Part shown: positions 1 through 64,000 of the stretch, piece after piece
How the letters are laid out: every line of letters begins with the position of its first letter
Numbering within the stretch: position 1 is the first letter of the stretch
NCBI RefSeq assembly: GCF_013184985.2
Contig: NZ_CP063418.1
Location: 2,232,001 to 2,296,000 of the forward strand
DNA length: 64,000 bases
Origin: Actinomyces faecalis
GTDB lineage: Bacteria; Actinomycetota; Actinomycetes; Actinomycetales; Actinomycetaceae
Direction of reading: 5' to 3'
Made by a program: the position numbers and the translations under genes
The notes under the pieces: model-generated
The model's input: the letters and a program-made list of their open reading frames with translations, nothing else
What the model was told of the DNA's origin: nothing
The model's database searches: none

Positions 1-1
1 G

Positions 2-280
2 CAGGTCACCGTAAAGGTGAGCGGCATCGGATTACAAGGAATTGCTTGGACGGCGAACAACAATCGGCGAATCGTCGAGCATCTCGCAACTTCATTCGGA
101 CCAGATCGCATGATGTTTGCCTCGAACTTCCCAGTGGATAGCCTGACAGCCTCCTACTCAGAGATCTGGAACGGATTCCTTGAGATCGTCAAGGACTACA
201 GTTCGACTGAGCAAAAGAAAATGTTTGCCGGAACAGCGCAGCACGTCTACCGTCTTCCCCCAGACCTGTTAACCGAGTAG
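2..280 (+). CDS. Amidohydrolase, COG3618 lactonase-like (C-terminal fragment)
   Basis: Open reading frame entering from the left edge, so the start is missing; about 92 codons remain. The visible end contains KVSGIG, FGPDRMMFASNFPVD and GTAQHVYRL, which match the C-terminal strands of COG3618/PF04909 TIM-barrel amidohydrolases, many of which hydrolyse sugar-acid lactones. The Asp in NFPVD corresponds to the conserved metal/catalytic Asp. It lies 50 bp before a PdxA-family gene on the same strand and shares its lower GC content, so the two are probably one operon. Substrate unknown; a lactonase feeding a sugar-acid pathway is an inference from context. Confidence 0.75.
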   Translation, partial: QVTVKVSGIGLQGIAWTANNNRRIVEHLATSFGPDRMMFASNFPVDSLTASYSEIWNGFLEIVKDYSSTEQKKMFAGTAQHVYRLPPDLLTE

Positions 281-330
281 CACCACCACAACCAGTATGC
301 AGAAAAAGATCGAGACGCAAGGAGAATCCT

Positions 331-1323
331 ATGCCCTCACATAACAAAATTCCTAAAATTACGATAACTCTTGGCGACTTTTCAGGTGTCGGACCAGAAC
401 TCGCGGTAAGGCTGCTGTCGAATCCGACGAACCTTGAGAAGGCTGCCGTTTCTATCTTCGCATCCGCCTCGGAAATCGCTACCATCTCAGACGAGTTTAA
501 TGTCACCGTTCCGATCGGTGACGATCCCGGTCCTGGTCACGTGTGCCTACTCGGATCCGAGCTGGCAGATATCCCCGTAGCGGCCAAACAGACTTCTGTT
601 GCCGCCGGCCGTCGCGTGATGTCTGATCTGCGCGCTGCAGTCCAGCGCTATAGAGATGGGTTGTCGGACTCATTGATGTTCCTGCCTCTGAACAAGACCT
701 CACTACACCTCGCTGGCATGCACGAGCACGATGAGTTACGGTGGTTCGCAAATCTCCTTGGCTTTGACGGCTTCACCAGCGAATTGAACTTCGTTCCTGG
801 GCTGACTACCTCTCGGGTTACCTCTCATATCCCTCTGTCTGAGGTCGCTTTCGGGATCACGGCCCGAGCAGTCCGTGATGCCATCACATTGCTTCACCGT
901 GTCATTCAGGGTACAGGTGTTCCCCACCCACGTATCGCGGTGGCTGCCCTCAACCCGCACGCGGGTGAGCACGGTCAGTTTGGACGCGAAGAGATCGAAC
1001 ACATCTCGCCAGGAATTGAATTGGCCAGTCAAGTCGATGGGGTCAATGTCGAAGGGCCATTCCCTTGCGACACGATCTTTATCAAGGCGAAGAAAGGTGA
1101 GTATGACGGTGTCGTGACCATGTATCACGATCAGGGTCAGATAGCCATGAAACTCATGGGTTTTGATTCTGGGGTCACTGTCCAAGGCGGCTTGCCTGTT
1201 CCTATCGTAACTCCGGCACACGGGACCGCATACGAGATTGTTGGTCTCGGCAAGGCTTCGCTTGGCCCCTCACAGCGAGCCTTCGACATTGCTGTGGATC
1301 TTGGGCGGCAGCACATGCACTGA
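331..1323 (+). CDS. PdxA-family 4-phospho-sugar-acid dehydrogenase (PdxA2-like)
   Basis: 330 aa, full family length. The ATG at 331 follows AAGGAG at 320-325. Family marks are GDFSGVGPE near residues 15-23 (GDPxGIGPE in standard PdxA), a metal-site His in MHEHDELRWF, LNPHAGEHGQFG, and YHDQGQIAMKLMGFD followed by GGLPVPIVTPAHGTA. The family oxidises and decarboxylates 4-phosphorylated hydroxy acids with NAD: PdxA acts on 4-phosphohydroxy-L-threonine, PdxA2 on D-threonate or D-erythronate 4-phosphate, giving DHAP. The neighbouring lactonase-like fragment and the tetrose-phosphate genes favour the catabolic PdxA2 role over vitamin B6 synthesis, but no DUF1537 kinase is visible here. GC content is clearly lower than in the genes that follow. 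Confidence 0.8.
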   Translation: MPSHNKIPKITITLGDFSGVGPELAVRLLSNPTNLEKAAVSIFASASEIATISDEFNVTVPIGDDPGPGHVCLLGSELADIPVAAKQTSVAAGRRVMSDLRAAVQRYRDGLSDSLMFLPLNKTSLHLAGMHEHDELRWFANLLGFDGFTSELNFVPGLTTSRVTSHIPLSEVAFGITARAVRDAITLLHRVIQGTGVPHPRIAVAALNPHAGEHGQFGREEIEHISPGIELASQVDGVNVEGPFPCDTIFIKAKKGEYDGVVTMYHDQGQIAMKLMGFDSGVTVQGGLPVPIVTPAHGTAYEIVGLGKASLGPSQRAFDIAVDLGRQHMH

Positions 1324-1495
1324 CGTCACGCGCACCAGGCGCTGTGGTCGGCTGAGCGGTCCTGCCGTCTGCCGATCACGGCGCCTGCGTCGTCCTCCCG
1401 TCTTCCACCCGGCACCGCCCCCCTGCGCCAGAGCCCGGTGCCATACTGACCGGGGCGCAGCAGCAAGACCTTTTCTCACCCCTGTAGGAGCTCTC

Positions 1496-2236
1496 GTGAC
1501 CATCGTCGCCGTCAGCCTCAAGATGTACTTCGAGCGTGCGCGCACGCTGCGCTACTGCGAGGAGGTGGCCCGTATCGCGGCCAGCGTCCCTGCCACGGCC
1601 GAGCTGCAGATGGCGGTCTACACCGACTTCCTCACGGTCCCGGCGGCAGCCCAGCGCCTGGCAGGCTCCTCTGTCCTGCTGGGGGCCCAGGACCTGGCTC
1701 CCGAGGACCGCGGTGCCCTGACCGGTGAGGTCTCCGGAGCGGACCTGGCAGACCTCGGGGTACGCACGGTGGAGGTCGGCCACTATGAGCGCCGCACGGT
1801 CTTCGGCGAGGACGAGCAGATGGTCGCTGCCAAGACCCGTGCAGCCCTGCGCAACGGCATGGTCCCCATGCTGTGCGTGGGCGAGCCTGAGCAGACTGAC
1901 CCCGCCAAGGCGGCTGAGGCGTGCCTGGCCCACGTCCGCTCCGCCGTCGGCCAGGAAGGAACTGACGCCCCGCTGTGGGTCGGTTACGAGCCCTACTGGG
2001 CGATCGGCGCCCCGCAGCCCGCGCCGGTGGGCTATGTCCAGGAGGTCTGCCAGGCCCTGCGCGCCGGGCTGACAGAGCTCGCTCCCACCGCCAGCGTCGT
2101 CTACGGAGGCTCAGCCGGACCGGGACTGCTCACCGAGCTCGTCCCGGCTGTCGACGGCGTCTTCCTGGGCCGCTTCGCCCACGACCCCGCGGCGCTGGAG
2201 CAGGTCGTGGCTGAGGCACTCGCTGTGCAGCCATAA
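1496..2236 (+). CDS. lerI: TIM-type L-erythrulose-1-phosphate isomerase (LerI/EryH-like)
   Basis: 246 aa from a GTG at 1496 preceded by AGGAG at 1486-1490; the open frame extends upstream, but that part is not protein-like. It has the triosephosphate isomerase fold with catalytic Lys9, His96 (VGHYERR) and Glu165 (GYEPYWAIG), and the phosphate-binding YGGSAGPG. The Asn normally two residues before Lys is Ser7 (VAVSLKMYF), as in tetrulose-phosphate isomerases of the EryH/TpiA2 type, and the end reads FLGRFAHDP instead of the usual TIM sequence. Known family reaction: L-erythrulose 1-phosphate <-> D-erythrulose 4-phosphate. It converges on the erythrulose kinase gene, which fits this substrate. 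An atypical glycolytic TIM remains possible. Confidence 0.72.
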   Translation: MTIVAVSLKMYFERARTLRYCEEVARIAASVPATAELQMAVYTDFLTVPAAAQRLAGSSVLLGAQDLAPEDRGALTGEVSGADLADLGVRTVEVGHYERRTVFGEDEQMVAAKTRAALRNGMVPMLCVGEPEQTDPAKAAEACLAHVRSAVGQEGTDAPLWVGYEPYWAIGAPQPAPVGYVQEVCQALRAGLTELAPTASVVYGGSAGPGLLTELVPAVDGVFLGRFAHDPAALEQVVAEALAVQP

Positions 2237-2257
2237 GAACCTGGCGGGCGACGCCTC

Positions 2258-2310
2258 ACAGCGACGAGGGAGGGGGCCACCAGTCGGTGGGTCCCCTCCC
2301 TCGTCGCTGT
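2258..2310. terminator. Bidirectional terminator between lerI and lerK
   Basis: Perfect inverted repeat with 18-bp arms (2258-2275 and 2293-2310) and a 17-nt loop, placed between two convergent genes. There is no T-tract, as is common in high-GC actinobacteria. Confidence 0.7.
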
Positions 2311-2342
2311 ACTCGCCGCACCCAGGCGACGACGGCCCCGGC

Positions 2343-4073
2343 TCAGTCTCCTAGCCGCTGAGCCACGGTCTCCGCCACGAGGGCGAAGGAGACCGCGCCC
2401 GGGTCAGGAACCTGACGGGCCTTCTCCCCGTGGGAGCGAGCCCGTCCGAGTCCCGGCATCATGCCGACAGTCGAGGCAGCCCCCTCGTGAGCCGCAGCGG
2501 CAGCCTGCCGCCACACCGCCTGAGCTGGCTCCTCGGCGTCGGCGAAGACGCGGGCAAAGGGAGCGAGGGCGTCGACAAGAGTCTTGTCCCCCACCTGTGC
2601 CCCGCCCTGACGAGTCACAGCCTCGTACGCTGCCTGGATCCCCTGGCGAAGGGAAGAGAGGTCTGCGCCCTCCTGGTCACCCAGCTGACGTCCGAGCGTG
2701 GCGAGCATCGTGTCCCACAGCGCGCCGGACGTCCCGCCTGCTCCGTCAGACCAGGCCCGGCCCGCCCGGACGAGCAAGGTACCGGCTCCCGCGCCTGCTG
2801 CTGCGAGCTCGGCGGCGCTCGCCGCGGCGGCCCTGGCCCCGTTGTGCATACCGATACCGTGGTCGCCGTCGCCGGCGATGGCGTCGATACGGCCCAGCTC
2901 ATCCATCTGGGCGTCGACTGCGTCGCTGACAGCACGCAGGACGTCCGCGACTCTCTCGGCAAGTCCTTGAGAAGCCAGCGAGGCGACCGGGAGGTCGGGC
3001 TCTCCATGCCGCGGGACGGCAGCCGTCTCCTCTCTCCGCTCAGACCGCACGACGGCGATCTCACCACCATCCGACTGCCCCACCTGGTACTCGGCCGAGC
3101 GGGCCGGCGCCCGCCACAGCTCCTCCAGCTCAGGATCGAGCCAGGCCAGGGTCAAGGACATCCCAGCCATCTCAAAGCTGGTGCAGAACTCTCCCACCTG
3201 GACGTCAGCCACCTCCACGCCAGCCGTCTCCAGCGCCTGTCTGATCTCGCCCCAGACGACGTAGAGCTCGTCCATCTTGACCGCACCCAGGCCGTTGACA
3301 AGGGCCACGACCCGCGAACCACGAGCACGACCGCCTGGAGCCTCTGCAAGGAGGCGGGAGACGAGCAGCTCAGCCAGGCCGGCCGGGTCAGGCGTGTCGA
3401 CCTCGTCCAGGCCCGGCTCGCCGTGGATGCCCAGGCCAACACCCATCCGTCCTTCGGGGACGGTGAACAGCGGAGCCTCGGCACCCGGCAGCGTGCATCC
3501 CGTCAAGGCCACTCCGAGGGTCCGGGTCACTGCGTTCGCCCGTCCAGCCAGTGCGTGGACCGTCTCCAGGTCGTCTCCGCGCGCGGCTGCCGCGCCAGCG
3601 ACCTTGAAGACCACAAGGTCTCCCGCCAGGCCTCGACGCCATTCGGCCTCCTCGGGAGGGGCCGATGAGACGTCGTCGGTCACGCGCACGGTGCGTACCG
3701 GGGTCCCTGCCGCCTCCAGCCTGGCGGCCGCGGCGTCGAACTGGAGCCTGTCACCTGCGTAGTTGCCGTAGCTGAGCAGGACGCCACGGCCCTGCTCCAC
3801 GGCTCGGGCCACGCCCTCGACCTGGCCGGCTGAGGGCGAGGCGAAGATGTTGCCCAGCACCGCGCCGTGGGCCAGCCCCGGGCCCACGAGCCCGGCGAAC
3901 GCCGGGTAGTGGCCGCTGCCACCGCCGATGACGAGCGCTACCTGGTCCTCGCAGTCACGCGTGGCCCGCGCGACTCCGCCGTCGATAGGCTGAACCAGGT
4001 CAGCATGAACCTGGGCGAAGGACTGCACGGCCAGGGCCGCGAAGGTCGAGGGATCGTGCTTGAGATAGGTCAT
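2343..4073 (-). CDS. lerK: Fused DhaK-DhaL kinase, probable L-erythrulose 1-kinase
   Basis: 576 aa. The N-terminal DhaK domain (about 1-330) has GGGSGHYPAFAGLVG and the His of LGIHGEPG, which forms a covalent hemiaminal with the ketose carbonyl. The C-terminal DhaL domain (about 375-576) has the Mg-ATP motif IAGDGDHGIGM and DGAGGTSGALWDTM. This single-chain, ATP-dependent layout is that of dihydroxyacetone kinases and of the L-erythrulose (LerK) and D-erythrulose (DerK) kinases. It is the last gene of a leftward operon oiaC-apnO-gntP-lerK, 14 bp after the permease. Neighbouring tetrose-phosphate isomerases of the LerI and EryI type point to L-erythrulose; plain dihydroxyacetone kinase is the alternative. 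Confidence 0.75.
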   Translation of the reverse strand: MTYLKHDPSTFAALAVQSFAQVHADLVQPIDGGVARATRDCEDQVALVIGGGSGHYPAFAGLVGPGLAHGAVLGNIFASPSAGQVEGVARAVEQGRGVLLSYGNYAGDRLQFDAAAARLEAAGTPVRTVRVTDDVSSAPPEEAEWRRGLAGDLVVFKVAGAAAARGDDLETVHALAGRANAVTRTLGVALTGCTLPGAEAPLFTVPEGRMGVGLGIHGEPGLDEVDTPDPAGLAELLVSRLLAEAPGGRARGSRVVALVNGLGAVKMDELYVVWGEIRQALETAGVEVADVQVGEFCTSFEMAGMSLTLAWLDPELEELWRAPARSAEYQVGQSDGGEIAVVRSERREETAAVPRHGEPDLPVASLASQGLAERVADVLRAVSDAVDAQMDELGRIDAIAGDGDHGIGMHNGARAAAASAAELAAAGAGAGTLLVRAGRAWSDGAGGTSGALWDTMLATLGRQLGDQEGADLSSLRQGIQAAYEAVTRQGGAQVGDKTLVDALAPFARVFADAEEPAQAVWRQAAAAAHEGAASTVGMMPGLGRARSHGEKARQVPDPGAVSFALVAETVAQRLGD

Positions 4074-4087
4074 GACTCAGCACCGTC

Positions 4088-5479
4088 CTACGCAACCAGC
4101 CACAACAGGCTGATGATCGCCATCCCGAGGAAGCCTCCTACGGTGCACAGCACCGTCCACGTCCTCAGGCCACCGGCAACGCTCAGGCCGAGGAGGCGCG
4201 AGGAGATCCAGAACCCGGAGTCGTTGATGTGGGACAGCGAGACCGATCCCATCCCGATTGCCAGGATGATGAGGGCCACCTGGAAGTCGGTGTAGCCACC
4301 GGTCTCCACAGCAGACTGCATGAGGCCGGCTGCTGCAAGCGTGGCGACCGTACCGGACCCCTGAGCCACCTTGAAGACCAGGGCCACAAGGAACGCCATG
4401 AACAGGATGGGCACCCCGGCGTCCATGAGCAGCCCAGCCACAGCCTCACCGATGCCGGACTCCGTGAGCACCTTGGCGAAGACACCGCCGGCACCGGTGA
4501 CGAACACGACCACGGCTGCCGGCCCGAGTGCTGCGTCCATCAGGGCACTCATCTCCTGCTGGGGCCAGCCGTTGCAGCGTCCGAGCACCCACATGGCCAG
4601 GACGACCGCGACGATGAGCGCGAAGCCAGGAGCTCCGACGAAGGAGGCGACGCGGCGGAAGGTGCACCCCTCCTCCGCGACGACGGAGACGATGGTGCCG
4701 AAGGAGATCATGAGGATCGGCAGCAGGATCATGGCCACCACCGTCCACGCACGCGGCTTGCGCAGCGCCGTGGCAGCCTGCCCCGTCTTGCTCGCAACGG
4801 CAGAGAAGTCAGCGGCCCCTGTGGAGTCGTAGGTACGACGCACCTCCGCGGACAGCGGAAGGTCCTGACGAGTCAGTCGGTTGGAGACCAGGTAGATCAC
4901 CACACCGATCGGCACGGCCAGCGCGATGCCAAGCATGGTCACCAGGCCGAGCGCGTCGCCACGCAACAGGGCGGTTGAGCCGGTGACACCGGGGTGAGGT
5001 GGGACGGAGTTGTGGATGAAGACCATCGTGGCAGCCACCGGGGCACCCAGAATAACTGGGGAGCGGTGGCCCGCAGCCTTGGCAAAGCTGAAGATGATCG
5101 GGACCAGGATGATGAAGCCGACGTCGAAGAAGATCGGGATCGCGATCAGGCCGGACGCGATCAGCAGCGCTGGGCCGAGTCGCTCCTTGCCCAGCAGCTG
5201 GACAGCCCGCGTGGCGACCACCTCGGCACCACCGGTCTTCTCGATGATTCCACCGAGCATGGCTCCGAGCCCGACCAGGAGCGCCACGGACCCGAGAGTG
5301 CCACCCATACCCGCGATGACAGTCGGCACGATCTCGTCGATCGGGATCCCGGCGGCAGCCGCGGTAGCCACCGAGACGGCAAGCAGCGCGACGTATGCCG
5401 GCCATTTCAGACGCATGACGAGCAGGAGCAGGGCGGCGATCGCTAGCGCCGCGACAATGAAGAGATAGGTCACGCTCAT
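4088..5479 (-). CDS. GntP-family sugar-acid:H+ symporter
   Basis: 463 aa integral membrane protein with about 12-14 hydrophobic segments. It carries GntP-family features: an early GMGGTLGSVALLVGLGAMLG stretch, IPIFFDVGFIILVPI, NSVPPHPG, GVFAKVLTESGIG, AQGSGTVA and SLSHINDSGFWI. The family imports gluconate and other aldonates with protons. It lies in the leftward operon between the kinase and the ApnO-type enzyme, so its cargo is probably the acid that ApnO uses (D-apionate). The cargo is inferred; the family is clear. Confidence 0.85.
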   Translation of the reverse strand: MSVTYLFIVAALAIAALLLLVMRLKWPAYVALLAVSVATAAAAGIPIDEIVPTVIAGMGGTLGSVALLVGLGAMLGGIIEKTGGAEVVATRAVQLLGKERLGPALLIASGLIAIPIFFDVGFIILVPIIFSFAKAAGHRSPVILGAPVAATMVFIHNSVPPHPGVTGSTALLRGDALGLVTMLGIALAVPIGVVIYLVSNRLTRQDLPLSAEVRRTYDSTGAADFSAVASKTGQAATALRKPRAWTVVAMILLPILMISFGTIVSVVAEEGCTFRRVASFVGAPGFALIVAVVLAMWVLGRCNGWPQQEMSALMDAALGPAAVVVFVTGAGGVFAKVLTESGIGEAVAGLLMDAGVPILFMAFLVALVFKVAQGSGTVATLAAAGLMQSAVETGGYTDFQVALIILAIGMGSVSLSHINDSGFWISSRLLGLSVAGGLRTWTVLCTVGGFLGMAIISLLWLVA

Positions 5480-5557
5480 GACGAGGAGTCCTCCGTGTCA
5501 CGCCCCGGGCTGGCGCCACCGCCTACCGCTGCGGCGCCAGCCCGGTGCCAACACGTC

Positions 5558-6457
5558 TCAGTGCTCGACCTTGTCGAGCTTGAGCATCTTGGCGATGACG
5601 ACGTCAAGGTCGTCGTCCTTCCAGATCTTCTTCCAGTCCTCCTTGATGATCGCCTCGCGACCGTAGTCCATCGCCAGCAGGCAGGCGTCGGAGAAGGGGT
5701 TGGAGCCACGCAGGGCGTTGGTCAGGGCGATGTAGATGTGCCCGTAGAAGATGGCCTTGACAGCGTCCTCGGGGATTCCGATCTCCTTGACCGCGTAGTC
5801 CATCGAGTCCTTGAGGAACTGTCCGATCATGCAGCCGGTAGTCTCAACCAACGTGGGCTCCAGCTGGGCGAGCTGGTGCACAGTGACCCAGTGGACGTCG
5901 ATGACAGGGGCGTACTGGGCACGGATGACGGCGTCAGCGACCTCCTTCTGGCGGTCGGTCGCGTCCTCGACAGCCGCCACGACCTCCTGCGGGGCGCTGA
6001 TACCGCCGAAGGTGTCGTTCCACTGGTCACCCTCACGCTCGAGGAAGACAGAGGGGTGGCAGGGGTGGGCACAGGCCAGTGCCACGCCGTCGGCTCGGGC
6101 GATCAGCCCGGCGTAGGCGGCAGCCGGGTCCAGCGTGAGCAGGACCGAGCCGGGACGCATCAGCGGCACGACGGTCTCGGAGACCGGCCCAAGAGCGATG
6201 TCCGGCACAGCCAGGATGACGACGTCGCACTCAGCGGCGACGTCCTCAATCCTGCTGATCTCGCGTCCCAGCTCCTTGACCGCGGCCTGGCCGCGCTCAG
6301 AGGACTCGCAGTAGTAGATCGTGGCGTCAGTGAGGTTGAGGTTGTTGGACACACGCGTGCCCATCTTGCCGGCGGCGCCGACGACGGCAATCCTCAGGGA
6401 GGGGTCAAGCTCCACGGTCTTGCCGTACAAGGGGTTGAGGGTCTTCGAGTCAGTCAT
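5558..6457 (-). CDS. apnO: D-apionate oxidoisomerase-like dehydrogenase (ApnO)
   Basis: 299 aa from ATG 6457, preceded by AAAGGA. An N-terminal NAD-binding Rossmann fold carries VVGAAGKMGTRVSNNL (residues 25-40), followed by an all-helical phosphogluconate-dehydrogenase-C type domain (PF16896-like) with ACAHPCHPSVF, HQLAQLEPTLVETTGCMIG and the end region DYGREAIIKEDWKKIW. This family includes ApnO, which oxidises and rearranges D-apionate to 3-oxo-isoapionate. Flanking OiaC-like, LerK-like, LerI-like and RpiB-like genes complete that route, which is the main reason for the specific name. Another sugar-acid dehydrogenase of the same fold cannot be excluded from sequence alone. Confidence 0.7.
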   Translation of the reverse strand: MTDSKTLNPLYGKTVELDPSLRIAVVGAAGKMGTRVSNNLNLTDATIYYCESSERGQAAVKELGREISRIEDVAAECDVVILAVPDIALGPVSETVVPLMRPGSVLLTLDPAAAYAGLIARADGVALACAHPCHPSVFLEREGDQWNDTFGGISAPQEVVAAVEDATDRQKEVADAVIRAQYAPVIDVHWVTVHQLAQLEPTLVETTGCMIGQFLKDSMDYAVKEIGIPEDAVKAIFYGHIYIALTNALRGSNPFSDACLLAMDYGREAIIKEDWKKIWKDDDLDVVIAKMLKLDKVEH

Positions 6458-6551
6458 GACAGGTCCTTTCTGAGACTGGGCATCGTTGCCAGGTCGAAGG
6501 TGAACGGGACTATCAGCCACTGCGCCGCGCCACGTGCGCGCACAGGGCCCA

Positions 6552-6583
6552 CCGCGGCCGGTTCCGTTCAGCACCGGCCGCGG
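6552..6583 (-). terminator. Intercistronic hairpin between oiaC and apnO
   Basis: Perfect 11-bp inverted repeat (6552-6562 and 6573-6583, loop 10 nt) in the 148-bp gap between two co-directional genes. It may attenuate transcription or mark mRNA processing within the operon; no T-run follows. Confidence 0.45.
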
Positions 6584-6605
6584 AGCTTGTGGGACGGACG
6601 GGCCG

Positions 6606-7436
6606 CTACCGCGCGGCGGCCCTCAGGTCCAGGAGCCTGCGGACCGCGGTCTCGGTCCAGCTGCGCTCCAGGGCGATGGTGGTCTCGATATCGCCTTGCC
6701 AGGGCACCCAGTGCTCGACGACGGCGCTCGGCCGGTCCGGGTCGCTGCCGCCCGCTCCCGAGTCGCCGTAGACGGCTTGGATCTCGGCGTCCAGGTCGAG
6801 CAGCCCTTCACCCAGCCGGGCTCCTGCGTACAGGAAGCCGACCCAGCCCTCGTTACGGGTGAAGGCGAAGTCCTTCACGTGCAAGTTGGTCACCAGGCCG
6901 GAGGTCTTGGCCATGACCGAGTCCGGTGTCTCCAGAGCCGAGACGCAGTTGGCCGGGTCCAGGCAGATTCCGACTCGCTCGGAGTCGACCGCTCTGACGA
7001 CCCGTACCAGGTCGTCAGTCGGGACCTGCTCATAGGTCTCCAGAGCAAGGGTGACGTCCGCGGCCTCCAGCACCGGCACGAGCCTTCGCAGCCGGTCCAC
7101 GACAGGCTCCAGACCGCCCGCGACCTCAGTCGCCTGGACCATGGAGCGCAGCAACCTGACCCCCAGCCTCTGCGCCCGCCGGACGTAGGCGCTCAGGTGT
7201 TCCAGGCCGGTGCCACGTGTCCCCAGCTCCAGCTCAACGTCAAGGCTGCGGGCACGGTCCGCCACAGCGTCGAGCCCTTGGTCGTCATAGTCCTCGATGC
7301 GAGGATCGTCGCAGATCTGGAAGACGTCGCAGCCGAGCTCCTTGGCCCAGTCGATCATGGCCTCGATCCCCAGAGGGTGGGGACAGCGCTCGTTCCACTC
7401 CCAGAACAGGGCATAGGTTCCGATTCCGACGCGCAT
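6606..7436 (-). CDS. oiaC: Xylose-isomerase-fold protein, probable 3-oxo-isoapionate decarboxylase (OiaC)
   Basis: 276 aa from ATG 7436 (MRVGIGTYALFWEW), with a GAGGTG ribosome site just upstream; an in-frame ATG 21 bp earlier is less well placed. Sugar phosphate isomerase/epimerase TIM-barrel features include VFQICDDPRI, ELGTRGTGLEHL, LALETYEQ, VGICLDPANC and NLHVKDFAFTR, where Glu, Asp, His and Glu metal ligands are expected. It is the first gene of the leftward operon with ApnO, GntP and LerK. In described apionate pathways OiaC, of this superfamily, decarboxylates 3-oxo-isoapionate to L-erythrulose, exactly the substrate of the kinase two genes on. The alternative is an EryC-like tetrulose-phosphate racemase. 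Confidence 0.62.
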   Translation of the reverse strand: MRVGIGTYALFWEWNERCPHPLGIEAMIDWAKELGCDVFQICDDPRIEDYDDQGLDAVADRARSLDVELELGTRGTGLEHLSAYVRRAQRLGVRLLRSMVQATEVAGGLEPVVDRLRRLVPVLEAADVTLALETYEQVPTDDLVRVVRAVDSERVGICLDPANCVSALETPDSVMAKTSGLVTNLHVKDFAFTRNEGWVGFLYAGARLGEGLLDLDAEIQAVYGDSGAGGSDPDRPSAVVEHWVPWQGDIETTIALERSWTETAVRRLLDLRAAAR

Positions 7437-7475
7437 GGTCACCTCATCGTGAAGCACAGGTGTCTGTGAAGATAT

Positions 7476-7485
7476 CGGTCAACCA
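7476..7485. promoter_or_regulatory. Secondary FadR-type half-operator near oiaC
   Basis: CGGTCAACCA, one mismatch from the TGGTNNACCA core, 40 bp upstream of the oiaC start, where it could cover the leftward promoter. Confidence 0.4.
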
Positions 7486-7544
7486 CATACGCATCATTGC
7501 GTGATGGAGACCACTGACACGCACGAAGATAGTGCCAATCATGC

Positions 7545-7573
7545 AATTGGTCAACCAGATTGGTTGACCAATT
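7545..7573. promoter_or_regulatory. Palindromic GntR/FadR operator between oiaC and fadR
   Basis: A 29-bp inverted repeat with perfect 13-bp arms (AATTGGTCAACCA and its complement) around a GAT centre. Each arm contains TGGTNNACCA, the core recognised by FadR-subfamily GntR regulators. It lies 43 bp before the fadR ATG and 109 bp before oiaC, so one site can control both directions. The repressor and inducer are inferred. Confidence 0.75.
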
Positions 7574-7615
7574 TGATCTCCTGCTGAGCCTTCTCGCGTC
7601 CCCTACGATCAGGGC

Positions 7616-8428
7616 ATGTCCTTCCCACCTCCTCCCAGCGCGGACGACTCCGCGCCACTCGGCTCCTCACGAACCGCCGAGCAGCTCCTGGAGCTGATCC
7701 TCGAGTCGGGACTACGCCCCGGCGACCGGCTGCCCGCCGAGCGCACGCTGGTCAACCAGCTGGGCGTGGGGCGCTCTGCCGTCAGGGAGGCCATCCGAAC
7801 TATCGAGTTCCTCGGCCTCGTCGAGACGATCGGCGGATCAGGGACCTACGTGCGCAACTCGGTCAACAACCTGCTTCCCACTACCCTGAAGTGGGGAATG
7901 ATGCTCTCACGTGGACAGACCGAGGACCTTCACCAGGTCCGCGCCGCCTTGGAGGTCTCTGCCGTCGAGGTCGCTTCACGGCGCTACAACCCCCAGACCC
8001 TGGCCGAGCTCGAGTCCTTCATCACCCAGCAGGAGGGGGCGCTGGAGGACCCGGCCCACTTCGTGGAGGCCGATGCCGCCTTCCACCTGCACATCACCAC
8101 CGTCGCCGGCAACGCCATCCTTGCCGACCTCCTGGTGACCACCCGCTCACTCCTGCGCGTGTGGGATGAGCGATCGGTCCATGATCCCGCCGACATGCGG
8201 GACGCCCTGCGCGAGCACGCCATGATCGTCAAGGCGTTGAAGAACGGGGAAGCCGCCAACGCTGCCGCAGCCATGCGCCTGCACATGATGACGGCCCAGA
8301 CCCGCCTGCTGGCAGCAATACCGACCGAGCAAGAGGCCGGCCCCTACTCCCATCCGATATCCGGACCCCTCGCCACCACCGCGCACGGCGGGATGCTGTC
8401 CCGCATCCCGCCCGCACCCACCCATTGA
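7616..8428 (+). CDS. FadR-subfamily GntR transcriptional regulator
   Basis: 270 aa. The N-terminal winged helix (about 18-85) has PGDRLPAERTLVNQLGVGRSAVREA. The C-terminal FCD domain (about 95-230) has the spaced acidic/His residues of the metal-binding effector pocket (DAAFHLHI, EHAMIV, MRLHMM). FCD regulators respond to organic and sugar acids. It diverges from oiaC and precedes rpiB and tkt. Matching TGGTNNACCA sites in the intergenic region and before rpiB make it the likely local regulator. A further TGGTCAACCA occurs inside its own coding region at 7749-7758. The last 30 residues or so are Pro/Gly-rich and probably disordered. Confidence 0.88.
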   Translation: MSFPPPPSADDSAPLGSSRTAEQLLELILESGLRPGDRLPAERTLVNQLGVGRSAVREAIRTIEFLGLVETIGGSGTYVRNSVNNLLPTTLKWGMMLSRGQTEDLHQVRAALEVSAVEVASRRYNPQTLAELESFITQQEGALEDPAHFVEADAAFHLHITTVAGNAILADLLVTTRSLLRVWDERSVHDPADMRDALREHAMIVKALKNGEAANAAAAMRLHMMTAQTRLLAAIPTEQEAGPYSHPISGPLATTAHGGMLSRIPPAPTH

Positions 8429-8458
8429 GACCCGAAGGCAAGGGCGCTGACGTATGCT

Positions 8459-8470
8459 GTGGTTGACCAC
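8459..8470. promoter_or_regulatory. FadR-type operator upstream of the rpiB-like gene
   Basis: The perfect TGGTNNACCA core (TGGTTGACCA) flanked by G and C, 46 bp before the rpiB-like ATG. It matches one arm of the 7545-7573 palindrome, so rpiB probably belongs to the same regulon. Confidence 0.7.
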
Positions 8471-8515
8471 TTTCCTAGATAATATTTGATTCCACCACAG
8501 ACAAAGGAGTCCTGT

Positions 8516-8956
8516 ATGAAGCTCGCATTCGGGTGCGACCCCAACGCCACCGACCTCAAGGCCGTCCTCATCGAGGAGGCCAGGAAGCTCGGCCACGAGG
8601 TGGTCGACTACCCCTCCGAGGACCCGATCTACGCCAACGTCGCCATCGCGGTGGCCACCGACGTGGCCGCCGGCAAGGCGGACCGCGGCGTCCTCGTGTG
8701 CGGCACCGGCATCGGCGTGTCCATCGCGGCCAACAAGGTCCCCGGCGCCTACTGCGCCTGCGTGGCCGACGTCTACCAGGCACAGCGCGCCAGCCTGTCC
8801 AACAACGCCAACCTCATCTCCATGGGCTCCCAGGTCGTGGGCACCGAGAGCGCCAAGGTCTTCCTGCGTGAGTACCTGGCCGGGCAGTTCGACCCCAACG
8901 GCCGCTCCGGCCCCAAGGTCGAGCGCATCTGCGAGTTCGAGCGCACCCAGGCCTGA
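8516..8956 (+). CDS. derI: RpiB/LacAB-family isomerase, probable D-erythrulose-4-phosphate isomerase
   Basis: 146 aa; ATG 8516 follows AAAGGAG at 8502-8508. RpiB/LacAB fold with Cys62 as catalytic base in VLVCGTGIGVSIAANK, N-terminal GCDPNATDLK in place of the usual DHAG motif, and SNNANLISMGSQVVG. Known members interconvert ribulose/ribose 5-phosphate, or, as EryI/DerI, D-erythrulose 4-phosphate and D-erythrose 4-phosphate. The FadR-type operator upstream, LerI- and LerK-like genes nearby and the transketolase downstream support the tetrose-phosphate role. Confidence 0.72.
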   Translation: MKLAFGCDPNATDLKAVLIEEARKLGHEVVDYPSEDPIYANVAIAVATDVAAGKADRGVLVCGTGIGVSIAANKVPGAYCACVADVYQAQRASLSNNANLISMGSQVVGTESAKVFLREYLAGQFDPNGRSGPKVERICEFERTQA

Positions 8957-9014
8957 CCACAGACCCCTCCCCACTTTTGTTCTCCCCTGATACTTTTGGG
9001 GCGGGAACACCACT

Positions 9015-9069
9015 CTCCCGAGCGCGGGGCGTGCTGCGCACAGTTGAGCCAGCACGCCCCGCGCGGGAG
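9015..9069 (+). terminator. Hairpin between rpiB-like gene and transketolase
   Basis: Perfect 14-bp arms (9022-9035 and 9051-9064) with a 15-nt loop, extended by a further CTCCC/GGGAG pairing past a small bulge. It follows the rpiB-like stop by about 60 bp and precedes tkt by about 60 bp, so tkt may have its own promoter or be partly attenuated. Confidence 0.6.
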
Positions 9070-9130
9070 GATCAGCACAGTCGGGGCAACACTCATCGTC
9101 GCCCCACCCACGACTAAGGAGCCTCAAACG

Positions 9131-11215
9131 ATGAGCCCTGCCCCCTTCTCTCTGACCGATGACGACCGCAAGGCCATCGTCGTCTCCAAGGCGCTGGCGG
9201 CTGACGCCGTCGAGAAGGCCGGATCCGGTCACCCGGGTGCCGCCATCTCCCTTGCCGGCGTCGCCTACCTGCTCTACCAGTACGAGATGACCTCGGACCC
9301 CGCCAATCCACACTGGCTGGGCCGCGACCGCTTCGTCCTGTCCGCCGGGCACGCCTCCGTGCTCCAGTACATCCAGCTCACCCTGGCGGGCTACGGCCTG
9401 GAGGTCAGCGACCTCAAGCAGCTGCGTCAGGCAGGCTCCCTGACCCCTGGCCACCCCGAGTACGGCCACACCAAGGGCGTGGAGACCACCACCGGCCCAC
9501 TGGGTGCGGGCCTGACCAACGCCGTCGGTCTGGCCATGGCCGCCCGCCGTGAGCACGGCCTGTTTGACGCCACCACCCCGGCCGGGGAGTCTGTCTTTGA
9601 CCACTTCGTCTACACGATCATGGGCGATGGCTGCCTCCAGGAGGGAGTGTCCGCCGAGGCCGCCTCCCTGGCCGGCACCCAGCAGCTGGGCAACCTCATC
9701 GCCATCTACGACGACAATGACATCTCCATCGAGGGTGACACCGACATCTCCTTCACTGAGGACCCCTCCGCCCGCTTCGCCGCCTACGGCTGGCAGGTGC
9801 TGGACGTGGACTGGAAGAAGGGCGGCACCTACCACGAGGACCTGGAGGCCCTCCACGACGCGCTGGAGGAGGCTCGCGCCGAGACCTCGCGCCCCACTCT
9901 CATCCGCCTGCGTACCATCATCGCCTGGCCCTCCCCCACCAAGCAGGGCACGGCCGGCTCCCACGGCTCCAAGCTCGGCACCGACGAGGTCGCCGGCCTC
10001 AAGGAGGCCCTCGGCCTAGACCCGTCCACAAGCTTCGACGTCCCCGCTGACCTGCTGGACTACACCCGTGGGCACGCGGCCGAGCGCGCCAGGGCTGCTC
10101 GCGAGGACTGGGACGCACGCTTCGAGGCCTGGAAGTCCGCCAACACCGAGGGCGCGGCCCTGCTGGAGCGCCTAGAGGCCCACGCCCTGCCCGAGGGCCT
10201 GGCCGACGCACTGCCCTCCTGGGGGCTTGGCGAGTCGGTGTCCACCCGCTCCGCCTCCGGCAAGACCCTCACCGCCCTGGCTCCGGTCATGCCGGAGCTG
10301 TGGGGCGGCTCGGCCGACCTGGCCGGCTCAAACAACACCTCGATGGCCGGCGAGCCCTCCTTCCTCCCGGCCAGCCTCGCCCGGAACGAGGGGGACGGCC
10401 CCTACGGCCGCACCCTCCACTTCGGCATCCGCGAGCACGCCATGGGTGGCATCCTCAACGGCATCGCTCTGGACGGCCTGACCCGCCCTTACGGCGGCAC
10501 CTTCCTGGTCTTCAGCGACTACATGCGTCCGGCCGTCCGACTGGCCGCCCTCATGGGCCTGCCCTCGACCTTCGTGTGGTCCCACGACTCCATCGGCGTG
10601 GGCGAGGACGGTCCCACCCACCAGCCGGTCGAGCACCTGGCCGCCCTGCGTGCCATCCCGGGCCTCGCCGTCGTCCGCCCGGCCGACGCCAACGAGACCG
10701 CGGCTGCGTGGCTGGCGGTCCTGGAGCAGCGCGGCCCTGCCGGACTCATCCTGAGCCGCCAGAACCTCCAGGTCGCGGCGACCCCGCAAGCGGCCCGCGA
10801 GGGCCTGCGCAAGGGCGCCTACGTCCTGGCCGAGGCCACCGACGCCTCCGGCGCCGAGGTCAGCCCCGCCGTTGTTCTCGTGGCCACCGGCTCCGAGGTG
10901 GGCGTGGCGCTGGGCGCCCGCGAGCTGCTGCAGAAGGAGGGCACCCCCGCACGCGTGGTCTCCGCACCCTGCCTGGAGTGGTTCGACGCCCAGGACGAGG
11001 CGTACCAGGCCTCCGTCCTGCCCCAGGACGTCACCAAGGTGGCCATCGAGGCGGGCATCGCCATGGGGTGGCGCGAGTACGTGGGCGACGGCGGCGCGAT
11101 CGTCTCTCTGGAGCACTACGGAGCCTCGGCCCCGGGCTCGCTGCTGTTCGAGGAGTACGGCTTCACGCCCGAGCACGTGGCTGAGGTCGCCGCTCAGGCT
11201 CTCAGCAGGGCCTGA
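9131..11215 (+). CDS. tkt: Transketolase
   Basis: 694 aa from ATG 9131 after TAAGGAG at 9115-9121; the open frame upstream is not protein-like. The N-terminal thiamine diphosphate domain has GHPGAAISLA, TTGPLGAGLTNAVG and GDGCLQEG...YDDNDISIEGD (the cofactor/Mg motif). The pyrimidine-binding domain has FGIREHAMGGI and SHDSIGVGEDGPTHQP, and a C-terminal domain follows. It moves two-carbon units between ketose and aldose phosphates using xylulose 5-P, ribose 5-P, erythrose 4-P and others. Its position after the erythrulose-phosphate isomerase gives the erythrose 4-P made there a route into the pentose phosphate pathway. It may also be the housekeeping copy. Confidence 0.95.
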   Translation: MSPAPFSLTDDDRKAIVVSKALAADAVEKAGSGHPGAAISLAGVAYLLYQYEMTSDPANPHWLGRDRFVLSAGHASVLQYIQLTLAGYGLEVSDLKQLRQAGSLTPGHPEYGHTKGVETTTGPLGAGLTNAVGLAMAARREHGLFDATTPAGESVFDHFVYTIMGDGCLQEGVSAEAASLAGTQQLGNLIAIYDDNDISIEGDTDISFTEDPSARFAAYGWQVLDVDWKKGGTYHEDLEALHDALEEARAETSRPTLIRLRTIIAWPSPTKQGTAGSHGSKLGTDEVAGLKEALGLDPSTSFDVPADLLDYTRGHAAERARAAREDWDARFEAWKSANTEGAALLERLEAHALPEGLADALPSWGLGESVSTRSASGKTLTALAPVMPELWGGSADLAGSNNTSMAGEPSFLPASLARNEGDGPYGRTLHFGIREHAMGGILNGIALDGLTRPYGGTFLVFSDYMRPAVRLAALMGLPSTFVWSHDSIGVGEDGPTHQPVEHLAALRAIPGLAVVRPADANETAAAWLAVLEQRGPAGLILSRQNLQVAATPQAAREGLRKGAYVLAEATDASGAEVSPAVVLVATGSEVGVALGARELLQKEGTPARVVSAPCLEWFDAQDEAYQASVLPQDVTKVAIEAGIAMGWREYVGDGGAIVSLEHYGASAPGSLLFEEYGFTPEHVAEVAAQALSRA

Positions 11216-11249
11216 CACCCCCGTTTGGCCCTCGGGTCACGGATCCCCC

Positions 11250-11284
11250 GCAGGCGGGGCTGCCACGACGGCGGCCCCGCCTGC
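11250..11284 (+). terminator. Terminator after tkt
   Basis: GC-rich inverted repeat with 11-bp perfect arms (11250-11260 and 11274-11284), 34 bp after the tkt stop. Confidence 0.65.
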
Positions 11285-11329
11285 TTCCTGTAGTCACCAT
11301 GCGGATTTTGCCAACAAGAACCTTATGTA

Positions 11330-11348
11330 TTAGGTTGAACTTACTTAG
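11330..11348. promoter_or_regulatory. DtxR/IdeR-like iron box
   Basis: TTAGGTTGAACTTACTTAG agrees with the DtxR consensus (TTAGGTTAGCCTAACCTAA) at 13 of 19 positions, including the whole left half. It lies in an AT-rich patch 66 bp before the siderophore-binding gene, so iron repression of the operon is likely. Confidence 0.6.
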
Positions 11349-11413
11349 GGTCACCTTTCCTTATCTTCCCGAGAGGTAGGGACCCTCCCTGATCCGACGA
11401 CTCAAGAGGCCCC

Positions 11414-12424
11414 ATGGTGAACAAGTCCTCCGCCCTCCTTGCCCTGGCAGCAGCCTGCCTTGCCCTGACAGCCTGCGGCTCGACCCCCTCCACATCCGCC
11501 ACCGCCACTGCATCCTCCACGGCCCAGGAGCAGGCCAGCGGCCCCATCACGATCGAGACGAACAACGGCCCGGTGGAGGTCACCCGTCCCGCGCAGCGCG
11601 TCGTGGCACTGGACAACCGCAGCTTCGAGATACTCGCCTCCTGGGGGGTGCCGCTCATCGCCGCCCCCAAACCCCTCATCCCCTCCACTGTCACCGCCTA
11701 CAACGGCGATGAGGTGACTGACATCGGAAACCACCGCGAGCCCAACCTCGAGGCCCTGGTCGCCGTGGAGCCCGACCTCATCATCTCCGGCCAGCGCTTC
11801 AGCCAGCATGATGAGCAGATCGCCACCCTGACCCAGGGCACCCCGCTGCTGGACCTCGAGCCCCGTGAGGACCAGCCGCTGGACAGCGAACTCATTCGCC
11901 ACGTCACCGCCCTGGGTCAGGTCTTCGGCAAGGAGGCCGAGGCCACCACGCTCATTGACGACTTCAAGGCCGCGCTCGCACGCGCCAAGGAGGCCTATGA
12001 CGGTTCCTCAACCGTCATGGCGCTCAATGTCTCCGGCGGAGAGATCGGCTACGTGGCCCCTGTCAAGGGACGCACCTTCGGCCCCCTATTCAACCTGCTC
12101 GGCCTGTCCCCCGCCCTGACGGTCGACGGTGCCACTACCTCCCACACCGGTGACGACATCTCAGTCGAGGCCATCGCGCAGTCCAACCCGGACTGGATCC
12201 TGGTCCTGGACCGTGACGCCGCCGTCGCGGCCAACACGGAGGGCTACACCCCCGCCCAGGACGTCATCTCGGGTAACGCCGCGCTCGGCAACGTCACCGC
12301 GCTAAGCAAGAAGCAGGTGGTCTACGCACCAGCCGACACCTACACCAACGAGTCGATCATCACCTACACCGAGATCCTGGGTGCTATCGCCGACGCCTTC
12401 GAGGCCGCCGGCAAGCAGGCCTGA
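11414..12424 (+). CDS. Siderophore-binding lipoprotein of an iron ABC transporter
   Basis: 336 aa. The lipoprotein signal has a lipobox at LTAC (Cys20), then a Ser/Thr-rich linker. The body is a class III (helical-backbone) periplasmic binding fold: TRPAQRVVALDNRSFEILASWGV, EPDLIISGQRFSQH and SNPDWILVLDRDAA, closest in style to the YclQ/CeuE catecholate-binding group (inference). It would be anchored outside the membrane and deliver ferric siderophore to the two permeases that follow. First gene of a tight four-gene operon; a DtxR-like box lies upstream. The ligand cannot be told from sequence. Confidence 0.88.
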   Translation: MVNKSSALLALAAACLALTACGSTPSTSATATASSTAQEQASGPITIETNNGPVEVTRPAQRVVALDNRSFEILASWGVPLIAAPKPLIPSTVTAYNGDEVTDIGNHREPNLEALVAVEPDLIISGQRFSQHDEQIATLTQGTPLLDLEPREDQPLDSELIRHVTALGQVFGKEAEATTLIDDFKAALARAKEAYDGSSTVMALNVSGGEIGYVAPVKGRTFGPLFNLLGLSPALTVDGATTSHTGDDISVEAIAQSNPDWILVLDRDAAVAANTEGYTPAQDVISGNAALGNVTALSKKQVVYAPADTYTNESIITYTEILGAIADAFEAAGKQA

Positions 12425-12436
12425 GACTCTCTCGCG

Positions 12437-13456
12437 ATGGCTTCTCCCACCCAGTCCTGTCGGGCGCTGGCACCTGCCGGCGCCCGACAGGCCGTCCCAG
12501 CCCGGTCCGCACTGTGGTCCCCCGCCCTCGTCCTCGGCGTCGTCGCCGTCCTGGCGCTGCTCGCCCTGAGCCTGGCAACCGGGGAGTACTCCATCAGGTC
12601 CCATGACGACGGCTGGCAGATGTTTGGCAACGTCCGCGTGCCACGCACGATCGCACTGGTCCTGGCCGGGGCAGCGATGGCAGCTTGCGGGCTCGTCATG
12701 CAGCTGGTGACCCAGAACCGGTTCGTCGAGCCGACGACGACCGGCACCACGGAGTGGGCCGGCCTCGGTCTGCTCGTGTGCATGATCGTCCTGCCACGCG
12801 CGAACGTACTGACGCGTATGGCCATGGCCTCCATCAGCGCCTTCATCGGGACGATGGTCTTCTTCCTCCTGCTGCGACGGGTCTCGCTACGTGACTCCCT
12901 CCTGGTACCGGTCATGGGGATCATGCTGGGCGCCGTCGTGGGCGCCCTGACCACCTTTCTCGCGCTCCAGGCCGACGCCCTCCAGCAGCTCGGCATCTGG
13001 TTCCAGGGCTCTTTCACCTCGGTGTACAAGGGGCAGTACGAGGTGCTGTGGGTAGTGCTCGTGGTCCTGGCCGGGGTGGTCCTCCTCGCCGACCGCCTGA
13101 CCGTGGCGAGCCTGGGCGAGGAGGTCGCCACGAGTGTGGGCGTCAGCTACCGGCACACGGTGCTGGCCGCCACCGCCCTCATCGCTCTGGCCACAGGCGT
13201 GGTGACAGTCGTCGTCGGCTCCCTGCCCTTCCTGGGGCTGGTGGTGCCCAACCTCGTGTCCATGGCACGTGGGGACGATCTGCGCTCGAACCTGCCATGG
13301 GTGTGCCTGGTGGGCATCGGCCTCGTCACCGCCTGCGACCTGCTGGCACGCACCATCATCTCCCCCTTCGAGGTCCCCGTGTCCGTAGTACTCGGCATCA
13401 TCGGTGCCGCCGTCTTTTTGCTCCTCATCATTCGACGCACGAGGGCCGGCGTATGA
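12437..13456 (+). CDS. FecCD-family iron-siderophore permease, subunit 1
   Basis: 339 aa with about nine membrane segments. FecCD (BtuC-like) marks: RVPRTIALVLAGAAMAACGLVMQLVTQN near residues 69-96, GIMLGAVVGALTT, and VGSLPFLGLVVPNLVSMARGDDLR, the cytoplasmic loop that contacts the ATPase. It starts 12 bp after the binding protein and its stop overlaps the next start (ATGA). It pairs with the second permease as a heterodimer, as in YclN/YclO and CeuB/CeuC systems. Confidence 0.9.
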   Translation: MASPTQSCRALAPAGARQAVPARSALWSPALVLGVVAVLALLALSLATGEYSIRSHDDGWQMFGNVRVPRTIALVLAGAAMAACGLVMQLVTQNRFVEPTTTGTTEWAGLGLLVCMIVLPRANVLTRMAMASISAFIGTMVFFLLLRRVSLRDSLLVPVMGIMLGAVVGALTTFLALQADALQQLGIWFQGSFTSVYKGQYEVLWVVLVVLAGVVLLADRLTVASLGEEVATSVGVSYRHTVLAATALIALATGVVTVVVGSLPFLGLVVPNLVSMARGDDLRSNLPWVCLVGIGLVTACDLLARTIISPFEVPVSVVLGIIGAAVFLLLIIRRTRAGV

Positions 13457-14541
13457 CCCTGACCTCGGCCATCCCCGCAACCCGTGGAGGCGACGCCACC
13501 GGCACCCCGCCAGCGACGCCGTCGTCCACGACAGGCCGCGAGCGCTCCTCGGGCGCCTTCCCCACTCTCACCGCACGACGGCGCTGGTGGCTGGTCTACC
13601 TGGCCATGACGGCGGCCGCGCTTGTGTGCGCTGTAGGTCTGCTGACCTGGAACAACCCGATGCCCCCCGGCTCACGCGGCTTCTGGCTCATTGCTCAGCG
13701 CCGCGCCTGGTCCGTCCTGGCAATGGTCGTAGTCGCTGTGTGCCAGTCCCTGGCCACCATCGCCTTCCAGACCGTGACCGCCAACCGCATTGTGACGCCG
13801 TCGATCATGGGCTTTGAGTCCCTCTACCGCGCGATCCACACCTCGACCGTCTTCTTCCTGGGGGCCGCAGGCCTGACAGCAGCACGGACCACAACCACCT
13901 TCGTCGGCCAGCTGGTGCTCATGGTCGGCTTGTGCCTGGTGCTGTACTCCTGGCTGCTGACCAGCAAGCAGGCCTCGATGCACGCCATGCTTCTCATCGG
14001 CGTCGTCCTGGGGGCGGGGCTGGGATCGGTGTCCACCTTCATGCAGCGCCTGCTGACCCCCAGCGAGTTCGACGTGCTGACGGCACGCCTGTTCGGATCG
14101 GTTAACAACGCTGATCCTGCGTACTACCCGATCGCGCTACCCGTGGTCGTCATCGCAGCCGCGGCCCTGATCGCCGCCTCTCGCCACCTCAACATCCTGG
14201 CGCTGGGGCGCGAGGCCTCAACGAGCCTAGGACTGGACCACCGGAAGATGTCCGTGACCGTCCTCGTGCTTGTCTCCGTCCTTATGGCCACCTCGACGGC
14301 GCTGGTGGGGCCGATGACCTTCTTCGGGTTCCTCGTGGCGACGCTGACCTACCAGATCTGCGGCACCTACGACCACCGCTACTTGTTCCCCATGTCCGTC
14401 AGCCTGGGTACAGCGGTCCTCACCAGCGCCTACTTCCTCATGAACCACGTCTTCTCCGCCCAAGGTGTGGTCTCCATCATTATCGAGGCGGTCGGCGGCC
14501 TGGCCTTCCTCGTCGTCGTCCTGAGAAAGGGGCGCTTGTGA
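13453..14541 (+). CDS. FecCD-family iron-siderophore permease, subunit 2
   Basis: 362 aa from ATG 13453, overlapping the previous stop by 4 bp; an upstream extension of the frame only shadows subunit 1. About 50 N-terminal polar residues precede nine or so membrane segments. FecCD features include AMVVVAVCQSLATIAFQTVTANRIVTPSIMG in the usual place and TALVGPMTFFGFLVATLTYQ as the ATPase-coupling region. Partner of subunit 1 (YclO/CeuC-like). Confidence 0.9.
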   Translation: MTLTSAIPATRGGDATGTPPATPSSTTGRERSSGAFPTLTARRRWWLVYLAMTAAALVCAVGLLTWNNPMPPGSRGFWLIAQRRAWSVLAMVVVAVCQSLATIAFQTVTANRIVTPSIMGFESLYRAIHTSTVFFLGAAGLTAARTTTTFVGQLVLMVGLCLVLYSWLLTSKQASMHAMLLIGVVLGAGLGSVSTFMQRLLTPSEFDVLTARLFGSVNNADPAYYPIALPVVVIAAAALIAASRHLNILALGREASTSLGLDHRKMSVTVLVLVSVLMATSTALVGPMTFFGFLVATLTYQICGTYDHRYLFPMSVSLGTAVLTSAYFLMNHVFSAQGVVSIIIEAVGGLAFLVVVLRKGRL

Positions 14542-15302
14542 TTACCCTGACCGATGTCTCGAAGGTCTACACCTCCTGCGGGCACGCCACCACCATCGGA
14601 CCGGTGGACCTGGAGATCCCCGCGGGCGGGATCACGGCTTTTATCGGGCCCAACGGTGCCGGGAAGTCCACACTGCTGACCATGGTGGGGCGTCTGCTGG
14701 GGCCCGATGCCGGGACAATCACAGTGGGAGGCCTGGATGTGCGGCGCACGCGCTCGGCAGAGCTGGCCAAGGTGGTCTCGATCCTGCGCCAGGACAACCA
14801 CTTCGTCTCCCGGCTCACGGTACGTCAGCTTGTGGGCTGTGGCCGCTTTCCCTACAGCCACGGTCGCCTGAGCGAGCAGGATGAGCAGATCGTCTCCCGC
14901 TACATCGACTTCCTGGCGCTGGGCGAGCTGGAGAACCGCTTCCTTGACGAGCTCTCCGGCGGGCAGCGCCAGCGGGCCTACGTGGCGATGGTGCTGGCCC
15001 AGGAGACGCAGTACGTGCTGCTGGATGAGCCGCTCAACAACCTCGACATCGCCCACTCGGTAGAGATGATGCGCCACCTGTCCGTGGCCGCGCGCGACCT
15101 GGGACGCACGATCGTCGTGGTGCTGCACGATCTCAACTTCGCCGCCCGCTACGCGGACTGGGTGGTGGCGCTCAAGGATGGGGGTGTGGCGTACAGCGGC
15201 ACGCCCGATCAGGTCATTCGCTCCGAGGTCCTCACTGAGGTCTTCGGGACCCCAATTACGGTGGTGGACGCGCCCGGCGGCCCCCTGGCCTGCTACTGCT
15301 GA
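14538..15302 (+). CDS. Iron-siderophore ABC transporter ATPase
   Basis: 254 aa; GTG 14538 overlaps the preceding stop. Walker A GPNGAGKST (about 33-41), Q-loop LRQDNHF, signature LSGGQRQR, Walker B YVLLDEPLNNLD and H-loop VLHDLNFAARY are all intact. It powers uptake through the two FecCD permeases. It is the last gene of the operon; no clear terminator follows in the 128 bp before araD. Confidence 0.93.
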   Translation: MITLTDVSKVYTSCGHATTIGPVDLEIPAGGITAFIGPNGAGKSTLLTMVGRLLGPDAGTITVGGLDVRRTRSAELAKVVSILRQDNHFVSRLTVRQLVGCGRFPYSHGRLSEQDEQIVSRYIDFLALGELENRFLDELSGGQRQRAYVAMVLAQETQYVLLDEPLNNLDIAHSVEMMRHLSVAARDLGRTIVVVLHDLNFAARYADWVVALKDGGVAYSGTPDQVIRSEVLTEVFGTPITVVDAPGGPLACYC

Positions 15303-15362
15303 AGGGGGGCTGGACCAATGGCGGCTGACACCGTGGGCGGCAGGCGCTACCCTGGCACCAAG

Positions 15363-15374
15363 GTGAACGTTCAC
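15363..15374. promoter_or_regulatory. LacI-type operator upstream of araD
   Basis: GTGAACGTTCAC is a perfect 12-bp palindrome with the central CG typical of LacI-family operators. It starts 68 bp before the araD ATG and just after a TACCCT -10-like hexamer, so it could block transcription. No LacI-family gene lies in this window. Confidence 0.55.
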
Positions 15375-15430
15375 ATTGCGGTGCCGTCCGACGCCGGAGC
15401 CCCGGCCCGCCAGTCCTCTCAGGAGCCATC

Positions 15431-16165
15431 ATGACCACCGTCCCTGTCCTGACCGAGCTTGACGACAGCCTCCAGGTCGCCGTCGCGGCCACCCGCGAAC
15501 GCGTAGCCGCGCTCCACGCCGAGCTGCCCCGCTGGGGGCTGGTGGTGTGGACCGCCGGCAACGTCTCGGAGAGGGTGACCGTGGACCGGGGCGAGGGCCT
15601 CGAGCCAACCGACCTGTTCGTCATCAAGCCCTCGGGCGTCTCCTATGACGAGCTGAGCGCGGACAACATGGTCGTGTGCACCCTGGACGGCACGAAGATC
15701 GTGGACGGAACGCCTGAGCACCTCGTCCCCTCCTCGGACACCGCGGCGCACGCCTACGTCTACCGGCACATGGACGGGGTCGGTGGCGTGGTCCACACCC
15801 ACTCCACCTACGCCACCGCCTGGGCCGCCCGACGTGAGCCGATCCCCTGCGCCCTGACCATGATGGGAGACGAGTTCGGCGGCGAGATCCCGATCGGGCC
15901 CTTCGCCCTCATCGGCGACGACTCCATCGGCCGGGGCATCGTCGAGACCCTGCGTGGCTCCAAGTCCCCCGCGGTCCTCATGGCCAACCACGGTCCCTTC
16001 ACCATCGGCAAGGACGCACGCGCCGCCGTCAAGGCCGCCGTCATGTGCGAGGAGGTCGCCCGGACCGTGCACGTGGCGCGCCAGGGGGGCGAGATCCACC
16101 TCATCCCGCAGGACCTCGTCGACCGCCTCAACGACCGCTACCAGAACGTTTACGGGCAGCACTGA
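15431..16165 (+). CDS. araD: L-ribulose-5-phosphate 4-epimerase
   Basis: 244 aa; ATG follows AGGAG. Class II aldolase/epimerase fold with TAGNVSER, FVIKPSGVSYDEL, PSSDTAAHAYVY, the zinc ligands in VVHTHSTYATAWA and the third His in MANHGPFTIG. Length and the SSDTAAH and MGDEFGGEIPIGPF motifs fit AraD/UlaF/SgbE epimerases, which turn L-ribulose 5-P into D-xylulose 5-P. It stands alone here behind a LacI-like palindrome. It is not an apparent part of the apionate cluster, though its product is a transketolase substrate. Confidence 0.88.
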   Translation: MTTVPVLTELDDSLQVAVAATRERVAALHAELPRWGLVVWTAGNVSERVTVDRGEGLEPTDLFVIKPSGVSYDELSADNMVVCTLDGTKIVDGTPEHLVPSSDTAAHAYVYRHMDGVGGVVHTHSTYATAWAARREPIPCALTMMGDEFGGEIPIGPFALIGDDSIGRGIVETLRGSKSPAVLMANHGPFTIGKDARAAVKAAVMCEEVARTVHVARQGGEIHLIPQDLVDRLNDRYQNVYGQH

Positions 16166-16189
16166 GACGCAGGCCCGCAGCCAGGTTCT

Positions 16190-16334
16190 GGCTGTCACGA
16201 TTGACACCAACTTCCTCCAGGCCTCGCAGAGGGACGACGACGCAGCCAGGAGACCGTTGAGATCCTGCGGTTTTCCTGTGCCCGTTGCTCACAGTGCGCC
16301 GACACCGAGAAAATTGGCACCAATCGTGACAGCC
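16190..16334. repeat. Inverted repeat pair flanking a 117-bp spacer before radA
   Basis: A 14-bp sequence (GGCTGTCACGATTG) at 16190-16203 recurs inverted at 16321-16334; the next 12 bp inward match at about 8 positions. The 205-bp araD-radA gap contains little else. It could be a decayed miniature element or two divergent regulator sites; the right copy is 37 bp from the radA start. Confidence 0.4.
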
Positions 16335-16370
16335 TCTCCGTCTCTCGGAGACTGGCACTAGCCTGCTGCC

Positions 16371-17801
16371 ATGTCTTCGACGACGACTACCGGCGCAGCT
16401 CGCAGCTCCCGTAGGAGCCGCGTGTCCTACGTGTGCACCGAGTGCGGGTGGACCAGCCCCAAGTGGCTGGGCCAGTGTCGCGAGTGCCGCGAGTGGGGCA
16501 CCCTGGAGGAGTTCACCGAGGCCAGCCTCGGCAAGGGCACCGCGCTGGCTCAGCAGCCAGTCGTCCGGCCGACCGTTCCCGCCCGCCCGATCGGGGAGGT
16601 CAGCGCTGAGGAGGCCCGCGCACGCTCCACCGGGGTCGGTGAGCTCGACCGCGTGCTCGGCGGAGGGATCGTGCCTGGTGCCGTGGTCCTGCTCGCCGGC
16701 GAGCCGGGCGTGGGAAAGTCCACCCTCCTGCTCGACGTCGCCGCCAAGGCCGCTGCGGTCTCCCGCGAGCGCGGCGAGGGACCGGTCCTCTACGTCACAG
16801 GTGAGGAGTCAGCCAGCCAGGTCCGTCTGCGCGCTGAGCGCATCGACGCGATCGACCCTGCCCTGCTTCTGGCCAGCGAGACCGAGCTCGGCGCGCTCCT
16901 CGGGCACGTCGAGGCCGCCAGCCCCTCGCTCCTCGTCGTCGACTCCGTCCAGACCATCGCCTCCGCGCAGGTGGAGGGGTCCGCAGGAGGGGTCACACAG
17001 GTCCGGGCCGTGACCAGCGCACTCATCGCCGTAGCCAAGGAGCGCGCGATTCCCGTGCTCCTGGTCGGTCACGTGACCAAGGACGGAGGGATCGCCGGGC
17101 CACGCGTGCTGGAGCACCTGGTGGACGTGGTCTGTCAGTTCGAGGGAGACCGCCACGCCCGGCTGCGCCTGCTGCGCGCCGTGAAGAACCGTTACGGCCC
17201 CACCGACGAGGTCGGGTGCTTCGACCTGGGCGAACGAGGCATCGTCGGCCTGGCAGATCCCAGCGGCCTGTTCCTGTCCCAGGCCCGCAGCGAGGTGCCG
17301 GGCACCTGCGCCACCGTCACCTTGGAGGGGCGCCGGCCCATGCCGGTCGAGGTCCAGGCCCTCGTGGCACAGACAGCCGCGGGCTCGCCCAGGCGTACCA
17401 CCTCTGGGGTGGACCACTCACGCGTCTCCATGGCGCTCGCCGTGCTCACGGCTCGGCTGCGGGTCGACACCTCCTCCTCAGACGTCTACGTCTCCACCGT
17501 GGGCGGGGCCCGGGCGGTTGAGCCTGCCACGGACCTGGCCGTCGCCGTCGCCGTGGTCTCCGCCGCGCAGAACCTGCCCACTCCCCCAGGGCTCGTCGCC
17601 TTTGGCGAGGTCGGGCTGACCGGTGAGGTACGAGCGACGGTCGGCATCCAGAGACGCTTGGCTGAGGCAGCACGCCTCGGTTTCGACCGAGCGATCGTGC
17701 CCCTGGCCGGCTCCCGGGAGCTGCGCCCTGTCCCAGGGCTGCAGGTCCTTCCTGTGTCTCACGTCGGGGAGGCGGTGGGAGCGGCCCTGCCACGAGGCTG
17801 A
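16371..17801 (+). CDS. radA: DNA repair protein RadA (Sms)
   Basis: 476 aa, standard length. N-terminal zinc finger CTECGWTSPKWLGQCRECREWGT, then a RecA-like ATPase with Walker A GEPGVGKST (about residues 107-115), the RadA-specific motif KNRYGPTDEVGCF, and a C-terminal Lon-protease-like domain (AVAVVSAAQNLPTP, FGEVGLTGEVR). RadA is a hexameric helicase that processes branched recombination intermediates. It is followed on the same strand by disA, the usual actinobacterial pairing. Confidence 0.96.
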   Translation: MSSTTTTGAARSSRRSRVSYVCTECGWTSPKWLGQCRECREWGTLEEFTEASLGKGTALAQQPVVRPTVPARPIGEVSAEEARARSTGVGELDRVLGGGIVPGAVVLLAGEPGVGKSTLLLDVAAKAAAVSRERGEGPVLYVTGEESASQVRLRAERIDAIDPALLLASETELGALLGHVEAASPSLLVVDSVQTIASAQVEGSAGGVTQVRAVTSALIAVAKERAIPVLLVGHVTKDGGIAGPRVLEHLVDVVCQFEGDRHARLRLLRAVKNRYGPTDEVGCFDLGERGIVGLADPSGLFLSQARSEVPGTCATVTLEGRRPMPVEVQALVAQTAAGSPRRTTSGVDHSRVSMALAVLTARLRVDTSSSDVYVSTVGGARAVEPATDLAVAVAVVSAAQNLPTPPGLVAFGEVGLTGEVRATVGIQRRLAEAARLGFDRAIVPLAGSRELRPVPGLQVLPVSHVGEAVGAALPRG

Positions 17802-17926
17802 CCGCACCCTGAGGACCTGTGAGCGACGCAGGTCACGACGTCCTTCTCAGCCACCCCGATACGATTCCCAGTCGGAGCCGAGCACCACCCCAGGACCTGT
17901 CCTGCTCACACCCAGGAGCTGTAGCC

Positions 17927-18997
17927 ATGACCGATCCCCACTCCCTCATCTTGCGCGAGACCCTGGCGCTCATCGCGCCGGGAACCGTGCTGCGTGACGG
18001 TCTGGAGCGGATCCTGCGCGGACGCACCGGAGCGATTATCGTCCTCGGCTTCGATCCTACGGTCGAGGCCATCTCCTCCGGAGGCTTCGAGCTCGACGTC
18101 GACCTGTCCGCCGCACGGCTGCGTGAGCTGTCCAAGATGGACGGGGCCGTCATCGTGGACCGGGCCGCCGGGCGGATCCGACGCGCTAACGTCCAGCTGC
18201 TTCCCGACTCCTCGGTCGAGACCACCGAGTCCGGCATGCGCCACCGTACCGCTGAGCGTGTGGCCCGGCAGACCGGCTACCCCGTGATCTCCGTGAGCCA
18301 GTCGATGCAGATCATCTCGCTGTACGTTGACGGCAAGCGCCACGTCATCGAGCCCTCCGAGTCCATCCTCGCCCGTGCCAACCAGGCGCTGGCCACGCTG
18401 GAGCGCTACACCACCCGCCTCGCCCAGACCTCAGCGAGCCTGGACGCCCTGGAGATCGAGGACCTCGTGACCGTGCGCGACGTGGCCACCGCTGTCCAGC
18501 TGCTGGAGATGGTGCGCCGCATCGCCTTCGACGTCGACGGCTACGTCGTCGAGCTCGGTACCGACGGACGCCTGCTCGCCCTCCAGCACGAGGAGCTCAC
18601 CCGAGGGCTCATGGCCGAGCGCGACTTCCTCCTGGCCGACTACCTGCCCGAGGACCTGGACACCTCCACCGTCGAAGCTCGCCTGAAGTGGGTGGGCTCA
18701 CCCGCTCTGCTAGACCTGGCCATGGTGGCCCGCTCGATGGGTCTAGGCGGCCCGGACGGGCAGGACCTGGACGCCTCCCTGTCCTCCCGCGGCCTGCGCA
18801 TCATGTCCAAGATCCCCCGGCTCCCACTGGTGACGGCGCGAGCCGTCGTCGACCACTGGGGTTCCCTCCAGGCGGTTCTGGGGGTGAGCCTGGAGGAGCT
18901 GGAGGCCCTGGACGGCGTCGGCCCCCGCCGGGCGCGCACGCTGCGCGAGGGCCTGTCCCGCCTGGCTGAGATCTCCCTGGTCGAGCGGTACTCCTGA
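17927..18997 (+). CDS. disA: DNA integrity scanning protein / diadenylate cyclase DisA
   Basis: 356 aa from ATG 17927 with AGGAG upstream; the frame extends 108 bp further, but homologues begin near LRETLALIAPGT. The N-terminal DAC domain shows GAIIVLGFD, the catalytic DGA (KMDGAVIVD) and the RHR-type motif (GMRHRTAERVA), then a helical spine and a C-terminal helix-hairpin-helix (LEALDGVGPRRARTLREGL) that binds branched DNA. It makes c-di-AMP and stops doing so at Holliday junctions, which fits its place after radA. Confidence 0.96.
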   Translation: MTDPHSLILRETLALIAPGTVLRDGLERILRGRTGAIIVLGFDPTVEAISSGGFELDVDLSAARLRELSKMDGAVIVDRAAGRIRRANVQLLPDSSVETTESGMRHRTAERVARQTGYPVISVSQSMQIISLYVDGKRHVIEPSESILARANQALATLERYTTRLAQTSASLDALEIEDLVTVRDVATAVQLLEMVRRIAFDVDGYVVELGTDGRLLALQHEELTRGLMAERDFLLADYLPEDLDTSTVEARLKWVGSPALLDLAMVARSMGLGGPDGQDLDASLSSRGLRIMSKIPRLPLVTARAVVDHWGSLQAVLGVSLEELEALDGVGPRRARTLREGLSRLAEISLVERYS

Positions 18998-19139
18998 GGC
19001 GGACCGTCGGCCGCAACACCCCTGGGCGTCGCGGCCGGGCGTGCTGCGTGCAGGCACCGGCGACAAACCGCCCACCGGGCCACAGGACGCGCTGGGACCG
19101 AGCACGCGAGGAGCTCCTGCTCCTCCCCGCCACCAGCGC

Positions 19140-20456
19140 TCAGACCATCAGCAGCGTGAACGCAGGCCCCAGGTCCTGGCCACCGAGCTGGAATCGCAGC
19201 TGGTAGGTCCCGGCCGTCGCGTAGTCGCCACCGCCGGAGACGCTCACGGCGCTGGGCTGGCGGCCCGCCTGGGCACTCGCCTCGACCGTTGCGCTCGGGG
19301 TAGGCGTGGGCCGGTCAGACGCCGCGGTACCAGAGCCCTCGGCTCCAGGCGTCGCGTCCGCCTGCGCCTCCTGCTCGCCCGTCTCAGCAGCCGGGTCTGG
19401 GGTGGCGGACGCAGCGGCGTCGTCCTGCTCCTCCGTCTGCCCGTCCTCGCCGGTGCCAGGCTGTACCTGCTGGTCGTCTGCGCCTGCCGGGGAAGTAGCC
19501 GCCTGGCTCGGCGCACCTCCGGCCGCGCTCACGCACGAGGACGAGGCGACCGTTCCGTCCCACCACAGGGACACGCTCGCAGAGTCACCGGCGTCCACCA
19601 GGAGCATGCGGCTAGCCGGGGTCGAGGTGCACATGGCTGAGCTCAGCAACGTTGCACCTCCCGAGGTCACGACCAGCGCGAGGTTCTGACCACCCACGTC
19701 CAGCAGGCAGGCGTCGTCGCCCTGGTTGCGCAGCGTCAGGGAGACGGTGGCCCCGGCCCCGGCGCTGACCTGCGAGGGAGCGGTGACAGAGACGTCAATA
19801 TCTTGCGGCCTGCAGGCCACCGGCACCGGATAGGTCGTCGGGGTAGCGCTGGCCGCGCGCTCAGTCTCCTGCTGCCGGATCGTGTCACGCACCCATATCG
19901 CCGTCGCGATGGCGCCAAGGCAGAAGGAGGCGATCAGCGCCACGGCGACGCCGAAGACGACGGCGCGCCGCAGCCCGTAACGCGGCTGGGTCGAGCGACG
20001 TGGCCCACCGGCGCCGCCGCGGGAGGCCGACGGCGGCCGGCCAGGTCCTCCGCCACGGCCGCCCCCGCCCCCTTGGTGAGCAGCACCTCGCTGCGCGGCC
20101 CGGCGCTCGGAGGCCCGTCGTGCCGCACTGGCACGAGCACGTGCCGCTGACTCGCCTGTGCGCTCAGAGGCCGGAGCGACGACGGGCTGACCAGCCCCCG
20201 GGCGCCCGCCTCGACCGCGTCCTGCGGACGCGCCAGAGGCTCCTGCCCGCCGCGGAGCGGGCGTCCTGGAGGCCTGACCGGAAGCCGCTGTCCTGCTCCC
20301 CGAGGAGGAGCGGCGACCTGCCGTGCCGCGCTCACTACCACCTCCGCGTCGGCCCTGTGATCCCACCCCGGTCTGTCCGTCCTGCTGGCCGCGCGGGCGC
20401 AGCTGGTAGACGCGCGCACGGCGCTCCTCACCCTCACAACCGCGTCCGTTAGCCAT
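19140..20456 (-). CDS. Single-pass membrane protein of unknown function
   Basis: 438 aa if started at ATG 20456 (MANGRGCEGEERRARVYQLR). The first 165 residues or so are Arg/Gly/Ala/Ser-rich and probably disordered and cytoplasmic. One membrane helix follows (VVFGVAVALIASFCLGAIA, about 176-196), then an extracellular part with a beta-rich domain (VACRPQDIDVSVTAPSQ to SLWWDGTV) recalling DUF4232-type Ig-like folds, with four Cys. After an acidic Ala/Asp/Glu/Pro linker comes a short C-terminal beta segment (YQLRFQLGGQDLGPAF). It is convergent with disA and upstream of nothing obvious; no function assigned. Confidence 0.75.
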   Translation of the reverse strand: MANGRGCEGEERRARVYQLRPRGQQDGQTGVGSQGRRGGGSERGTAGRRSSSGSRTAASGQASRTPAPRRAGASGASAGRGRGGRPGAGQPVVAPASERTGESAARARASAARRASERRAAQRGAAHQGGGGGRGGGPGRPPSASRGGAGGPRRSTQPRYGLRRAVVFGVAVALIASFCLGAIATAIWVRDTIRQQETERAASATPTTYPVPVACRPQDIDVSVTAPSQVSAGAGATVSLTLRNQGDDACLLDVGGQNLALVVTSGGATLLSSAMCTSTPASRMLLVDAGDSASVSLWWDGTVASSSCVSAAGGAPSQAATSPAGADDQQVQPGTGEDGQTEEQDDAAASATPDPAAETGEQEAQADATPGAEGSGTAASDRPTPTPSATVEASAQAGRQPSAVSVSGGGDYATAGTYQLRFQLGGQDLGPAFTLLMV

Positions 20457-20604
20457 GACGCCGACTCTACCTGCGAGTACCTCGCGCACCGGGCAGCGGC
20501 CCGCCCGGTGCCTATAGGGCCACAGGCCTCACAGCCGCCGGCACCCGCCTCAGGCGGCTGCGGCGCACGCGTGCGGGCCCTGGCCGACGTCCACGGGGAC
20601 ACTC

Positions 20605-21573
20605 TCAGGGAAGACGGAAGCTGGCGCCGTCGTCGTCAGAGGCGATGAGCCCGTCAGCCAGTAGACCGGCCAGGGCACGGGCCGGCTGCTCAGGATCCCT
20701 CACCCCGGCCCACTCGGCGGCGGCCTCGCCCCGCCCGCGCCGGCTCGTGCCCGCACGCGCTGCCTCGGCCAGGAGCTCAGCACGCGTCACCGCAGAGCCT
20801 GCCCCGGCCAGGCGCAGGCGTGCCATCACCAGCCCACGGGCCTGGCGGTCGGTGCCGTGCCAGGCCTGGCTCCGCCGTCGTCCGGCGTGCTCGTCCGCAG
20901 GCTTGCCCTCGGCCACCCACCGACACTGCCCCAGCCACGGGCAGTCCTCACAGCGCGGGTCACGGGCCGTGCACACGAGCGCCCCCAGCTCCATGACCGC
21001 CACCGACCAGCGGGCGGGATCCACCGCGCCTCCCTCTGGCGGCAGAAGAGCCTCCGCCCGTTCCCGCTCGGCACGGGTCAGGGCCGGAGCCGGCAGGGCC
21101 TGGCCCCCCGCAGCCCGTGCCAGGACGCGCCGGACGTTGGTGTCCAGCGTAAGCGCGCGGCGCCCGTAGGCGAAGGCCAGCACTGCTCCGGCGGTGTAGT
21201 CACCAACACCTGGTAGGGCAAGGAGCTGGTCGCGGTCGCACGGCAGCTCCCCTCCGTGACGTTCGACGACGGCGCGCGCTGCCTCCACCAGCCGCAGGGC
21301 ACGCCGGGGGTAGCCCAGGCGCCCCCACACCAGCAGCACCTCAGCCCGCTCAGCCCCTGCCAGCGCGGCGGCGTCAGGCCAGCACCGCATCCACTCCCGC
21401 CAGGCGGGCACGACGCGGGCCACTGGGGTCTGCTGGCTCATGACCTCCGAGACCAGCACCGCGTACGCGCTCGTCCCGCTCGCCCTCCACGGCAGGTCGC
21501 GAGCGTGGACGCGGTACCACTCGACGACGACGCGCGGGTCCGGGCCGCCCAGCGCCTCCTGCAGGGGGCTCAC
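20605..21573 (-). CDS. mutY: A/G-specific adenine glycosylase MutY
   Basis: 322 aa from GTG 21573, which overlaps the stop of the upstream gene (GTGA); the longer open frame is a shadow of that gene. HhH-GPD glycosylase: RDLPWR, SEVMSQQTPVARV with the catalytic Glu, LPGVGDYTAGAVLAFA, TLDTNVRRVLAR, and the 4Fe-4S cluster ligands Cys-X6-Cys-X2-Cys-X5-Cys in CTARDPRCEDCPWLGQC. It removes adenine mispaired with 8-oxoguanine. The C-terminal part is short compared with enterobacterial MutY, as in actinobacteria. Confidence 0.93.
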   Translation of the reverse strand: MSPLQEALGGPDPRVVVEWYRVHARDLPWRASGTSAYAVLVSEVMSQQTPVARVVPAWREWMRCWPDAAALAGAERAEVLLVWGRLGYPRRALRLVEAARAVVERHGGELPCDRDQLLALPGVGDYTAGAVLAFAYGRRALTLDTNVRRVLARAAGGQALPAPALTRAERERAEALLPPEGGAVDPARWSVAVMELGALVCTARDPRCEDCPWLGQCRWVAEGKPADEHAGRRRSQAWHGTDRQARGLVMARLRLAGAGSAVTRAELLAEAARAGTSRRGRGEAAAEWAGVRDPEQPARALAGLLADGLIASDDDGASFRLP

Positions 21574-22154
21574 AGCTCCAGCAGCATGCGGGAGTTGCCC
21601 AGGGTGTTGGGCTTGACCCGCGCCAGGTCGAGGAACTCGGCCACGCCGTCGTCGTGAGAGCGGACCATCTCGGTAAAGATGTCCGTGCCCACGGGGGCTC
21701 CCGCGATCGGGTGGAAGCCGTGGGCGGTGAAGAAGTCGACCTCGAAGGTCAGGCAGAAGACCCGCGTGAGGCCAAGGGCCCGGGCGCGGGCGACCAGCTC
21801 GCCCAGGAGCGCCGAGCCCACCCCACGGTGGAGGTAGTCGCTGCGCACCGCCAGGGTACGCACCTCCGCGATGTCGTCCCACATGACGTGCAGCGCCCCG
21901 CACCCGATGATCCCGCTGACCGCTCGACCGTCCGGCCCCGCGGCCGAGCTCTCCGCCACGGTGAACTCCTGGATGTCCTCGAAGTAGGCGATGAGGTCCT
22001 TGCCCAGCAGGATGCGGCGCTCGGCGTAGGGACGAACGAGCTCTGCGATGGAGCGGGCGTCCGCAGGGCGCGCCGACCGGAGCACCAGGTGGTGTCCGCC
22101 AGGGTCGCCGGCGGCCCTCTCACCACGCGGCTCATGGTGGGGTGCCGTGCTCAT
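21570..22154 (-). CDS. argA: GNAT acetyltransferase, N-acetylglutamate synthase type
   Basis: 194 aa from ATG 22154; ATG and the stop of the preceding regulator overlap (ATGA). One GNAT domain: LVLRSARPADARSIAELVRPYAERRILLGKD, IGCGALHVMWDDIAEVRTLAV, the acetyl-CoA loop YLHRGVGSALLGELVARA, and FCLTFEVDFFTAHGFHPI. These match the short, stand-alone NAGS of actinobacteria (Mycobacterium ArgA type), which starts arginine synthesis. Wedged between a SorC regulator and mutY by overlapping codons, so translationally coupled. Confidence 0.82.
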   Translation of the reverse strand: MSTAPHHEPRGERAAGDPGGHHLVLRSARPADARSIAELVRPYAERRILLGKDLIAYFEDIQEFTVAESSAAGPDGRAVSGIIGCGALHVMWDDIAEVRTLAVRSDYLHRGVGSALLGELVARARALGLTRVFCLTFEVDFFTAHGFHPIAGAPVGTDIFTEMVRSHDDGVAEFLDLARVKPNTLGNSRMLLEL

Positions 22155-23269
22155 ACCGTCTCCTTCCGGTGGGCGAGCGCGAGGACCGCACGCGCCGTGG
22201 CGTCGTCGATCACCAGGTCCGTCGCGACCCGGGCCCGCAGCGCGGCCAGCGTCGCCCGGGCCTTGCCGGTGCCTGCCACGATGCACAGTCTGCGCGGGAT
22301 CCGAGCCAGCTGGACCGGGGTGGGACCGGTGGCACGCGCGTTGAGGTCGATGTCACCCCAGGTGCCGTCGCCTCGCAGGAGCACCGTGCACACGTCCCCC
22401 ACCACCTCCTCGCGGCGCAGCAGCGTCATGTCCGTGCGGGACAGGTGCCCACCGGCGTAGACCTGGGAGGGCACGTCCGCCCCGAGCGAGCCGACGCCGA
22501 AGACCGCCAGACGGGCGCTGCGGGCCACCGCCAGGACGCGCTTGACCGAGCGCTCGGACCACATCGCCTGGCGCGTGGCCACCTGGTCGAAGAAGGCCGG
22601 TACGGGGAACGAGATCGTGCGGGCCCCGAGCACCTGGCCCATGCGCGTGAGCACCTCGGCGGCGCTCGGTCCCTCCCGCAGCGGGTCCGAGGCGCCGTTG
22701 AGCTGGACCACGGTGAGCCCAGGGACCTGGCGTACCGGCAGCGCCGCCGCCACCTCGCTCATCGTGGTCCCCCAGGCCACGCCGACGACGAGGCCCGGCT
22801 CAGCCGTCGCCTGGTTCTCCCCCGCGGACGCAGGCAGGGGCGAGAGCTCGGTGATGAGATCCATCATCCGCGCCGCACCCACAGCAGCCACCTGCTGGAG
22901 GCGGTGGATCTCCGTGGTTCCCTCACGCACGGGGACGATCTGGGTGCGCACCCCCAGCTCGTCGTGCAAGGCACGCTCCAGGCTGCCGGCACCGCCGGGC
23001 TGAACGACCTCGATGCGCACGATGCCCTGTGAGCGGGCACGTGACAGCAGGCGCGAGACGGTTGAGCGTGAGACACCCAGGTGACGGGCAATCACTTCCA
23101 TGGTCTCGCCCTGGGCGTAGTACATGGAGGCCGCCTCATAGGCGACCAGGGCGTCCTCGGAACCAGACAGGGAGGAGGCGGTGGCGTCATCGTCCTGAGG
23201 ACGGCTGGTGTGGCCGCCAATCACCTCACCGACCTGTCTCGTAGGCCGCGGCCTCAGCGGGCTGGCCAT
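22151..23269 (-). CDS. SorC/DeoR-type sugar-binding transcriptional regulator
   Basis: 372 aa from ATG 23269 with GGAGG upstream. An N-terminal helix-turn-helix (about 55-95: AASMYYAQGETMEVIARHLGVSRSTVSRLLSRARSQGIVRI) is followed by a sugar-phosphate-binding domain (LVVGVAWGTTMSEVA, VVQLNGA, FGVGSLGADVPSQVYAGG, GDVCTVLLRGDGTW). It is divergent from glpD, and the palindrome TGCACATCCGTGCA between them also occurs, with one base changed, between glpA and glpF. I infer that it controls the glycerol 3-phosphate regulon; in many other bacteria that role belongs to DeoR-family GlpR. Confidence 0.88.
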   Translation of the reverse strand: MASPLRPRPTRQVGEVIGGHTSRPQDDDATASSLSGSEDALVAYEAASMYYAQGETMEVIARHLGVSRSTVSRLLSRARSQGIVRIEVVQPGGAGSLERALHDELGVRTQIVPVREGTTEIHRLQQVAAVGAARMMDLITELSPLPASAGENQATAEPGLVVGVAWGTTMSEVAAALPVRQVPGLTVVQLNGASDPLREGPSAAEVLTRMGQVLGARTISFPVPAFFDQVATRQAMWSERSVKRVLAVARSARLAVFGVGSLGADVPSQVYAGGHLSRTDMTLLRREEVVGDVCTVLLRGDGTWGDIDLNARATGPTPVQLARIPRRLCIVAGTGKARATLAALRARVATDLVIDDATARAVLALAHRKETV

Positions 23270-23292
23270 ATTCCCTCCTCCACGGACCCGAC

Positions 23293-23308
23293 ATGCACAT
23301 CCGTGCAT
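23293..23308. promoter_or_regulatory. Candidate SorC operator (sorC/glpD intergenic)
   Basis: ATGCACATCCGTGCAT, an 8+8 palindrome with a mismatched centre, 24 bp from the sorC start and 103 bp from glpD. The same TGCACATNCGTGCA core is at 29943-29956. Confidence 0.6.
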
Positions 23309-23410
23309 CTTTCTTGCCCATTGTCACACCTGCTCGGGATGCTCGGCCACAAACCGCCAGGGCACACGCCGTCGTGCCCACCGGCCACTGTCTGCGACCC
23401 GAGGAGCATC

Positions 23411-25144
23411 ATGAGCACCACCCGGCCCACTGCCCTGACCACTACCCAGCGCGCCGAGGCACTGGCTGCCATGAGCCAGGCTGAGGGACTTGACGTCCTC
23501 GTCGTGGGAGGCGGGGTCACCGGGGCCGGGATCGCCGTCGACGCCGCCAGCCGCGGGCTGCGCACCGGCATCGTCGAGATGGGCGACTGGGCCTCAGGCA
23601 CCTCCTCCTGGTCCTCCAAGCTGGTCCACGGTGGCCTGCGCTACCTCTACCAGCTCGACTTCGCCCTGGTGCACGAGGCCCTGACCGAGCGTGGCCGCCT
23701 GCTGGAGACCACCGCCCCGCACCTGGTCAAGGCCCAGCCCTTCCTGTGGCCGCTGAAGAACCAGATCGAGCGCTCCTACTCCGCCGTCGGCATCGGCATG
23801 TACGACGCCCTGGCCATCGCTGGCGCGCACGGGCGCCAGACCGTTCCCGTCCAGAAGCACCTGGGCCGCAAGGGCACCCGCGCCCTGGCCCCCGCGCTCG
23901 ACCCGTCCAAGATGGCCGGGGCCATCCGCTTCTACGACGCCCGTGTGGACGACTCCCGCCTGGTCATCGACCTGGTGCGTACCGCCGTGGGCCTGGGCGC
24001 CTACGCCGCCAGCCGCACCAAGGTCACCGGCTTCCTCAAGGACGGCTCCGGTGCCGTGCACGGGGCGGTCGTCACGGACCTGGAGACCGGCGAGAGCCAC
24101 GAGATCAAGGCCACCCAGGTCATCAACGCCACCGGCGTGTGGACCGAGGACACCCAGGACCTGGCCACGGACGCCGGAGGCCTGAAGGTCCTGGCCTCCA
24201 AAGGCATCCACATCGTGGTGCCCAAGGAGGCGATCGACGCCGAGACCGGCATCTTCCTGCGTACCGAGAAGTCCGTCCTGTTCATCATCCCCTGGCCGCG
24301 CTACTGGGTTATCGGGACCACGGACACCCCCTGGAACGAGGACGTGTCCAAGCCCGTGGCCACGAGCGCGGACATCGACTACGTGCTCGACCACGCCAAC
24401 GCCGTGCTGGCCAAGCCGGTGCGTCGCGAGGACGTCATCGGCGTCTACGCCGGCCTGCGTCCCCTCCTCCAGCCCCGGCTGCGTCCGGGCGCCGAGGCAG
24501 CCAGCACCAAGGTCTCGCGCGAGCACACCGTCACCCGCGTGGCCCCGGGCCTGACCGCGATCGCGGGTGGCAAGCTCACCACCTACCGAGTCATGGCCGA
24601 GGACGCCGTCGACCACGCCCTGGGCGAGGCCGGCGCCAAGGCCCACCCCTCGACGACGGCGACCCTGCCGCTGGTAGGTGCCGCCGGCTACCACCAGCTG
24701 GCCAGGCAGGCCGGCACGATCGCCCGCGAGCGCAGCTGGACCCTGGCCCGCGTCACCCACCTGCTCGACCGCTACGGCGACGAGCTGCCGGCGATCCTGG
24801 AGGCGATCGACTCCGAGCAGGGCCAGGCCGGGCGCTGGGGCGAGCCGCTGGCCACTGAGCCCGCCTTCCTGCGCGCCGAGGTCGCCTGGGCCGTCACCCA
24901 CGAGGGAGCCACTCACCTCGATGACGTCCTGCTGCGCCGCGTGCGGCTGGACATCGAGCGCCGCGACCACGGTCTGGGCGCCGCTGACGAGCTGGCCGAG
25001 GTCATGGCCCCGCTGCTGGGCTGGGACGAGGAGACCGTCAAGGCGGAGAAGGCCGCCTACGCCTCGCGCGTGGAGCAGGTCCTGGCTGCCGAGGCCGAGG
25101 CTACTGACGCGGCCGCCGTCGCCCACGTGACCACGGCTATCTGA
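23411..25144 (+). CDS. glpD: Aerobic glycerol-3-phosphate dehydrogenase GlpD
   Basis: 577 aa from ATG 23411 after GAGGAG; the longer frame upstream is a shadow of the regulator. FAD-binding DVLVVGGGVTGAGIAVDAASRG near residues 28-49, WSSKLVHGGLRYL, RVDDSRLV, VIGTTDTPW and AIAGGKLTTYRVMAEDAV are GlpD signatures, and a C-terminal helical domain follows. The enzyme oxidises glycerol 3-phosphate to DHAP and passes electrons to quinone at the membrane. The same genome also has the anaerobic GlpABC set just downstream, on the opposite strand. Confidence 0.95.
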   Translation: MSTTRPTALTTTQRAEALAAMSQAEGLDVLVVGGGVTGAGIAVDAASRGLRTGIVEMGDWASGTSSWSSKLVHGGLRYLYQLDFALVHEALTERGRLLETTAPHLVKAQPFLWPLKNQIERSYSAVGIGMYDALAIAGAHGRQTVPVQKHLGRKGTRALAPALDPSKMAGAIRFYDARVDDSRLVIDLVRTAVGLGAYAASRTKVTGFLKDGSGAVHGAVVTDLETGESHEIKATQVINATGVWTEDTQDLATDAGGLKVLASKGIHIVVPKEAIDAETGIFLRTEKSVLFIIPWPRYWVIGTTDTPWNEDVSKPVATSADIDYVLDHANAVLAKPVRREDVIGVYAGLRPLLQPRLRPGAEAASTKVSREHTVTRVAPGLTAIAGGKLTTYRVMAEDAVDHALGEAGAKAHPSTTATLPLVGAAGYHQLARQAGTIARERSWTLARVTHLLDRYGDELPAILEAIDSEQGQAGRWGEPLATEPAFLRAEVAWAVTHEGATHLDDVLLRRVRLDIERRDHGLGAADELAEVMAPLLGWDEETVKAEKAAYASRVEQVLAAEAEATDAAAVAHVTTAI

Positions 25145-25160
25145 CCCCCTGCCCCCAGAT

Positions 25161-25232
25161 GGACAACCTTTCCGTCAGCCGGACAACCGTCAACCCCAGG
25201 TTTACGTTGTCTGGCTGACGGAAAGGTTGTCC
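25161..25232 (+). repeat. Hairpin element, copy 1 (after glpD)
   Basis: 27-bp arms (25161-25187 and 25206-25232) around an 18-nt loop. The left arm reads GGACAACC, a 12-nt middle, then GGACAAC; the loop contains CCCCAGGTTT. The single non-complementary position is G opposite T, so it pairs as G-U only in plus-strand RNA. It lies between convergent glpD and glpC and could terminate both. Two further copies occur at 37851 and 39428. Confidence 0.85.
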
Positions 25233-25264
25233 GTCTCGTGGGTGAGTGGGCGAGAGGGCGAGCG

Positions 25265-26608
25265 TTACTCCTCAACGCCTGCCAGGCGGCTGAGACCGTA
25301 GGCGGCATGCAGGACGGCGATCGGGTGGACCGTGCGCACACCCGAGGACTTCTCGATCTGCCAGCGGCAGGTCTCGGTGTCGCACACAGCCAGCTGGTCG
25401 TTGACCTCGCGCACCATGTCGAACAGGGGCCGGCCCACGGCCTGGGCCACCTCGTACTTCTCCTTCTTCAGCCCGTAGGTACCAGCGATCCCGCAGCACG
25501 CCTTGCCTGACTCCACCGCGTGGAAGCCGGGGACCAGGTCCATGATCTCCACCGCTGGTAGACCCATGTACTGCCCCTTCAGCTGGCAGGGCGCGTGGTA
25601 GGCGACGGTAGCCTCGATGCGCCGGAAGTCGTGCGGAAGCTCTCCGACATCCTCCAGCTCGCGGAAGAACTCCGAGATCTCCACGATCCTGGTGGAGACG
25701 TTCTCCAGGTCCTCGCTTCGCACACCCATGATGTCGTGCGCCTCATGCTTGAGCATCCCGGCGCAGGACCCGGAGGCCGTGACGATCCTCAGCTCCTCGC
25801 CAGCAGCACGCAGCTGCCCGGCCAGCTTGACCACGGAGGCCGAGGCCTGCCCGTACAGGCTGTTGGACTGGGCCGCCAGCCCACAGCAGCCCTGGGGCGG
25901 GACGATGACCTCGTAGCCCAGGTGCTCAAGCACCTCGACAGTCTGCTTGGAGGTCTCGACCTCGAAGTACCCTCCGGCGCAGCCGTGGAAGAAGACCACC
26001 GGTCCGCGGCTGCCACGCGGTACCAGGGTGTCGGAGCGCGGCGTGCGCCGCCGAAGCCACCCGTGGAAGGACTGTGTCTTGGCAGTCGGCATCGGGGCGT
26101 CACGGTGGATGCCCACCACCTTCTCCACCACGGTACGGATCGGCTTGTTCGCCAGCGCGGCGTTGGCCACCGGGGCCATCGGCGTCATCACCTTACCCAT
26201 GAGCGTGGTCTGGGTGATGAGCCGGTCACGCAGCGGGATCGCCCCCTTCTGCTGCTTCATGACGGCACGCGCCTGGGAGTTCAGCTCAGCGATCTTGACG
26301 CCCTGGGGACACACGCGCGTGCAGGTCCCGCACGAGGAGCAGTAGTCGATGGAGTGGTCCACGCTCAGGCCGTGACGGAAGCGCTCGGCCTGCGGGCCGA
26401 CGAACTTCGGTCCGGGGAAGAGGTCGGTGACGGCAGCAACCGGGCACATGGTCTCGCAGATCGTGCACTTGACGCAGGAGTCCAGGCTCGCTCTGGCCAG
26501 GTCGTGCGCGGGCTGCTCGACGGCGAACCCTCCCGAGCGCACGTGCTGCCCACCGGCGCCGGGAAGGGGAAGGTCCCATCTGGTGGCAAGGGCGTCGACG
26601 TCGAACAT
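25265..26608 (-). CDS. glpC: Anaerobic glycerol-3-phosphate dehydrogenase subunit C
   Basis: 447 aa; its ATG shares one base with the glpB stop (TGATG). Two 4Fe-4S clusters are marked by CVKCTICETMCP and CSSCGTCTRVCP, then two CCG domains (PPQGCCGLAA, KACCGIAGTY) typical of heterodisulfide-reductase-like Fe-S proteins. GlpC links the GlpAB flavoproteins to the membrane and to menaquinone during anaerobic growth. It is the last gene of glpA-glpB-glpC and is convergent with glpD. Confidence 0.94.
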   Translation of the reverse strand: MFDVDALATRWDLPLPGAGGQHVRSGGFAVEQPAHDLARASLDSCVKCTICETMCPVAAVTDLFPGPKFVGPQAERFRHGLSVDHSIDYCSSCGTCTRVCPQGVKIAELNSQARAVMKQQKGAIPLRDRLITQTTLMGKVMTPMAPVANAALANKPIRTVVEKVVGIHRDAPMPTAKTQSFHGWLRRRTPRSDTLVPRGSRGPVVFFHGCAGGYFEVETSKQTVEVLEHLGYEVIVPPQGCCGLAAQSNSLYGQASASVVKLAGQLRAAGEELRIVTASGSCAGMLKHEAHDIMGVRSEDLENVSTRIVEISEFFRELEDVGELPHDFRRIEATVAYHAPCQLKGQYMGLPAVEIMDLVPGFHAVESGKACCGIAGTYGLKKEKYEVAQAVGRPLFDMVREVNDQLAVCDTETCRWQIEKSSGVRTVHPIAVLHAAYGLSRLAGVEE

Positions 26609-28056
26609 CAGTAGGTCTCCTTTGTCATCTCAGGTCCGCCAGCCGATGGAGGCGCCGACGACGGCGTCCTCCCGGCTCCCTCATTCGCTTCCCCACCCGT
26701 GGCCTCGGCCTCAGCCAGGAGCGAGTCGGTGGCGGCCCGGGCCGAACCGAGCGCGATTCCCTCTCCTGAGCACTCGCTCCAGCGCACGGCGCCGGCCAGC
26801 AGTCCGCCGACGGCGCGCAGACCGTCCAGGACCGGCTCTCCGTCGGGGCCGATCGGACGCATCTGGGAGTCGGTGAGCACACCGACGCGGAACAGGCCCT
26901 GGGGCTTGCCCCAGTAGTCGTTGTGGACCAGGCGACGCAGGTTCTCCTCGCCATCGTCCACCACCCCGGCCACAGGCAGGCCGAGGACGGTCTCCCTCAC
27001 CTGCCCGTGGGAGTCCAGCGTCAGCGCCCCGGACTCGAAGCCGCCGGTGGCCAGCACAAAGGCACCTGCACGGTGAGTCAAGGTACGGCCGGCAGCCGCA
27101 CTGGTCACACTGACCAGCCGCCCGTCGCGAACCTCGGCACTGACGACGCCAGCCCCCTGGACCAGGCGCACGCGCTCGTCAGAGGCCAGGCGTGCCAGCC
27201 GGTTCTCCAGGCGCAGCCCGGGCACCGAGGGCGGGGGCAAGGGGATCTCCCCCACGGGGGCTCCCAGGCGCTGGGAGAGCCAGGAGAAGACCTGCGGGTC
27301 CTCCATCCCTAGGACGGCCGGCAGCAGGACGGTCTCCCCCTCACGTACGTGGCCGCTCAGGGCCTGGACCAGGCTCTCGCGTGCCGGGGTGCGGTCCAGG
27401 GCGCGGGCGTGGACCAGGCCGCTGGAGTCCTGCTCACCATCGCGTACCTCGAGATCGATCGTCAGAGCCCGGGCCTGGACCCTTCCACCGCCGGGCAGCT
27501 CCGTGCGGTTGAGGTTGCCGGCCACGAGCTCAGGGGTCAGGTCCTTCAGCCGGCGCAACCCCACCACCAGGTAGCGCCCACCATCAGTCAGGACGCTGTC
27601 CTGCATGGAGGGCGGGACCAGGAAGCTGGGACGCACGGCTCCCACAGCGGTGGGCAGCCAGAGGTTCTCAGGCCCGGCTGCGCCGTCATCCTGCCTCCAG
27701 GTCAGCAGTTGAGGGCCCACCAGCGCGGCGAAGTCCTCCACGCCGCGCACCACGGCCTGGCGGCCGATGGTGAGGTAGGGGTGCCCGGCAGGCAGGAGCC
27801 CTCCGTCCTGGATCTCACTCAGGGGCCGGGCCACCGGGCGCCGGACCATGCGCTCGCTGTCCGTGGCCCCGCCCGCTGGGCCGCAGGGGCCCGCCGCGCC
27901 ACCAAGGCGACCGAGCACGTCGATCGTGCCGGTGGACAGAGGTAACCCGCCCACCCCCTTGGTCACCAAGGTGACGGTAGCGCCAGCCCGGCGCAGCCAC
28001 AGCGCGGTGGCGTAGCCGGCGATACCGGCTCCGACGACGACGACGTCACTGCTCAT
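26608..28056 (-). CDS. glpB: Anaerobic glycerol-3-phosphate dehydrogenase subunit B
   Basis: 482 aa; start overlaps the glpA stop (ATGA). Flavoprotein with DVVVVGAGIAGYATALWLRRAGATVTLVTKG at the N-terminus, FVLATGGFESGAL and a long insertion-rich middle. GlpB is the FMN-binding partner of GlpA. The C-terminal 30 residues or so are Glu/Gly/Pro-rich. Somewhat longer than E. coli GlpB (about 420 aa). Confidence 0.9.
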   Translation of the reverse strand: MSSDVVVVGAGIAGYATALWLRRAGATVTLVTKGVGGLPLSTGTIDVLGRLGGAAGPCGPAGGATDSERMVRRPVARPLSEIQDGGLLPAGHPYLTIGRQAVVRGVEDFAALVGPQLLTWRQDDGAAGPENLWLPTAVGAVRPSFLVPPSMQDSVLTDGGRYLVVGLRRLKDLTPELVAGNLNRTELPGGGRVQARALTIDLEVRDGEQDSSGLVHARALDRTPARESLVQALSGHVREGETVLLPAVLGMEDPQVFSWLSQRLGAPVGEIPLPPPSVPGLRLENRLARLASDERVRLVQGAGVVSAEVRDGRLVSVTSAAAGRTLTHRAGAFVLATGGFESGALTLDSHGQVRETVLGLPVAGVVDDGEENLRRLVHNDYWGKPQGLFRVGVLTDSQMRPIGPDGEPVLDGLRAVGGLLAGAVRWSECSGEGIALGSARAATDSLLAEAEATGGEANEGAGRTPSSAPPSAGGPEMTKETY

Positions 28057-29810
28057 GCCAGAACCTCCTGTCCTCTCGCAGATGATTCGGTCCCGGTGGC
28101 GACCGGTGAGATGGTGGGCAGGGCGCTGCCTGCCAGCACGGGCGGGTGGGACAGGGCCTGCTCAGCAGCAGCCTGCTCGTCCGCGGTCGCCATGCCGTCC
28201 TCGGCGTCCACCAGAGCGGTGGCCACGGCCGATGGTGCAGGCGCTTGTGGCAGGTCCTCGATGTCGAGGGTCCCCTGGAGCATCCAGAAGTCCAGTGCCG
28301 TCTCTCGCACCTGTTCCCCGTGCAAAATGGTCCACAGGCCGATCCAGCGGTGACGCAGGAAGGTCTTGAGGCTCTCCGAGGCATCGGCAGCCGAGTACCC
28401 CGAGCAGCAGGCTCGCAGACCCGCCACCCGTGGGGCACAGAAGCCCCCCTGGCACGGCCCCATGGCCACCCGGAGCTGGCGGCGCAGGTCATCGAAGGAG
28501 GCGTCAGGCTGCTGCTCCATGAGGTCGGTGACCGCCTTCCGCCCCACCAGCTCACACTCGCAGATGGTCTGGTCCCCCAGGCGGTTGTCCTCCCGCTCCC
28601 CCAGGCGGTGGGTGATGTGGTAATTCGGTGTGCCGACGCTGCCGGGGACCTCCTCCTGCGCCGTCCGGCAAGGGGCGGTGACCCCCAGCTCGGCGCACAT
28701 GGCGTCCACGGCGTGCTGGGCCATCAGGCGGTAGGTGGTGAGCTTGCCGCCGGCCACCGTGATCATGCCGGCCAGCCCCTCGGCCCGGGCGTGGCTGATC
28801 ACTGTCATCCCTCGGCTCATGTGGCGCGTGTCATCGGAGGAGACGGAGGTGTCCAGGACGAGCGGGCGGGCGCCAGCCCAGGCGTGCAGAGCACGGACCT
28901 GGCGGAAGCCAGGGATCAGGACCTCCCCGGCGTCGAGCATCTGGGCAACCTCCTGGCGGGGGATCGCCAGGTGGTCAGGGTCCTCGGCACGGCGGTCGGT
29001 GGTACCGATGATGGAGACGGTGTGGTCGGGCACGATGATGTCCCCGTCAGCGGGGTGGACGCAGCGGTTGACCACGTGGTTGACCAGACGGTGGTTCATC
29101 GCGATCATGACGCCCCGGCCAGCGGCGATCTTGACCGAGGTCGATCCGGCCATCGTGGCCAAGCGCCCGCCCCAGGGGCCGGCGGCGTTCATGAGCATCC
29201 GGCAGCTGACGGTCAGCTCCTCGCCGGTCTTGACCCCACGGGCACGCACGGCCACCACGCGGCGGCCCTGCCCCTCGCCCTCGACGATGACATCGGTGAC
29301 CTCGTGATAGGTCAGCACCTGAGCGCCATAGGCCTGAGCCGAGCGGGCCGCGCCCCAGACCATCTGCCAGCCGTCAACGGCGCCGTCATGGACGCGGAAG
29401 GCCCGTTTAATGCCCGGGTTCAGGCGTGGCTCCAGGCGCAGGGCCTCAGACAGGCTGATCTCCTCAGCCGGCACCCCCGTGGCACGGGCACCGGCGATGA
29501 AGTCGTCAGAGAAGGCGAGGTCGTCCTCGGGCGTGACGACGAACAACCCTCCCACCCGTTCAACGGCGGAGGAGTGGATGCGTGAGACGATCTCGTTCTC
29601 CTGGGCGCACTCCGTAGCCGACTGGGGGTCGGAGACCACGTAGCGTCCACCTGAGTGGAGCAGGCCGTGGAAGCGTCCGGACGTGCCCTGGGCCAGGTCC
29701 GCCCTCTCTAAGAGCACCACGCTCAAACCTCGCATCGCCGCGTCCCGGGCTATGCCGACTCCCGTCGCACCGCCTCCCACGACGACGACGTCGGCACTCA
29801 GGCTCTTCAT
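28053..29810 (-). CDS. glpA: Anaerobic glycerol-3-phosphate dehydrogenase subunit A
   Basis: 585 aa from ATG 29810 preceded by GGAGG; the 49-codon upstream extension runs through the operator region. FAD domain DVVVVGGGATGVGIARDAAMRG, RFHGLLHSGGRYVV, VSIIGTTDRR and ITVAGGKLTTYRLMAQHA, then a BFD-like [2Fe-2S] domain with CECELVGRKAV and GPCQGGFCAPR. It oxidises glycerol 3-phosphate to DHAP. First gene of glpABC, divergent from glpF. The last 70 residues or so are an Ala/Ser/Pro-rich tail not typical of GlpA. Confidence 0.95.
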   Translation of the reverse strand: MKSLSADVVVVGGGATGVGIARDAAMRGLSVVLLERADLAQGTSGRFHGLLHSGGRYVVSDPQSATECAQENEIVSRIHSSAVERVGGLFVVTPEDDLAFSDDFIAGARATGVPAEEISLSEALRLEPRLNPGIKRAFRVHDGAVDGWQMVWGAARSAQAYGAQVLTYHEVTDVIVEGEGQGRRVVAVRARGVKTGEELTVSCRMLMNAAGPWGGRLATMAGSTSVKIAAGRGVMIAMNHRLVNHVVNRCVHPADGDIIVPDHTVSIIGTTDRRAEDPDHLAIPRQEVAQMLDAGEVLIPGFRQVRALHAWAGARPLVLDTSVSSDDTRHMSRGMTVISHARAEGLAGMITVAGGKLTTYRLMAQHAVDAMCAELGVTAPCRTAQEEVPGSVGTPNYHITHRLGEREDNRLGDQTICECELVGRKAVTDLMEQQPDASFDDLRRQLRVAMGPCQGGFCAPRVAGLRACCSGYSAADASESLKTFLRHRWIGLWTILHGEQVRETALDFWMLQGTLDIEDLPQAPAPSAVATALVDAEDGMATADEQAAAEQALSHPPVLAGSALPTISPVATGTESSARGQEVLA

Positions 29811-30188
29811 GCTGGACCTCCTCGTCCCTCGATCACATGGACCCCCTGGGGTACCGCTGAGCACGTGCACCGCTGCTGCGGGGTTGTCATGAGCCATGAC
29901 TAGCACCAGCAGACTCCTGCGCCGGGAAAAGTGCACGCCCGCTGCACATTCGTGCACAGAGAGTCTGCTCCTCTCGCACGTCCTTTCGCCCCTACACCAG
30001 GACGCAATCAGAGATTGTCCAGTGATGACGGCACAAACAAGGCCTCAGGGTGATGGTGCGGGCCGACCGGTACCCACACTCACGGGCCGCTCGCACGGTA
30101 CGTTCTCACCGGCACCGCAAGAACCTGGCCCGCGCGGCTGCGATGCCGCCGCCATCAGCGCACAACGTCGTGCAGAAAGGGAGCGATC
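29811..30188. other. Divergent glpA/glpF promoter region (378 bp)
   Basis: No gene supported. It holds the TGCACATTCGTGCA palindrome at 29943-29956, an additional GTGCAC at 29931-29936 and, close to the glpF start, a looser GCAC-N6-GTGC at about 30160-30173. The glpF ribosome site GAAAGGGAG is at its right end. No confident -35/-10 pair was identified on either strand. Confidence 0.6.
29943..29956. promoter_or_regulatory. Candidate SorC operator (glpA/glpF intergenic)
   Basis: TGCACATTCGTGCA differs at one central base from the site between sorC and glpD. It lies 133 bp from glpA and 233 bp from glpF. Shared motif plus the SorC gene location suggest a glp regulon. Confidence 0.6.
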
Positions 30189-30929
30189 ATGACTCCGACT
30201 ACCGGACAGATCTTCCTGTCCGAATTCTTCGGCACTGCCGTCCTCATCCTCTTTGGTGCGGGCGTCTGTGCCGGAGTCACCATGAAGCGGTCCAAGGCCA
30301 ACTCCTCAGGCTGGATCGTCATCACCTTCGGATGGGGACTTGCCGTCTTCATGGGCGTCTACGCCGCCTACGCCACCGGTGGGCACCTCAACCCCGCCGT
30401 CACGGTCGGCAAGTGGATTGCCGGCCAGGACCTGGCAGCCAACGTGCCCGCCACCGCCACCAACGTGACGATCTACATCATCGCCCAGATGCTGGGTGCC
30501 ATGGTTGGTGCTGCCTGCGCGTGGCTGGCGTACAAGAAGCAGTTCGACGACGACCTTCCCGCCGCCTCAAAGCTCGGCTGCTTCGCCACCGCCCCTGAGA
30601 TCCGCTCCTACGGCTGGAACTGCGTGACTGAGGCGATCGCCACCTTCGTGCTGGTGGCCTGGTGCCTGTACGCCGGCAAGTCCCCCAGCGAGCTCGGCCC
30701 TCTGGCCGTCGCCTTCGTCATCGTCGCGATCGGCCTGTCCCTGGGCGGCCCGACTGGCTACGCCATCAACCCCGCCCGTGACCTTGGCCCGCGTCTGGCC
30801 TACGCGATCCTGCCCATCCCGGGTAAGAAGGGTGCTGACTGGGGCTACGCATGGGTCCCGGTGGTTGGCCCGATGATCGGTGGCGCCGCAGCCGGCCTCC
30901 TGATCCCACACATGGCTGGCCTGTTCTGA
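30189..30929 (+). CDS. glpF: Glycerol facilitator (aquaglyceroporin)
   Basis: 246 aa MIP-family channel with six membrane helices and two half-helices: first NPA box GGHLNPAVT and second YAINPARDLGPR. Asp directly after the second NPAR marks glycerol-conducting rather than water-only channels. It lets glycerol diffuse in, to be trapped by GlpK, encoded 47 bp downstream. Confidence 0.95.
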   Translation: MTPTTGQIFLSEFFGTAVLILFGAGVCAGVTMKRSKANSSGWIVITFGWGLAVFMGVYAAYATGGHLNPAVTVGKWIAGQDLAANVPATATNVTIYIIAQMLGAMVGAACAWLAYKKQFDDDLPAASKLGCFATAPEIRSYGWNCVTEAIATFVLVAWCLYAGKSPSELGPLAVAFVIVAIGLSLGGPTGYAINPARDLGPRLAYAILPIPGKKGADWGYAWVPVVGPMIGGAAAGLLIPHMAGLF

Positions 30930-30976
30930 GCCAGCACCCACCCTCGCCTCACACAACGAAGTGAAAGGACACCATC

Positions 30977-32506
30977 GTGAGCAAACAGGAAAAGTACGTC
31001 CTCGCCATTGACCAGGGCACCACCTCCTCGCGCGCCATCATCTTCAACCACTCCGGTCAGATCGTGGCCGTCGGGCAGCAGGAGTTCACCCAGATCTTCC
31101 CCAACCCCGGCTGGGTTGAGCATGACCCGGTGGAGATCTGGGGCTCGGTGCGCGCCGTCGTGGCCGAGGCCCTCCAGAAGGCGCAGATCAACCGCCACCA
31201 GCTGGCCGCCGTCGGCATCACCAACCAGCGCGAGACCACCATCGTGTGGGACAAGAACACCGGCGAGCCGGTCTACAACGCCATCGTGTGGCAGGACGTG
31301 CGTACCGGCGACATCGCCCGCGAGATCGCCGCAGGTGACCCTCTGGGGACCGAGCGCTACCGGCAGATCACCGGTGAGAACATCTCCACCTACCCCTCCG
31401 CCACCAAGGTCAAGTGGATCCTGGACAACGTCGAGGGCGCACGCGAGAAGGCCGAGGCCGGCGACCTGCTCTTCGGCACCCCGGACACCTGGGTGCTGTG
31501 GAACCTGACCGGCGGGGTCGACGGTGGCGTCCACGCCACCGACGTCACCAACGCCTCACGCACCCTGCTCATGGACGTGCGCACGCTGCAGTGGCGCGAG
31601 GACATCTGCGCCGACTTCGGTATCCCGATGTCGATGCTGCCTGAGATCAAGTCCTCCTCCGAGGTCTACGGCTACGGCCGCAAGAACGGTCTGCTGGTCG
31701 ACACCCCGATCGCCGGCATCCTCGGTGACCAGCAGGCAGCCACCTTCGGCCAGGCCTGCTTCGAGAAGGGGACGGCAAAGAACACCTACGGCACCGGCTG
31801 CTTCATGCTCATGAACACCGGTGAGGAGCCCATCTTCTCCTCCAACGGTCTGCTGACCACCGTGCTCTACAAGCTGGGTGACAACAAGCCGGTCTACGCC
31901 CTGGAGGGCTCGATCGCCGTGGCCGGCTCACTCGTACAGTGGCTGCGGGACAACCTGGGCATGATCGTGAAGTCCTCGGACATCGGTGAGCTGGCCAAGA
32001 CGGTGGAGGACAACGGCGGGGTCTACTTCGTCCCGGCCTTCTCCGGCCTGTTCGCCCCCTACTGGAAGGACGACGCCCGCGGCGCCATCGTGGGACTCAC
32101 CCGCTACGTCAACAAGGGCCACATCGCCCGCGCGGTGGAGGAGTCCACAGCCTTCCAGTCCGCCGAGGTCCTCGACGCGATGAACGCGGACGCCGGCGTG
32201 CCGCTCAAGGAGCTCAAGGTCGACGGCGGCATGACGCACGACGACCTGGTGATGCAGTTCCAGGCGGACCTGTGCGGTGTGGACGTGATCCAGCCCGTGG
32301 TCGCCGAGACCACGGCACTGGGTGCCGCCTACGCGGCCGGTATCGCCGTGGGCTTCTGGAGCGGCACTGAGGACGTCGTCGCCAACTGGCAGGAGGGCAA
32401 GCGCTGGAGCCCGTCGATGGACGAGGCGGAGCGCGACCGCACCTACCGCCTGTGGAAGAAGGCCGTGACCCGGACCTTCGACTGGGTTGACGAGGACGTG
32501 AAGTAG
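30977..32506 (+). CDS. glpK: Glycerol kinase
   Basis: 509 aa FGGY kinase; starts [23 protein letters not shown], with PGWVEHDP, the catalytic-region [33 protein letters not shown] and [18 protein letters not shown]. It uses ATP to make glycerol 3-phosphate, the substrate of GlpD and GlpABC. The acidic WVDEDVK end is normal. Operon with glpF; a strong hairpin follows. Confidence 0.97.
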
Positions 32507-32540
32507 CCAGCGACCGGGTACGCCCACTCCTCTCCGCAGG

Positions 32541-32586
32541 CCGTGGCCGCGGGCGCGTCAAGCAGGTAGCGCGCCCGCGGCCACGG
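32541..32586 (+). terminator. Terminator after glpK
   Basis: Perfect 17-bp GC-rich arms (32541-32557 and 32570-32586) with a 12-nt loop, 35 bp after the glpK stop. Confidence 0.75.
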
Positions 32587-32777
32587 TGCTTGCGGGGCCG
32601 GGCGTCGAGCCGTGCCTGTGGGCCCGACGAGCCTGGAGGCGCCGGGCCCGCGAGCACGGCGCGTTGCCTGGCAGGACGCTCCAACCCCCGCTCCGAGGAG
32701 TCAAGGCAGTCATCGTGGTGCCACAATAGCGGGGTCACGACGCACCGCTGCGGCACCCACCACTCCCGGAGACTGAG

Positions 32778-34484
32778 ATGACCACACTCCTGGCGGCATC
32801 GTTCCTCATGCCCCCCTCTGCCTTGCTGGCCCCTGCCGCGTTCACCCCCTCAACGACGGCGGTCGGCGGCTCGGTCGTCTTGACGGCGCTGATCGGACTG
32901 GTCCCTCTCCTGGTCTTCTTCACCCTCATGGGGATCTTCAAGGTCGCCACCCACTGGTGCGCGCTTATCTCGCTGGCGGTGGCCTGCCTCATCGCGGTCC
33001 TCGCCTTCAGGATGCCGGTGGGAATGACGCTTCTGTCCGCCTCACAGGGCGCCGCCATGGGCCTGCTGCCGATCATCTACATCATCGTGGCGGCGGTGTG
33101 GCTCTACAACCTCACCGAGACCTCCGGGCGCAGCCAGGACCTCAAGGCTGTCTTCAACACGATCGGCAAGGGTGACCAGCGCGCCCAGGCCCTCATCGTC
33201 GCCTTCTCCTTCTGCGGCCTGCTGGAGGGGCTGGCCGGCTTCGGCGCACCAGTGGCGATCTCCGGCGCCATGCTGCTGACCCTGGGCGTGCACCCCTTGC
33301 GTGCGGCCGCGGCCACGGTGGTGGCCAACTCGGTCAACGTGGGCTTTGGTGCCATGGCGATCCCGGTGACCACGGCGGCCCGCCTCGGAGGGGTCGACCC
33401 GGTGGAGACGGCCATCGATATGGGGCACATCAGCTGGGTGCTGGCGCTGGCCGTCCCCTTCCTCGTCCTGCTCATCCTCGACGGGGCACGTGGGCTCCGC
33501 CAGCTGTGGCCGCTGGCACTCGTAGCCGGCGGGGCTGCCGCAGTCGGCCACTTCTTCACCCCGTCAGTCTCCTACGAGCTCACGGCCGTGGTGGCCTCGC
33601 TGCTGGGACTGGTGGCCTGCTACTTCTTCCTGCTCGTGTGGAGCCCGACGACCCCCCAGGAGCTGCGCACCCACGTGGAGGACTCTGACCGTCCTGACCG
33701 CCAGCGCGTCTTTCTGGCACTGCTGCCCTACGTGCTCGTCGTCGTCATCATCGCGGTGACCAAGCTGTGGAAGATCGGTGTGGACCTGTCTGCCACGCTG
33801 TCCTCCGCCGATGTCGCCATCCGGTGGCCCGGCCTGTACGGCCACCTGCTCACTGAGTCCGGCGAGGTCTCCAGGTCCCCGGTCTACACCCTGCAGATCC
33901 TGTCTAACCCTGGGACCTGGATCTTCGTCACCGCGGCGATCGTGGCGGTGGTGTACGGACGCTTCTCCTCCGGGGGCCGTTATGCCACCAGCGTGGGCGA
34001 GATGTTCATGGTGCTGCCACGCACGATCTACTCCCTGCGGCTGTCCGTGCTCACCATCGTCACGGTCATGTCACTGGCCTATGTCATGAACTTCTCCGGG
34101 CAGACCACCGCCATCGGGGCGGCCCTGGCCGCCACCGGAGCCGCCTTCGCTTTCCTCTCACCCTTCCTGGGATGGATCGGTACCGCCGTGGCCGGCTCGG
34201 CGACCTCGGCCGGGGCGCTGTTCGCGAACCTGCAGTCCACCGCGGCGGCGGGAGCAGGGATCGACCCACGGATCCTGCTGGCGGCCAACACGATCGGCGG
34301 TGGGCTGGGCAAGATCGTCTCCCCCCAGAACCTGGCGATCGCGGCCGGGGCGGTGGACGCCCCGGGCACCGACGCCGAGATCCTCAAGAAGGTCGCGCCC
34401 TACTCCCTCGGCCTGGTCATCACACTCGGCCTGCTGGTGCTGGCCGCCTCCCAGGGGTTCTTCGGGCCGCTCATGGTCGGCTGA
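32778..34484 (+). CDS. lctP: L-lactate permease
   Basis: 568 aa, 13-14 membrane segments, LctP family: TETSGRSQDLKAVFNTIGKGDQRAQ, FSFCGLLEGLAGFGAPVAISGAMLL, AIPVTTAARLGG and the end region IGGGLGKIVSPQNLAIAAGAV. It imports lactate (and often glycolate) with protons. The N-terminus is compact compared with E. coli LldP. It precedes lutABC by 282 bp on the same strand, forming a lactate-use locus; that gap shows no clear operator. Confidence 0.94.
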   Translation: MTTLLAASFLMPPSALLAPAAFTPSTTAVGGSVVLTALIGLVPLLVFFTLMGIFKVATHWCALISLAVACLIAVLAFRMPVGMTLLSASQGAAMGLLPIIYIIVAAVWLYNLTETSGRSQDLKAVFNTIGKGDQRAQALIVAFSFCGLLEGLAGFGAPVAISGAMLLTLGVHPLRAAAATVVANSVNVGFGAMAIPVTTAARLGGVDPVETAIDMGHISWVLALAVPFLVLLILDGARGLRQLWPLALVAGGAAAVGHFFTPSVSYELTAVVASLLGLVACYFFLLVWSPTTPQELRTHVEDSDRPDRQRVFLALLPYVLVVVIIAVTKLWKIGVDLSATLSSADVAIRWPGLYGHLLTESGEVSRSPVYTLQILSNPGTWIFVTAAIVAVVYGRFSSGGRYATSVGEMFMVLPRTIYSLRLSVLTIVTVMSLAYVMNFSGQTTAIGAALAATGAAFAFLSPFLGWIGTAVAGSATSAGALFANLQSTAAAGAGIDPRILLAANTIGGGLGKIVSPQNLAIAAGAVDAPGTDAEILKKVAPYSLGLVITLGLLVLAASQGFFGPLMVG

Positions 34485-34766
34485 CAGGGTCCCGTCAAGG
34501 CCAGGACGCGAGCCTGGTGCGGGTCCTGACCAGGAACGGGTCCGGCGCACGCATAACCACACTCCAGCCTTGCGCATTGTCAGCCTGGACCAGGCACGGT
34601 GCCCGGCACGTCACCAGGTGGGACCTCGGAGGTGAGCAGGCACTTTGCCGCACGACCGCACGCAGCCGGGCGACGCCGTCGGCGATGGCAGACCCAGCAC
34701 GCATGCACGTACCGGCGCCCTCTCCTACCCTGGGGACGTCTTGTTCCCCGACGGTGAGGAAGTTCC

Positions 34767-35567
34767 GTGCGCATCGCCCTGTTCGCGACGTGTCTGGCTG
34801 ACACGATGTTCCCCCAGGCCGCCCAGGCGACCGTCACCTTGCTGGAGCGTCTGGGCCACGAGGTGGTGATGCCTGAGAACCAGACATGCTGCGGTCAGAT
34901 GCACGCCAATACCGGCTACTTCTCTGACGCCGCCAAGATCGTGCGCAACCACGTCGAGACCTTCTCACCGGTCCTGGACGGGGAGTGGGACGCCGTCGTC
35001 GTCCCCTCGGGCTCATGCACCGGAGCCGTGCGCCACGAGCAGAAGATCGTGGCCGAGCACGTGGGGGACGCCTCCCTAGGCACACGTGTGGACGCAGTGG
35101 CCGCCCACACCTACGACATCTCCGAGCTGCTCACTGACGTCCTGGGACTGGAGGACGTGGGCGCCTACTTCCCTCACACCGTCACCTACCACCCCACCTG
35201 CCACTCCATGCGTGTGGCCCACCTGGGCGACCGGCCCTACCGCCTGCTGCGCGCCGTGGAGGGTCTGACCCTCATCGACCTGCCTGACGCCGAGATCTGC
35301 TGCGGGTTCGGCGGGACCTTCTCCATGAAGAACTCTGACACCTCCACCGCCATGGTGGCGGACAAGGCCGCCAATGTCATGTCCACGCGCGCCGAGGTGC
35401 TGTGCACCGGTGACTACTCCTGCCTCATGAACATCGGCGGGGCGCTCTCGCGCCAGAACTCCGGGGTCCGAGTCATGCACCTGGCCGAGATCCTGGCCTC
35501 CACCAAGGACGCCCCCTTTGAGGGGCATGTCTCCTTCCAGCCCAGCAAGGACGCGGTGAAGCTCTGA
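34767..35567 (+). CDS. lutA: Lactate utilisation protein A (Fe-S oxidoreductase)
   Basis: 266 aa; GTG 34767 after GAGGAA. Two CCG domains, NQTCCGQMHANTGY and EICCGFGGTFSMKN, with the conserved Cys between (PSGSCTGAV, HPTCHSMR). LutA (YkgE) is one of three subunits of the cytoplasmic L-lactate dehydrogenase complex that oxidises lactate to pyruvate. The stop overlaps the lutB start by one base. Confidence 0.94.
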   Translation: MRIALFATCLADTMFPQAAQATVTLLERLGHEVVMPENQTCCGQMHANTGYFSDAAKIVRNHVETFSPVLDGEWDAVVVPSGSCTGAVRHEQKIVAEHVGDASLGTRVDAVAAHTYDISELLTDVLGLEDVGAYFPHTVTYHPTCHSMRVAHLGDRPYRLLRAVEGLTLIDLPDAEICCGFGGTFSMKNSDTSTAMVADKAANVMSTRAEVLCTGDYSCLMNIGGALSRQNSGVRVMHLAEILASTKDAPFEGHVSFQPSKDAVKL

Positions 35568-37180
35568 TGACACAGACATTCCTAGGAATGCCCTCCCACG
35601 CTGAGGATGTCCCCCACACCGGCGGTTGGGTCACTAACGTCACCATCCCCAAAGACACCCTGCGCTGGGGCCACACCTTCCAGGAGGGCGCCCACCGCAC
35701 CCTGGCCAACACCCAGATGCGACGCAACCTCGGCCACGCCACGCGCACCATCCGCACCAAGCGGCAGATGCGCGTGGACGAGATGCCCGACTGGGAGGAC
35801 CTGCGCAACGCCGCTGAGGCGGTCAAGTTCGAGGTGGCCTCGCGCCTGCCCGAGCTGCTGGAGCAGTTCGAGGCCAACGTCACCGCTCACGGAGGCATCG
35901 TCCACTGGGCACGCGACGCCGCCGAGGCCAACCGGATCGTCGCCTCGATCCTGAAGTCCAAGGGCTGCGACGACGTCGTCAAGGTCAAGTCCATGGCCAC
36001 CCAGGAGACCAACCTCAACGAGTACCTCAAGGACGAGGGCATCACCGCCCACGAGACGGACCTGGCCGAGATGATCGTCCAGCTCGCCGACGACATGCCC
36101 TCCCACATCGTGGTGCCCGCGATCCACCGCAACCGGGCCGAGGTCCGGGGCATCTTCCTGGACCGCATGGAGGACGCGCCGGCGGACCTGTCCGACCAGC
36201 CCGAGGAGCTGGCCGGGGCAGCGCGGGCCCACCTGCGCAAGAAGTTCCTGCACGCCTCGGTGGCGATCTCAGGCACCAACATGGGTGTGGCTGAGACCGG
36301 TACCGTCTCCATCTTCGAGTCCGAGGGCAACGGCCGCATGTGCCTGACCCTGCCGGACACCCTCATCACCCTCATGGGCATTGAGAAGCTGGTGCCGCGC
36401 TATCAGGACGTGGAGATCTTCTCCCAGCTCCTGCCCCGCTCGGCCACAGGTGAGCGGATGAACCCCTACACCTCCATGTGGACGGGTGTGACCGAGGGTG
36501 ACGGCCCGCAGGAGTTCCACCTCATCCTCATGGACAACGGGCGCACCAAGACCCTCACCGACCCGATCGGTCGCCAGGCCCTGGCCTGCATCCGCTGCGG
36601 CTCGTGCATGAACATCTGTCCCGTCTACCAGCACACCGGTGGTCACGCCTACGGCTCGGTCTACCCCGGCCCCATTGGCTCGATCCTCACGCCCCAGCTC
36701 ACCCAGGGCCTGGCCGACGACGACCCCGTCCACACCCTGCCCTACGCCTCCTCGCTGTGCGGGGCCTGCGCGGACGTGTGCCCGGTCAAGATTGATATCC
36801 CGACGATCCTCATCCACCTGCGTGCCCGTAGCGTGGACGTCAAGAAGCGCATGGTGCCGGACATGTGGGACATCGGCATGAAGGCGACGGCGCCACTCAT
36901 GTCCAACCCCACGCTGTGGCAGTCCGCCCCTTACGCGGTCAAGGCCTCACGCCTTCTAGGCGGAGCGGATGGCGCCATCGGGGCCCTGCCATTCCCAGCC
37001 TCCCTGTGGACACGTTCGCGCGACCTGCCGGTGGCCCCCAAGGAGTCGCTGCGGTCGTGGTGGAAGCGCACACACCCAGATGGCATCACTCCGCCCGAGA
37101 CAGTAGCCACCGCCCAGGCCGCCCTGGCGGAGCAGGAGCCGGAGACCGCCCCTGCCACGAGTGACGAGGAGACCAAGTGA
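35567..37180 (+). CDS. lutB: Lactate utilisation protein B (4Fe-4S)
   Basis: 537 aa. An N-terminal LUD domain carries SMATQETNLNEYL and VAISGTNMGVAETGTV. Two ferredoxin-type sites follow, CIRCGSCMNICPVYQ and CGACADVCPVKI. C-terminal extension ends in Glu/Ala-rich sequence, longer than B. subtilis LutB (476 aa). It carries electrons within LutABC. Overlaps lutC by 4 bp (ATGG context at 37177-37180). Confidence 0.95.
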   Translation: MTQTFLGMPSHAEDVPHTGGWVTNVTIPKDTLRWGHTFQEGAHRTLANTQMRRNLGHATRTIRTKRQMRVDEMPDWEDLRNAAEAVKFEVASRLPELLEQFEANVTAHGGIVHWARDAAEANRIVASILKSKGCDDVVKVKSMATQETNLNEYLKDEGITAHETDLAEMIVQLADDMPSHIVVPAIHRNRAEVRGIFLDRMEDAPADLSDQPEELAGAARAHLRKKFLHASVAISGTNMGVAETGTVSIFESEGNGRMCLTLPDTLITLMGIEKLVPRYQDVEIFSQLLPRSATGERMNPYTSMWTGVTEGDGPQEFHLILMDNGRTKTLTDPIGRQALACIRCGSCMNICPVYQHTGGHAYGSVYPGPIGSILTPQLTQGLADDDPVHTLPYASSLCGACADVCPVKIDIPTILIHLRARSVDVKKRMVPDMWDIGMKATAPLMSNPTLWQSAPYAVKASRLLGGADGAIGALPFPASLWTRSRDLPVAPKESLRSWWKRTHPDGITPPETVATAQAALAEQEPETAPATSDEETK

Positions 37181-37839
37181 TGGATGCCAGGACCGCGATC
37201 CTCGCCCGTGCCCGTGACGCCATCTCCCGTTCCCAGGCCGGGCGGCCGGTGCAGGAGATCCCCCGCGACTACATCCGTACCGGTGAGCACGCCCCTGGTA
37301 GCCAGCCGGTGGTGGCAGACATGGTTGAGAAGCTGGAGGACTACTCCGCCCAGGTTGTCCAGGCTGCTGCGGATCACGACGTCGCCGATGCCATTGACCG
37401 CTACCTGACCGAGGCCAAGGCACGCAGCGTCGTCGTCCCTTCCGGCCTCCCCCAGGAGTACAAGGACGCTGCTGGTCGTGGCGGGCGCACCGTGCGTGAG
37501 GACTCGCGCCAGGCACCGATCCCGACGCTGGAGCTGGACGAGATCGACGCCGTCGTCACGTGCTCGCGGGTGTCGATCTCCATGTCTGGAACGATCTGCC
37601 TGGACGGGGAGAGCGACCAGGGACGCCGCGCCATCTCACTCGTCCCAGACACCCACGTCGTGGTGATCGAGCGCGAGATGATCATGCCGACCGTGCCTCA
37701 GGCGGTGGACGTGCTCGGGCGCCACCCCGAGCGTCCGACGACCTGGATCGCCGGAGGTTCTGCCACGAGTGATATCGAGCTTGTGCGCGTCAACGGCGTG
37801 CACGGGCCGCGCAATCTGCGCGTCGTCATCGCGCACTAG
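37177..37839 (+). CDS. lutC: Lactate utilisation protein C
   Basis: 220 aa LUD-domain protein (DUF162): VVVPSGLPQEYKD, AVVTCSRVSISMSGTICLDGES, PDTHVVVIEREMIMPTVPQAV and TTWIAGGSATSDIELVRVNGVHGPR. Third subunit of LutABC. Directly followed by the second copy of the hairpin element. Confidence 0.93.
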   Translation: MMDARTAILARARDAISRSQAGRPVQEIPRDYIRTGEHAPGSQPVVADMVEKLEDYSAQVVQAAADHDVADAIDRYLTEAKARSVVVPSGLPQEYKDAAGRGGRTVREDSRQAPIPTLELDEIDAVVTCSRVSISMSGTICLDGESDQGRRAISLVPDTHVVVIEREMIMPTVPQAVDVLGRHPERPTTWIAGGSATSDIELVRVNGVHGPRNLRVVIAH

Positions 37840-37850
37840 CCCTCACTGCC

Positions 37851-37934
37851 CCAGGCGGACAACCTTTTCGTCATCCGGACAACCTGATACCCCCAGTTTG
37901 GGTTGTCTGGATGACGAAAAGGTTGTCCGCCTGG
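37851..37934 (+). repeat. Hairpin element, copy 2 (after lutC)
   Basis: 34-bp arms (37851-37884 and 37901-37934), 16-nt loop containing CCCCAGTTT. Pairs of bases in the middle of both arms differ from copy 1 in a compensatory way (C-G to T-A and G-C to T-A). The single G opposite T is at the same place as in copy 1. Confidence 0.85.
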
Positions 37935-37971
37935 CACTAGTAGAGCCGCCCTCAGTGACAAGGAGCCTTCC

Positions 37972-39429
37972 ATGGATACCCTCGCTGCCCACCCGCTCGC
38001 CCCCTCCTACGACCGCTCCGCCGTCACCACAGGCATCGTCCACATGGGCGTGGGCGGATTCCACCGCGCCCACCAGGCCATGTACCTCGACCGCCTCATG
38101 CGCAAGGGCAAGGCGCTGGACTGGGGGATCTGCGGCGTCGGCCTGCTGCCGAGCGACCGCGCGATGCGCGACGCCCTGGCAGCCCAGGACTACCTGTACT
38201 CCCTCACCCTCAAGCACCCCGACGGCCACCACGAGACCTCGGTCATCGGCTCGATCCACGACTACAAGTTCGCCCCCGAGGACCGCGCCGGGGTCCTTGA
38301 GGTCATGACCGCGCCGACCACCCGCATCGTCTCGCTCACCGTGACCGAGGGCGGCTACAACATCGACGACGTCACCGGTGACTTCCGCACCAACTCGGCC
38401 GGGGCCGTGCACGACGCCGCCCACCCCAGCGAGCCAGAGACCTCCTTCGGCTACATCGTCGAGGCGCTGCGCCTGCGGCGTGAGGCCGGCACCGCGCCCT
38501 TCACGGTCATGAGCTGCGACAACCTGCCTGGCAACGGGCACGCCGCCCGCACCGCCGTCGTCTCCCAGGCCCGCATGAGCGACCCTGAGCTTGCTGCCTG
38601 GATCGACGAGCACGTGTCCTTCCCCAGCTGCATGGTCGACCGCATCACTCCCAAGACCACGCCGGCGGATATCGAGGAGGCTGAGAAGGTCCTCGGCGTG
38701 CGCGACACCTGGCCCGTGGTCGCTGAGCCCTTCAACCAGTGGGTGCTGGAGGACCAGTTCACCCTGGGCCGCCCGCCGTACGAGGAGGTTGGCGTCCAGC
38801 TGGTGGAGGACGTGGTGCCCTACGAGCTGATGAAGCTGCGTCTTCTCAACGGCTCCCACCAGGCACTGGGTCACTGGGGCCGGCTGCTGGGTATGACCTA
38901 CGCCCATGAAGCCGCCGCGGATATGGACATCTCCACCTGGATCCGCACCTACCTCGAGCGTGAGGCACTGCCGACCTTGCAGCCGGTGCCCGGAATCGAC
39001 CTGCACGAGTACATCAACATCCTCTTCGAGCGGTTCACCAACAAGGCGATTGCGGACACGTTGGCGCGCCTGGCCTTCTTCGGTCCCTCGGGCATGCCCA
39101 AGTTCGTGCTCGCCGGGCTGCGCGAGAACCTCGCCGCTGGCCGCCCGATCCGTATGGGCACGGCGTTGTGCGCAGCGTGGTCCCTCGGGGCGCTTGGGCG
39201 CGATGAGCTGGGCGGGCAGATCGAGCAGGTCGACGACCTGCAGCCCCTTGCGGAGACTCAGGAGGCCGGGGGAGGCGGCGAGGGAGAGCTGGCTTTCATC
39301 CGCAACACCGCGATCTTCTCCGACCTCGCCAAGGACGAGCGCTTCCGCACCACCTACCTGGCCGAGCTCGCCGCACTACGCAATCAAGGTGCGCGGGGGC
39401 GCCTGAAAACGAGCCTCCTCCCAGACTGA
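37972..39429 (+). CDS. Mannitol 2-dehydrogenase family protein
   Basis: 485 aa long-chain, zinc-independent polyol dehydrogenase. N-terminal NAD site GIVHMGVGGFHRAHQAMYLD, CDNLPGNGHAARTAVV, PFNQWVLEDQF and the catalytic-region ELMKLRLLNGSHQALGHWG with the conserved Lys, Asn and His. The family covers mannitol 2-dehydrogenase, D-arabinitol dehydrogenase and fructuronate reductase; QWVLED and the overall length favour mannitol (or arabinitol) oxidation to the ketose. It is bracketed by copies 2 and 3 of the hairpin element, and its stop codon lies at the edge of copy 3. Confidence 0.85.
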   Translation: MDTLAAHPLAPSYDRSAVTTGIVHMGVGGFHRAHQAMYLDRLMRKGKALDWGICGVGLLPSDRAMRDALAAQDYLYSLTLKHPDGHHETSVIGSIHDYKFAPEDRAGVLEVMTAPTTRIVSLTVTEGGYNIDDVTGDFRTNSAGAVHDAAHPSEPETSFGYIVEALRLRREAGTAPFTVMSCDNLPGNGHAARTAVVSQARMSDPELAAWIDEHVSFPSCMVDRITPKTTPADIEEAEKVLGVRDTWPVVAEPFNQWVLEDQFTLGRPPYEEVGVQLVEDVVPYELMKLRLLNGSHQALGHWGRLLGMTYAHEAAADMDISTWIRTYLEREALPTLQPVPGIDLHEYINILFERFTNKAIADTLARLAFFGPSGMPKFVLAGLRENLAAGRPIRMGTALCAAWSLGALGRDELGGQIEQVDDLQPLAETQEAGGGGEGELAFIRNTAIFSDLAKDERFRTTYLAELAALRNQGARGRLKTSLLPD

Positions 39430-39497
39430 CAACCTTTTCGTTATCCGGACAACCAAGAACCCCGGTTTGACGTTGTCTGAATGACGAAAGGGTTGTC
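39428..39497 (+). repeat. Hairpin element, copy 3 (after mannitol dehydrogenase)
   Basis: 26-nt arms (39428-39453 and 39472-39497) and an 18-nt loop containing CCCCGGTTT. Of four non-Watson-Crick positions, three are G-U in plus-strand RNA and one is C-A. The left arm begins inside the dehydrogenase stop codon, and the lysS start is 45 bp beyond. Confidence 0.82.
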
Positions 39498-39541
39498 CGT
39501 CGAGAAGAAAGGAGGGCTGCTGCGACCGTTAGACTTCCCGC

Positions 39542-41221
39542 ATGACTGACGCGACTGACCGCTCCGCTTCCCTGCCCGCCGACGCGCCCACCCAGGCGCA
39601 GGACAAGCAGACAGCCAGGAAGCAGCCCAAGGCTGAGCCCGGCCCAGGCGAGCAGTTCGCCATCCGCGCCGCCAAACGTGAGCGTCTGCGTGCCGAAGGC
39701 TGGGAGCCCTACCCCGTCCAGGTCCCTGTCACCACCACCATCGAGGCCGTCCGCGAGCGCTATGCCCACCTGGCGGCCGGGGATGAGACCGACGACGTCG
39801 TCGGCATCGCCGGGCGCGTCACCTTCCTGCGCTCCTCGGGCAAGCTGTGCTTCGTTGCGCTGGCCGACGGAGCTGGCCACACCCTTCAGGCCATGATTTC
39901 GGCAAAGAACATGCCCGGCCACGGCCACACCAGCCTGGCGTCTTTCAAGTCTGACGTCGACCTGGGTGACCACCTGTTCGTCCATGGTCGCGTGATCTCC
40001 TCACGCCGCGGCGAGCTCTCCGTCATGGCGGAAGCTGAGCTCACCGAGGGCCACACCGCCGAGCAGCTGCCCGAGCTGGGCGACGACGACGTCGTCACCC
40101 CGGCCTGGCGCATCGCGTCCAAGGCCCTGCGCCCACTGCCCAAGACCTGGACTAACGACAGGGGCGAGACCGTCTCCCTGAGCGAGGACAACCGCGTGCG
40201 CCGCCGCGAGCTCGACCTGCTCACCCGCCCGGCCGCCCGTGACATGGTGCGCATCCGTGCCGCCGTCGTGCGCTCCCTGCGCGAGAACTTCCACCGCCGC
40301 GACTACCTGGAGCTGGAGACCCCCATGCTCCAGGTCATCCACGGAGGCGCCGCCGCGCGGCCCTTCGTCACCCACATGAACGCCTTTGACATGGATCTCT
40401 ATCTGCGTATCGCGACCGAGATCTATCTCAAGCGTGCCGTGGTAGGCGGCGTGGACCGCGTCTTTGAGATCAACCGTAACTTCCGCAACGAGGGCGCTGA
40501 CTCCTCCCACTCCCCTGAGTTCGCCGCCCTAGAGGCCTACGAGGCCTACTCCGACTACAACGGCATGGCCGAGCTGGCCCGCAACCTTGTTCAGCAGGCT
40601 GCCCGTGACGCCTTCGGCCTGGAGGAGGGCAAGGAGATTGTCACCCTCGCCGACGGCACCGAGTACGACCTGTCAGGACAGTGGGACACAATCGACCTCT
40701 ACACCTCGGTCTCCGAGGCCTTGGGCGAGGAGGTCACAGTGGACACCCCCCGCGAGCGACTGGTGGCCTTGGCCGGGAAGCTGGACCTGGAGGTGGACGA
40801 CTACGCAGTGGACGGCAAGATCGTCGAGGACATCTTCGAGGAGACGGTCGGCAACACGCTGTGGGCCCCGACCTTCGTCTACGACTTCCCCGAGGACACC
40901 TCACCCCTGACCCGCTACCACCGCTCCAAGCCGGGACTGACGGAGAAGTGGGACCTGTACGTGCGCGGCTTCGAGCTGGGCACCGCCTACTCCGAGCTCG
41001 CCGACCCGGTGGTTCAGCGCGAGCGCTTCGAGGCCCAGGCTCTGGCCGCCGCCAACGGCGACCCTGAGGCCATGGTGCTGGATGAGGACTTCCTGGTCGC
41101 GATGGAGCAGGGCTTCCCGCCCTGCGGCGGCATGGGCATGGGTATCGACCGCCTGCTCATGGCCCTGACCGGCCAGGGAATCCGCGAGACCATCACCTTC
41201 CCGCTGGTCAAGCGCGCCTGA
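39542..41221 (+). CDS. lysS: Lysyl-tRNA synthetase, class II
   Basis: 559 aa. A polar N-terminal extension of about 40 residues, then an OB-fold anticodon domain (VGIAGRVTFLRSSGKLCFVAL), motif 2 FEINRNFRNEGADSSHSPEF and motif 3 GMGMGIDRLLMALTG. Charges tRNA-Lys. The final codons and the adjoining 3' DNA are duplicated at the end of the toxin gene downstream. Confidence 0.95.
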   Translation: MTDATDRSASLPADAPTQAQDKQTARKQPKAEPGPGEQFAIRAAKRERLRAEGWEPYPVQVPVTTTIEAVRERYAHLAAGDETDDVVGIAGRVTFLRSSGKLCFVALADGAGHTLQAMISAKNMPGHGHTSLASFKSDVDLGDHLFVHGRVISSRRGELSVMAEAELTEGHTAEQLPELGDDDVVTPAWRIASKALRPLPKTWTNDRGETVSLSEDNRVRRRELDLLTRPAARDMVRIRAAVVRSLRENFHRRDYLELETPMLQVIHGGAAARPFVTHMNAFDMDLYLRIATEIYLKRAVVGGVDRVFEINRNFRNEGADSSHSPEFAALEAYEAYSDYNGMAELARNLVQQAARDAFGLEEGKEIVTLADGTEYDLSGQWDTIDLYTSVSEALGEEVTVDTPRERLVALAGKLDLEVDDYAVDGKIVEDIFEETVGNTLWAPTFVYDFPEDTSPLTRYHRSKPGLTEKWDLYVRGFELGTAYSELADPVVQRERFEAQALAAANGDPEAMVLDEDFLVAMEQGFPPCGGMGMGIDRLLMALTGQGIRETITFPLVKRA

Positions 41222-41227
41222 GCGCGC
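41200..41227 (+). repeat. Direct repeat, left copy (lysS 3' end)
   Basis: 28 bp spanning the codons for PLVKRA, the stop and the next 7 bases, identical to 42076-42103. Together they bracket the toxin-antitoxin pair. Confidence 0.85.
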
Positions 41228-41275
41228 GAGCGGCGCTGAAGGAACGCTGCTTCCGAGCCAGCACGAGCATGCACG

Positions 41276-41317
41276 ACTGTGGCGTGCTCCCCGAAAAGCC
41301 GGGGAGCACGCCACAGT
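41276..41317 (+). terminator. lysS terminator
   Basis: Perfect 18-bp arms (41276-41293 and 41300-41317), 6-nt loop. A decayed half of the same sequence is recognisable after the right direct repeat, near 42152-42186. Confidence 0.75.
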
Positions 41318-41419
41318 CCGTGGAGCGCGCACCAGTGCGCGAAGGTGCGTACCAATCCACCGGTTAACGCACCGTGGTCGGCAGTACCACCGCCAGCAGC
41401 ACCTCACCCGGTCGTGCCA

Positions 41420-41432
41420 CACTGAATCAGTG
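41420..41432. promoter_or_regulatory. Toxin-antitoxin operator/promoter
   Basis: CACTGAATCAGTG is a perfect 13-bp palindrome directly before TACACT (41434-41439), a good actinobacterial -10. Transcription from it would begin at or next to the antitoxin ATG (41446), giving a leaderless mRNA. The ribbon-helix-helix antitoxin probably binds this palindrome to repress itself. Confidence 0.55.
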
Positions 41433-41445
41433 CTACACTGGTTCT

Positions 41446-41688
41446 ATGGCTACGCTCACCTTGTCCGTTGACCCACAGGTGCTGCGCCAGGCCCGGATTC
41501 GCGCACTCAAACGCGGCGAGTCCGTCAATAAGTACCTCAGCGAGCAGCTGGAGCGATACGCCGGCCTGGAGGCGGACGACGTCGTCTCCGATCTCCTGTC
41601 AATCGCGCGAGAGCACCCAGCCACCAGCGCTTCGGGCCCGGCAGCCGGCCAACGAGGCTGGCAGCGCGAGGACCTCTACGATGTCTAA
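41446..41688 (+). CDS. Ribbon-helix-helix antitoxin
   Basis: 80 aa. The N-terminus ATLTLSVDPQVLRQARIRALKRGESVNKYLSEQLERYAG is a ribbon-helix-helix DNA-binding unit (beta strand plus two helices); the flexible Ser/Ala/Gly-rich C-terminal tail (about 50-80) would wrap the toxin. The stop overlaps the PIN toxin start by 8 bp, the classical antitoxin-first layout. No obvious Shine-Dalgarno precedes the ATG, consistent with leaderless expression. Confidence 0.82.
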   Translation: MATLTLSVDPQVLRQARIRALKRGESVNKYLSEQLERYAGLEADDVVSDLLSIAREHPATSASGPAAGQRGWQREDLYDV

Positions 41689-42097
41689 GGTCTTCCTCGA
41701 CACCAACATCCTGGCCTACCTGTTCGACTCCGCAAGTCCAGGCAAGCACGCTGCCGCAAGTGAGGCACTCTCACAGCCGCACCACTACGTGGTGAGCACA
41801 CAGGTGATGCTGGAGCTGTACACGGTCCTCACTCGCAAGCTGAGTCCGGCGTACTCACCGCAGGAGGCGCGCCACGTCATCCAGCGGATCTGCGACTTCG
41901 AGGTGGTCAATGCCGACGCAGCCCTGGTCGACAAGGCCATGCAGCTGAGCGCCACACACCAGCTGTCCATCTGGGACTCTATGATTCTCGAGGCTGCAGC
42001 CGAGGCAGGGTGCGCGGTGCTGTGGACTGAGGACCTGACCAGTGGTTCACGGCTCCGCGGCGTCACGATCACCAACCCGCTGGTCAAGCGCGCCTGA
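41681..42097 (+). CDS. PIN-domain (VapC-like) ribonuclease toxin
   Basis: 138 aa. PIN fold with acidic metal-site residues in VFLDTNILAYLFD (Asp7), MLELYTVL (Glu), LSIWDSMIL (Asp) and WTEDL (Asp). Such toxins cut tRNA or rRNA when freed of antitoxin. The C-terminal ITNPLVKRA is encoded by DNA almost identical to the end of lysS (ITFPLVKRA), so the toxin reading frame has captured the duplicated lysS tail. Confidence 0.85.
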   Translation: MSKVFLDTNILAYLFDSASPGKHAAASEALSQPHHYVVSTQVMLELYTVLTRKLSPAYSPQEARHVIQRICDFEVVNADAALVDKAMQLSATHQLSIWDSMILEAAAEAGCAVLWTEDLTSGSRLRGVTITNPLVKRA

Positions 42098-42103
42098 GCG
42101 CGC
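42076..42103 (+). repeat. Direct repeat, right copy (toxin 3' end)
   Basis: 28 bp identical to 41200-41227. Similarity continues more weakly: ATCACC before it, and a region near 42152-42186 resembling 41267-41302. Confidence 0.85.
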
Positions 42104-42203
42104 AGGCGCAGCAGCGCAGCCGCACGGACGGCTACCCGGCCCCAGTGCTTCGCGCGTGCACGACGATGGTGCGCTCCCCAGAGCCGGTACGCGCGAACCG
42201 GGC

Positions 42204-42833
42204 TCAGGACCGGATGACTCCCCGGATCGTCTCCTCGCACTCCTGCCGGGAGACAGCCCGGCAGCCCTGACGCACCCACGCGTCGATCTTGGCCGGTTCC
42301 TCACGTGCCAGGCGCACTCCACGCGTGAGCAGGACGTGCAGGGGCTTGCGGTGCTCACTGACGTCCCGACGCAGGCGGAACCACCAGGTCTGGATCGTCG
42401 GCCTGCGCAGCACCAACGCGTCAGCCAGGACACCCTCCTCGCGGCAGCGCTCCACCAGCTCCGCGGCAAAGATGCCTTCAGCAACGAAGGCTGTCGCGTC
42501 CCCGATCTCCAGCTCCTCACTGCCGATAGTGGCGTTGTCAGCGATCGAGTAGACCGGCACCGTCGTCCGTCCGCTCTCACACAGCTGGAGGATCGCTGTC
42601 ATCGCGCGCTCAGCGTCCCAGCTGCCCGGGTGGTCCCAGTCCACCAGGCTCATGGCCTCGGCCTGGCTCACCCCGTCCTCCCCGGCGACGCGTCCGTCCA
42701 GCAGGGGCATGCCCGGCTCGTCGCCGTCGCGGTAGAAGTCGTCCAGCTTGAGCCGGCGCGCACCCACCCGCCGCAGCAACGAGGTCTTGCCAGAGCCGGA
42801 GGGGCCGGTAAGCAGAATGACACGCGCGCTCAC
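42204..42833 (-). CDS. Uridine kinase-like P-loop ATPase
   Basis: 209 aa. Walker A LLTGPSGSGKTSLLR (about 7-21), RRLKLDDFYRDGDE (the substrate-Asp loop of uridine kinase/phosphoribulokinase-like proteins), DWDHPGSWDAERA, and FVAEGIFAAELV as Walker B-like strand. Widespread in actinobacteria as a uridine kinase-family protein of unproven substrate. It may phosphorylate a nucleoside or similar small molecule. Confidence 0.78.
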   Translation of the reverse strand: MSARVILLTGPSGSGKTSLLRRVGARRLKLDDFYRDGDEPGMPLLDGRVAGEDGVSQAEAMSLVDWDHPGSWDAERAMTAILQLCESGRTTVPVYSIADNATIGSEELEIGDATAFVAEGIFAAELVERCREEGVLADALVLRRPTIQTWWFRLRRDVSEHRKPLHVLLTRGVRLAREEPAKIDAWVRQGCRAVSRQECEETIRGVIRS

Positions 42834-42990
42834 GGGACCTCAGCCTAGAGGCTCAACGAGCGGCGAGGGCTGCGCAGCAGCCCGCCCCGGTGTCGGTCTG
42901 GGCCAGGTGCGGGGCGACCTGAGCCAGCAGCACCACCCGGGCCAGGTCCCTGCGCCCTCGTCACTGACAGTCGTCCCGTCCCCGCGCACC

Positions 42991-43446
42991 TCAGCCACGA
43001 GCCTGGGCGAAGGTCGTTCCCGAGGGCCGCAGGCCCTGCAGCCGCGCGACGTCTGAGTCCGGCGGCACCTGGCCGGGCTCGCTCCCCCGGTCCACGACCT
43101 GGTTCCTGTCGTCCACGAAGACGACGTGGGGCTGGTAGCTGCGCGCGGCTGCGTCGTCGATCTGGGAGTAGGCGATGAGGATGACGACGTCACCGGGAGA
43201 GACCAGGTGGGCCGCCGCACCGTTGACACAGATCTCGCCCGCGCCGCGCTCACCGGGGATGACGTAGGTGGACAGGCGGTTGCCGTTGGTGCAGTTGCAG
43301 ATGTCCACGCGCTCGCCGGGCAGCAGGTCAGCGGCCTCCAGCAGCGCGGCGTCCACGGTGATCGAGCCGACGTAGTTCAGGTCAGCCTGGGTGACGGTGG
43401 CGCGGTGGATCTTGGACGTCATCATCGTCCGGGTGCGAGTGCTCAT
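42991..43446 (-). CDS. panD: Aspartate 1-decarboxylase proenzyme
   Basis: 151 aa from ATG 43446; two later ATGs (residues 8, 9) are alternatives. The proenzyme self-cleaves at Gly27-Ser28 (YVGSITVD) to create the pyruvoyl group; [34 protein letters not shown] and [18 protein letters not shown] are conserved. Makes beta-alanine for pantothenate. A 25-residue C-terminal extension beyond the core is typical of some actinobacteria. About 150 bp separate it from panC. Confidence 0.93.
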
Positions 43447-43603
43447 CGCGGCCAAGGGTATGCCGTGGCACGTCTCGCGGGACGGCGAGGTGAGCGAGGC
43501 GACAGCACGCGTGCCTCACACCCTCGCCCGGAGGAGCAGACGACGGCGCAGCCGCCCGCCACTCACCGTCACCGCACCGGTCGCACGGACCGGGCAGGCC
43601 GGT

Positions 43604-44563
43604 TCACCCCAGCGTGACCAGCGTGTTGTCGATCAGCCTGGTCGAGCCGACCTCGGCAGCCAGAGCCAGCAGGACGGTTCCCTCAGTGGCAGCTGCTGCG
43701 TCGTCGTCCTCAGGAGGCAGGCCCAGGCCCGCAGCCGCCCGCTCCGTGAAGGTGTCCGGGTCGACGACCGCGACGTAGTCGACCTCGACGCCCTCGGCAC
43801 TGGCGAGCAGGTCCACGGCAGCCTGACGGACCCCGGCAGCGTCGGCACCGCCCGCCGCCGCCTGGCGCCCGGCCTCCAGCGCACGAGACAGCGCGAGGGC
43901 CTGGCTGCGCTCGGTGGCAGAGAGGTAGGCGTTGCGTGAGCTCATGGCGAGCCCGTCCTCCTCGCGGCGGATGTCCACCGGCACGATCTCCAGCGGGACC
44001 GCCAGGTCACGGACCATGGCGGAGACGATGGCCAGCTGCTGGGCGTCCTTACGGCCGAACAGCGCCCAGCGCGGGCGAGTCAGGTGCATGAGGGTGAGCA
44101 CCACCTGGAGCACGCCGGCGAAGTGCGTGGGCCTCGTCGCGCCCTCGAGGACGGTGGCCACAGGGCCCGGGTCCAGACGCACCGACGGCTCGCCGTCGGG
44201 GTACATGACCTCGGGCGTCGGGGCGAAGACAACCAGGCGGCCCACCCGCAGCGTGCCGGTGTCGTCCGTCAGCGCGGCGGTGACGCCGGAGACGTCGGCG
44301 TCCAGGGTGCGCGGGTAGGCGTCGAGGTCCTCCCCCGGCGCGAACTGAAGCGGGTTGAGGAAGATCGTGACGACGACGGTACCGTCCGGCCCGACACGGC
44401 GGGCTGCCTCCGCGACGAGGTCGAAGTGGCCCTGGTGCAGGGCGCCCATGGTCATGACGACGGCGCGTGGGGCGCCGTCGCCGTCCAGGGCGGCCGAGAG
44501 CTCGGCACGCGTGCGGGTCAAGGTCGCAGGAAAGGAGGCAGAGGGAGGCGCAGTCGATGTCAC
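43604..44563 (-). CDS. panC: Pantothenate synthetase
   Basis: 319 aa from GTG 44563. ATP site VMTMGALHQGHFDLV, FLNPLQFAPGEDLDAYPRT, HFAGVLQVVLTLMHLTRPRWALFGRKDAQQL and the KMSKS-like MSSRNAYLS are present. Joins pantoate and beta-alanine with ATP. Follows the DUF2520 gene in the same direction, the conserved actinobacterial order. Confidence 0.95.
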   Translation of the reverse strand: MTSTAPPSASFPATLTRTRAELSAALDGDGAPRAVVMTMGALHQGHFDLVAEAARRVGPDGTVVVTIFLNPLQFAPGEDLDAYPRTLDADVSGVTAALTDDTGTLRVGRLVVFAPTPEVMYPDGEPSVRLDPGPVATVLEGATRPTHFAGVLQVVLTLMHLTRPRWALFGRKDAQQLAIVSAMVRDLAVPLEIVPVDIRREEDGLAMSSRNAYLSATERSQALALSRALEAGRQAAAGGADAAGVRQAAVDLLASAEGVEVDYVAVVDPDTFTERAAAGLGLPPEDDDAAAATEGTVLLALAAEVGSTRLIDNTLVTLG

Positions 44564-44667
44564 GGCTCCAGGGTAGTCCGGCCCGAGACCGGGTCCCGCG
44601 GCAGCAACGCACCGGCCACCGCGCCTACCCTGCGTCCGCTTCCGCCCGCGGCCTGTCGCCACCGGTC

Positions 44668-45606
44668 TCAGCCCAGGACGTCCCGCAGGCCCTCCACCTG
44701 TCCGGCCTGGAGCTGGCCGGTGGACCGGCAACGCTCCACGGTGGCCGTCGCGAGCGCGCGGTAGGTAGCCACGACGTCCTCAAGCGGTCGGTCCTCACCG
44801 TCCCGCAACGCTGACAACGCCTCCAGGTGGGCTCTCACGGTCCCGACGTCGCCGCGCGCCACCGGTCCGGTCAGCGCCTGGTCGGCCCCCTCGCGCAGCG
44901 CACGGTCCAGGGCCGCGGACAGCAGCGGACGCAGGGTCGCCGTGCCGTCCTCCACACCAGCCGCCGCCAGCGCACGTACTGCCTGCCCCACCAGTGTCAC
45001 CAGGTGGTTCGCCCCGTGGGCCAGCGCCGCGTGGTAGGCAGCACGCGCCTCCTCGGCCAGGACGAAGGGCTCACCACCCAGCTCCACGGCCAGCGCCTGC
45101 CCGATCGGCAGGAAGGCCGGCGGAGCGGTCACGGCCATCGGGCAGCCCGTCAGCCTGGCCAGGTCCGTGGACATCCCGGAGAAGGTCATCGCCGGGTGCA
45201 GGGCGACGGGGATCGCGCCAGCAGCCTGAGCCGGCGTCAGGACCTCGATGCCGTAGCGCCCGGAGGTGTGGACCACGATCTGGCCCATCTGCCAGGCGCC
45301 GACCTCGGCCAGCCCGGAGACCAGGTCCGCCAGGGCGTCGTCAGGAACCGCGAGCAGCACCAGCTCAGCGCGACGGACGATCTCCTCGACCTCCAGCACC
45401 GGCACGCCTGGCAGCATGACCTCGGCACGCTCGCGCGAGGCCTCCGAGACGGCGTGGACGCCCACCACCTGGTGCTCCACCGCCCGCAGGGCCGAGCCCA
45501 GGACCGCCCCGACCCTGCCCGCCGAGATGACGCCGACCCCGAGCCGTCCGGGCCTGGCGGCCTGGGACCCGGGGACCGGAACGGAGGAGTGGTTCGGCTC
45601 AGTCAT
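44668..45606 (-). CDS. Rossmann-fold DUF2520 oxidoreductase-like protein
   Basis: 312 aa. N-terminal NAD(P)-binding fold GVGVISAGRVGAVLGSAL (about 23-40), LVLLAVPDDALADLV, VALHPAMTFSG; C-terminal helical DUF2520. Always near panC/panD in actinobacteria and resembles ketopantoate or pyrroline-5-carboxylate reductases; a pantothenate-linked reductase is plausible but unproven. The G-x-G-x-x-G motif here is S-A-G-R-V-G. Confidence 0.82.
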   Translation of the reverse strand: MTEPNHSSVPVPGSQAARPGRLGVGVISAGRVGAVLGSALRAVEHQVVGVHAVSEASRERAEVMLPGVPVLEVEEIVRRAELVLLAVPDDALADLVSGLAEVGAWQMGQIVVHTSGRYGIEVLTPAQAAGAIPVALHPAMTFSGMSTDLARLTGCPMAVTAPPAFLPIGQALAVELGGEPFVLAEEARAAYHAALAHGANHLVTLVGQAVRALAAAGVEDGTATLRPLLSAALDRALREGADQALTGPVARGDVGTVRAHLEALSALRDGEDRPLEDVVATYRALATATVERCRSTGQLQAGQVEGLRDVLG

Positions 45607-45701
45607 GACGTGATCGTCTCATGACGAGGCGCGACGCCGGTGCGGCCTCCCCGTCCTCCCGTGCGTGGTACCGCCGCGCAGGGCCAGGGAGCCGAGGCCT
45701 C

Positions 45702-47504
45702 TCAGGACGGCGTCTCAGCCACGGCACGTGCCAGCCAGCGGTCAAGCCTCTCCTCCCGACGGCGCCGCAGCGCACGCTCGGAGATCACCCGTTCCAGGGC
45801 AGCCACGTCCTTGAGCTCAAGGTTGGACATACTGGTGGACACCTGGCCGGGGCTCACCATGCACAGCTCGATCTTGGCCAGGCCGCGACGTCGGGCGAGA
45901 GGCCCCTGCTGCACGATCACGGACTGGATCCGCTCATAGGGCACCACGCTGGCGCTCCTCCACAACCGGCCCGTGCGCAGGATGACGCAGGTGTCGGTCA
46001 GGACGATGCCCTCACGTCGCCACGCCAGGGGTGAGAAGACCCGTCCCCGCGGGCTGACTCGGACCAGACCGCGCTCGGCTGAGCCGATCGGCGCGCTGAG
46101 GTCGGCCACGCCGTCGTCGTCCGTGCCGGACAGGACGGCGTCCAGCAGCGCGTCCGGGTCGCTGGTACCCAGGTCAGGGGTGACCAGCCACAGGGCCCGC
46201 AGCGCCGTGTCCCGCTCGCCCACGGGCAGAAGGAGGCTGGAGCCGCTCTCCTGCACCTGCCCGGAGGAGGAGACGTCAGCGGTCTCTCTGCCTGCCACAC
46301 AGGCCTCGACCTTCCACCAGTCCTTGCTGCGCCACAGCGGCCCCTGCTCCAGGCCCACCGCGTGGACGCGTCCGGGAGGCAGCGTCGAGGACGTGTCTGA
46401 GGTCAGTCCGTAGCGCACACGGATGCCGGCAGGGGTCGCCGCGGCCCGGAAGCCCCACCCTCGGTTGACTCGCGACCACGCCACGCCGATGACCGTCACG
46501 GGGAGAATCGCAGCCGGGATGAGGGCGCCGATGAGCTCACCGACGTCACTTCCCTCCGTTTTGCTCCCGACGACGAAGGCCACCAGAATGATGAAGGCGG
46601 ACAGGACGACGACGGCGCCGATCGCGATGGCCGAGCGCAGGATCGACCCGAGGAGGACCTTGGTGTCGACCTCGTACAGCGGGTGCTCCTCGCGCCGACC
46701 AGCCAGCGCGCGCGGAGCCGCAGCCGCGTCCTCGAAGCCGCTGGGTGGGCGCCTGCCACCGGATTCTGCCTCCGCCTGGGGCGACGTCTCCGGGAGGAGA
46801 CCACCAGCAGGAGCGCCCTCAGGTTCCTGGGAACCGAGCGGTGACGTGGCCGGAGCCTGCGAGTGCGCACGAGGAGCCTCGGGCTGCACGCCCGCTGCCA
46901 GGTCGAGGATGGTGTCACGCAGATCCTCCAGCTGCGCGGTGGGCAGGTACCCGAGCACCACTCGCGAGTCTCCGCTGCCAGCGACCTCGACGGTGAGCTG
47001 CCCGAGCCCGAAGACCCGGCCCAGCAACGGGTGGACGACGTCGACGGCCTGGATGCGGGGCAGGCGAGCGATCCGCAGCTGCTTGGTCAGCACGCCCGAG
47101 CGCAGGTAGACGCCGTCACGGTCGACGGCATAGGTCTTGTACCGCCAGCCCAGGAACAGCGCGATCCCCAGGAGCACGAGGACCGCCCCGACAGCAGGCA
47201 GGATCCACACGAGCTGGGACTCGCTGAAGGGCAGGCCCTCCTTGGAGATTGCCTGATAGGCCTGGTAGGCCTCGCCCGCGTTCTGGAAGGTCAGAAAGGC
47301 GATCACCGCGGCGATCAGCTTCCACCCTTCCAGCAGCGGTGTCACGGGATGCATCCGGAGCCACTGCACACCCTCGGGCAGGCTGATGGAGCGCTCAGCC
47401 GCGTCTGCACGGCCCCGGCGCGCAGAGGTCTCAGCACCGTCGGCGCCGGGGCCTGCGTCACCAGACCCCGCTCCGGGCGAAGGGAAGATCTTCCTGGTGC
47501 TCAC
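45702..47504 (-). CDS. PH-domain membrane protein (YdbT-like)
   Basis: 600 aa. Three bacterial PH (DUF304/bPH2) repeats: YKTYAVDRDGVYLRSGVLTKQ with LPRIQAVDVVHPLLGRVFGLG (about 120-200), a middle copy (AAATPAGIRVRYGL, about 340-400), and a C-terminal copy (TDTCVILRTGRLWRSASVVPYERIQSV, about 520-580). Hydrophobic pairs (LIAAVIAFLTF, AVLVLLGIALFLG, and AIAIGAVVVLSAFIILVAFVV) anchor it. A 70-residue disordered linker separates copies 1 and 2. Overlaps the upstream PH gene by 4 bp. Role unknown, probably envelope stress or lipid-related. Confidence 0.82.
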   Translation of the reverse strand: MSTRKIFPSPGAGSGDAGPGADGAETSARRGRADAAERSISLPEGVQWLRMHPVTPLLEGWKLIAAVIAFLTFQNAGEAYQAYQAISKEGLPFSESQLVWILPAVGAVLVLLGIALFLGWRYKTYAVDRDGVYLRSGVLTKQLRIARLPRIQAVDVVHPLLGRVFGLGQLTVEVAGSGDSRVVLGYLPTAQLEDLRDTILDLAAGVQPEAPRAHSQAPATSPLGSQEPEGAPAGGLLPETSPQAEAESGGRRPPSGFEDAAAAPRALAGRREEHPLYEVDTKVLLGSILRSAIAIGAVVVLSAFIILVAFVVGSKTEGSDVGELIGALIPAAILPVTVIGVAWSRVNRGWGFRAAATPAGIRVRYGLTSDTSSTLPPGRVHAVGLEQGPLWRSKDWWKVEACVAGRETADVSSSGQVQESGSSLLLPVGERDTALRALWLVTPDLGTSDPDALLDAVLSGTDDDGVADLSAPIGSAERGLVRVSPRGRVFSPLAWRREGIVLTDTCVILRTGRLWRSASVVPYERIQSVIVQQGPLARRRGLAKIELCMVSPGQVSTSMSNLELKDVAALERVISERALRRRREERLDRWLARAVAETPS

Positions 47505-48046
47505 AGACCGCTCATCCTCTCCTCGCCACGCTCAGACAGGAGCTGGCGCAGGTGCTCGGCCTCAGCCACCGGCAGCCCGTTGATGGTGGCGTCGGTGGAG
47601 GCGGAGGCTGTGTGGAGCTTGACCTCAGCGATACCGAGGTGCCGGGCCAGCGGCCCCTGGGAGGTGTCCACGAACTGCATGCGCCCGTACGGGACCACCG
47701 AGATCCGGCGGAACATGATGCCCTTGCGCCATAGCAGGTGGTCCTCGCCCAGGGCGTATCCCATGGCACGCACCTGGCGGGGGATGAGCCACGACTCCCA
47801 CGACGTCGTGGCTGTCACCAGCCCAGCCCCCAGGAACCACCAGTGGTCGTGCACCACGCCGAGCACGAGGAAGACGACGATGAGCACGGCGTCGAAGCCG
47901 AGGTTGAGCGCAAGACGAGCAGTGATCAGCGTGGGCGAGACCGGGTGGAACTCGACACCCTCAGGCTCGAAGGGCGAGACAGCGGCGGTGTCACTGGGCC
48001 GACCAGAGTCAGGGACGGTCGGCTCAGTCGGACGGGAGGCAGTCAC
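47501..48046 (-). CDS. PH-domain membrane protein (YdbS-like)
   Basis: 181 aa with one bacterial PH domain (MGYALGEDHLLWRKGIMFRRISVVPYGRMQFVD, LGIAEVKLHTA) after two membrane segments (FDAVLIVVFLVLGVV, WWFLGAGLVTATTSW). Partner of the larger PH protein, with overlapping stop/start. The pair YdbS/YdbT recurs in actinobacteria and Bacillus. Confidence 0.85.
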   Translation of the reverse strand: MTASRPTEPTVPDSGRPSDTAAVSPFEPEGVEFHPVSPTLITARLALNLGFDAVLIVVFLVLGVVHDHWWFLGAGLVTATTSWESWLIPRQVRAMGYALGEDHLLWRKGIMFRRISVVPYGRMQFVDTSQGPLARHLGIAEVKLHTASASTDATINGLPVAEAEHLRQLLSERGEERMSGL

Positions 48047-48136
48047 GGTGGCTCCTTGCGTGTCGGGGCCCTCACCGTCTCACGCCTAGGCCGTGCCGGC
48101 ATCCTCCGTCAGGAGGACCTTCGTTCTTCTGAGGAC

Positions 48137-48631
48137 TCAGGCCGTCGCCCCGCCGCTGGGCACCGCGCCCTGGGAGCCGTCCTCGTCGTCGTCATCGCTC
48201 ATGTCGATGGCGCACCAGTGCTCGACCACGAGCCCGCACGCGCACCACACCAGGGAGGCCACGAGGCAGCCAGCAGCCGTGAGCCCCAACGAGTCCATGG
48301 CAGGGGAGGCCGGGGCGACGAGCGCCACGGCCAGCTCGCCGCCGTAGACGCCCCCGACGACGGCGCCGACGAGCGCCGAGGCCTGGGCGGCGGCCGCGGT
48401 GACTGCGGCGCCGGTCGGCGTCATCCACGTGGGGCGGTGAGCACGCAGCCTCCGCACCGCCTGGCCTGCGACGAGCACGACCAGGGCGACGGTCAGGGCC
48501 ACGGCGGCGCCCCACGGGGTCAGTGCGGGGACCCAGCCGCGATGACGCAGCACCAGGTCGACAACGACCCAGCTCACCACGACCGACGTGACGAAGCACG
48601 CGAGGACGCCGGTCCAGCGCGTGCGGTGCAT
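48137..48631 (-). CDS. DUF3180 membrane protein
   Basis: 164 aa from ATG 48631, sharing one base with the folBK stop (TGATG). Four membrane segments (GVLACFVTSVVVSWVVVDL, AAVALTVALVVLVAGQAV, ASALVGAVVGGVYGG, AAGCLVASLVWCACGLVV) and an acidic tail (DDDDED). DUF3180 proteins are a fixed follower of folK in actinobacteria; function unknown. Confidence 0.85.
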   Translation of the reverse strand: MHRTRWTGVLACFVTSVVVSWVVVDLVLRHRGWVPALTPWGAAVALTVALVVLVAGQAVRRLRAHRPTWMTPTGAAVTAAAAQASALVGAVVGGVYGGELAVALVAPASPAMDSLGLTAAGCLVASLVWCACGLVVEHWCAIDMSDDDDEDGSQGAVPSGGATA

Positions 48632-50511
48632 CAGGACTGCCCGTCCCGTCCGCCGATCACCTCGTCCCAGCCCAGCGGCTGGGACCACTCCTTGTCAGCC
48701 TCTGCCGCGGCGTCCTCCGGCTCAGCGGCTGGCTCCGGGGTGAGGACCTGCGGGGAGCCGGGCACCGGAGGCGTCTCCGGCTCCGGGGCACAGGCCGACG
48801 GCGGAGCCGGGGGCGCAGGCGCCGGGTCAGGGACGGAGTGCGTCGTCGACCCCTCAGTATGCGCGAGCGAGTCAGCAGGTCGCGGCGCCGCTTCATCGGC
48901 GGAGGCGACCGGCTTCTCGGGTGCTGGTGGCGGCGGCGCGTCAGCCGGCTCGGGCGCAGGAGCAGCCTCGTCCTCACCCTGCGGGGCGGGAGGCAGCGGA
49001 GCCTGCGGCACCTCGGGCTCCTGCGGCGGCAACGGCGGGGCGACGTACTGCCCCGTCGGCAGGGCCGGAAGGTGGTCGGAGTCCAGCCAGTCCAGGGCGA
49101 GCCACCGCACGCCCTCACGGTCCGGCGCCTCCTCCGCCAGAGCCGCGACGGACTGGTCACCGATCTCAGCGAAGGGGTCCGCCTGCGCCCAGGGCACGAG
49201 GACGAAGGCCCGCTGAGCGGCCGCCGGGTGCGGCAGCGTCAGCACGGGATCGGTGGAGGTGACGCCCTCATAGGTGATGAGGTCGGCATCCAGTGTTCGC
49301 GGCCCCTTGGGCTCGGTGCGTACGCGTCCGGCGTCAGCCTCCAGGCCCTGGCACACGGCCAGCAGGTCACGCGGGGACAGGGTCGTGGTCGCGACCACCA
49401 CCGTGTTGAGGTAGTCAGGCTGCTCGGTGCCGCCCTCCGGGACCACCGCCGCCGTACGGGCCAACGGGGCGACGTCGGTGACGCTCACACCCGGCGTGGA
49501 TCGCAGCGTGCTCACGGCCTGCCGCAGGGCCGGGACGACACCTCCGACGTTACCGCCCAGCGCGATGACGACCTCAGCCGGGTGCTCCGGGGTCTGAGCA
49601 AGCCGGTCAGGTGAGGCTGCGAGCGCAGGAGCCGGCTCCGGGGCGGGCTCAGGCTCCGTCTGGTCCCCGGGCTCCGCCTCAGCCACAGGTGCCGCCTCCT
49701 CCGCTCCAGGCTCACGGTCCTTCTGGGGCTCCGCGCCCTCGGGCTCGACAGGCGCGTCAGCCTCGGCGACCTCGGGGACCTCGACGGCGTCCGGTGCGGC
49801 ACCGTCGTCGTCAAGCAGGCCCGCTGCCTCAGCCATGCCGGCAGCACCGGCGAGCCCGACCGCAGAGGCTACGGCCCCGGCGCCCAGAGCGTCGGCCGGC
49901 GCCGGGGGCTCGGGAGCAAGACCGGCGGCGAGAGCGTCCTGAGCCTGGACCTCCTGCGGCGCCTCGGGCAGCTCCTCAGCCGGTGAGGGCGCTGCCGCGG
50001 GCTCGGGCGAGGACGCAGCAGGCTCCGCAGTCTCCCAGACCGGGGCCGAGGCAGGCTCCGCCAGCGCTGCGAGGGCGGGCAGGGCGTCAACACGGCCACC
50101 GGCCGGCTCATGCGGCACGGTGGCGTCCTCGTCGCGGCGGACGATGGTGACCGAGACGTCCTCGAAGGCGACCTCCAGCGGGGCCTGCGGCTTGTGGACA
50201 GTGACCTCGACCTCACGCACCGCCTCGAAGGCGAGGACCGCCTGCGCCACGCGCGCGGCCAGCGTCTCGATGAGGCGGACAGGCTCCCCCTCGATGACGT
50301 CGATGATCGCCGTCGCCACGGCGGAGTAGTCCACGGCGTCGTCCAGGCAGTCGGTCACGGCAGCCGCGGCCGTGCCCCGTGCGCCCAGGCGCAGCCCGGC
50401 GTCGACGACGAAGAGCTGGCCCTCCTCGCGCTCGCTGGGCAGCACGCCGTGGTAGCCCCGGGCGGACAGCCCGGTCAGTCGGATCTGGTCCTGTGTCAGG
50501 ACGGTGCTCAT
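48631..50511 (-). CDS. folBK: Bifunctional dihydroneopterin aldolase / HPPK (FolB-FolK) with long acidic linkers
   Basis: 626 aa. FolB (about 8-127): IRLTGLSARGYHGVLPSEREEGQLFVVD, DYSAVATAI, RLIETLAARVA, VTVHKPQAP. FolK (about 312-470): AEVVIALGGNVGG, PDYLNTVVVATTTLSP, the ATP/Mg loop RVRTEPKGPRTLDADLITYEG and LPHPAAAQRAFVLVPWAQ. Between them lie about 180 residues rich in Ala, Pro and Glu, and another 130 follow FolK, ending WSQPLGWDEVIGG. The enzyme makes 6-hydroxymethyl-7,8-dihydropterin and its diphosphate for FolP, encoded upstream with a 4-bp overlap. The linkers are unusual in size. Confidence 0.93.
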   Translation of the reverse strand: MSTVLTQDQIRLTGLSARGYHGVLPSEREEGQLFVVDAGLRLGARGTAAAAVTDCLDDAVDYSAVATAIIDVIEGEPVRLIETLAARVAQAVLAFEAVREVEVTVHKPQAPLEVAFEDVSVTIVRRDEDATVPHEPAGGRVDALPALAALAEPASAPVWETAEPAASSPEPAAAPSPAEELPEAPQEVQAQDALAAGLAPEPPAPADALGAGAVASAVGLAGAAGMAEAAGLLDDDGAAPDAVEVPEVAEADAPVEPEGAEPQKDREPGAEEAAPVAEAEPGDQTEPEPAPEPAPALAASPDRLAQTPEHPAEVVIALGGNVGGVVPALRQAVSTLRSTPGVSVTDVAPLARTAAVVPEGGTEQPDYLNTVVVATTTLSPRDLLAVCQGLEADAGRVRTEPKGPRTLDADLITYEGVTSTDPVLTLPHPAAAQRAFVLVPWAQADPFAEIGDQSVAALAEEAPDREGVRWLALDWLDSDHLPALPTGQYVAPPLPPQEPEVPQAPLPPAPQGEDEAAPAPEPADAPPPPAPEKPVASADEAAPRPADSLAHTEGSTTHSVPDPAPAPPAPPSACAPEPETPPVPGSPQVLTPEPAAEPEDAAAEADKEWSQPLGWDEVIGGRDGQS

Positions 50512-51386
50512 CGTGATTCCTTCCAGAGGGAGGCAGCCATGACGGCGTCCCGGCTGGCCGGGACCTCGTGGACTCGGACGGCCCAGGCGCCGGCGGCACC
50601 GGCGAGGGCTGAGGTAGCAGCGGTAGCGGCGTCGCGCGCCGTCGGCTCTCCGGCACGGTCCGCGGCGACGGCGGAGGCCAGGAAGCGCTTGCGTGAGGCG
50701 CCGACAAGGACCGGGTGGCCCAGGTCCTCTCGCAGCCGGGCGGTAGCAGCCAGCAGCTGCCAGGACTGCTCGTGCGTCTTGGCGAAGCCCAGGCCCGGGT
50801 CGATGACCACCTGGGTGGGGTCGACGCCAGCGGCCTCGAGCTCGTCCAGACGCTGACGCAGCTCGGCCTCGACCCCGGCGACGACGTCGCCACCGTAGTC
50901 GGTCAGCCGGTCCATGGTCTCAGGGCTGCCCCGCCAGTGCTGGCAGACGTAGACCACTCCGGTGTCTGCGACGACGGCGTGCATGCGGGGGTCCGCGAGG
51001 CCGCCGGAGACGTCGTTGACGACGAGCGCACCGGCCTGGACCACGGCCTCGGCGGTGGCGGCGTGGATCGTGTCCACCGAGACCACCGCGCCGGCAGCCA
51101 CGAGCTCACGTACCACCGGCAGCACCCGCTCGGTCTCCTCGGCTGCGCTCACCCGGCTGGCGCCAGGGCGGGTCGACTCCCCGCCGACGTCCAGCAGGTC
51201 CGCCCCCTGCCGCACGAGCCCCAGACCGTGCTCCACCGCCTTGTCCACCTCGAGCCAGCGACCGCCGTCGGAGAAGGAGTCCGGCGTGACGTTGATGATC
51301 GCCATGACCAGGGTGCGTCCCTGGCGCGTGGCGGCAGCCAGGTGGTTCGGCAACGGTGACGGAGCAAGGGGATCGGCCTGGTTCAT
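50508..51386 (-). CDS. folP: Dihydropteroate synthase
   Basis: 292 aa: VMAIINVTPDSFSDGGRW (about 27-44), LLDVGGESTRPGAS, VVNDVSGG, VVIDPGLGFAKTHEQSW, LVGASRKRFLA are intact TIM-barrel and pABA/pterin diphosphate sites. Joins pABA to the pterin made by FolBK. First gene of the leftward folP-folBK-DUF3180 run, now separated from folE by the AAA ATPase gene. Confidence 0.95.
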   Translation of the reverse strand: MNQADPLAPSPLPNHLAAATRQGRTLVMAIINVTPDSFSDGGRWLEVDKAVEHGLGLVRQGADLLDVGGESTRPGASRVSAAEETERVLPVVRELVAAGAVVSVDTIHAATAEAVVQAGALVVNDVSGGLADPRMHAVVADTGVVYVCQHWRGSPETMDRLTDYGGDVVAGVEAELRQRLDELEAAGVDPTQVVIDPGLGFAKTHEQSWQLLAATARLREDLGHPVLVGASRKRFLASAVAADRAGEPTARDAATAATSALAGAAGAWAVRVHEVPASRDAVMAASLWKESR

Positions 51387-51518
51387 CGCCCCAGCCTAAC
51401 GTGAGCGTCCTGCCGGCGCCCGGATCTTGCTGCAGGCGCACGCGTTGGAACAACATTGAAGCAAAGCCGAACTTTATTAGATCTAGATAAAGCGCCTTAA
51501 GGTTTGTAACCTCGTCAC

Positions 51519-52769
51519 ATGGACAACGTTAACAACCCCTACACGCCGAACGCTGGGGCGACGCCAGAGGCACTCATCGGTCGCGACGGACAGACCGAGG
51601 CCTTCGATACGCTGCTTCAGCGTCTCAGCCGCGGACGAACCGAGCAGTCCATGATCATCACCGGACTACGCGGAGTGGGGAAAACCGTCTTGCTGACTCG
51701 ATTCAGCGAGATCGCAGAGGACGCCGGCTGGGAAGTCATCGAGATCGAGGCTTCCAAACATGATGAGCACACATTTCGTCAGTCCATATTCTCCAGGTTC
51801 CGTACCGCGCTTCTCCACCTGTCTCCGCGCGCCCGCTGGACAGACCGTGCACGACATGCCGCCGAGGTTCTCAGTGCATTCGTCCTGTCTGTCGACCAGG
51901 CTGGGACGTTCTCAGTCACCTGGGACATTCCGCCTGCAGAAGGCTATGCAGATCACGGCGACCTCGGCCTCGACCTTACCGATGTCTTTCTTGCCGTCGG
52001 CGCGGTCGCCAAAGAGCGCAAGAAGGGCATCGTCACGCTGATCGACGAGGTACAGTTTCTCACGCCTCAACAGTTGGAGTCCCTGATCCAGGCTGTGCAC
52101 AAGTCCGTCCAGAAGAAGCTCCCCATTACTTTTGTGGGCGCCGGACTACCTCAGATCGCTGAGTTGGCGGGGGACGCCAAGTCGTATGCCGAACGCCTGT
52201 TCAGGTTCCCTCACATTGATTCCCTCAACGCCGAGGACGCACGCCAGGCCCTCATCGAGCCTGCCCAGGGTGAAGGCGTGACCTTCACCGACGACGCTGT
52301 CGACCTCGCAGTCGACATCACACATGGATACCCGTACTTTCTTCAAGAATTGGGCTATCAAGCGTGGATCATCGCTCAGGACCACACGATCACTCGCGAC
52401 AACGTCGTGGCAGCACAGGAAGCCTACGAAGCCAAGCTCGATAGCTCGTTCTTTAAAGTCCGCCTTGACCGCGCCACCCCGTTGCAAACAGCGTATATGC
52501 GTGCCATGGCACAACTCGGCCCGGAACCGCAAAAGGCCGCGGACGTCGCTGCGCTCATGGACCGCGAGTCCTCTCAGGTCGCTCCGATCAGGTCCCAGCT
52601 CATTGACATGGGACTGCTGTACACCCCTCAACACGGGTATGCGGCGTTCACCGTCCCAGACTTCGACAAGTTCATGCTCCGTGCCGTACCGGTGCTCGAA
52701 GTGCCGGAGCTACACCACCGTCGTCGTCCCCAACGACATGCCGGTCATGCACCCAGGCACGGAGACTAA
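51519..52769 (+). CDS. Orphan AAA ATPase with C-terminal winged helix
   Basis: 416 aa. PNAGATPEALIGRDGQ leads into an AAA_16-like domain: Walker A TGLRGVGKTVLLTRF (about 49-63), Walker B GIVTLIDEVQFL, sensor region ITFVGAGLPQIAELAG, and a DxxR-type LFRFPHIDSLNAEDARQAL. The C-terminal wHTH (TAYMRAMAQLGP...ALMDRESSQVAPIRSQLIDMGLLY) is followed by a basic RRRPQRHAGH tail. Codon use is more AT-rich than its neighbours and it points against the fol operon, convergent with folE (12 bp gap), so it looks acquired. No partner gene is present. Such lone STAND/AAA proteins can be regulators or defence sensors; function unassigned. Confidence 0.8.
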   Translation: MDNVNNPYTPNAGATPEALIGRDGQTEAFDTLLQRLSRGRTEQSMIITGLRGVGKTVLLTRFSEIAEDAGWEVIEIEASKHDEHTFRQSIFSRFRTALLHLSPRARWTDRARHAAEVLSAFVLSVDQAGTFSVTWDIPPAEGYADHGDLGLDLTDVFLAVGAVAKERKKGIVTLIDEVQFLTPQQLESLIQAVHKSVQKKLPITFVGAGLPQIAELAGDAKSYAERLFRFPHIDSLNAEDARQALIEPAQGEGVTFTDDAVDLAVDITHGYPYFLQELGYQAWIIAQDHTITRDNVVAAQEAYEAKLDSSFFKVRLDRATPLQTAYMRAMAQLGPEPQKAADVAALMDRESSQVAPIRSQLIDMGLLYTPQHGYAAFTVPDFDKFMLRAVPVLEVPELHHRRRPQRHAGHAPRHGD

Positions 52770-52781
52770 CTCCCTGCTATC

Positions 52782-53405
52782 TCAGTGACGCCCCAGGATG
52801 AGGCTCATGGCCTCCGCGCGCGTGGCCGCGGCCCGCAGCTGTCCACGTACCGCCGAGGTCACGGTCGAGGACCCGGGCTTACGGACTCCGCGCATCGACA
52901 TGCACAGGTGCTCGGCCTCGACGACGACGAGCACGCCGCGCACGTCCAGGCGCTCGACCATCGCGTCAGCCACCTGCGCGGTCAGCCTCTCCTGGACCTG
53001 GGGACGACGCGCGTAGCCCTCGACCAGGCGCGCCAGCTTGGACAGGCCGGTCACGTGCCCGTCCTCGCTAGGGATGTAGGCGATGTGGGCGACGCCGTGG
53101 AAGGGCAGGAGGTGGTGCTCGCAGACCGAGTACATCGGGATGTCACGGACCAGGACCATCTCGTCGTGCCCGACGTCGAAGACCTTCTCCACGTGAGCGC
53201 CCGGGTCCTCCCGCAGGCCCGCGAACATCTCCTCGTACGCCCGGGCCATCCGGTCGGGCGTCTCCCGCAGCCCGTCACGGTCCGGGTCCTCCCCGATCGC
53301 CACGAGCAGGTCACGCACCGCCCGGCGCACGCCCTCGGCGTCATAGGGACGCCGAGCGGCAGGGCCGACGTCGTCGGGCCCAGCAGCCTCCCGGCGGTGG
53401 CTCAT
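52782..53405 (-). CDS. folE: GTP cyclohydrolase I
   Basis: 207 aa: [36 protein letters not shown] with zinc Cys and His, [23 protein letters not shown] and the second zinc Cys in [12 protein letters not shown]. Starts folate synthesis by making dihydroneopterin triphosphate. ATG overlaps the ftsH stop (ATGA), so it is coupled to ftsH. Confidence 0.97.
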
Positions 53406-55573
53406 GCCTGGGGCCCGTCCGCCGGGCCGGACGGAGCGGCCTGCGTGCTGTCAGCAGGTGCCGGGGCCACGCTGACGCCTGCACCGTCGTCATCCTTGCC
53501 CGCCCGCCGACGAGGCAGCGCGGAGCCGGTGAAGTAGGTACCTGCGGCCAGCTCCCCGTCCAGGACCAGGGACTCGTCCGAGCTCCACAGGGGCCGCTCG
53601 GGCTGCTTGACGACGGGGGCGAAGATGCGCTCCAGGTCCTTCTCCAGCAGCGTCTCCTTCTCCAGCAGCTGGGTGGCCAGCTCCTCCAGGACGGCACGGT
53701 TGCGGGTCAGGATCTCCCACGCCTCACGGTGGGCGGTGTCCATGAGCGCACGCACCTCGACGTCGACGTCGGCCGCCACCTGCTCAGAGAAGTCACGCTG
53801 CGTGGCGCTCAGCCCCAGCACGGTCTCGTTCTCGGTGGTTCCGAGCCTGACCGCGCCCACCGAGCGGGTCATGCCGTAGTCGGTGACCATCTTGCGGGCC
53901 GTGGCCGTGGCCTTCTCGATGTCGTTGGAGGCCCCGGTGGTCGGGTCACGGAAGACCAGCTCCTCGGCCGCGCGCCCGCCCATGGCGTAGACCAGCTGGT
54001 CGAGCAGCTCGTTGCGGGTGGTGGAGTACTTGTCGTCGGAGGGCATCACCATCGTGTAGCCCAGCGCCTTGCCGCGCGGCAGGATCGTCACCTTGGTGAC
54101 CGGGTCGGAGTAGGCGCCCGCGGCCGCGCACAGCGCGTGCCCGGCCTCGTGGTAGGCCGTGACGGCCTTCTCGTGGTCGTTCATGACGCGGGTGCGCTTC
54201 TGAGGGCCCGCGATGACGCGGTCGATCGCCTCGTCCAGCGCCCGGTTGTCGATGAGATGGGCGTTGGAGCGGGCCGTGAGCAGAGCGGCCTCGTTGAGGA
54301 CGTTGGCCAGGTCCGCGCCGGTGAAGCCAGGAGTGCGCTTGGCGACCTGGTCGAGGTCGACGTCACGGGTCATCGGCTTGCCCTTGGCGTGGACGCGCAG
54401 GATCGCGGCGCGCCCAGCCATGTCCGGGGCCTCGACAGCGACCTGCCGGTCGAAGCGTCCCGGGCGCAGCAGCGCGGGGTCGAGCACGTCAGGACGGTTG
54501 GTGGCAGCGATGAGGATGATGTTGGTCGAGGCGTCGAAGCCGTCCATCTCCACGAGCAGCTGGTTGAGGGTCTGCTCGCGCTCGTCGTGACCACCGCCGG
54601 TGCCTGAGCCGCGGTGCCGGCCGACGGCGTCGATCTCGTCGACGAAGATGATGGCCGGCGCGTTCTCCTTGGCCTGCTCGAACAGGTCTCGCACGCGCGA
54701 GGCACCCACGCCGACGAACATCTCGACGAACTCCGAGCCGGACATGGAGAAGAAGGGCACGCCCGCCTCCCCGGCCACGGCCTTGGCCAGCAGCGTCTTA
54801 CCGGTTCCGGGCGGGCCGTAGAGCAGCACGCCCTTGGGGATCTTGGCTCCCACGGCCTGGAACTTCTCCGGCTCAGCCAGGAACTCGCGGATCTCCTCCA
54901 GCTCCTCGACGGCCTCGTCCTCACCGGCGACGTCGTCAAAGGTGACCTCGGGCATCTCCTTGGAGCCGACCTTGGCCTTGGACTTGCCGAAGCCCATCGC
55001 CCCGCCTCGCCCGCCGGTCATCCGTCCCATGATCCACCACATGAGACCCAGCAGCAGGAGCATGGGCAGCATGAGCTGGAGCATCGAGGCCCACCAGCTG
55101 GTGGTGGGCACGACGGAGTTGAAGCCGCCTGAGGGCTCGGCGTCCTGGACGAGCCTGTCCACCTGCTCAGCCTGGGCGTGGGTGAAGGTGAACTGGACCT
55201 TCTTGCCCAGCTTCTGGTCGGTCTGGCCGGACTCCTTGGCCTTGCGGGTGTAGCTCTCGGTGAGCGTCAGCTCCACGCGCTGGGTCCCGTCGATGACGGT
55301 CACGGACTTCACGGTGTCAGGTGAGTCCTTGAGGATCGCCAGGCCGTCAGAGGTGTCGATGGCGCGGTAGCCGCCCATGGCGGACAGGAGCATCCAGGCC
55401 AGCAGCGCCAGGAGCACCACGGGCGCGGCCCACATGAAGGGGCTGGACAGACGGCCACGCCTGCGTGACCTGCCGCCCCTGCCCCGCTTGGGGCCGTGCC
55501 CTAAGGGCGAGGAGCCCTTCTTGTCCTTGGTGTCCACCGAGCGGCTGCCGCCGGGCTGACCAGTGTCGCTCAT
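53402..55573 (-). CDS. ftsH: ATP-dependent zinc metalloprotease FtsH
   Basis: 723 aa. Basic N-terminus, first membrane helix ([21 protein letters not shown], about 47-67), extracytoplasmic domain, second helix ([18 protein letters not shown]), AAA domain with [24 protein letters not shown] and the SRH, and the protease HEAGH site ([12 protein letters not shown]). Degrades misfolded and regulatory membrane proteins. C-terminal low-complexity tail. Heads the ftsH-folE pair. Confidence 0.97.
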
Positions 55574-55873
55574 CGAGGTGTGTTCCCTTCGCGCGTGTGA
55601 TCACCCGACGGTATCCGACAACCTCGTGCACGCACCACGAGGCAGGGCGTCCGTTCGCCTCAGGCGTGCAGACCGGTCCGGCGGGCGACCAGTGCCGACG
55701 CCCTCCGAGCTCGCTCCTCGCTGGCGGTCACGACGGGCTGGCCCTGCGAGGGCTGGACGGCGACGAAGCCGGGGCCTATGAGCACCCGCGGCATCTTGCT
55801 CGGCTACAGCGTCCAGCGCTGGGTCGGCTGCTGCTCGGCGTAGGGCTGGTTGACGATCTCGCTACGCACGCTC
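55574..55873. other. Intergenic region between hpt and ftsH (300 bp)
   Basis: Presumed ftsH promoter region. On the minus strand it contains a 44-codon ATG frame (55660-55794) and a shorter GTG frame, neither with a ribosome site or recognisable product, so they are not called. No terminator-like repeat seen. Confidence 0.5.
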
Positions 55874-56428
55874 TCAGCCCCCGTAGACCTCAGGACGCAG
55901 GGTGCCGATGAACGGCAGGTTGCGGTAGCGCTCGGCGTAGTCCAGGCCGTATCCGACGACGAACTCGGTGGGGATGTCGAAGCCGACGTACTTCACGTCC
56001 ACCTCGACCTTGGCCGCCTCGGGCTTGCGCAGGAGGGTGGCGATCTCCACGCTGGCCGCCCCGCGGCTGGAGAGGTTGCCCACGAGCCAGGACAGGGTGA
56101 GCCCGGAGTCGATGATGTCCTCGACGATGAGGACGTGGCGCCCGGTCAGGTCCGCGTCCAGGTCCTTCAGGATACGCACCACGCCCGAGGACTTGGTCCC
56201 TGAGCCGTAGGAGGACACTGCCATCCAGTCCATCGGGGCGCTGCGGTGCAGGCGCCGGGACAGGTCCGCCATGACGTAGACCGCCCCCTTGAGCACCCCC
56301 ACGAGGAGCAGGTCCTTGCCCTCGTAGTCAGCGTCGATCTGAGCGGCCATCTCGTCGAGGCGCTGGGCGATCTCCTCCTGCGAGACGAGAACCTGCGCCA
56401 GGTCGTGACCCATGTCAGTGGCGTCCAC
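55874..56428 (-). CDS. hpt: Hypoxanthine phosphoribosyltransferase
   Basis: 184 aa from GTG 56428, six bases after GGAGG; another GTG two codons earlier would sit right on the ribosome site. LLLVGVLKGAVYVMADLSRRL, MAVSSYGSGTKSSG, the PRPP motif HVLIVEDIIDSGLTL and VGFDIPTEFVVGYGLDYAERYRNLPFIG are all present. Salvages hypoxanthine and guanine. In many actinobacteria tilS lies directly upstream; here the upstream gene is dacB. Confidence 0.94.
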   Translation of the reverse strand: MDATDMGHDLAQVLVSQEEIAQRLDEMAAQIDADYEGKDLLLVGVLKGAVYVMADLSRRLHRSAPMDWMAVSSYGSGTKSSGVVRILKDLDADLTGRHVLIVEDIIDSGLTLSWLVGNLSSRGAASVEIATLLRKPEAAKVEVDVKYVGFDIPTEFVVGYGLDYAERYRNLPFIGTLRPEVYGG

Positions 56429-56567
56429 CTTCACCCTCCGTGCGGATCGAGACGATAGGAAAAGAAAACCGCAGGACGAGTCTGTCACGACGACGGCGCA
56501 GGCGCGAACGCTGCCGGCCCACCTGCCGTCTGCGTCAGGCGGAGGCGTCTGTCCTGCGTGCCCGGCC

Positions 56568-57965
56568 TCAGCCCTGGCAGCCGCAGTCCGCCATCGGGGT
56601 CACCAGGTCCCGGTCCAGCGCCACGCGCGCGGAGTACAGTCCGCCGGTCTCGAAGCCGTCGACGATGACGGAGAAGGCGAGCATCCTGCCGTCGCGGGTG
56701 ACCACGGTGCCCGTCAAGGAGGCGGTCTCGTCCAGCGAGCCGGTCTTGGCCCGGACCGTCCCGGTCGCCGCCCCCTGGGTGAGACGGTCGTGCAGCGTAC
56801 CGTCCAGGCCGGCCACCGGCAGTGCGGTGATGAGCGAGCGACCGACGGTCCCTCCGTCCTGGCCAGCGGCCCTGGCCACGATCTGGGCGAGCAGGCGGGC
56901 GGGCACCTTGTCCCCGCGCGCCAGTCCTGAGCAGTCGAGCATGGTGACGTCCGAGACGTCGAAGCCGTCCGCCTTGAGGCGCTCCAGCACGGCCTGCGTG
57001 GCTCCGGTGAAGCTGGCCTCGTGGCCGGTGGCGGCCGCGAGCACCCGCCCCTCGACCTCCGTCATCGCGTTGTCCGAGGCCTTGAGCGAGACGGCCAGGA
57101 TCTCTGACAGAGGCGCGGACTCCACCGAGGCGACGACCTCAGCCCCCTCAGGAGCGCGGTCGCGGGTGACGTCCCCCTCGACGGTGACGCCCGCCTGCGT
57201 CAGCGCCGCGGCAAAGGCCTGTGCCGCCTCCAGCGCGGGGTCCTGCGGGTACGGGGTCGCACCACCGTAGGAGGTGACGTCAACCATGAGCGGCTGGACG
57301 GGGGCGACCCACGCCTCGTTGCCGGCCTCCCAGTCCGGGGAGAAGGTGGCCCCGGTGAAGAGCGTGTCGTCCAGGGCGAGCCTGACGCTTGTCACCCCCT
57401 GGTCTGCCAGCCTGGCGGCGGCCGCACGAGCCAGGTCGCCCAGTCCCGCGTGGCCGACGACGGAGTCCGGGTCCCCCTGGTCAGCCGCCAGCAGGACGTC
57501 CCCACCGCCCACCAGCGTGAGCGTGCCGTCCTGGAAGGTGGCCTGCGTGGTCATGCGGTGGCCGGCACCCAGCTCAGACAGGCTCGCCCATGCCGTGAGC
57601 AGCTTGTTGGACGAGGCCGGGGTCAGGGCGCTCGAGGCGCCGTGGTCCACCAGTGTCTGTCCGGTGACGACGTCGATCACCGACACCCCCGTCGTCGCGG
57701 TCCCCACCAGCGCGTCGGCGGCCAGCGCCTGGGCGTAGCCGGCCAGCACCGTGGCCTCGGGCACGGCAGCGCCGTCGTCCAGGCCTGCGGCAGCCTGAGC
57801 GGCGGGAGTGGCCGAGGTGATCGTGGGGAAGGGCTGGAGCTCGTGAGTCACCGGCGCGACGGTCAGCGGCCCAGGCACGACGTCAAGGGCGTCGGCCAGT
57901 CCGTAGTAGCCCCCGGCGACGAGGAACGTCGCTGCGGTCAGGGCTGCGATGGTGGCCTTGCGCAC
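56568..57965 (-). CDS. dacB: D-alanyl-D-alanine carboxypeptidase/endopeptidase (PBP4 type)
   Basis: 465 aa, secreted by an N-terminal signal/anchor (AALTAATFLVAGGYYGLADAL). Class C penicillin-binding protein motifs: SxxK in TPASSNKLL, SxN in KASDNAMTE and KTG in VRAKTGSLDE. Trims peptidoglycan peptides. Divergent from ppa. Confidence 0.92.
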   Translation of the reverse strand: MRKATIAALTAATFLVAGGYYGLADALDVVPGPLTVAPVTHELQPFPTITSATPAAQAAAGLDDGAAVPEATVLAGYAQALAADALVGTATTGVSVIDVVTGQTLVDHGASSALTPASSNKLLTAWASLSELGAGHRMTTQATFQDGTLTLVGGGDVLLAADQGDPDSVVGHAGLGDLARAAAARLADQGVTSVRLALDDTLFTGATFSPDWEAGNEAWVAPVQPLMVDVTSYGGATPYPQDPALEAAQAFAAALTQAGVTVEGDVTRDRAPEGAEVVASVESAPLSEILAVSLKASDNAMTEVEGRVLAAATGHEASFTGATQAVLERLKADGFDVSDVTMLDCSGLARGDKVPARLLAQIVARAAGQDGGTVGRSLITALPVAGLDGTLHDRLTQGAATGTVRAKTGSLDETASLTGTVVTRDGRMLAFSVIVDGFETGGLYSARVALDRDLVTPMADCGCQG

Positions 57966-58140
57966 TGGTCCTCCACGTCATGAGACAGGTCTGGATTCCC
58001 GCCGAGACCAGGTCGTGTGACAGGATCCCACCCTCAGGCGGCGTCGTGAGCCACACTAGTGCCATTGAAGCCGCCCGTCCCGGAGCGGCCCGCTCGCCGT
58101 TCCTCATCGGCAAGCACCGGACAACAGCTGGGAGGCACTC

Positions 58141-58641
58141 GTGGAGTTCGACGTCACGATCGAGATCCCCAAGGGAAACCGCAACAAGTACGAGGTAGAC
58201 CACGAAACCGGCCGCATCAAGCTCGACCGCATGCTCTTTACCTCAACCCGCTACCCCGATGACTACGGATTCATCGACAACACCCTGGGTGAGGACGGTG
58301 ACCCGCTGGACGCGCTGGTGCTCCTGGAGGAGCCCACCTTCCCCGGCTGCCTCATCCGCTGCCGCGCCCTGGGCATGTTCCGCATGCGTGATGAGAAGGG
58401 CGGCGACGACAAGGTCCTGTGCGTGCCCAGCGCTGACCAGCGCGCTTCCTGGCGTACGGACATCGAGGACGTCAGCGAGTTCCACCGCCTGGAGATCCAG
58501 CACTTCTTCGAGGTCTACAAGGACCTGGAGCCCGGTAAGAGCGTTGAGGGCGCCCACTGGGTCGGCCGCGAGGAGGCCGAGGACGAGATCCGCCGCTCCT
58601 ACGAGCGAGAGGCCGAGCGCGTGGCGCGCGAGGGTCACTGA
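58141..58641 (+). CDS. ppa: Inorganic pyrophosphatase
   Basis: 166 aa from GTG 58141. Family I soluble PPase: [41 protein letters not shown] with the metal-binding Asp cluster, and [16 protein letters not shown]. Hydrolyses PPi to drive biosynthesis. Divergent from dacB; a strong hairpin follows. Confidence 0.97.
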
Positions 58642-58700
58642 GGCTGCCTGCTGCTAGCGCACCGTCAGGCAGCCAGCAGCGCAGCACCACAGAACACACC

Positions 58701-58736
58701 GGGGCGGGGCTCACGATCGTTCGTGAGCCCCGCCCC
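58701..58736. terminator. Bidirectional terminator between ppa and nlpC gene
   Basis: Perfect 16-bp arms with a TCGT tetraloop (58701-58716, 58721-58736) between convergent genes. Confidence 0.8.
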
Positions 58737-58768
58737 CGCGTCACGGTGACGCCTGGCCGGCACGCCTG

Positions 58769-60115
58769 TCAGGGACGCACGGCGTAGGGCATGATCTTGC
58801 TGTAACGCACTGGTGTGATACGCACCACCATGTTGAAGTTCGGGGCCTCGATCATCTGACCGTCACCCACGTACATCGCCACGTGGTAGATGCTGGGCTG
58901 CGTGCCGTTCTGGGACCAGAAGATGAGGTCCCCCGGCTGCATCTCAGACAGCGGCACCTTGGCGCCCTGACCGTACTGGACGCGCGAGGAGTGGTAGAGG
59001 CTCACGCCGACCTGCCGGTAGGAGAGCATGGCCAGCCCGGAACAGTCCACGCCGTTGTAGGACTCGCCACCCCACACGTAGGGGACTCCCAGGAAGGTCT
59101 TGGCCGCTGCCACCGCCGAGGCACCACGCCCTGAGGAGGCCACCGGGGCGCTGGGAGCCGGGGCCTGGGGCTGCGCCACCGCCTGCTGCTGAGCCGCAGC
59201 CTGGGCGGCAGCCTGCTGCTGGGCCTGCGCCTGAGCAGCCGCCTGAGCCTGGGCAGCCGCCTGCTGGGCGGCCGCCTCCTGCGCCGCCTTCTCCGCGGCA
59301 GCCTTGGCCGCAGCCTCCTCAGCCGCCTTGCGCTGAGCGTCAAGCTGCTCCTGGTACTGGGTCTCCAGCTCCACCGTGGTGTTGCGCTGGGCAGCGAGCT
59401 GGGCGATCAGCCCCTGACGCCTGGTCTGCGCCGAGGACACCGCGCTGGCCGCGGCGCTGGCCGCCGAGTCCGCCGACGCCTTGGCACTGGCGGCAGTGTC
59501 AGCCGCAGCCTGCTTCTCACCCTGCTTCTGGTCGGCGATGCCCTGCATCGTCTCCGCCACGGCCTGGAGAGCCTCGACGGACTGCACCTGGGCGTCAGCC
59601 TTCTCTCCCGCACGGGTCAGAGCCACGTCGGCGTCAGCGAGGTCAGCCAGGGACTCGCTGGTGAGGTAGGGCTTGAGCGCGCTGAGAGCGTCCCCGCCCT
59701 CCTGGTAGGTCTGGACGACGGCGGCGCCGAGCTCGCCACGCGCGGCGGCAGTCTTGGCCGCAGCCTCGTCAGCGCTCTTCTGCGCCTGGTCAGCCTCGGT
59801 GGTCGCCGTGTCCAGGTCCGCCTTGGCCTGGAGGTAGTCCTCGTTGGCGGCCTGGGCGTTGACGGAGGCGACGTCGGAGTCGGCGCTGAGCCGGGCGAGC
59901 TGGGTCTCCAGGTCCGCGATCGAGGCGGAGGTCGTGGCCTCAGCCGACTTGGAGCGGTCGATGTCGCCCTGGGAGACCGGGTCCGCCAGGGCGCCGGGCA
60001 CGAGCAGGGAGGCGACCAGCGCGAGGCCCGCCGTCGTTGCCGAGGTACGCATGAGGTGGCCGCGCAGACCTGCGCCCTGACGCGAGCGCAGGCGGGGGCT
60101 AGGGATACGACTCAC
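58769..60115 (-). CDS. Secreted NlpC/P60 peptidoglycan hydrolase with coiled coil
   Basis: 448 aa from GTG 60115, preceded by GGAGG; a later ATG (MRTSATTAGL) is an alternative. Signal peptide ending near GALADPVSQ. A long helical coiled coil (about 50-330) rich in Ala, Gln, Lys and Glu ends in a near-pure Ala/Gln stretch, then a Pro/Ala linker. The NlpC/P60 domain (about 350-448) has the catalytic Cys in YNGVDCSGLAMLSY and His in IYHVAMYVGDG. Similar in layout to RipA/CwlO-type wall hydrolases needed for daughter-cell separation; the coiled coil probably controls activity. Confidence 0.92.
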   Translation of the reverse strand: MSRIPSPRLRSRQGAGLRGHLMRTSATTAGLALVASLLVPGALADPVSQGDIDRSKSAEATTSASIADLETQLARLSADSDVASVNAQAANEDYLQAKADLDTATTEADQAQKSADEAAAKTAAARGELGAAVVQTYQEGGDALSALKPYLTSESLADLADADVALTRAGEKADAQVQSVEALQAVAETMQGIADQKQGEKQAAADTAASAKASADSAASAAASAVSSAQTRRQGLIAQLAAQRNTTVELETQYQEQLDAQRKAAEEAAAKAAAEKAAQEAAAQQAAAQAQAAAQAQAQQQAAAQAAAQQQAVAQPQAPAPSAPVASSGRGASAVAAAKTFLGVPYVWGGESYNGVDCSGLAMLSYRQVGVSLYHSSRVQYGQGAKVPLSEMQPGDLIFWSQNGTQPSIYHVAMYVGDGQMIEAPNFNMVVRITPVRYSKIMPYAVRP

Positions 60116-60610
60116 AGGTCCTCCGTCGTCATGCGGCGCGCCTGCTTGACGAGCGCACCGAGGTCTCTGGACACAGTAGTCACTCGGCGCACTTTCTGAC
60201 ACATAAACAACTGGATTCACAGGCGCCCCAGGAGCCCCGCACGCCCGGGCTCCTCACTCTCTGCCGCAGAATGCCGCCACTACACACACTTTGTGAGTTA
60301 GCGCACGACATCGGTGTCATTTCCACCCTGTGAGCCCGGTTTGCCTCGCAGACCGGCTCGCGCGCTATGGTCGCGCCATGCTCATTCTCGCGAGCCGAAT
60401 GCGCCGTCGAATGCCTCGCTGACGCGCGCGCCGCCGTCCTACGCCAGCCGAGCCCGAGGCGCTCGGTCGGCGACCGGTCCCACGGACCTCGGCCCTCGCG
60501 CGCGTCGCCGCTGACCCGGCTCCCCCTCATGCCGCACGAGGAGGACGGCGCCAGGCCCGGTACAGGCCCGCAGGACACGCCGTCGTCCCGCAAGGTCGCA
60601 AGGACGAACA
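60116..60610. other. Divergent nlpC/metX intergenic region (495 bp)
   Basis: No gene supported; ORFs here are short and without ribosome sites. A hairpin with 8-bp arms (60230-60237, 60247-60254) lies 115-140 bp upstream of the hydrolase gene. I looked for ydaO/c-di-AMP and SAM riboswitch cores and did not find them. A TATGGT hexamer at 60365-60370 could be a -10 for metX. Confidence 0.5.
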
Positions 60611-61822
60611 ATGACTGAGCACACCCCTGTCCCTACCCACCCCTCGCAGGCAGCCTGGTCCCCCTGGCCCGGGGTCGGCTCGGCCTCAGCCAAGCTGGTC
60701 GAGCGCCGTGCCGGCTCCCCCACCGGCGCCTGGCGTCCCGGCGACGACCCCGGTCAACGCCACTTCGTCGAGATCGGTGACCTGCCGCTGGAGTGCGGCG
60801 AGGTCCTTCCCGGCACCGTGCTGGCCTTCGAGACCTGGGGACAGCTGAGTCCCCAGCGCGACAACGCCGTTCTCGTCCTGCACGCCCTGACCGGGGACTC
60901 CCACGTCACCGGGGAGGTCGGACCCGGCCACCCGAGCCCTGGCTGGTGGTCAGAGCTGGTCGGGCCCGGACGCGCGATCGACACCGAGCGCTACTTCGTC
61001 GTCGCCGCCAACATCCTGGGCGGGTGCCAGGGCTCGACCGGCCCTTCCTCCACCGCCCCGGACGGACGCCCCTGGGGCTCGCGCTTCCCGTGGCTGACCA
61101 CCCGCGACCAGGTCGAGGCCGAGACCCGACTCGCCAACGCCCTGGGTATTGAGACCTTTCACCTCGTACTGGGCGCCTCGCTCGGCGGGCACCGCGCCAT
61201 CGAGTGGGCCGCGAGCCACCCCGACCGGGTGCGCAACCTGGCGCTGGTCGCCACCGGCGCCTCGACGACGGCCGACCAGCTCGCCTGGTGCCACCTGCAG
61301 GAGCTGGCGATCGTCGCAGACCCCTACTTCTTCGACGGCGACTACTACTCCCACCCCGTCGGACCGGTCCAGGGCCTGGGTCTGGCTCGGGCGATCGCGC
61401 ACACGACCTACCGCAGCGCCGCAGAGCTCGACGCACGCTTCGGACGCGCCCACCAGGGCCAGGAGGACCCGGCTGTGGGCGGGCGCTACCAGATCGAGTC
61501 CTACCTCGACTACCACGCCGGCAAGCTGCTGGCACGCTTCGACGCCAACAGCTACCTCATCGTCACCCACTCGATGATGGTCCACGACGTCGGCACCGGC
61601 CGCGGCGGCACCGAGAAGGCCCTGGGGCAGGTCACCGCCCGTACGCTCGTGGTCGACGTCGACTCCGACCGCCTCTTTCTCCCGGACCAGGCAGAGCAGC
61701 TGGAGCGATGCATCCCGGGCGCCCGCCGCGAGACGATCTCCTCGCTCCACGGGCACGACGGCTTCCTCATCGAGTCCGAGCAGATGGACCGCGTCCTGCG
61801 GGACTTCCTGGCCGAGGCCTAG
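60611..61822 (+). CDS. metX: Homoserine O-acetyltransferase (MetX)
   Basis: 403 aa alpha/beta hydrolase. LAFETWGQLSPQRDNAVLVLHALTGDSHVTG, the GCQGSTGPSS region, the nucleophile Ser in VLGASLGGHRAIEW, then Asp in VDVDSDRLFLP and His in LHGHDGFLIE complete the triad. Activates homoserine for methionine synthesis. The elbow reads GASLGGH where most MetX have GGSMGGM, a small departure. Stands alone here; no metY next to it. Confidence 0.9.
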   Translation: MTEHTPVPTHPSQAAWSPWPGVGSASAKLVERRAGSPTGAWRPGDDPGQRHFVEIGDLPLECGEVLPGTVLAFETWGQLSPQRDNAVLVLHALTGDSHVTGEVGPGHPSPGWWSELVGPGRAIDTERYFVVAANILGGCQGSTGPSSTAPDGRPWGSRFPWLTTRDQVEAETRLANALGIETFHLVLGASLGGHRAIEWAASHPDRVRNLALVATGASTTADQLAWCHLQELAIVADPYFFDGDYYSHPVGPVQGLGLARAIAHTTYRSAAELDARFGRAHQGQEDPAVGGRYQIESYLDYHAGKLLARFDANSYLIVTHSMMVHDVGTGRGGTEKALGQVTARTLVVDVDSDRLFLPDQAEQLERCIPGARRETISSLHGHDGFLIESEQMDRVLRDFLAEA

Positions 61823-61859
61823 CGCCCGGCCAGACCACGGACGATCCGGCCGGCGGCGC

Positions 61860-63050
61860 TCAGCCCTGCCGCACGTCGGTCGGTGACGCCAGGAAGCTGC
61901 CCAGGCGCGGCCCGCCCTGGCCCACTCGCCACACGCGCCAGCCGTCCACGTCCTGGGTGTGCTGGACCGTGCTGGCAGCCAGGCTCGGGTCGGTGAAGAC
62001 GCGGCCGTCGGCGACCCTGATCCGTCCCTCCGGCTCCAGCACCGCCTCGTGGCTGATGCCCCGGCGCAGGCTGCGCCACACCAGGCGGGCTGGTGCCGGG
62101 ACGGCGGCCGCAACCTGGGCCAGGGCGCGGGCGGCCGCCTCGCCTGCCGCAACGGTCGGCTCGGCGCCAAGAACCGGTGCTGCCGAGCGGTGGCTGGCCC
62201 CGGTACGTGACTCCTCCGGCCTCGCTGCGGCGAGGGAGGTGGCGAGAGCCCCTGCGGGCTCGTCCTCCTGCGCCGGGCTCGGGGCTGAGGGCGCAGTGGG
62301 ACCGGTGAGCGCCGTCAGACCCGAGGGCGCAGTCGGCGCAGAAGCCAGAAGCGCCGCCCGGCGCGGGTCACCGGCAGGAAGCGTCGCTGGTGCGGCCGGT
62401 ACGGTCACAGGGCTGGCAGTCTCCGCGTCCGTCACCGCGAGTGCGCAGGTACGACGTCGAGGCGCCCGGGCCACCAAGAGCGGCGCCCCGCTGCCCACGG
62501 TGCTGGTACGCAGCTGCTCGATCCCCACCAGCAGCCGGGTCCCGCCACCAGCCTCCTCCAGGACCCGCACGTCGACCAGGTGCACCTCGATCCCGGAGTC
62601 GCCCAGCAAGGAGGCTCCCGCGTGCACGTCGGCAGACACCGCGGTCGTCAGGACGATCAGGCCCGGTCCGGCCTCGGCGTGGACCGGCAGAGCCTGACGG
62701 AACTCGTTCCAGTCCTGGGAGAACGCCGCCGCGCCACCCGGGTAGCGTGCCGCCAGCCGGCCCCGGCCGGTGCTTGAGGCCTGCTGCTGCCTGGCCAGCG
62801 CCGCGAGCAGCCCGGCGGGAGACAGCGAGCGCACGACCTCCACCGTGACCACCTGGCCCGAGGGGTCCAGGGCCGTCAGGGCATGACCGTGGTCCACCTC
62901 GGTCCACTCCAGGGGCAGCAACGGGCGTCCCAGCACGTCCACCAGCTGACCGCGCACAGCCGCCAGGGCCGCAGCCTGAGCCTCCTCGTCCGCCGCGCTG
63001 CCGATGCTCACGGCCTCAAGCCGGCCCTGTGTCAGCTGAAGGAACGTCAT
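61860..63050 (-). CDS. RAMA-domain (modified-DNA reader) protein
   Basis: 396 aa. The N-terminal 190 residues form an uncharacterised domain with FSQDWNEFRQALPVHAEAGPGLIVLTTAVS and SGIEVHLVDVRVL, possibly nuclease-fold-derived (inference). A Pro/Ala-rich linker (about 210-310) follows. The C-terminal 75 residues (GISHEAVLEPEGRIRVADGRVFTDPSLAASTVQ...DGWRVWRV) match the RAMA domain found in restriction-system modified-DNA readers. Residues ~78-103 are encoded by an 80-bp stretch also present in the adjacent moxR gene. The role of this protein is unknown. Confidence 0.72.
   Translation of the reverse strand: MTFLQLTQGRLEAVSIGSAADEEAQAAALAAVRGQLVDVLGRPLLPLEWTEVDHGHALTALDPSGQVVTVEVVRSLSPAGLLAALARQQQASSTGRGRLAARYPGGAAAFSQDWNEFRQALPVHAEAGPGLIVLTTAVSADVHAGASLLGDSGIEVHLVDVRVLEEAGGGTRLLVGIEQLRTSTVGSGAPLLVARAPRRRTCALAVTDAETASPVTVPAAPATLPAGDPRRAALLASAPTAPSGLTALTGPTAPSAPSPAQEDEPAGALATSLAAARPEESRTGASHRSAAPVLGAEPTVAAGEAAARALAQVAAAVPAPARLVWRSLRRGISHEAVLEPEGRIRVADGRVFTDPSLAASTVQHTQDVDGWRVWRVGQGGPRLGSFLASPTDVRQG
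62738..62817 (-). repeat. 80-bp duplicated segment, copy in the RAMA gene
   Basis: Identical at 79 of 80 bases to 63651-63730, same orientation and same reading frame. Here it continues smoothly into RYPGGAAAFSQDWNEF and looks native. Confidence 0.9.
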
Positions 63051-63273
63051 TGCAGTCCTGCCCTTTCCTCACCCGCGCCAGCGCCTGACCGCAGCCGTGT
63101 CCGTCGGCGCCGGCCTGGCAGCGGTTATCCTCTCACGCCCGTCTGAGAGGTCCTCCGACGCTGCCTCGACCCGCCCGTGCTCCTGGCTGACCACGTCCGC
63201 GGCGCACGGCGCGCAACCCTGCCACCCACACGTGAGAGCAGGGCGGACCACGCCCCGGGACGGGAGGGAAGGA

Positions 63274-64000
63274 TCACAGCCGCAGGCTGCGTACCGACCC
63301 TGGCAGCAGGCTGGCCGGTACCAGGACCGCGAGCCGACGGCGGCGGGGAGAGACAGCCTGCGCCAGGTCCCGGCGCACCCGCCCCAGGTCACGGCGCAGC
63401 CGCGCGAGCACCTGTGCACAGGCCAGGCGCGCCTGCGTCGCAGAGGCGTGACGTCCAGCCGGAACCAGGCGGTGGGCCAGCGCCGCCGGGGCCATCTGGG
63501 CGACGTCGTCAGGAGTCACGAAGCCACGTCCCGCCATAGCCGCCCGCGCCCGCGCCAGAGCGAGCAGGGCCAGCCCCGCACGCGGGCTGGCTCCCAGCGC
63601 GAGATCGGGATCACGGCGCGTAGCCCGGGTCAGCTCGACGACGTAGCGCGCCGGGTAGCGTGCGGCCAGCCGGCCCCGGCCGGTGCTTGAGGCCTGCTGC
63701 TGCCTGGCCAGCGCCGCGAGCAGCCCGGCGACGGCCTGACGAGCCTGCACGACCGACCGACGGCTCGCCACAGGAACCACAGCGGTCAGCGGGTCACTGC
63801 CGCCCCGGGCCAGCAGCATCTCGGTCTCGTGCCCCGGGTCCGGGTACCCCATCGACATCCGCGCCATGAAGCGGTCACGCTGGGCCTCCGGCAGCGGGTA
63901 GGTCCCCTCCATATCCAGCGGGTTCTGGGTCGCCACGACGATGAAGGGGTCGGGCAGGGGCAGGGTACGTCCCTCGACACTGACACGCCCCTCCCCATCG
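63274..64000 (-). CDS. MoxR-family AAA ATPase (C-terminal part, runs off the window)
   Basis: At least 241 codons; the frame is open to the window edge, so the start (and Walker motifs) lie outside. Visible: VEGRTLPLPDPFIVVATQNPLDMEGTYPLPEAQRDRFM, the MoxR sensor-1 and arginine-finger region, LTRATRRDPDLALGASPRAGLALL and VTPDDVAQMAPAALAHRLV of the lid. MoxR proteins are chaperone-like ATPases usually followed by a DUF58 gene. Between RQAV and ARYVVELTR, where relatives have a short segment, sits a ~26-residue block copied from the neighbouring gene. Confidence 0.9.
   Translation of the reverse strand, partial: DGEGRVSVEGRTLPLPDPFIVVATQNPLDMEGTYPLPEAQRDRFMARMSMGYPDPGHETEMLLARGGSDPLTAVVPVASRRSVVQARQAVAGLLAALARQQQASSTGRGRLAARYPARYVVELTRATRRDPDLALGASPRAGLALLALARARAAMAGRGFVTPDDVAQMAPAALAHRLVPAGRHASATQARLACAQVLARLRRDLGRVRRDLAQAVSPRRRRLAVLVPASLLPGSVRSLRL
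63651..63730 (-). repeat. 80-bp duplicated segment, copy in moxR
   Basis: One mismatch (63664 versus 62751) from the copy in the RAMA gene. It is in frame in moxR and interrupts an otherwise conserved MoxR region. Confidence 0.9.

Follow-up and report, generated by a model that had tools for sequence, protein, structure and literature searches.

The window, the whole 64,000-nucleotide stretch of Actinomyces faecalis DNA analysed here, begins inside a 17.2-kb island (window -8199 to 8958; negative positions lie to its left). The limits of the island were set by comparing its flanks with G018, the nearest relative examined, from which it is missing. The right half of the island carries a probable apionate cluster and the left half a second module, probably for another sugar acid, with the following features in or reaching into the window.

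1-8958: part of the island inside the window
1-280, plus strand: end of a COG3618 lactonase-like gene (whole gene -649 to 280; PF04909)
331-1323, plus strand: PdxA-family dehydrogenase in the low-GC block of the left-hand module (PF04166, 253 bits)
1310-1349: right-hand member of a pair of perfect 40-bp direct repeats (its partner at -2154 to -2115)
1496-2236, plus strand: TIM-family protein in the proposed LerI slot (PF00121, 173.9 bits)
2343-4073, minus strand: DhaK-DhaL kinase, proposed L-erythrulose kinase (NF011049, 657 bits, cut-off 492)
4088-5479, minus strand: GntP-family permease, proposed D-apionate importer (PF02447, 361 bits; TIGR00791, 310 bits, cut-off 293)
5558-6457, minus strand: ApnO-like D-apionate oxidoisomerase, 299 aa (PF16896, 172.5 bits)
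6606-7436, minus strand: OiaC-like 3-oxo-isoapionate decarboxylase, 276 aa (PF01261, 70.9 bits)
7548-7570: two TGGTYRACCA sites, a possible operator, inside an inverted repeat of 25 bp in the oiaC-gntR intergenic region
7616-8428, plus strand: GntR/FCD regulator, divergent from oiaC (PF00392, PF07729)
8460-8469: TGGTYRACCA site, a possible operator, upstream of rpiB
8516-8956, plus strand: RpiB-family protein, proposed D-erythrulose-4-phosphate isomerase, DerI (PF02502)
9131-11215, plus strand: transketolase, a housekeeping gene adjoining the island

Every gene in the list reads as an intact open frame, at or close to the position given in an earlier note on this DNA, and Pfam and NCBIfam bear out the families it named; start and stop codons were confirmed for six of them. 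The minus-strand genes form a single run in the order OiaC, ApnO, GntP and kinase, with gaps of 148, 78 and 14 bp.

The ApnO-like protein carries the PF16896 domain, which is not specific to ApnO, at its C terminus behind a Rossmann domain. It matches PDB entries 5t57 (169 bits) and 3c24 (128 bits), and no NCBIfam ApnO model matched it. It is 34% identical to relatives of ApnO encoded in apiose/apionate loci of Rhizobium and Paraburkholderia, and 73% to the Brachybacterium copy. In the ApnO tree, the window protein falls together with copies from Brachybacterium and Agrococcus that lie beside GntP with no lactonase in view, and none of its nine closest rows has an apiose marker within the stretches examined. 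This GntP clade sits inside a larger group with lactonase-like genes on both sides, including the next outer row, L150. Clustering with a family of other substrate, which the earlier note had named as evidence against its reading, does not appear in the tree.

The neighboring OiaC-like protein is a sugar-isomerase-type TIM barrel (model pLDDT 92.7), a fold common to many epimerases and not decisive for identity on its own. It shares 42-53% identity with 14 other proteins from ApnO clusters, and residues E133, D160, H186 and E241 are conserved. Among its best 80 genomic relatives, which span Actinomycetota and Pseudomonadota, 79 adjoin an ApnO gene and the contig of the 80th ends first; because of this near-constant pairing, the gene grouping is not a matter of chance. 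The same 80 loci hold kinase relatives in 59 cases, RpiB in 58 and TIM in 61. The kinase belongs to the DhaK-DhaL family, as expected of an L-erythrulose kinase (LerK), with L-erythrulose as its predicted substrate, and is 50-56% identical to the kinases of related clusters. Relatives of the permease with 56-64% identity adjoin ApnO in Brachybacterium, Arthrobacter and two further genomes (G093 and G262). A relative of the GntR/FCD regulator scoring at least 130 bits is present in 58 of 98 related loci, and the regulator, which is divergent from oiaC, probably controls the oiaC-apnO-gntP-dhaKL run and rpiB. The TGGTYRACCA sites between oiaC and gntR are not conserved in relatives.

Both isomerase candidates are extra copies, with a canonical TIM and a second RpiB encoded elsewhere in the genome. 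The window RpiB shares CGTGIG and SNN motifs with Rhizobium DerI and differs in them from the other RpiB of the genome; we infer that these motifs mark DerI. Its score against the DerI model NF051858 is 137 bits, under the curated cut-off of 240, and the model is a rhizobial one that the Rhizobium DerI protein passes at 257 bits. The window TIM is divergent and shares 45-48% identity with the TIMs of seven related clusters. It had been called a TIM-like LerI, of which the TIM family stands but membership of the solved L-erythrulose-1-phosphate isomerase group (LerI/EryH, PDB 11ef) does not: it scores 114 bits against 11ef, compared with 376 bits for the Rhizobium TIM, and is better matched by 3s6d (144 bits) and 9quu (122 bits). 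Its LerI role, proposed from gene position, is the weakest call in the set.

We consider it highly probable, from the predicted proteins and their relatives, that the right half of the island serves D-apionate catabolism through a cluster of the known ApnO-OiaC type. GntP would import D-apionate, an acid derived from a branched sugar of plants, which ApnO would oxidise, shifting its hydroxymethyl group, to 3-oxo-isoapionate. OiaC would decarboxylate this product to L-erythrulose, and the DhaK-DhaL protein would convert L-erythrulose to L-erythrulose 1-phosphate. The TIM, as LerI, and the RpiB, as DerI, would then lead through D-erythrulose 4-phosphate to D-erythrose 4-phosphate, which would enter the pentose phosphate pathway via the ordinary transketolase alongside. 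Orthology and gene context thus support the core route from D-apionate to D-erythrose 4-phosphate that the earlier note had proposed. It had also counted the transketolase as a pathway member; this gene is present as a single copy in 41 of 41 genomes of the genus and lies directly after lacI in G018. It uses the pathway product, yet is outside the acquired gene set.

The apiose oxidation steps, previously reported as out of view, gave no close match at genome scale either. The D-apionate lactonase model NF049900 found no match in the genome, and in the same search matched 9 of 23 records, two of them above cut-off; the ApnL-like genes of actinobacterial loci themselves reach 128-259 bits against a curated cut-off of 750. 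Inspection of the DNA left of the window for an apiose dehydrogenase had been suggested, and a search of the whole genome returned nothing closer than 30% identity (67 bits), compared with 391 and 477 bits for two other records with an apiose-dehydrogenase gene. An unrelated dehydrogenase may oxidise apiose in this genome. Lactonase-like (D-apionate lactonase) genes are present in 17 of the best 80 OiaC-like loci and in 24 of 102 related loci. A close relative of the Rhizobium Gfo/Idh/MocA-type dehydrogenase, which we take to be an apiose dehydrogenase, occurs in 11 of those 80, and an apiose-type binding protein of the Rhizobium kind in four. Three Pseudomonas loci (L187, L198 and L203) combine all three genes, and plasmids of Erwinia and Pantoea bear the same apionate module. 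Because the window ApnO groups with GntP-linked copies that have no lactonase in view, the cell likely imports apionate itself rather than apiose; the lack of a lactonase match and of a closer apiose dehydrogenase makes apionate the likelier import.

The same observations could be read as a change of substrate, in which the GntP clade of the window, Brachybacterium and Agrococcus kept the chemistry and the erythrulose trunk but turned to another branched or aldonic acid. All nine other clade members have GntP and show no apiose marker in the stretches examined, and the genome gave no ApnL match. We consider this unlikely, as uptake of ready-made apionate would also explain the marker absence, and the clade is nested among rows with lactonase-like genes on both sides. 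Mycobacterium smegmatis also employs LerK, LerI and DerI to use threitol and erythritol, and the cluster might by analogy handle tetritols or free erythrulose, with the kinase and the LerI- and DerI-like proteins active and ApnO and OiaC as bystanders. The same-strand run of OiaC, ApnO, GntP and kinase, and the pairing of ApnO with OiaC across two phyla, make this highly improbable.

A further possibility gives the apiose end to the left half: the SDR protein there would oxidise apiose, the COG3618 protein would act as lactonase, and the whole island would degrade apiose. Both halves do share one island, and in some loci SDR relatives of 32-36% identity adjoin ApnO and ApnL-like genes. The closer SDR relatives (41-61%), however, accompany the left-half TIM barrel, even where a cluster has no ApnO. 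The COG3618 gene, previously described as partial, is a complete 309-aa gene when the DNA to the left of the window is included. Its protein resembles a lactonase but scores 90 bits against NF052480, far under the cut-off of 400, and the gene is part of a later insertion, the low-GC block flanked by the 40-bp repeats. Apiose degradation by the whole island is accordingly improbable, and the D-apionate route remains our preferred reading of the right half.

The left half is probably another acid-sugar branch. Its PdxA-family gene, absent from the route of the earlier note, is 70% identical to PdxA of Brachybacterium sp. YJGR34. Across 19 relative loci, the left-half TIM barrel (5tnv-type) is paired with PdxA in four and with a 3-hydroxyacyl-CoA-dehydrogenase-like protein in 11, and never with both. 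A D-threonate-type module of PdxA2 and a DUF1537 kinase was rejected, as the kinase domain PF07005 has no match in the genome (3 of 14 controls matched). One reading, somewhat less likely than not, is an undescribed acid-sugar route that would join the same erythrulose-phosphate trunk via a 3-oxo acid. Its substrate would be a straight-chain sugar acid, possibly a pentonate, oxidised at C3 by PdxA, a step that the unrelated 3-hydroxyacyl-CoA-dehydrogenase-like enzyme would perform in other species. The barrel would decarboxylate the 3-oxo acid, yielding a ketose (erythrulose in the case of a five-carbon acid), which the second DhaK-DhaL kinase would phosphorylate ahead of the LerI- and DerI-like isomerases. 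The main variant is a four-carbon acid giving dihydroxyacetone, and the main contrary view takes the barrel as a 3-epimerase. If true, this reading would mean that the apionate logic of 3-oxo acid formation, decarboxylation and phosphorylation is used twice.

Carter et al. 2018 (Nat Chem Biol 14:696, as cited in PMC6302742) reportedly described a D-apiose/D-apionate route via ApnO and OiaC to L-erythrulose. The island resembles it in clustering ApnO-like and OiaC-like proteins, a DhaK-DhaL kinase and LerI-/DerI-type isomerases, and differs in that neither a lactonase nor a close apiose dehydrogenase was found and the TIM is from another subgroup than the solved isomerase. It also has a GntP permease, whereas most relatives use an MFS or ABC transporter. 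In the OiaK-OiaX branch, 3-oxo-isoapionate is phosphorylated first and then decarboxylated; here an OiaC-type enzyme would precede the kinase, and no PF07005 domain was found in the genome. Rhizobium BT03 has an ApnO relative in one run with OiaX, a TIM, a DerI-type RpiB and ApnL, sharing ApnO, the LerI-slot TIM and DerI with the window. A published account of Rhodobacteraceae strain LCG007 describes growth on D-apiose and the OiaK-OiaX branch of apionate use, with ApnO again in common (PMC11747546). The Brachybacterium sp. YJGR34 cluster (L129) gathers counterparts of both halves in one 20.8-kb stretch, with identities of 60% for OiaC, 73% for ApnO, 64% for GntP and 56% for the left-half TIM barrel in addition to PdxA. 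It differs in having one kinase of the left-half type, a Rhizobium-type TIM, a transporter that looks TctABC-like from its sequence, and another gene order.

The pathway is already known from other bacteria, and its location is new. The island brings the apionate route into an Actinomyces-like genus, where 36 other sampled genomes lack ApnO, and its insertion site can be read against a close relative. The companion module also occurs in rhizobia and across several families of actinobacteria, and its substrate is directly testable. The GntP-type cluster may import the acid itself, not the sugar.

Family searches recovered every gene that the earlier note had listed around the D-apionate cluster, in the families claimed, on contig C1 (2232001-2296000) of a 2.70-Mb genome comprising two contigs:

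1496-2236, convergent with the minus-strand run: TIM gene
2343-4073, minus strand: DhaK-DhaL kinase
4088-5479, minus strand: GntP
5558-6457, minus strand: ApnO-like
6606-7436, minus strand: OiaC-like
7616-8428, opposite direction to the minus-strand run: GntR
8516-8956, opposite direction to the minus-strand run: RpiB

The minus-strand run from OiaC through ApnO and GntP to DhaK-DhaL has intergenic gaps of 148, 78, and 14 bp. The motif TGGTYRACCA occurs at five sites in the window (7548-7570, 7749-7758, 8460-8469, and 29077-29086; 0.16 expected), four of them within 7548-8469 and one of these four inside gntR. Relatives do not share the site (1/58), suggesting local relevance only.

The window's ApnO (D-apionate oxidoisomerase) carries domain PF16896 and matches PDB entries 5t57 and 3c24. 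A profile built from 15 proteins resembling OiaC (3-oxo-isoapionate decarboxylase) retrieved 356 relatives from named genomes, and ApnO accompanies OiaC in 79 of the best 80 of these loci. The D-apionate pathway proposed earlier is very probably right in substance. At the one remaining locus (L134), the contig stops ~340 bp beyond OiaC. Among the same best 80 of 356, relatives of the window's TIM, kinase, and RpiB occur in 61, 59, and 58 loci, a Pantoea-type MFS transporter in 57 and GntP in 10 (both at least 400 bits), an ApnL-like (lactonase-like) gene in 17 (at least 100 bits), and a close dehydrogenase relative in 11 and an apiose-type binding protein in 4 (both at least 250 bits), all lower bounds given flanks of at most 10 kb and some short contigs. 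Less strict thresholds shift the counts slightly. Three Pseudomonas loci (L187, L198, and L203) unite the dehydrogenase, binding protein, ABC transporter, and ApnL-like gene with ApnO, OiaC, kinase, RpiB, and TIM. Counting against the reading, the actinobacterial ApnL-like proteins are distant, at 128-259 bits against the lactonase model (cut-off 750). ApnO stands without OiaC in the stretches examined from five class genomes (L070, L071, L073, L076, and L077). These are large actinobacterial genomes of one family, and L073 has an OiaX-like fragment (41%) ~8 kb away.

A relative with 35% identity to the window's ApnO lies in Rhizobium sp. BT03 in a run with OiaX (781 bits, model cut-off 700), a kinase below the OiaK cut-off (467 bits versus 700), TIM, RpiB (257 bits under a DerI model whose cut-off is 240), an ABC transporter, a Gfo/Idh/MocA protein that is presumably apiose dehydrogenase, and a 624-aa protein scoring 1060 bits against the D-apionate lactonase model (cut-off 750). 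Its binding protein matches PDB 5ibq (608 bits), which we take to be a structure solved with apiose. One contiguous stretch (L082, 8630-15980) of a 1.4-Mb small-genome actinobacterium (G100) encodes a distant ApnO, 34% identical to the window's, together with OiaC-like (33%) and ApnL-like (25%) proteins and an ABC transporter. A 2025 paper describes a Rhodobacteraceae strain that grows on D-apiose and a cluster of lactonase, dehydrogenase, ApnO, OiaK, and OiaX (PMC11747546). This supports the general route but not the window's variant, which has an OiaC-like protein where that cluster has OiaK and OiaX.

The window's TIM and RpiB are extra copies, since the genome's canonical TIM gene maps to 1349552 (309 bits) and a further RpiB to 1884391 (166 bits). 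The window's RpiB falls under the DerI model cut-off and carries CGTGIG and SNN, as in the Rhizobium DerI-type protein, while the genome's other RpiB has GGSGNGE and RQHN instead. The TIM is 45-48% identical to same-slot TIMs of seven related clusters, 36% to that of Rhizobium, and 41% to the canonical copy across 194 residues. In the PDB, 3s6d is its closest match, 9quu second, and L-erythrulose-1-phosphate isomerase 11ef third, so the LerI role assigned earlier would follow from position, whereas the Rhizobium TIM clearly belongs to the 11ef group.

In a 102-row tree, the window's ApnO clusters with nine Brachybacterium and Agrococcus rows (support 100/99). Each of these nine has a GntP scoring at least 400 bits and shows no apiose marker within the stretches examined, which fits direct apionate uptake. 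An ApnL-like gene is present in L150, the next row outside this group, and the main split has marker-bearing rows on either side. GntP and an ApnL-like gene coincide in 0/102 rows, an exclusivity that is not significant (p = 0.064, kinship ignored). Judged from gene content, the imported substrate is likely apionate rather than apiose.

ApnO is rare in the relatives sampled. A survey of 58 other genomes, 36 from the genus and 22 from the order, gave a single orthologue, in another family (G058, 61% identity), and the remaining matches were only Rossmann-level (best E 3.5e-7). Across the class, 22 of 394 genomes have matches at E <= 1e-15, the window's own included; 17 of the others are at 55-61% and 4, in small genomes, at 33-34%. 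Transketolase, the last step of the proposed route, does adjoin the cluster but is a neighbor outside the acquired set, with one match per genome across 41 genomes of the genus (identity 68-91% in the other 40); the window's is the sole match in its genome spanning the entire N-terminal domain. In the nearest relative by transketolase (G018, 91%), tkt directly follows lacI, with 191 bp between aligned parts. The same interval in the window's genome spans 17,158 bp (2223801-2240958; window -8199 to 8958). Gain of this island appears likelier than loss because ApnO was found in 0/36 other genomes of the genus, although base-level reading covers a single empty site, in G018, which is 89% complete. 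By eye, a long inverted repeat can be made out in the lacI-tkt spacer of G018 (L122, 18692-18882) but not at the island junctions. Left of the island (C1 2209133-2223810), genes named from sequence as xylose isomerase, xylulokinase, glycoside hydrolase, and sugar ABC transporter are shared with G018. Elsewhere (C1 60218-61867), another sugar-isomerase-type TIM barrel adjoins a partial-length transketolase N-terminal domain, perhaps of a two-subunit transketolase.

The left half of the island runs, left to right, through a GntR regulator, a second DhaK-DhaL kinase, a TIM-barrel protein, an MFS transporter, SDR, a second MFS, a COG3618 lactonase-like protein, and PdxA to the TIM gene (barrel, SDR, COG3618, and PdxA by family search, others by sequence similarity or reading). 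The barrel gene and its PDB match are:

C1 2226568-2227491 (window -5432 to -4509): TIM-barrel protein, PDB 5tnv, 414 bits

A block made up of the second MFS, COG3618, and PdxA genes (C1 2229846-2233349; window -2154 to 1349) drops to 54.5% GC, compared with 67.2% and 67.7% on its two flanks, and is bounded by perfect 40-bp direct repeats, one overlapping the end of the SDR gene and the other that of PdxA, signs of a later insertion. Barrel relatives were compared at 19 loci (L129-L136, L150, L227-L234, L243, and L244): all 9 of the OiaC set with a relative, 8 from 17 other genomes with a match, and 2 from 94 plasmids. PdxA accompanies the barrel in 4/19 and a 3-hydroxyacyl-CoA-dehydrogenase-like gene, so labeled from sequence reading, in 11/19; they never co-occur (0/19), and 4/19 have neither within the stretches examined. 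At some loci an acid transporter adjoins the barrel: TctABC at L243 and L244, a GntP-like protein at L227 and L228. Seven of the 8 loci from other genomes also have kinase, RpiB, and TIM. We hypothesize that the left half encodes an acid-sugar branch that joins the trunk used by the apionate cluster. In six other genomes (G058, G093, G114, G160, G262, and G264) that have ApnO as well as the barrel module, the two lie on different contigs or >1 Mb apart, indicating that they are separable. The apionate pathway is already known, and the host genus is a place where it is rare in our sample; more of the novelty lies in the companion module.
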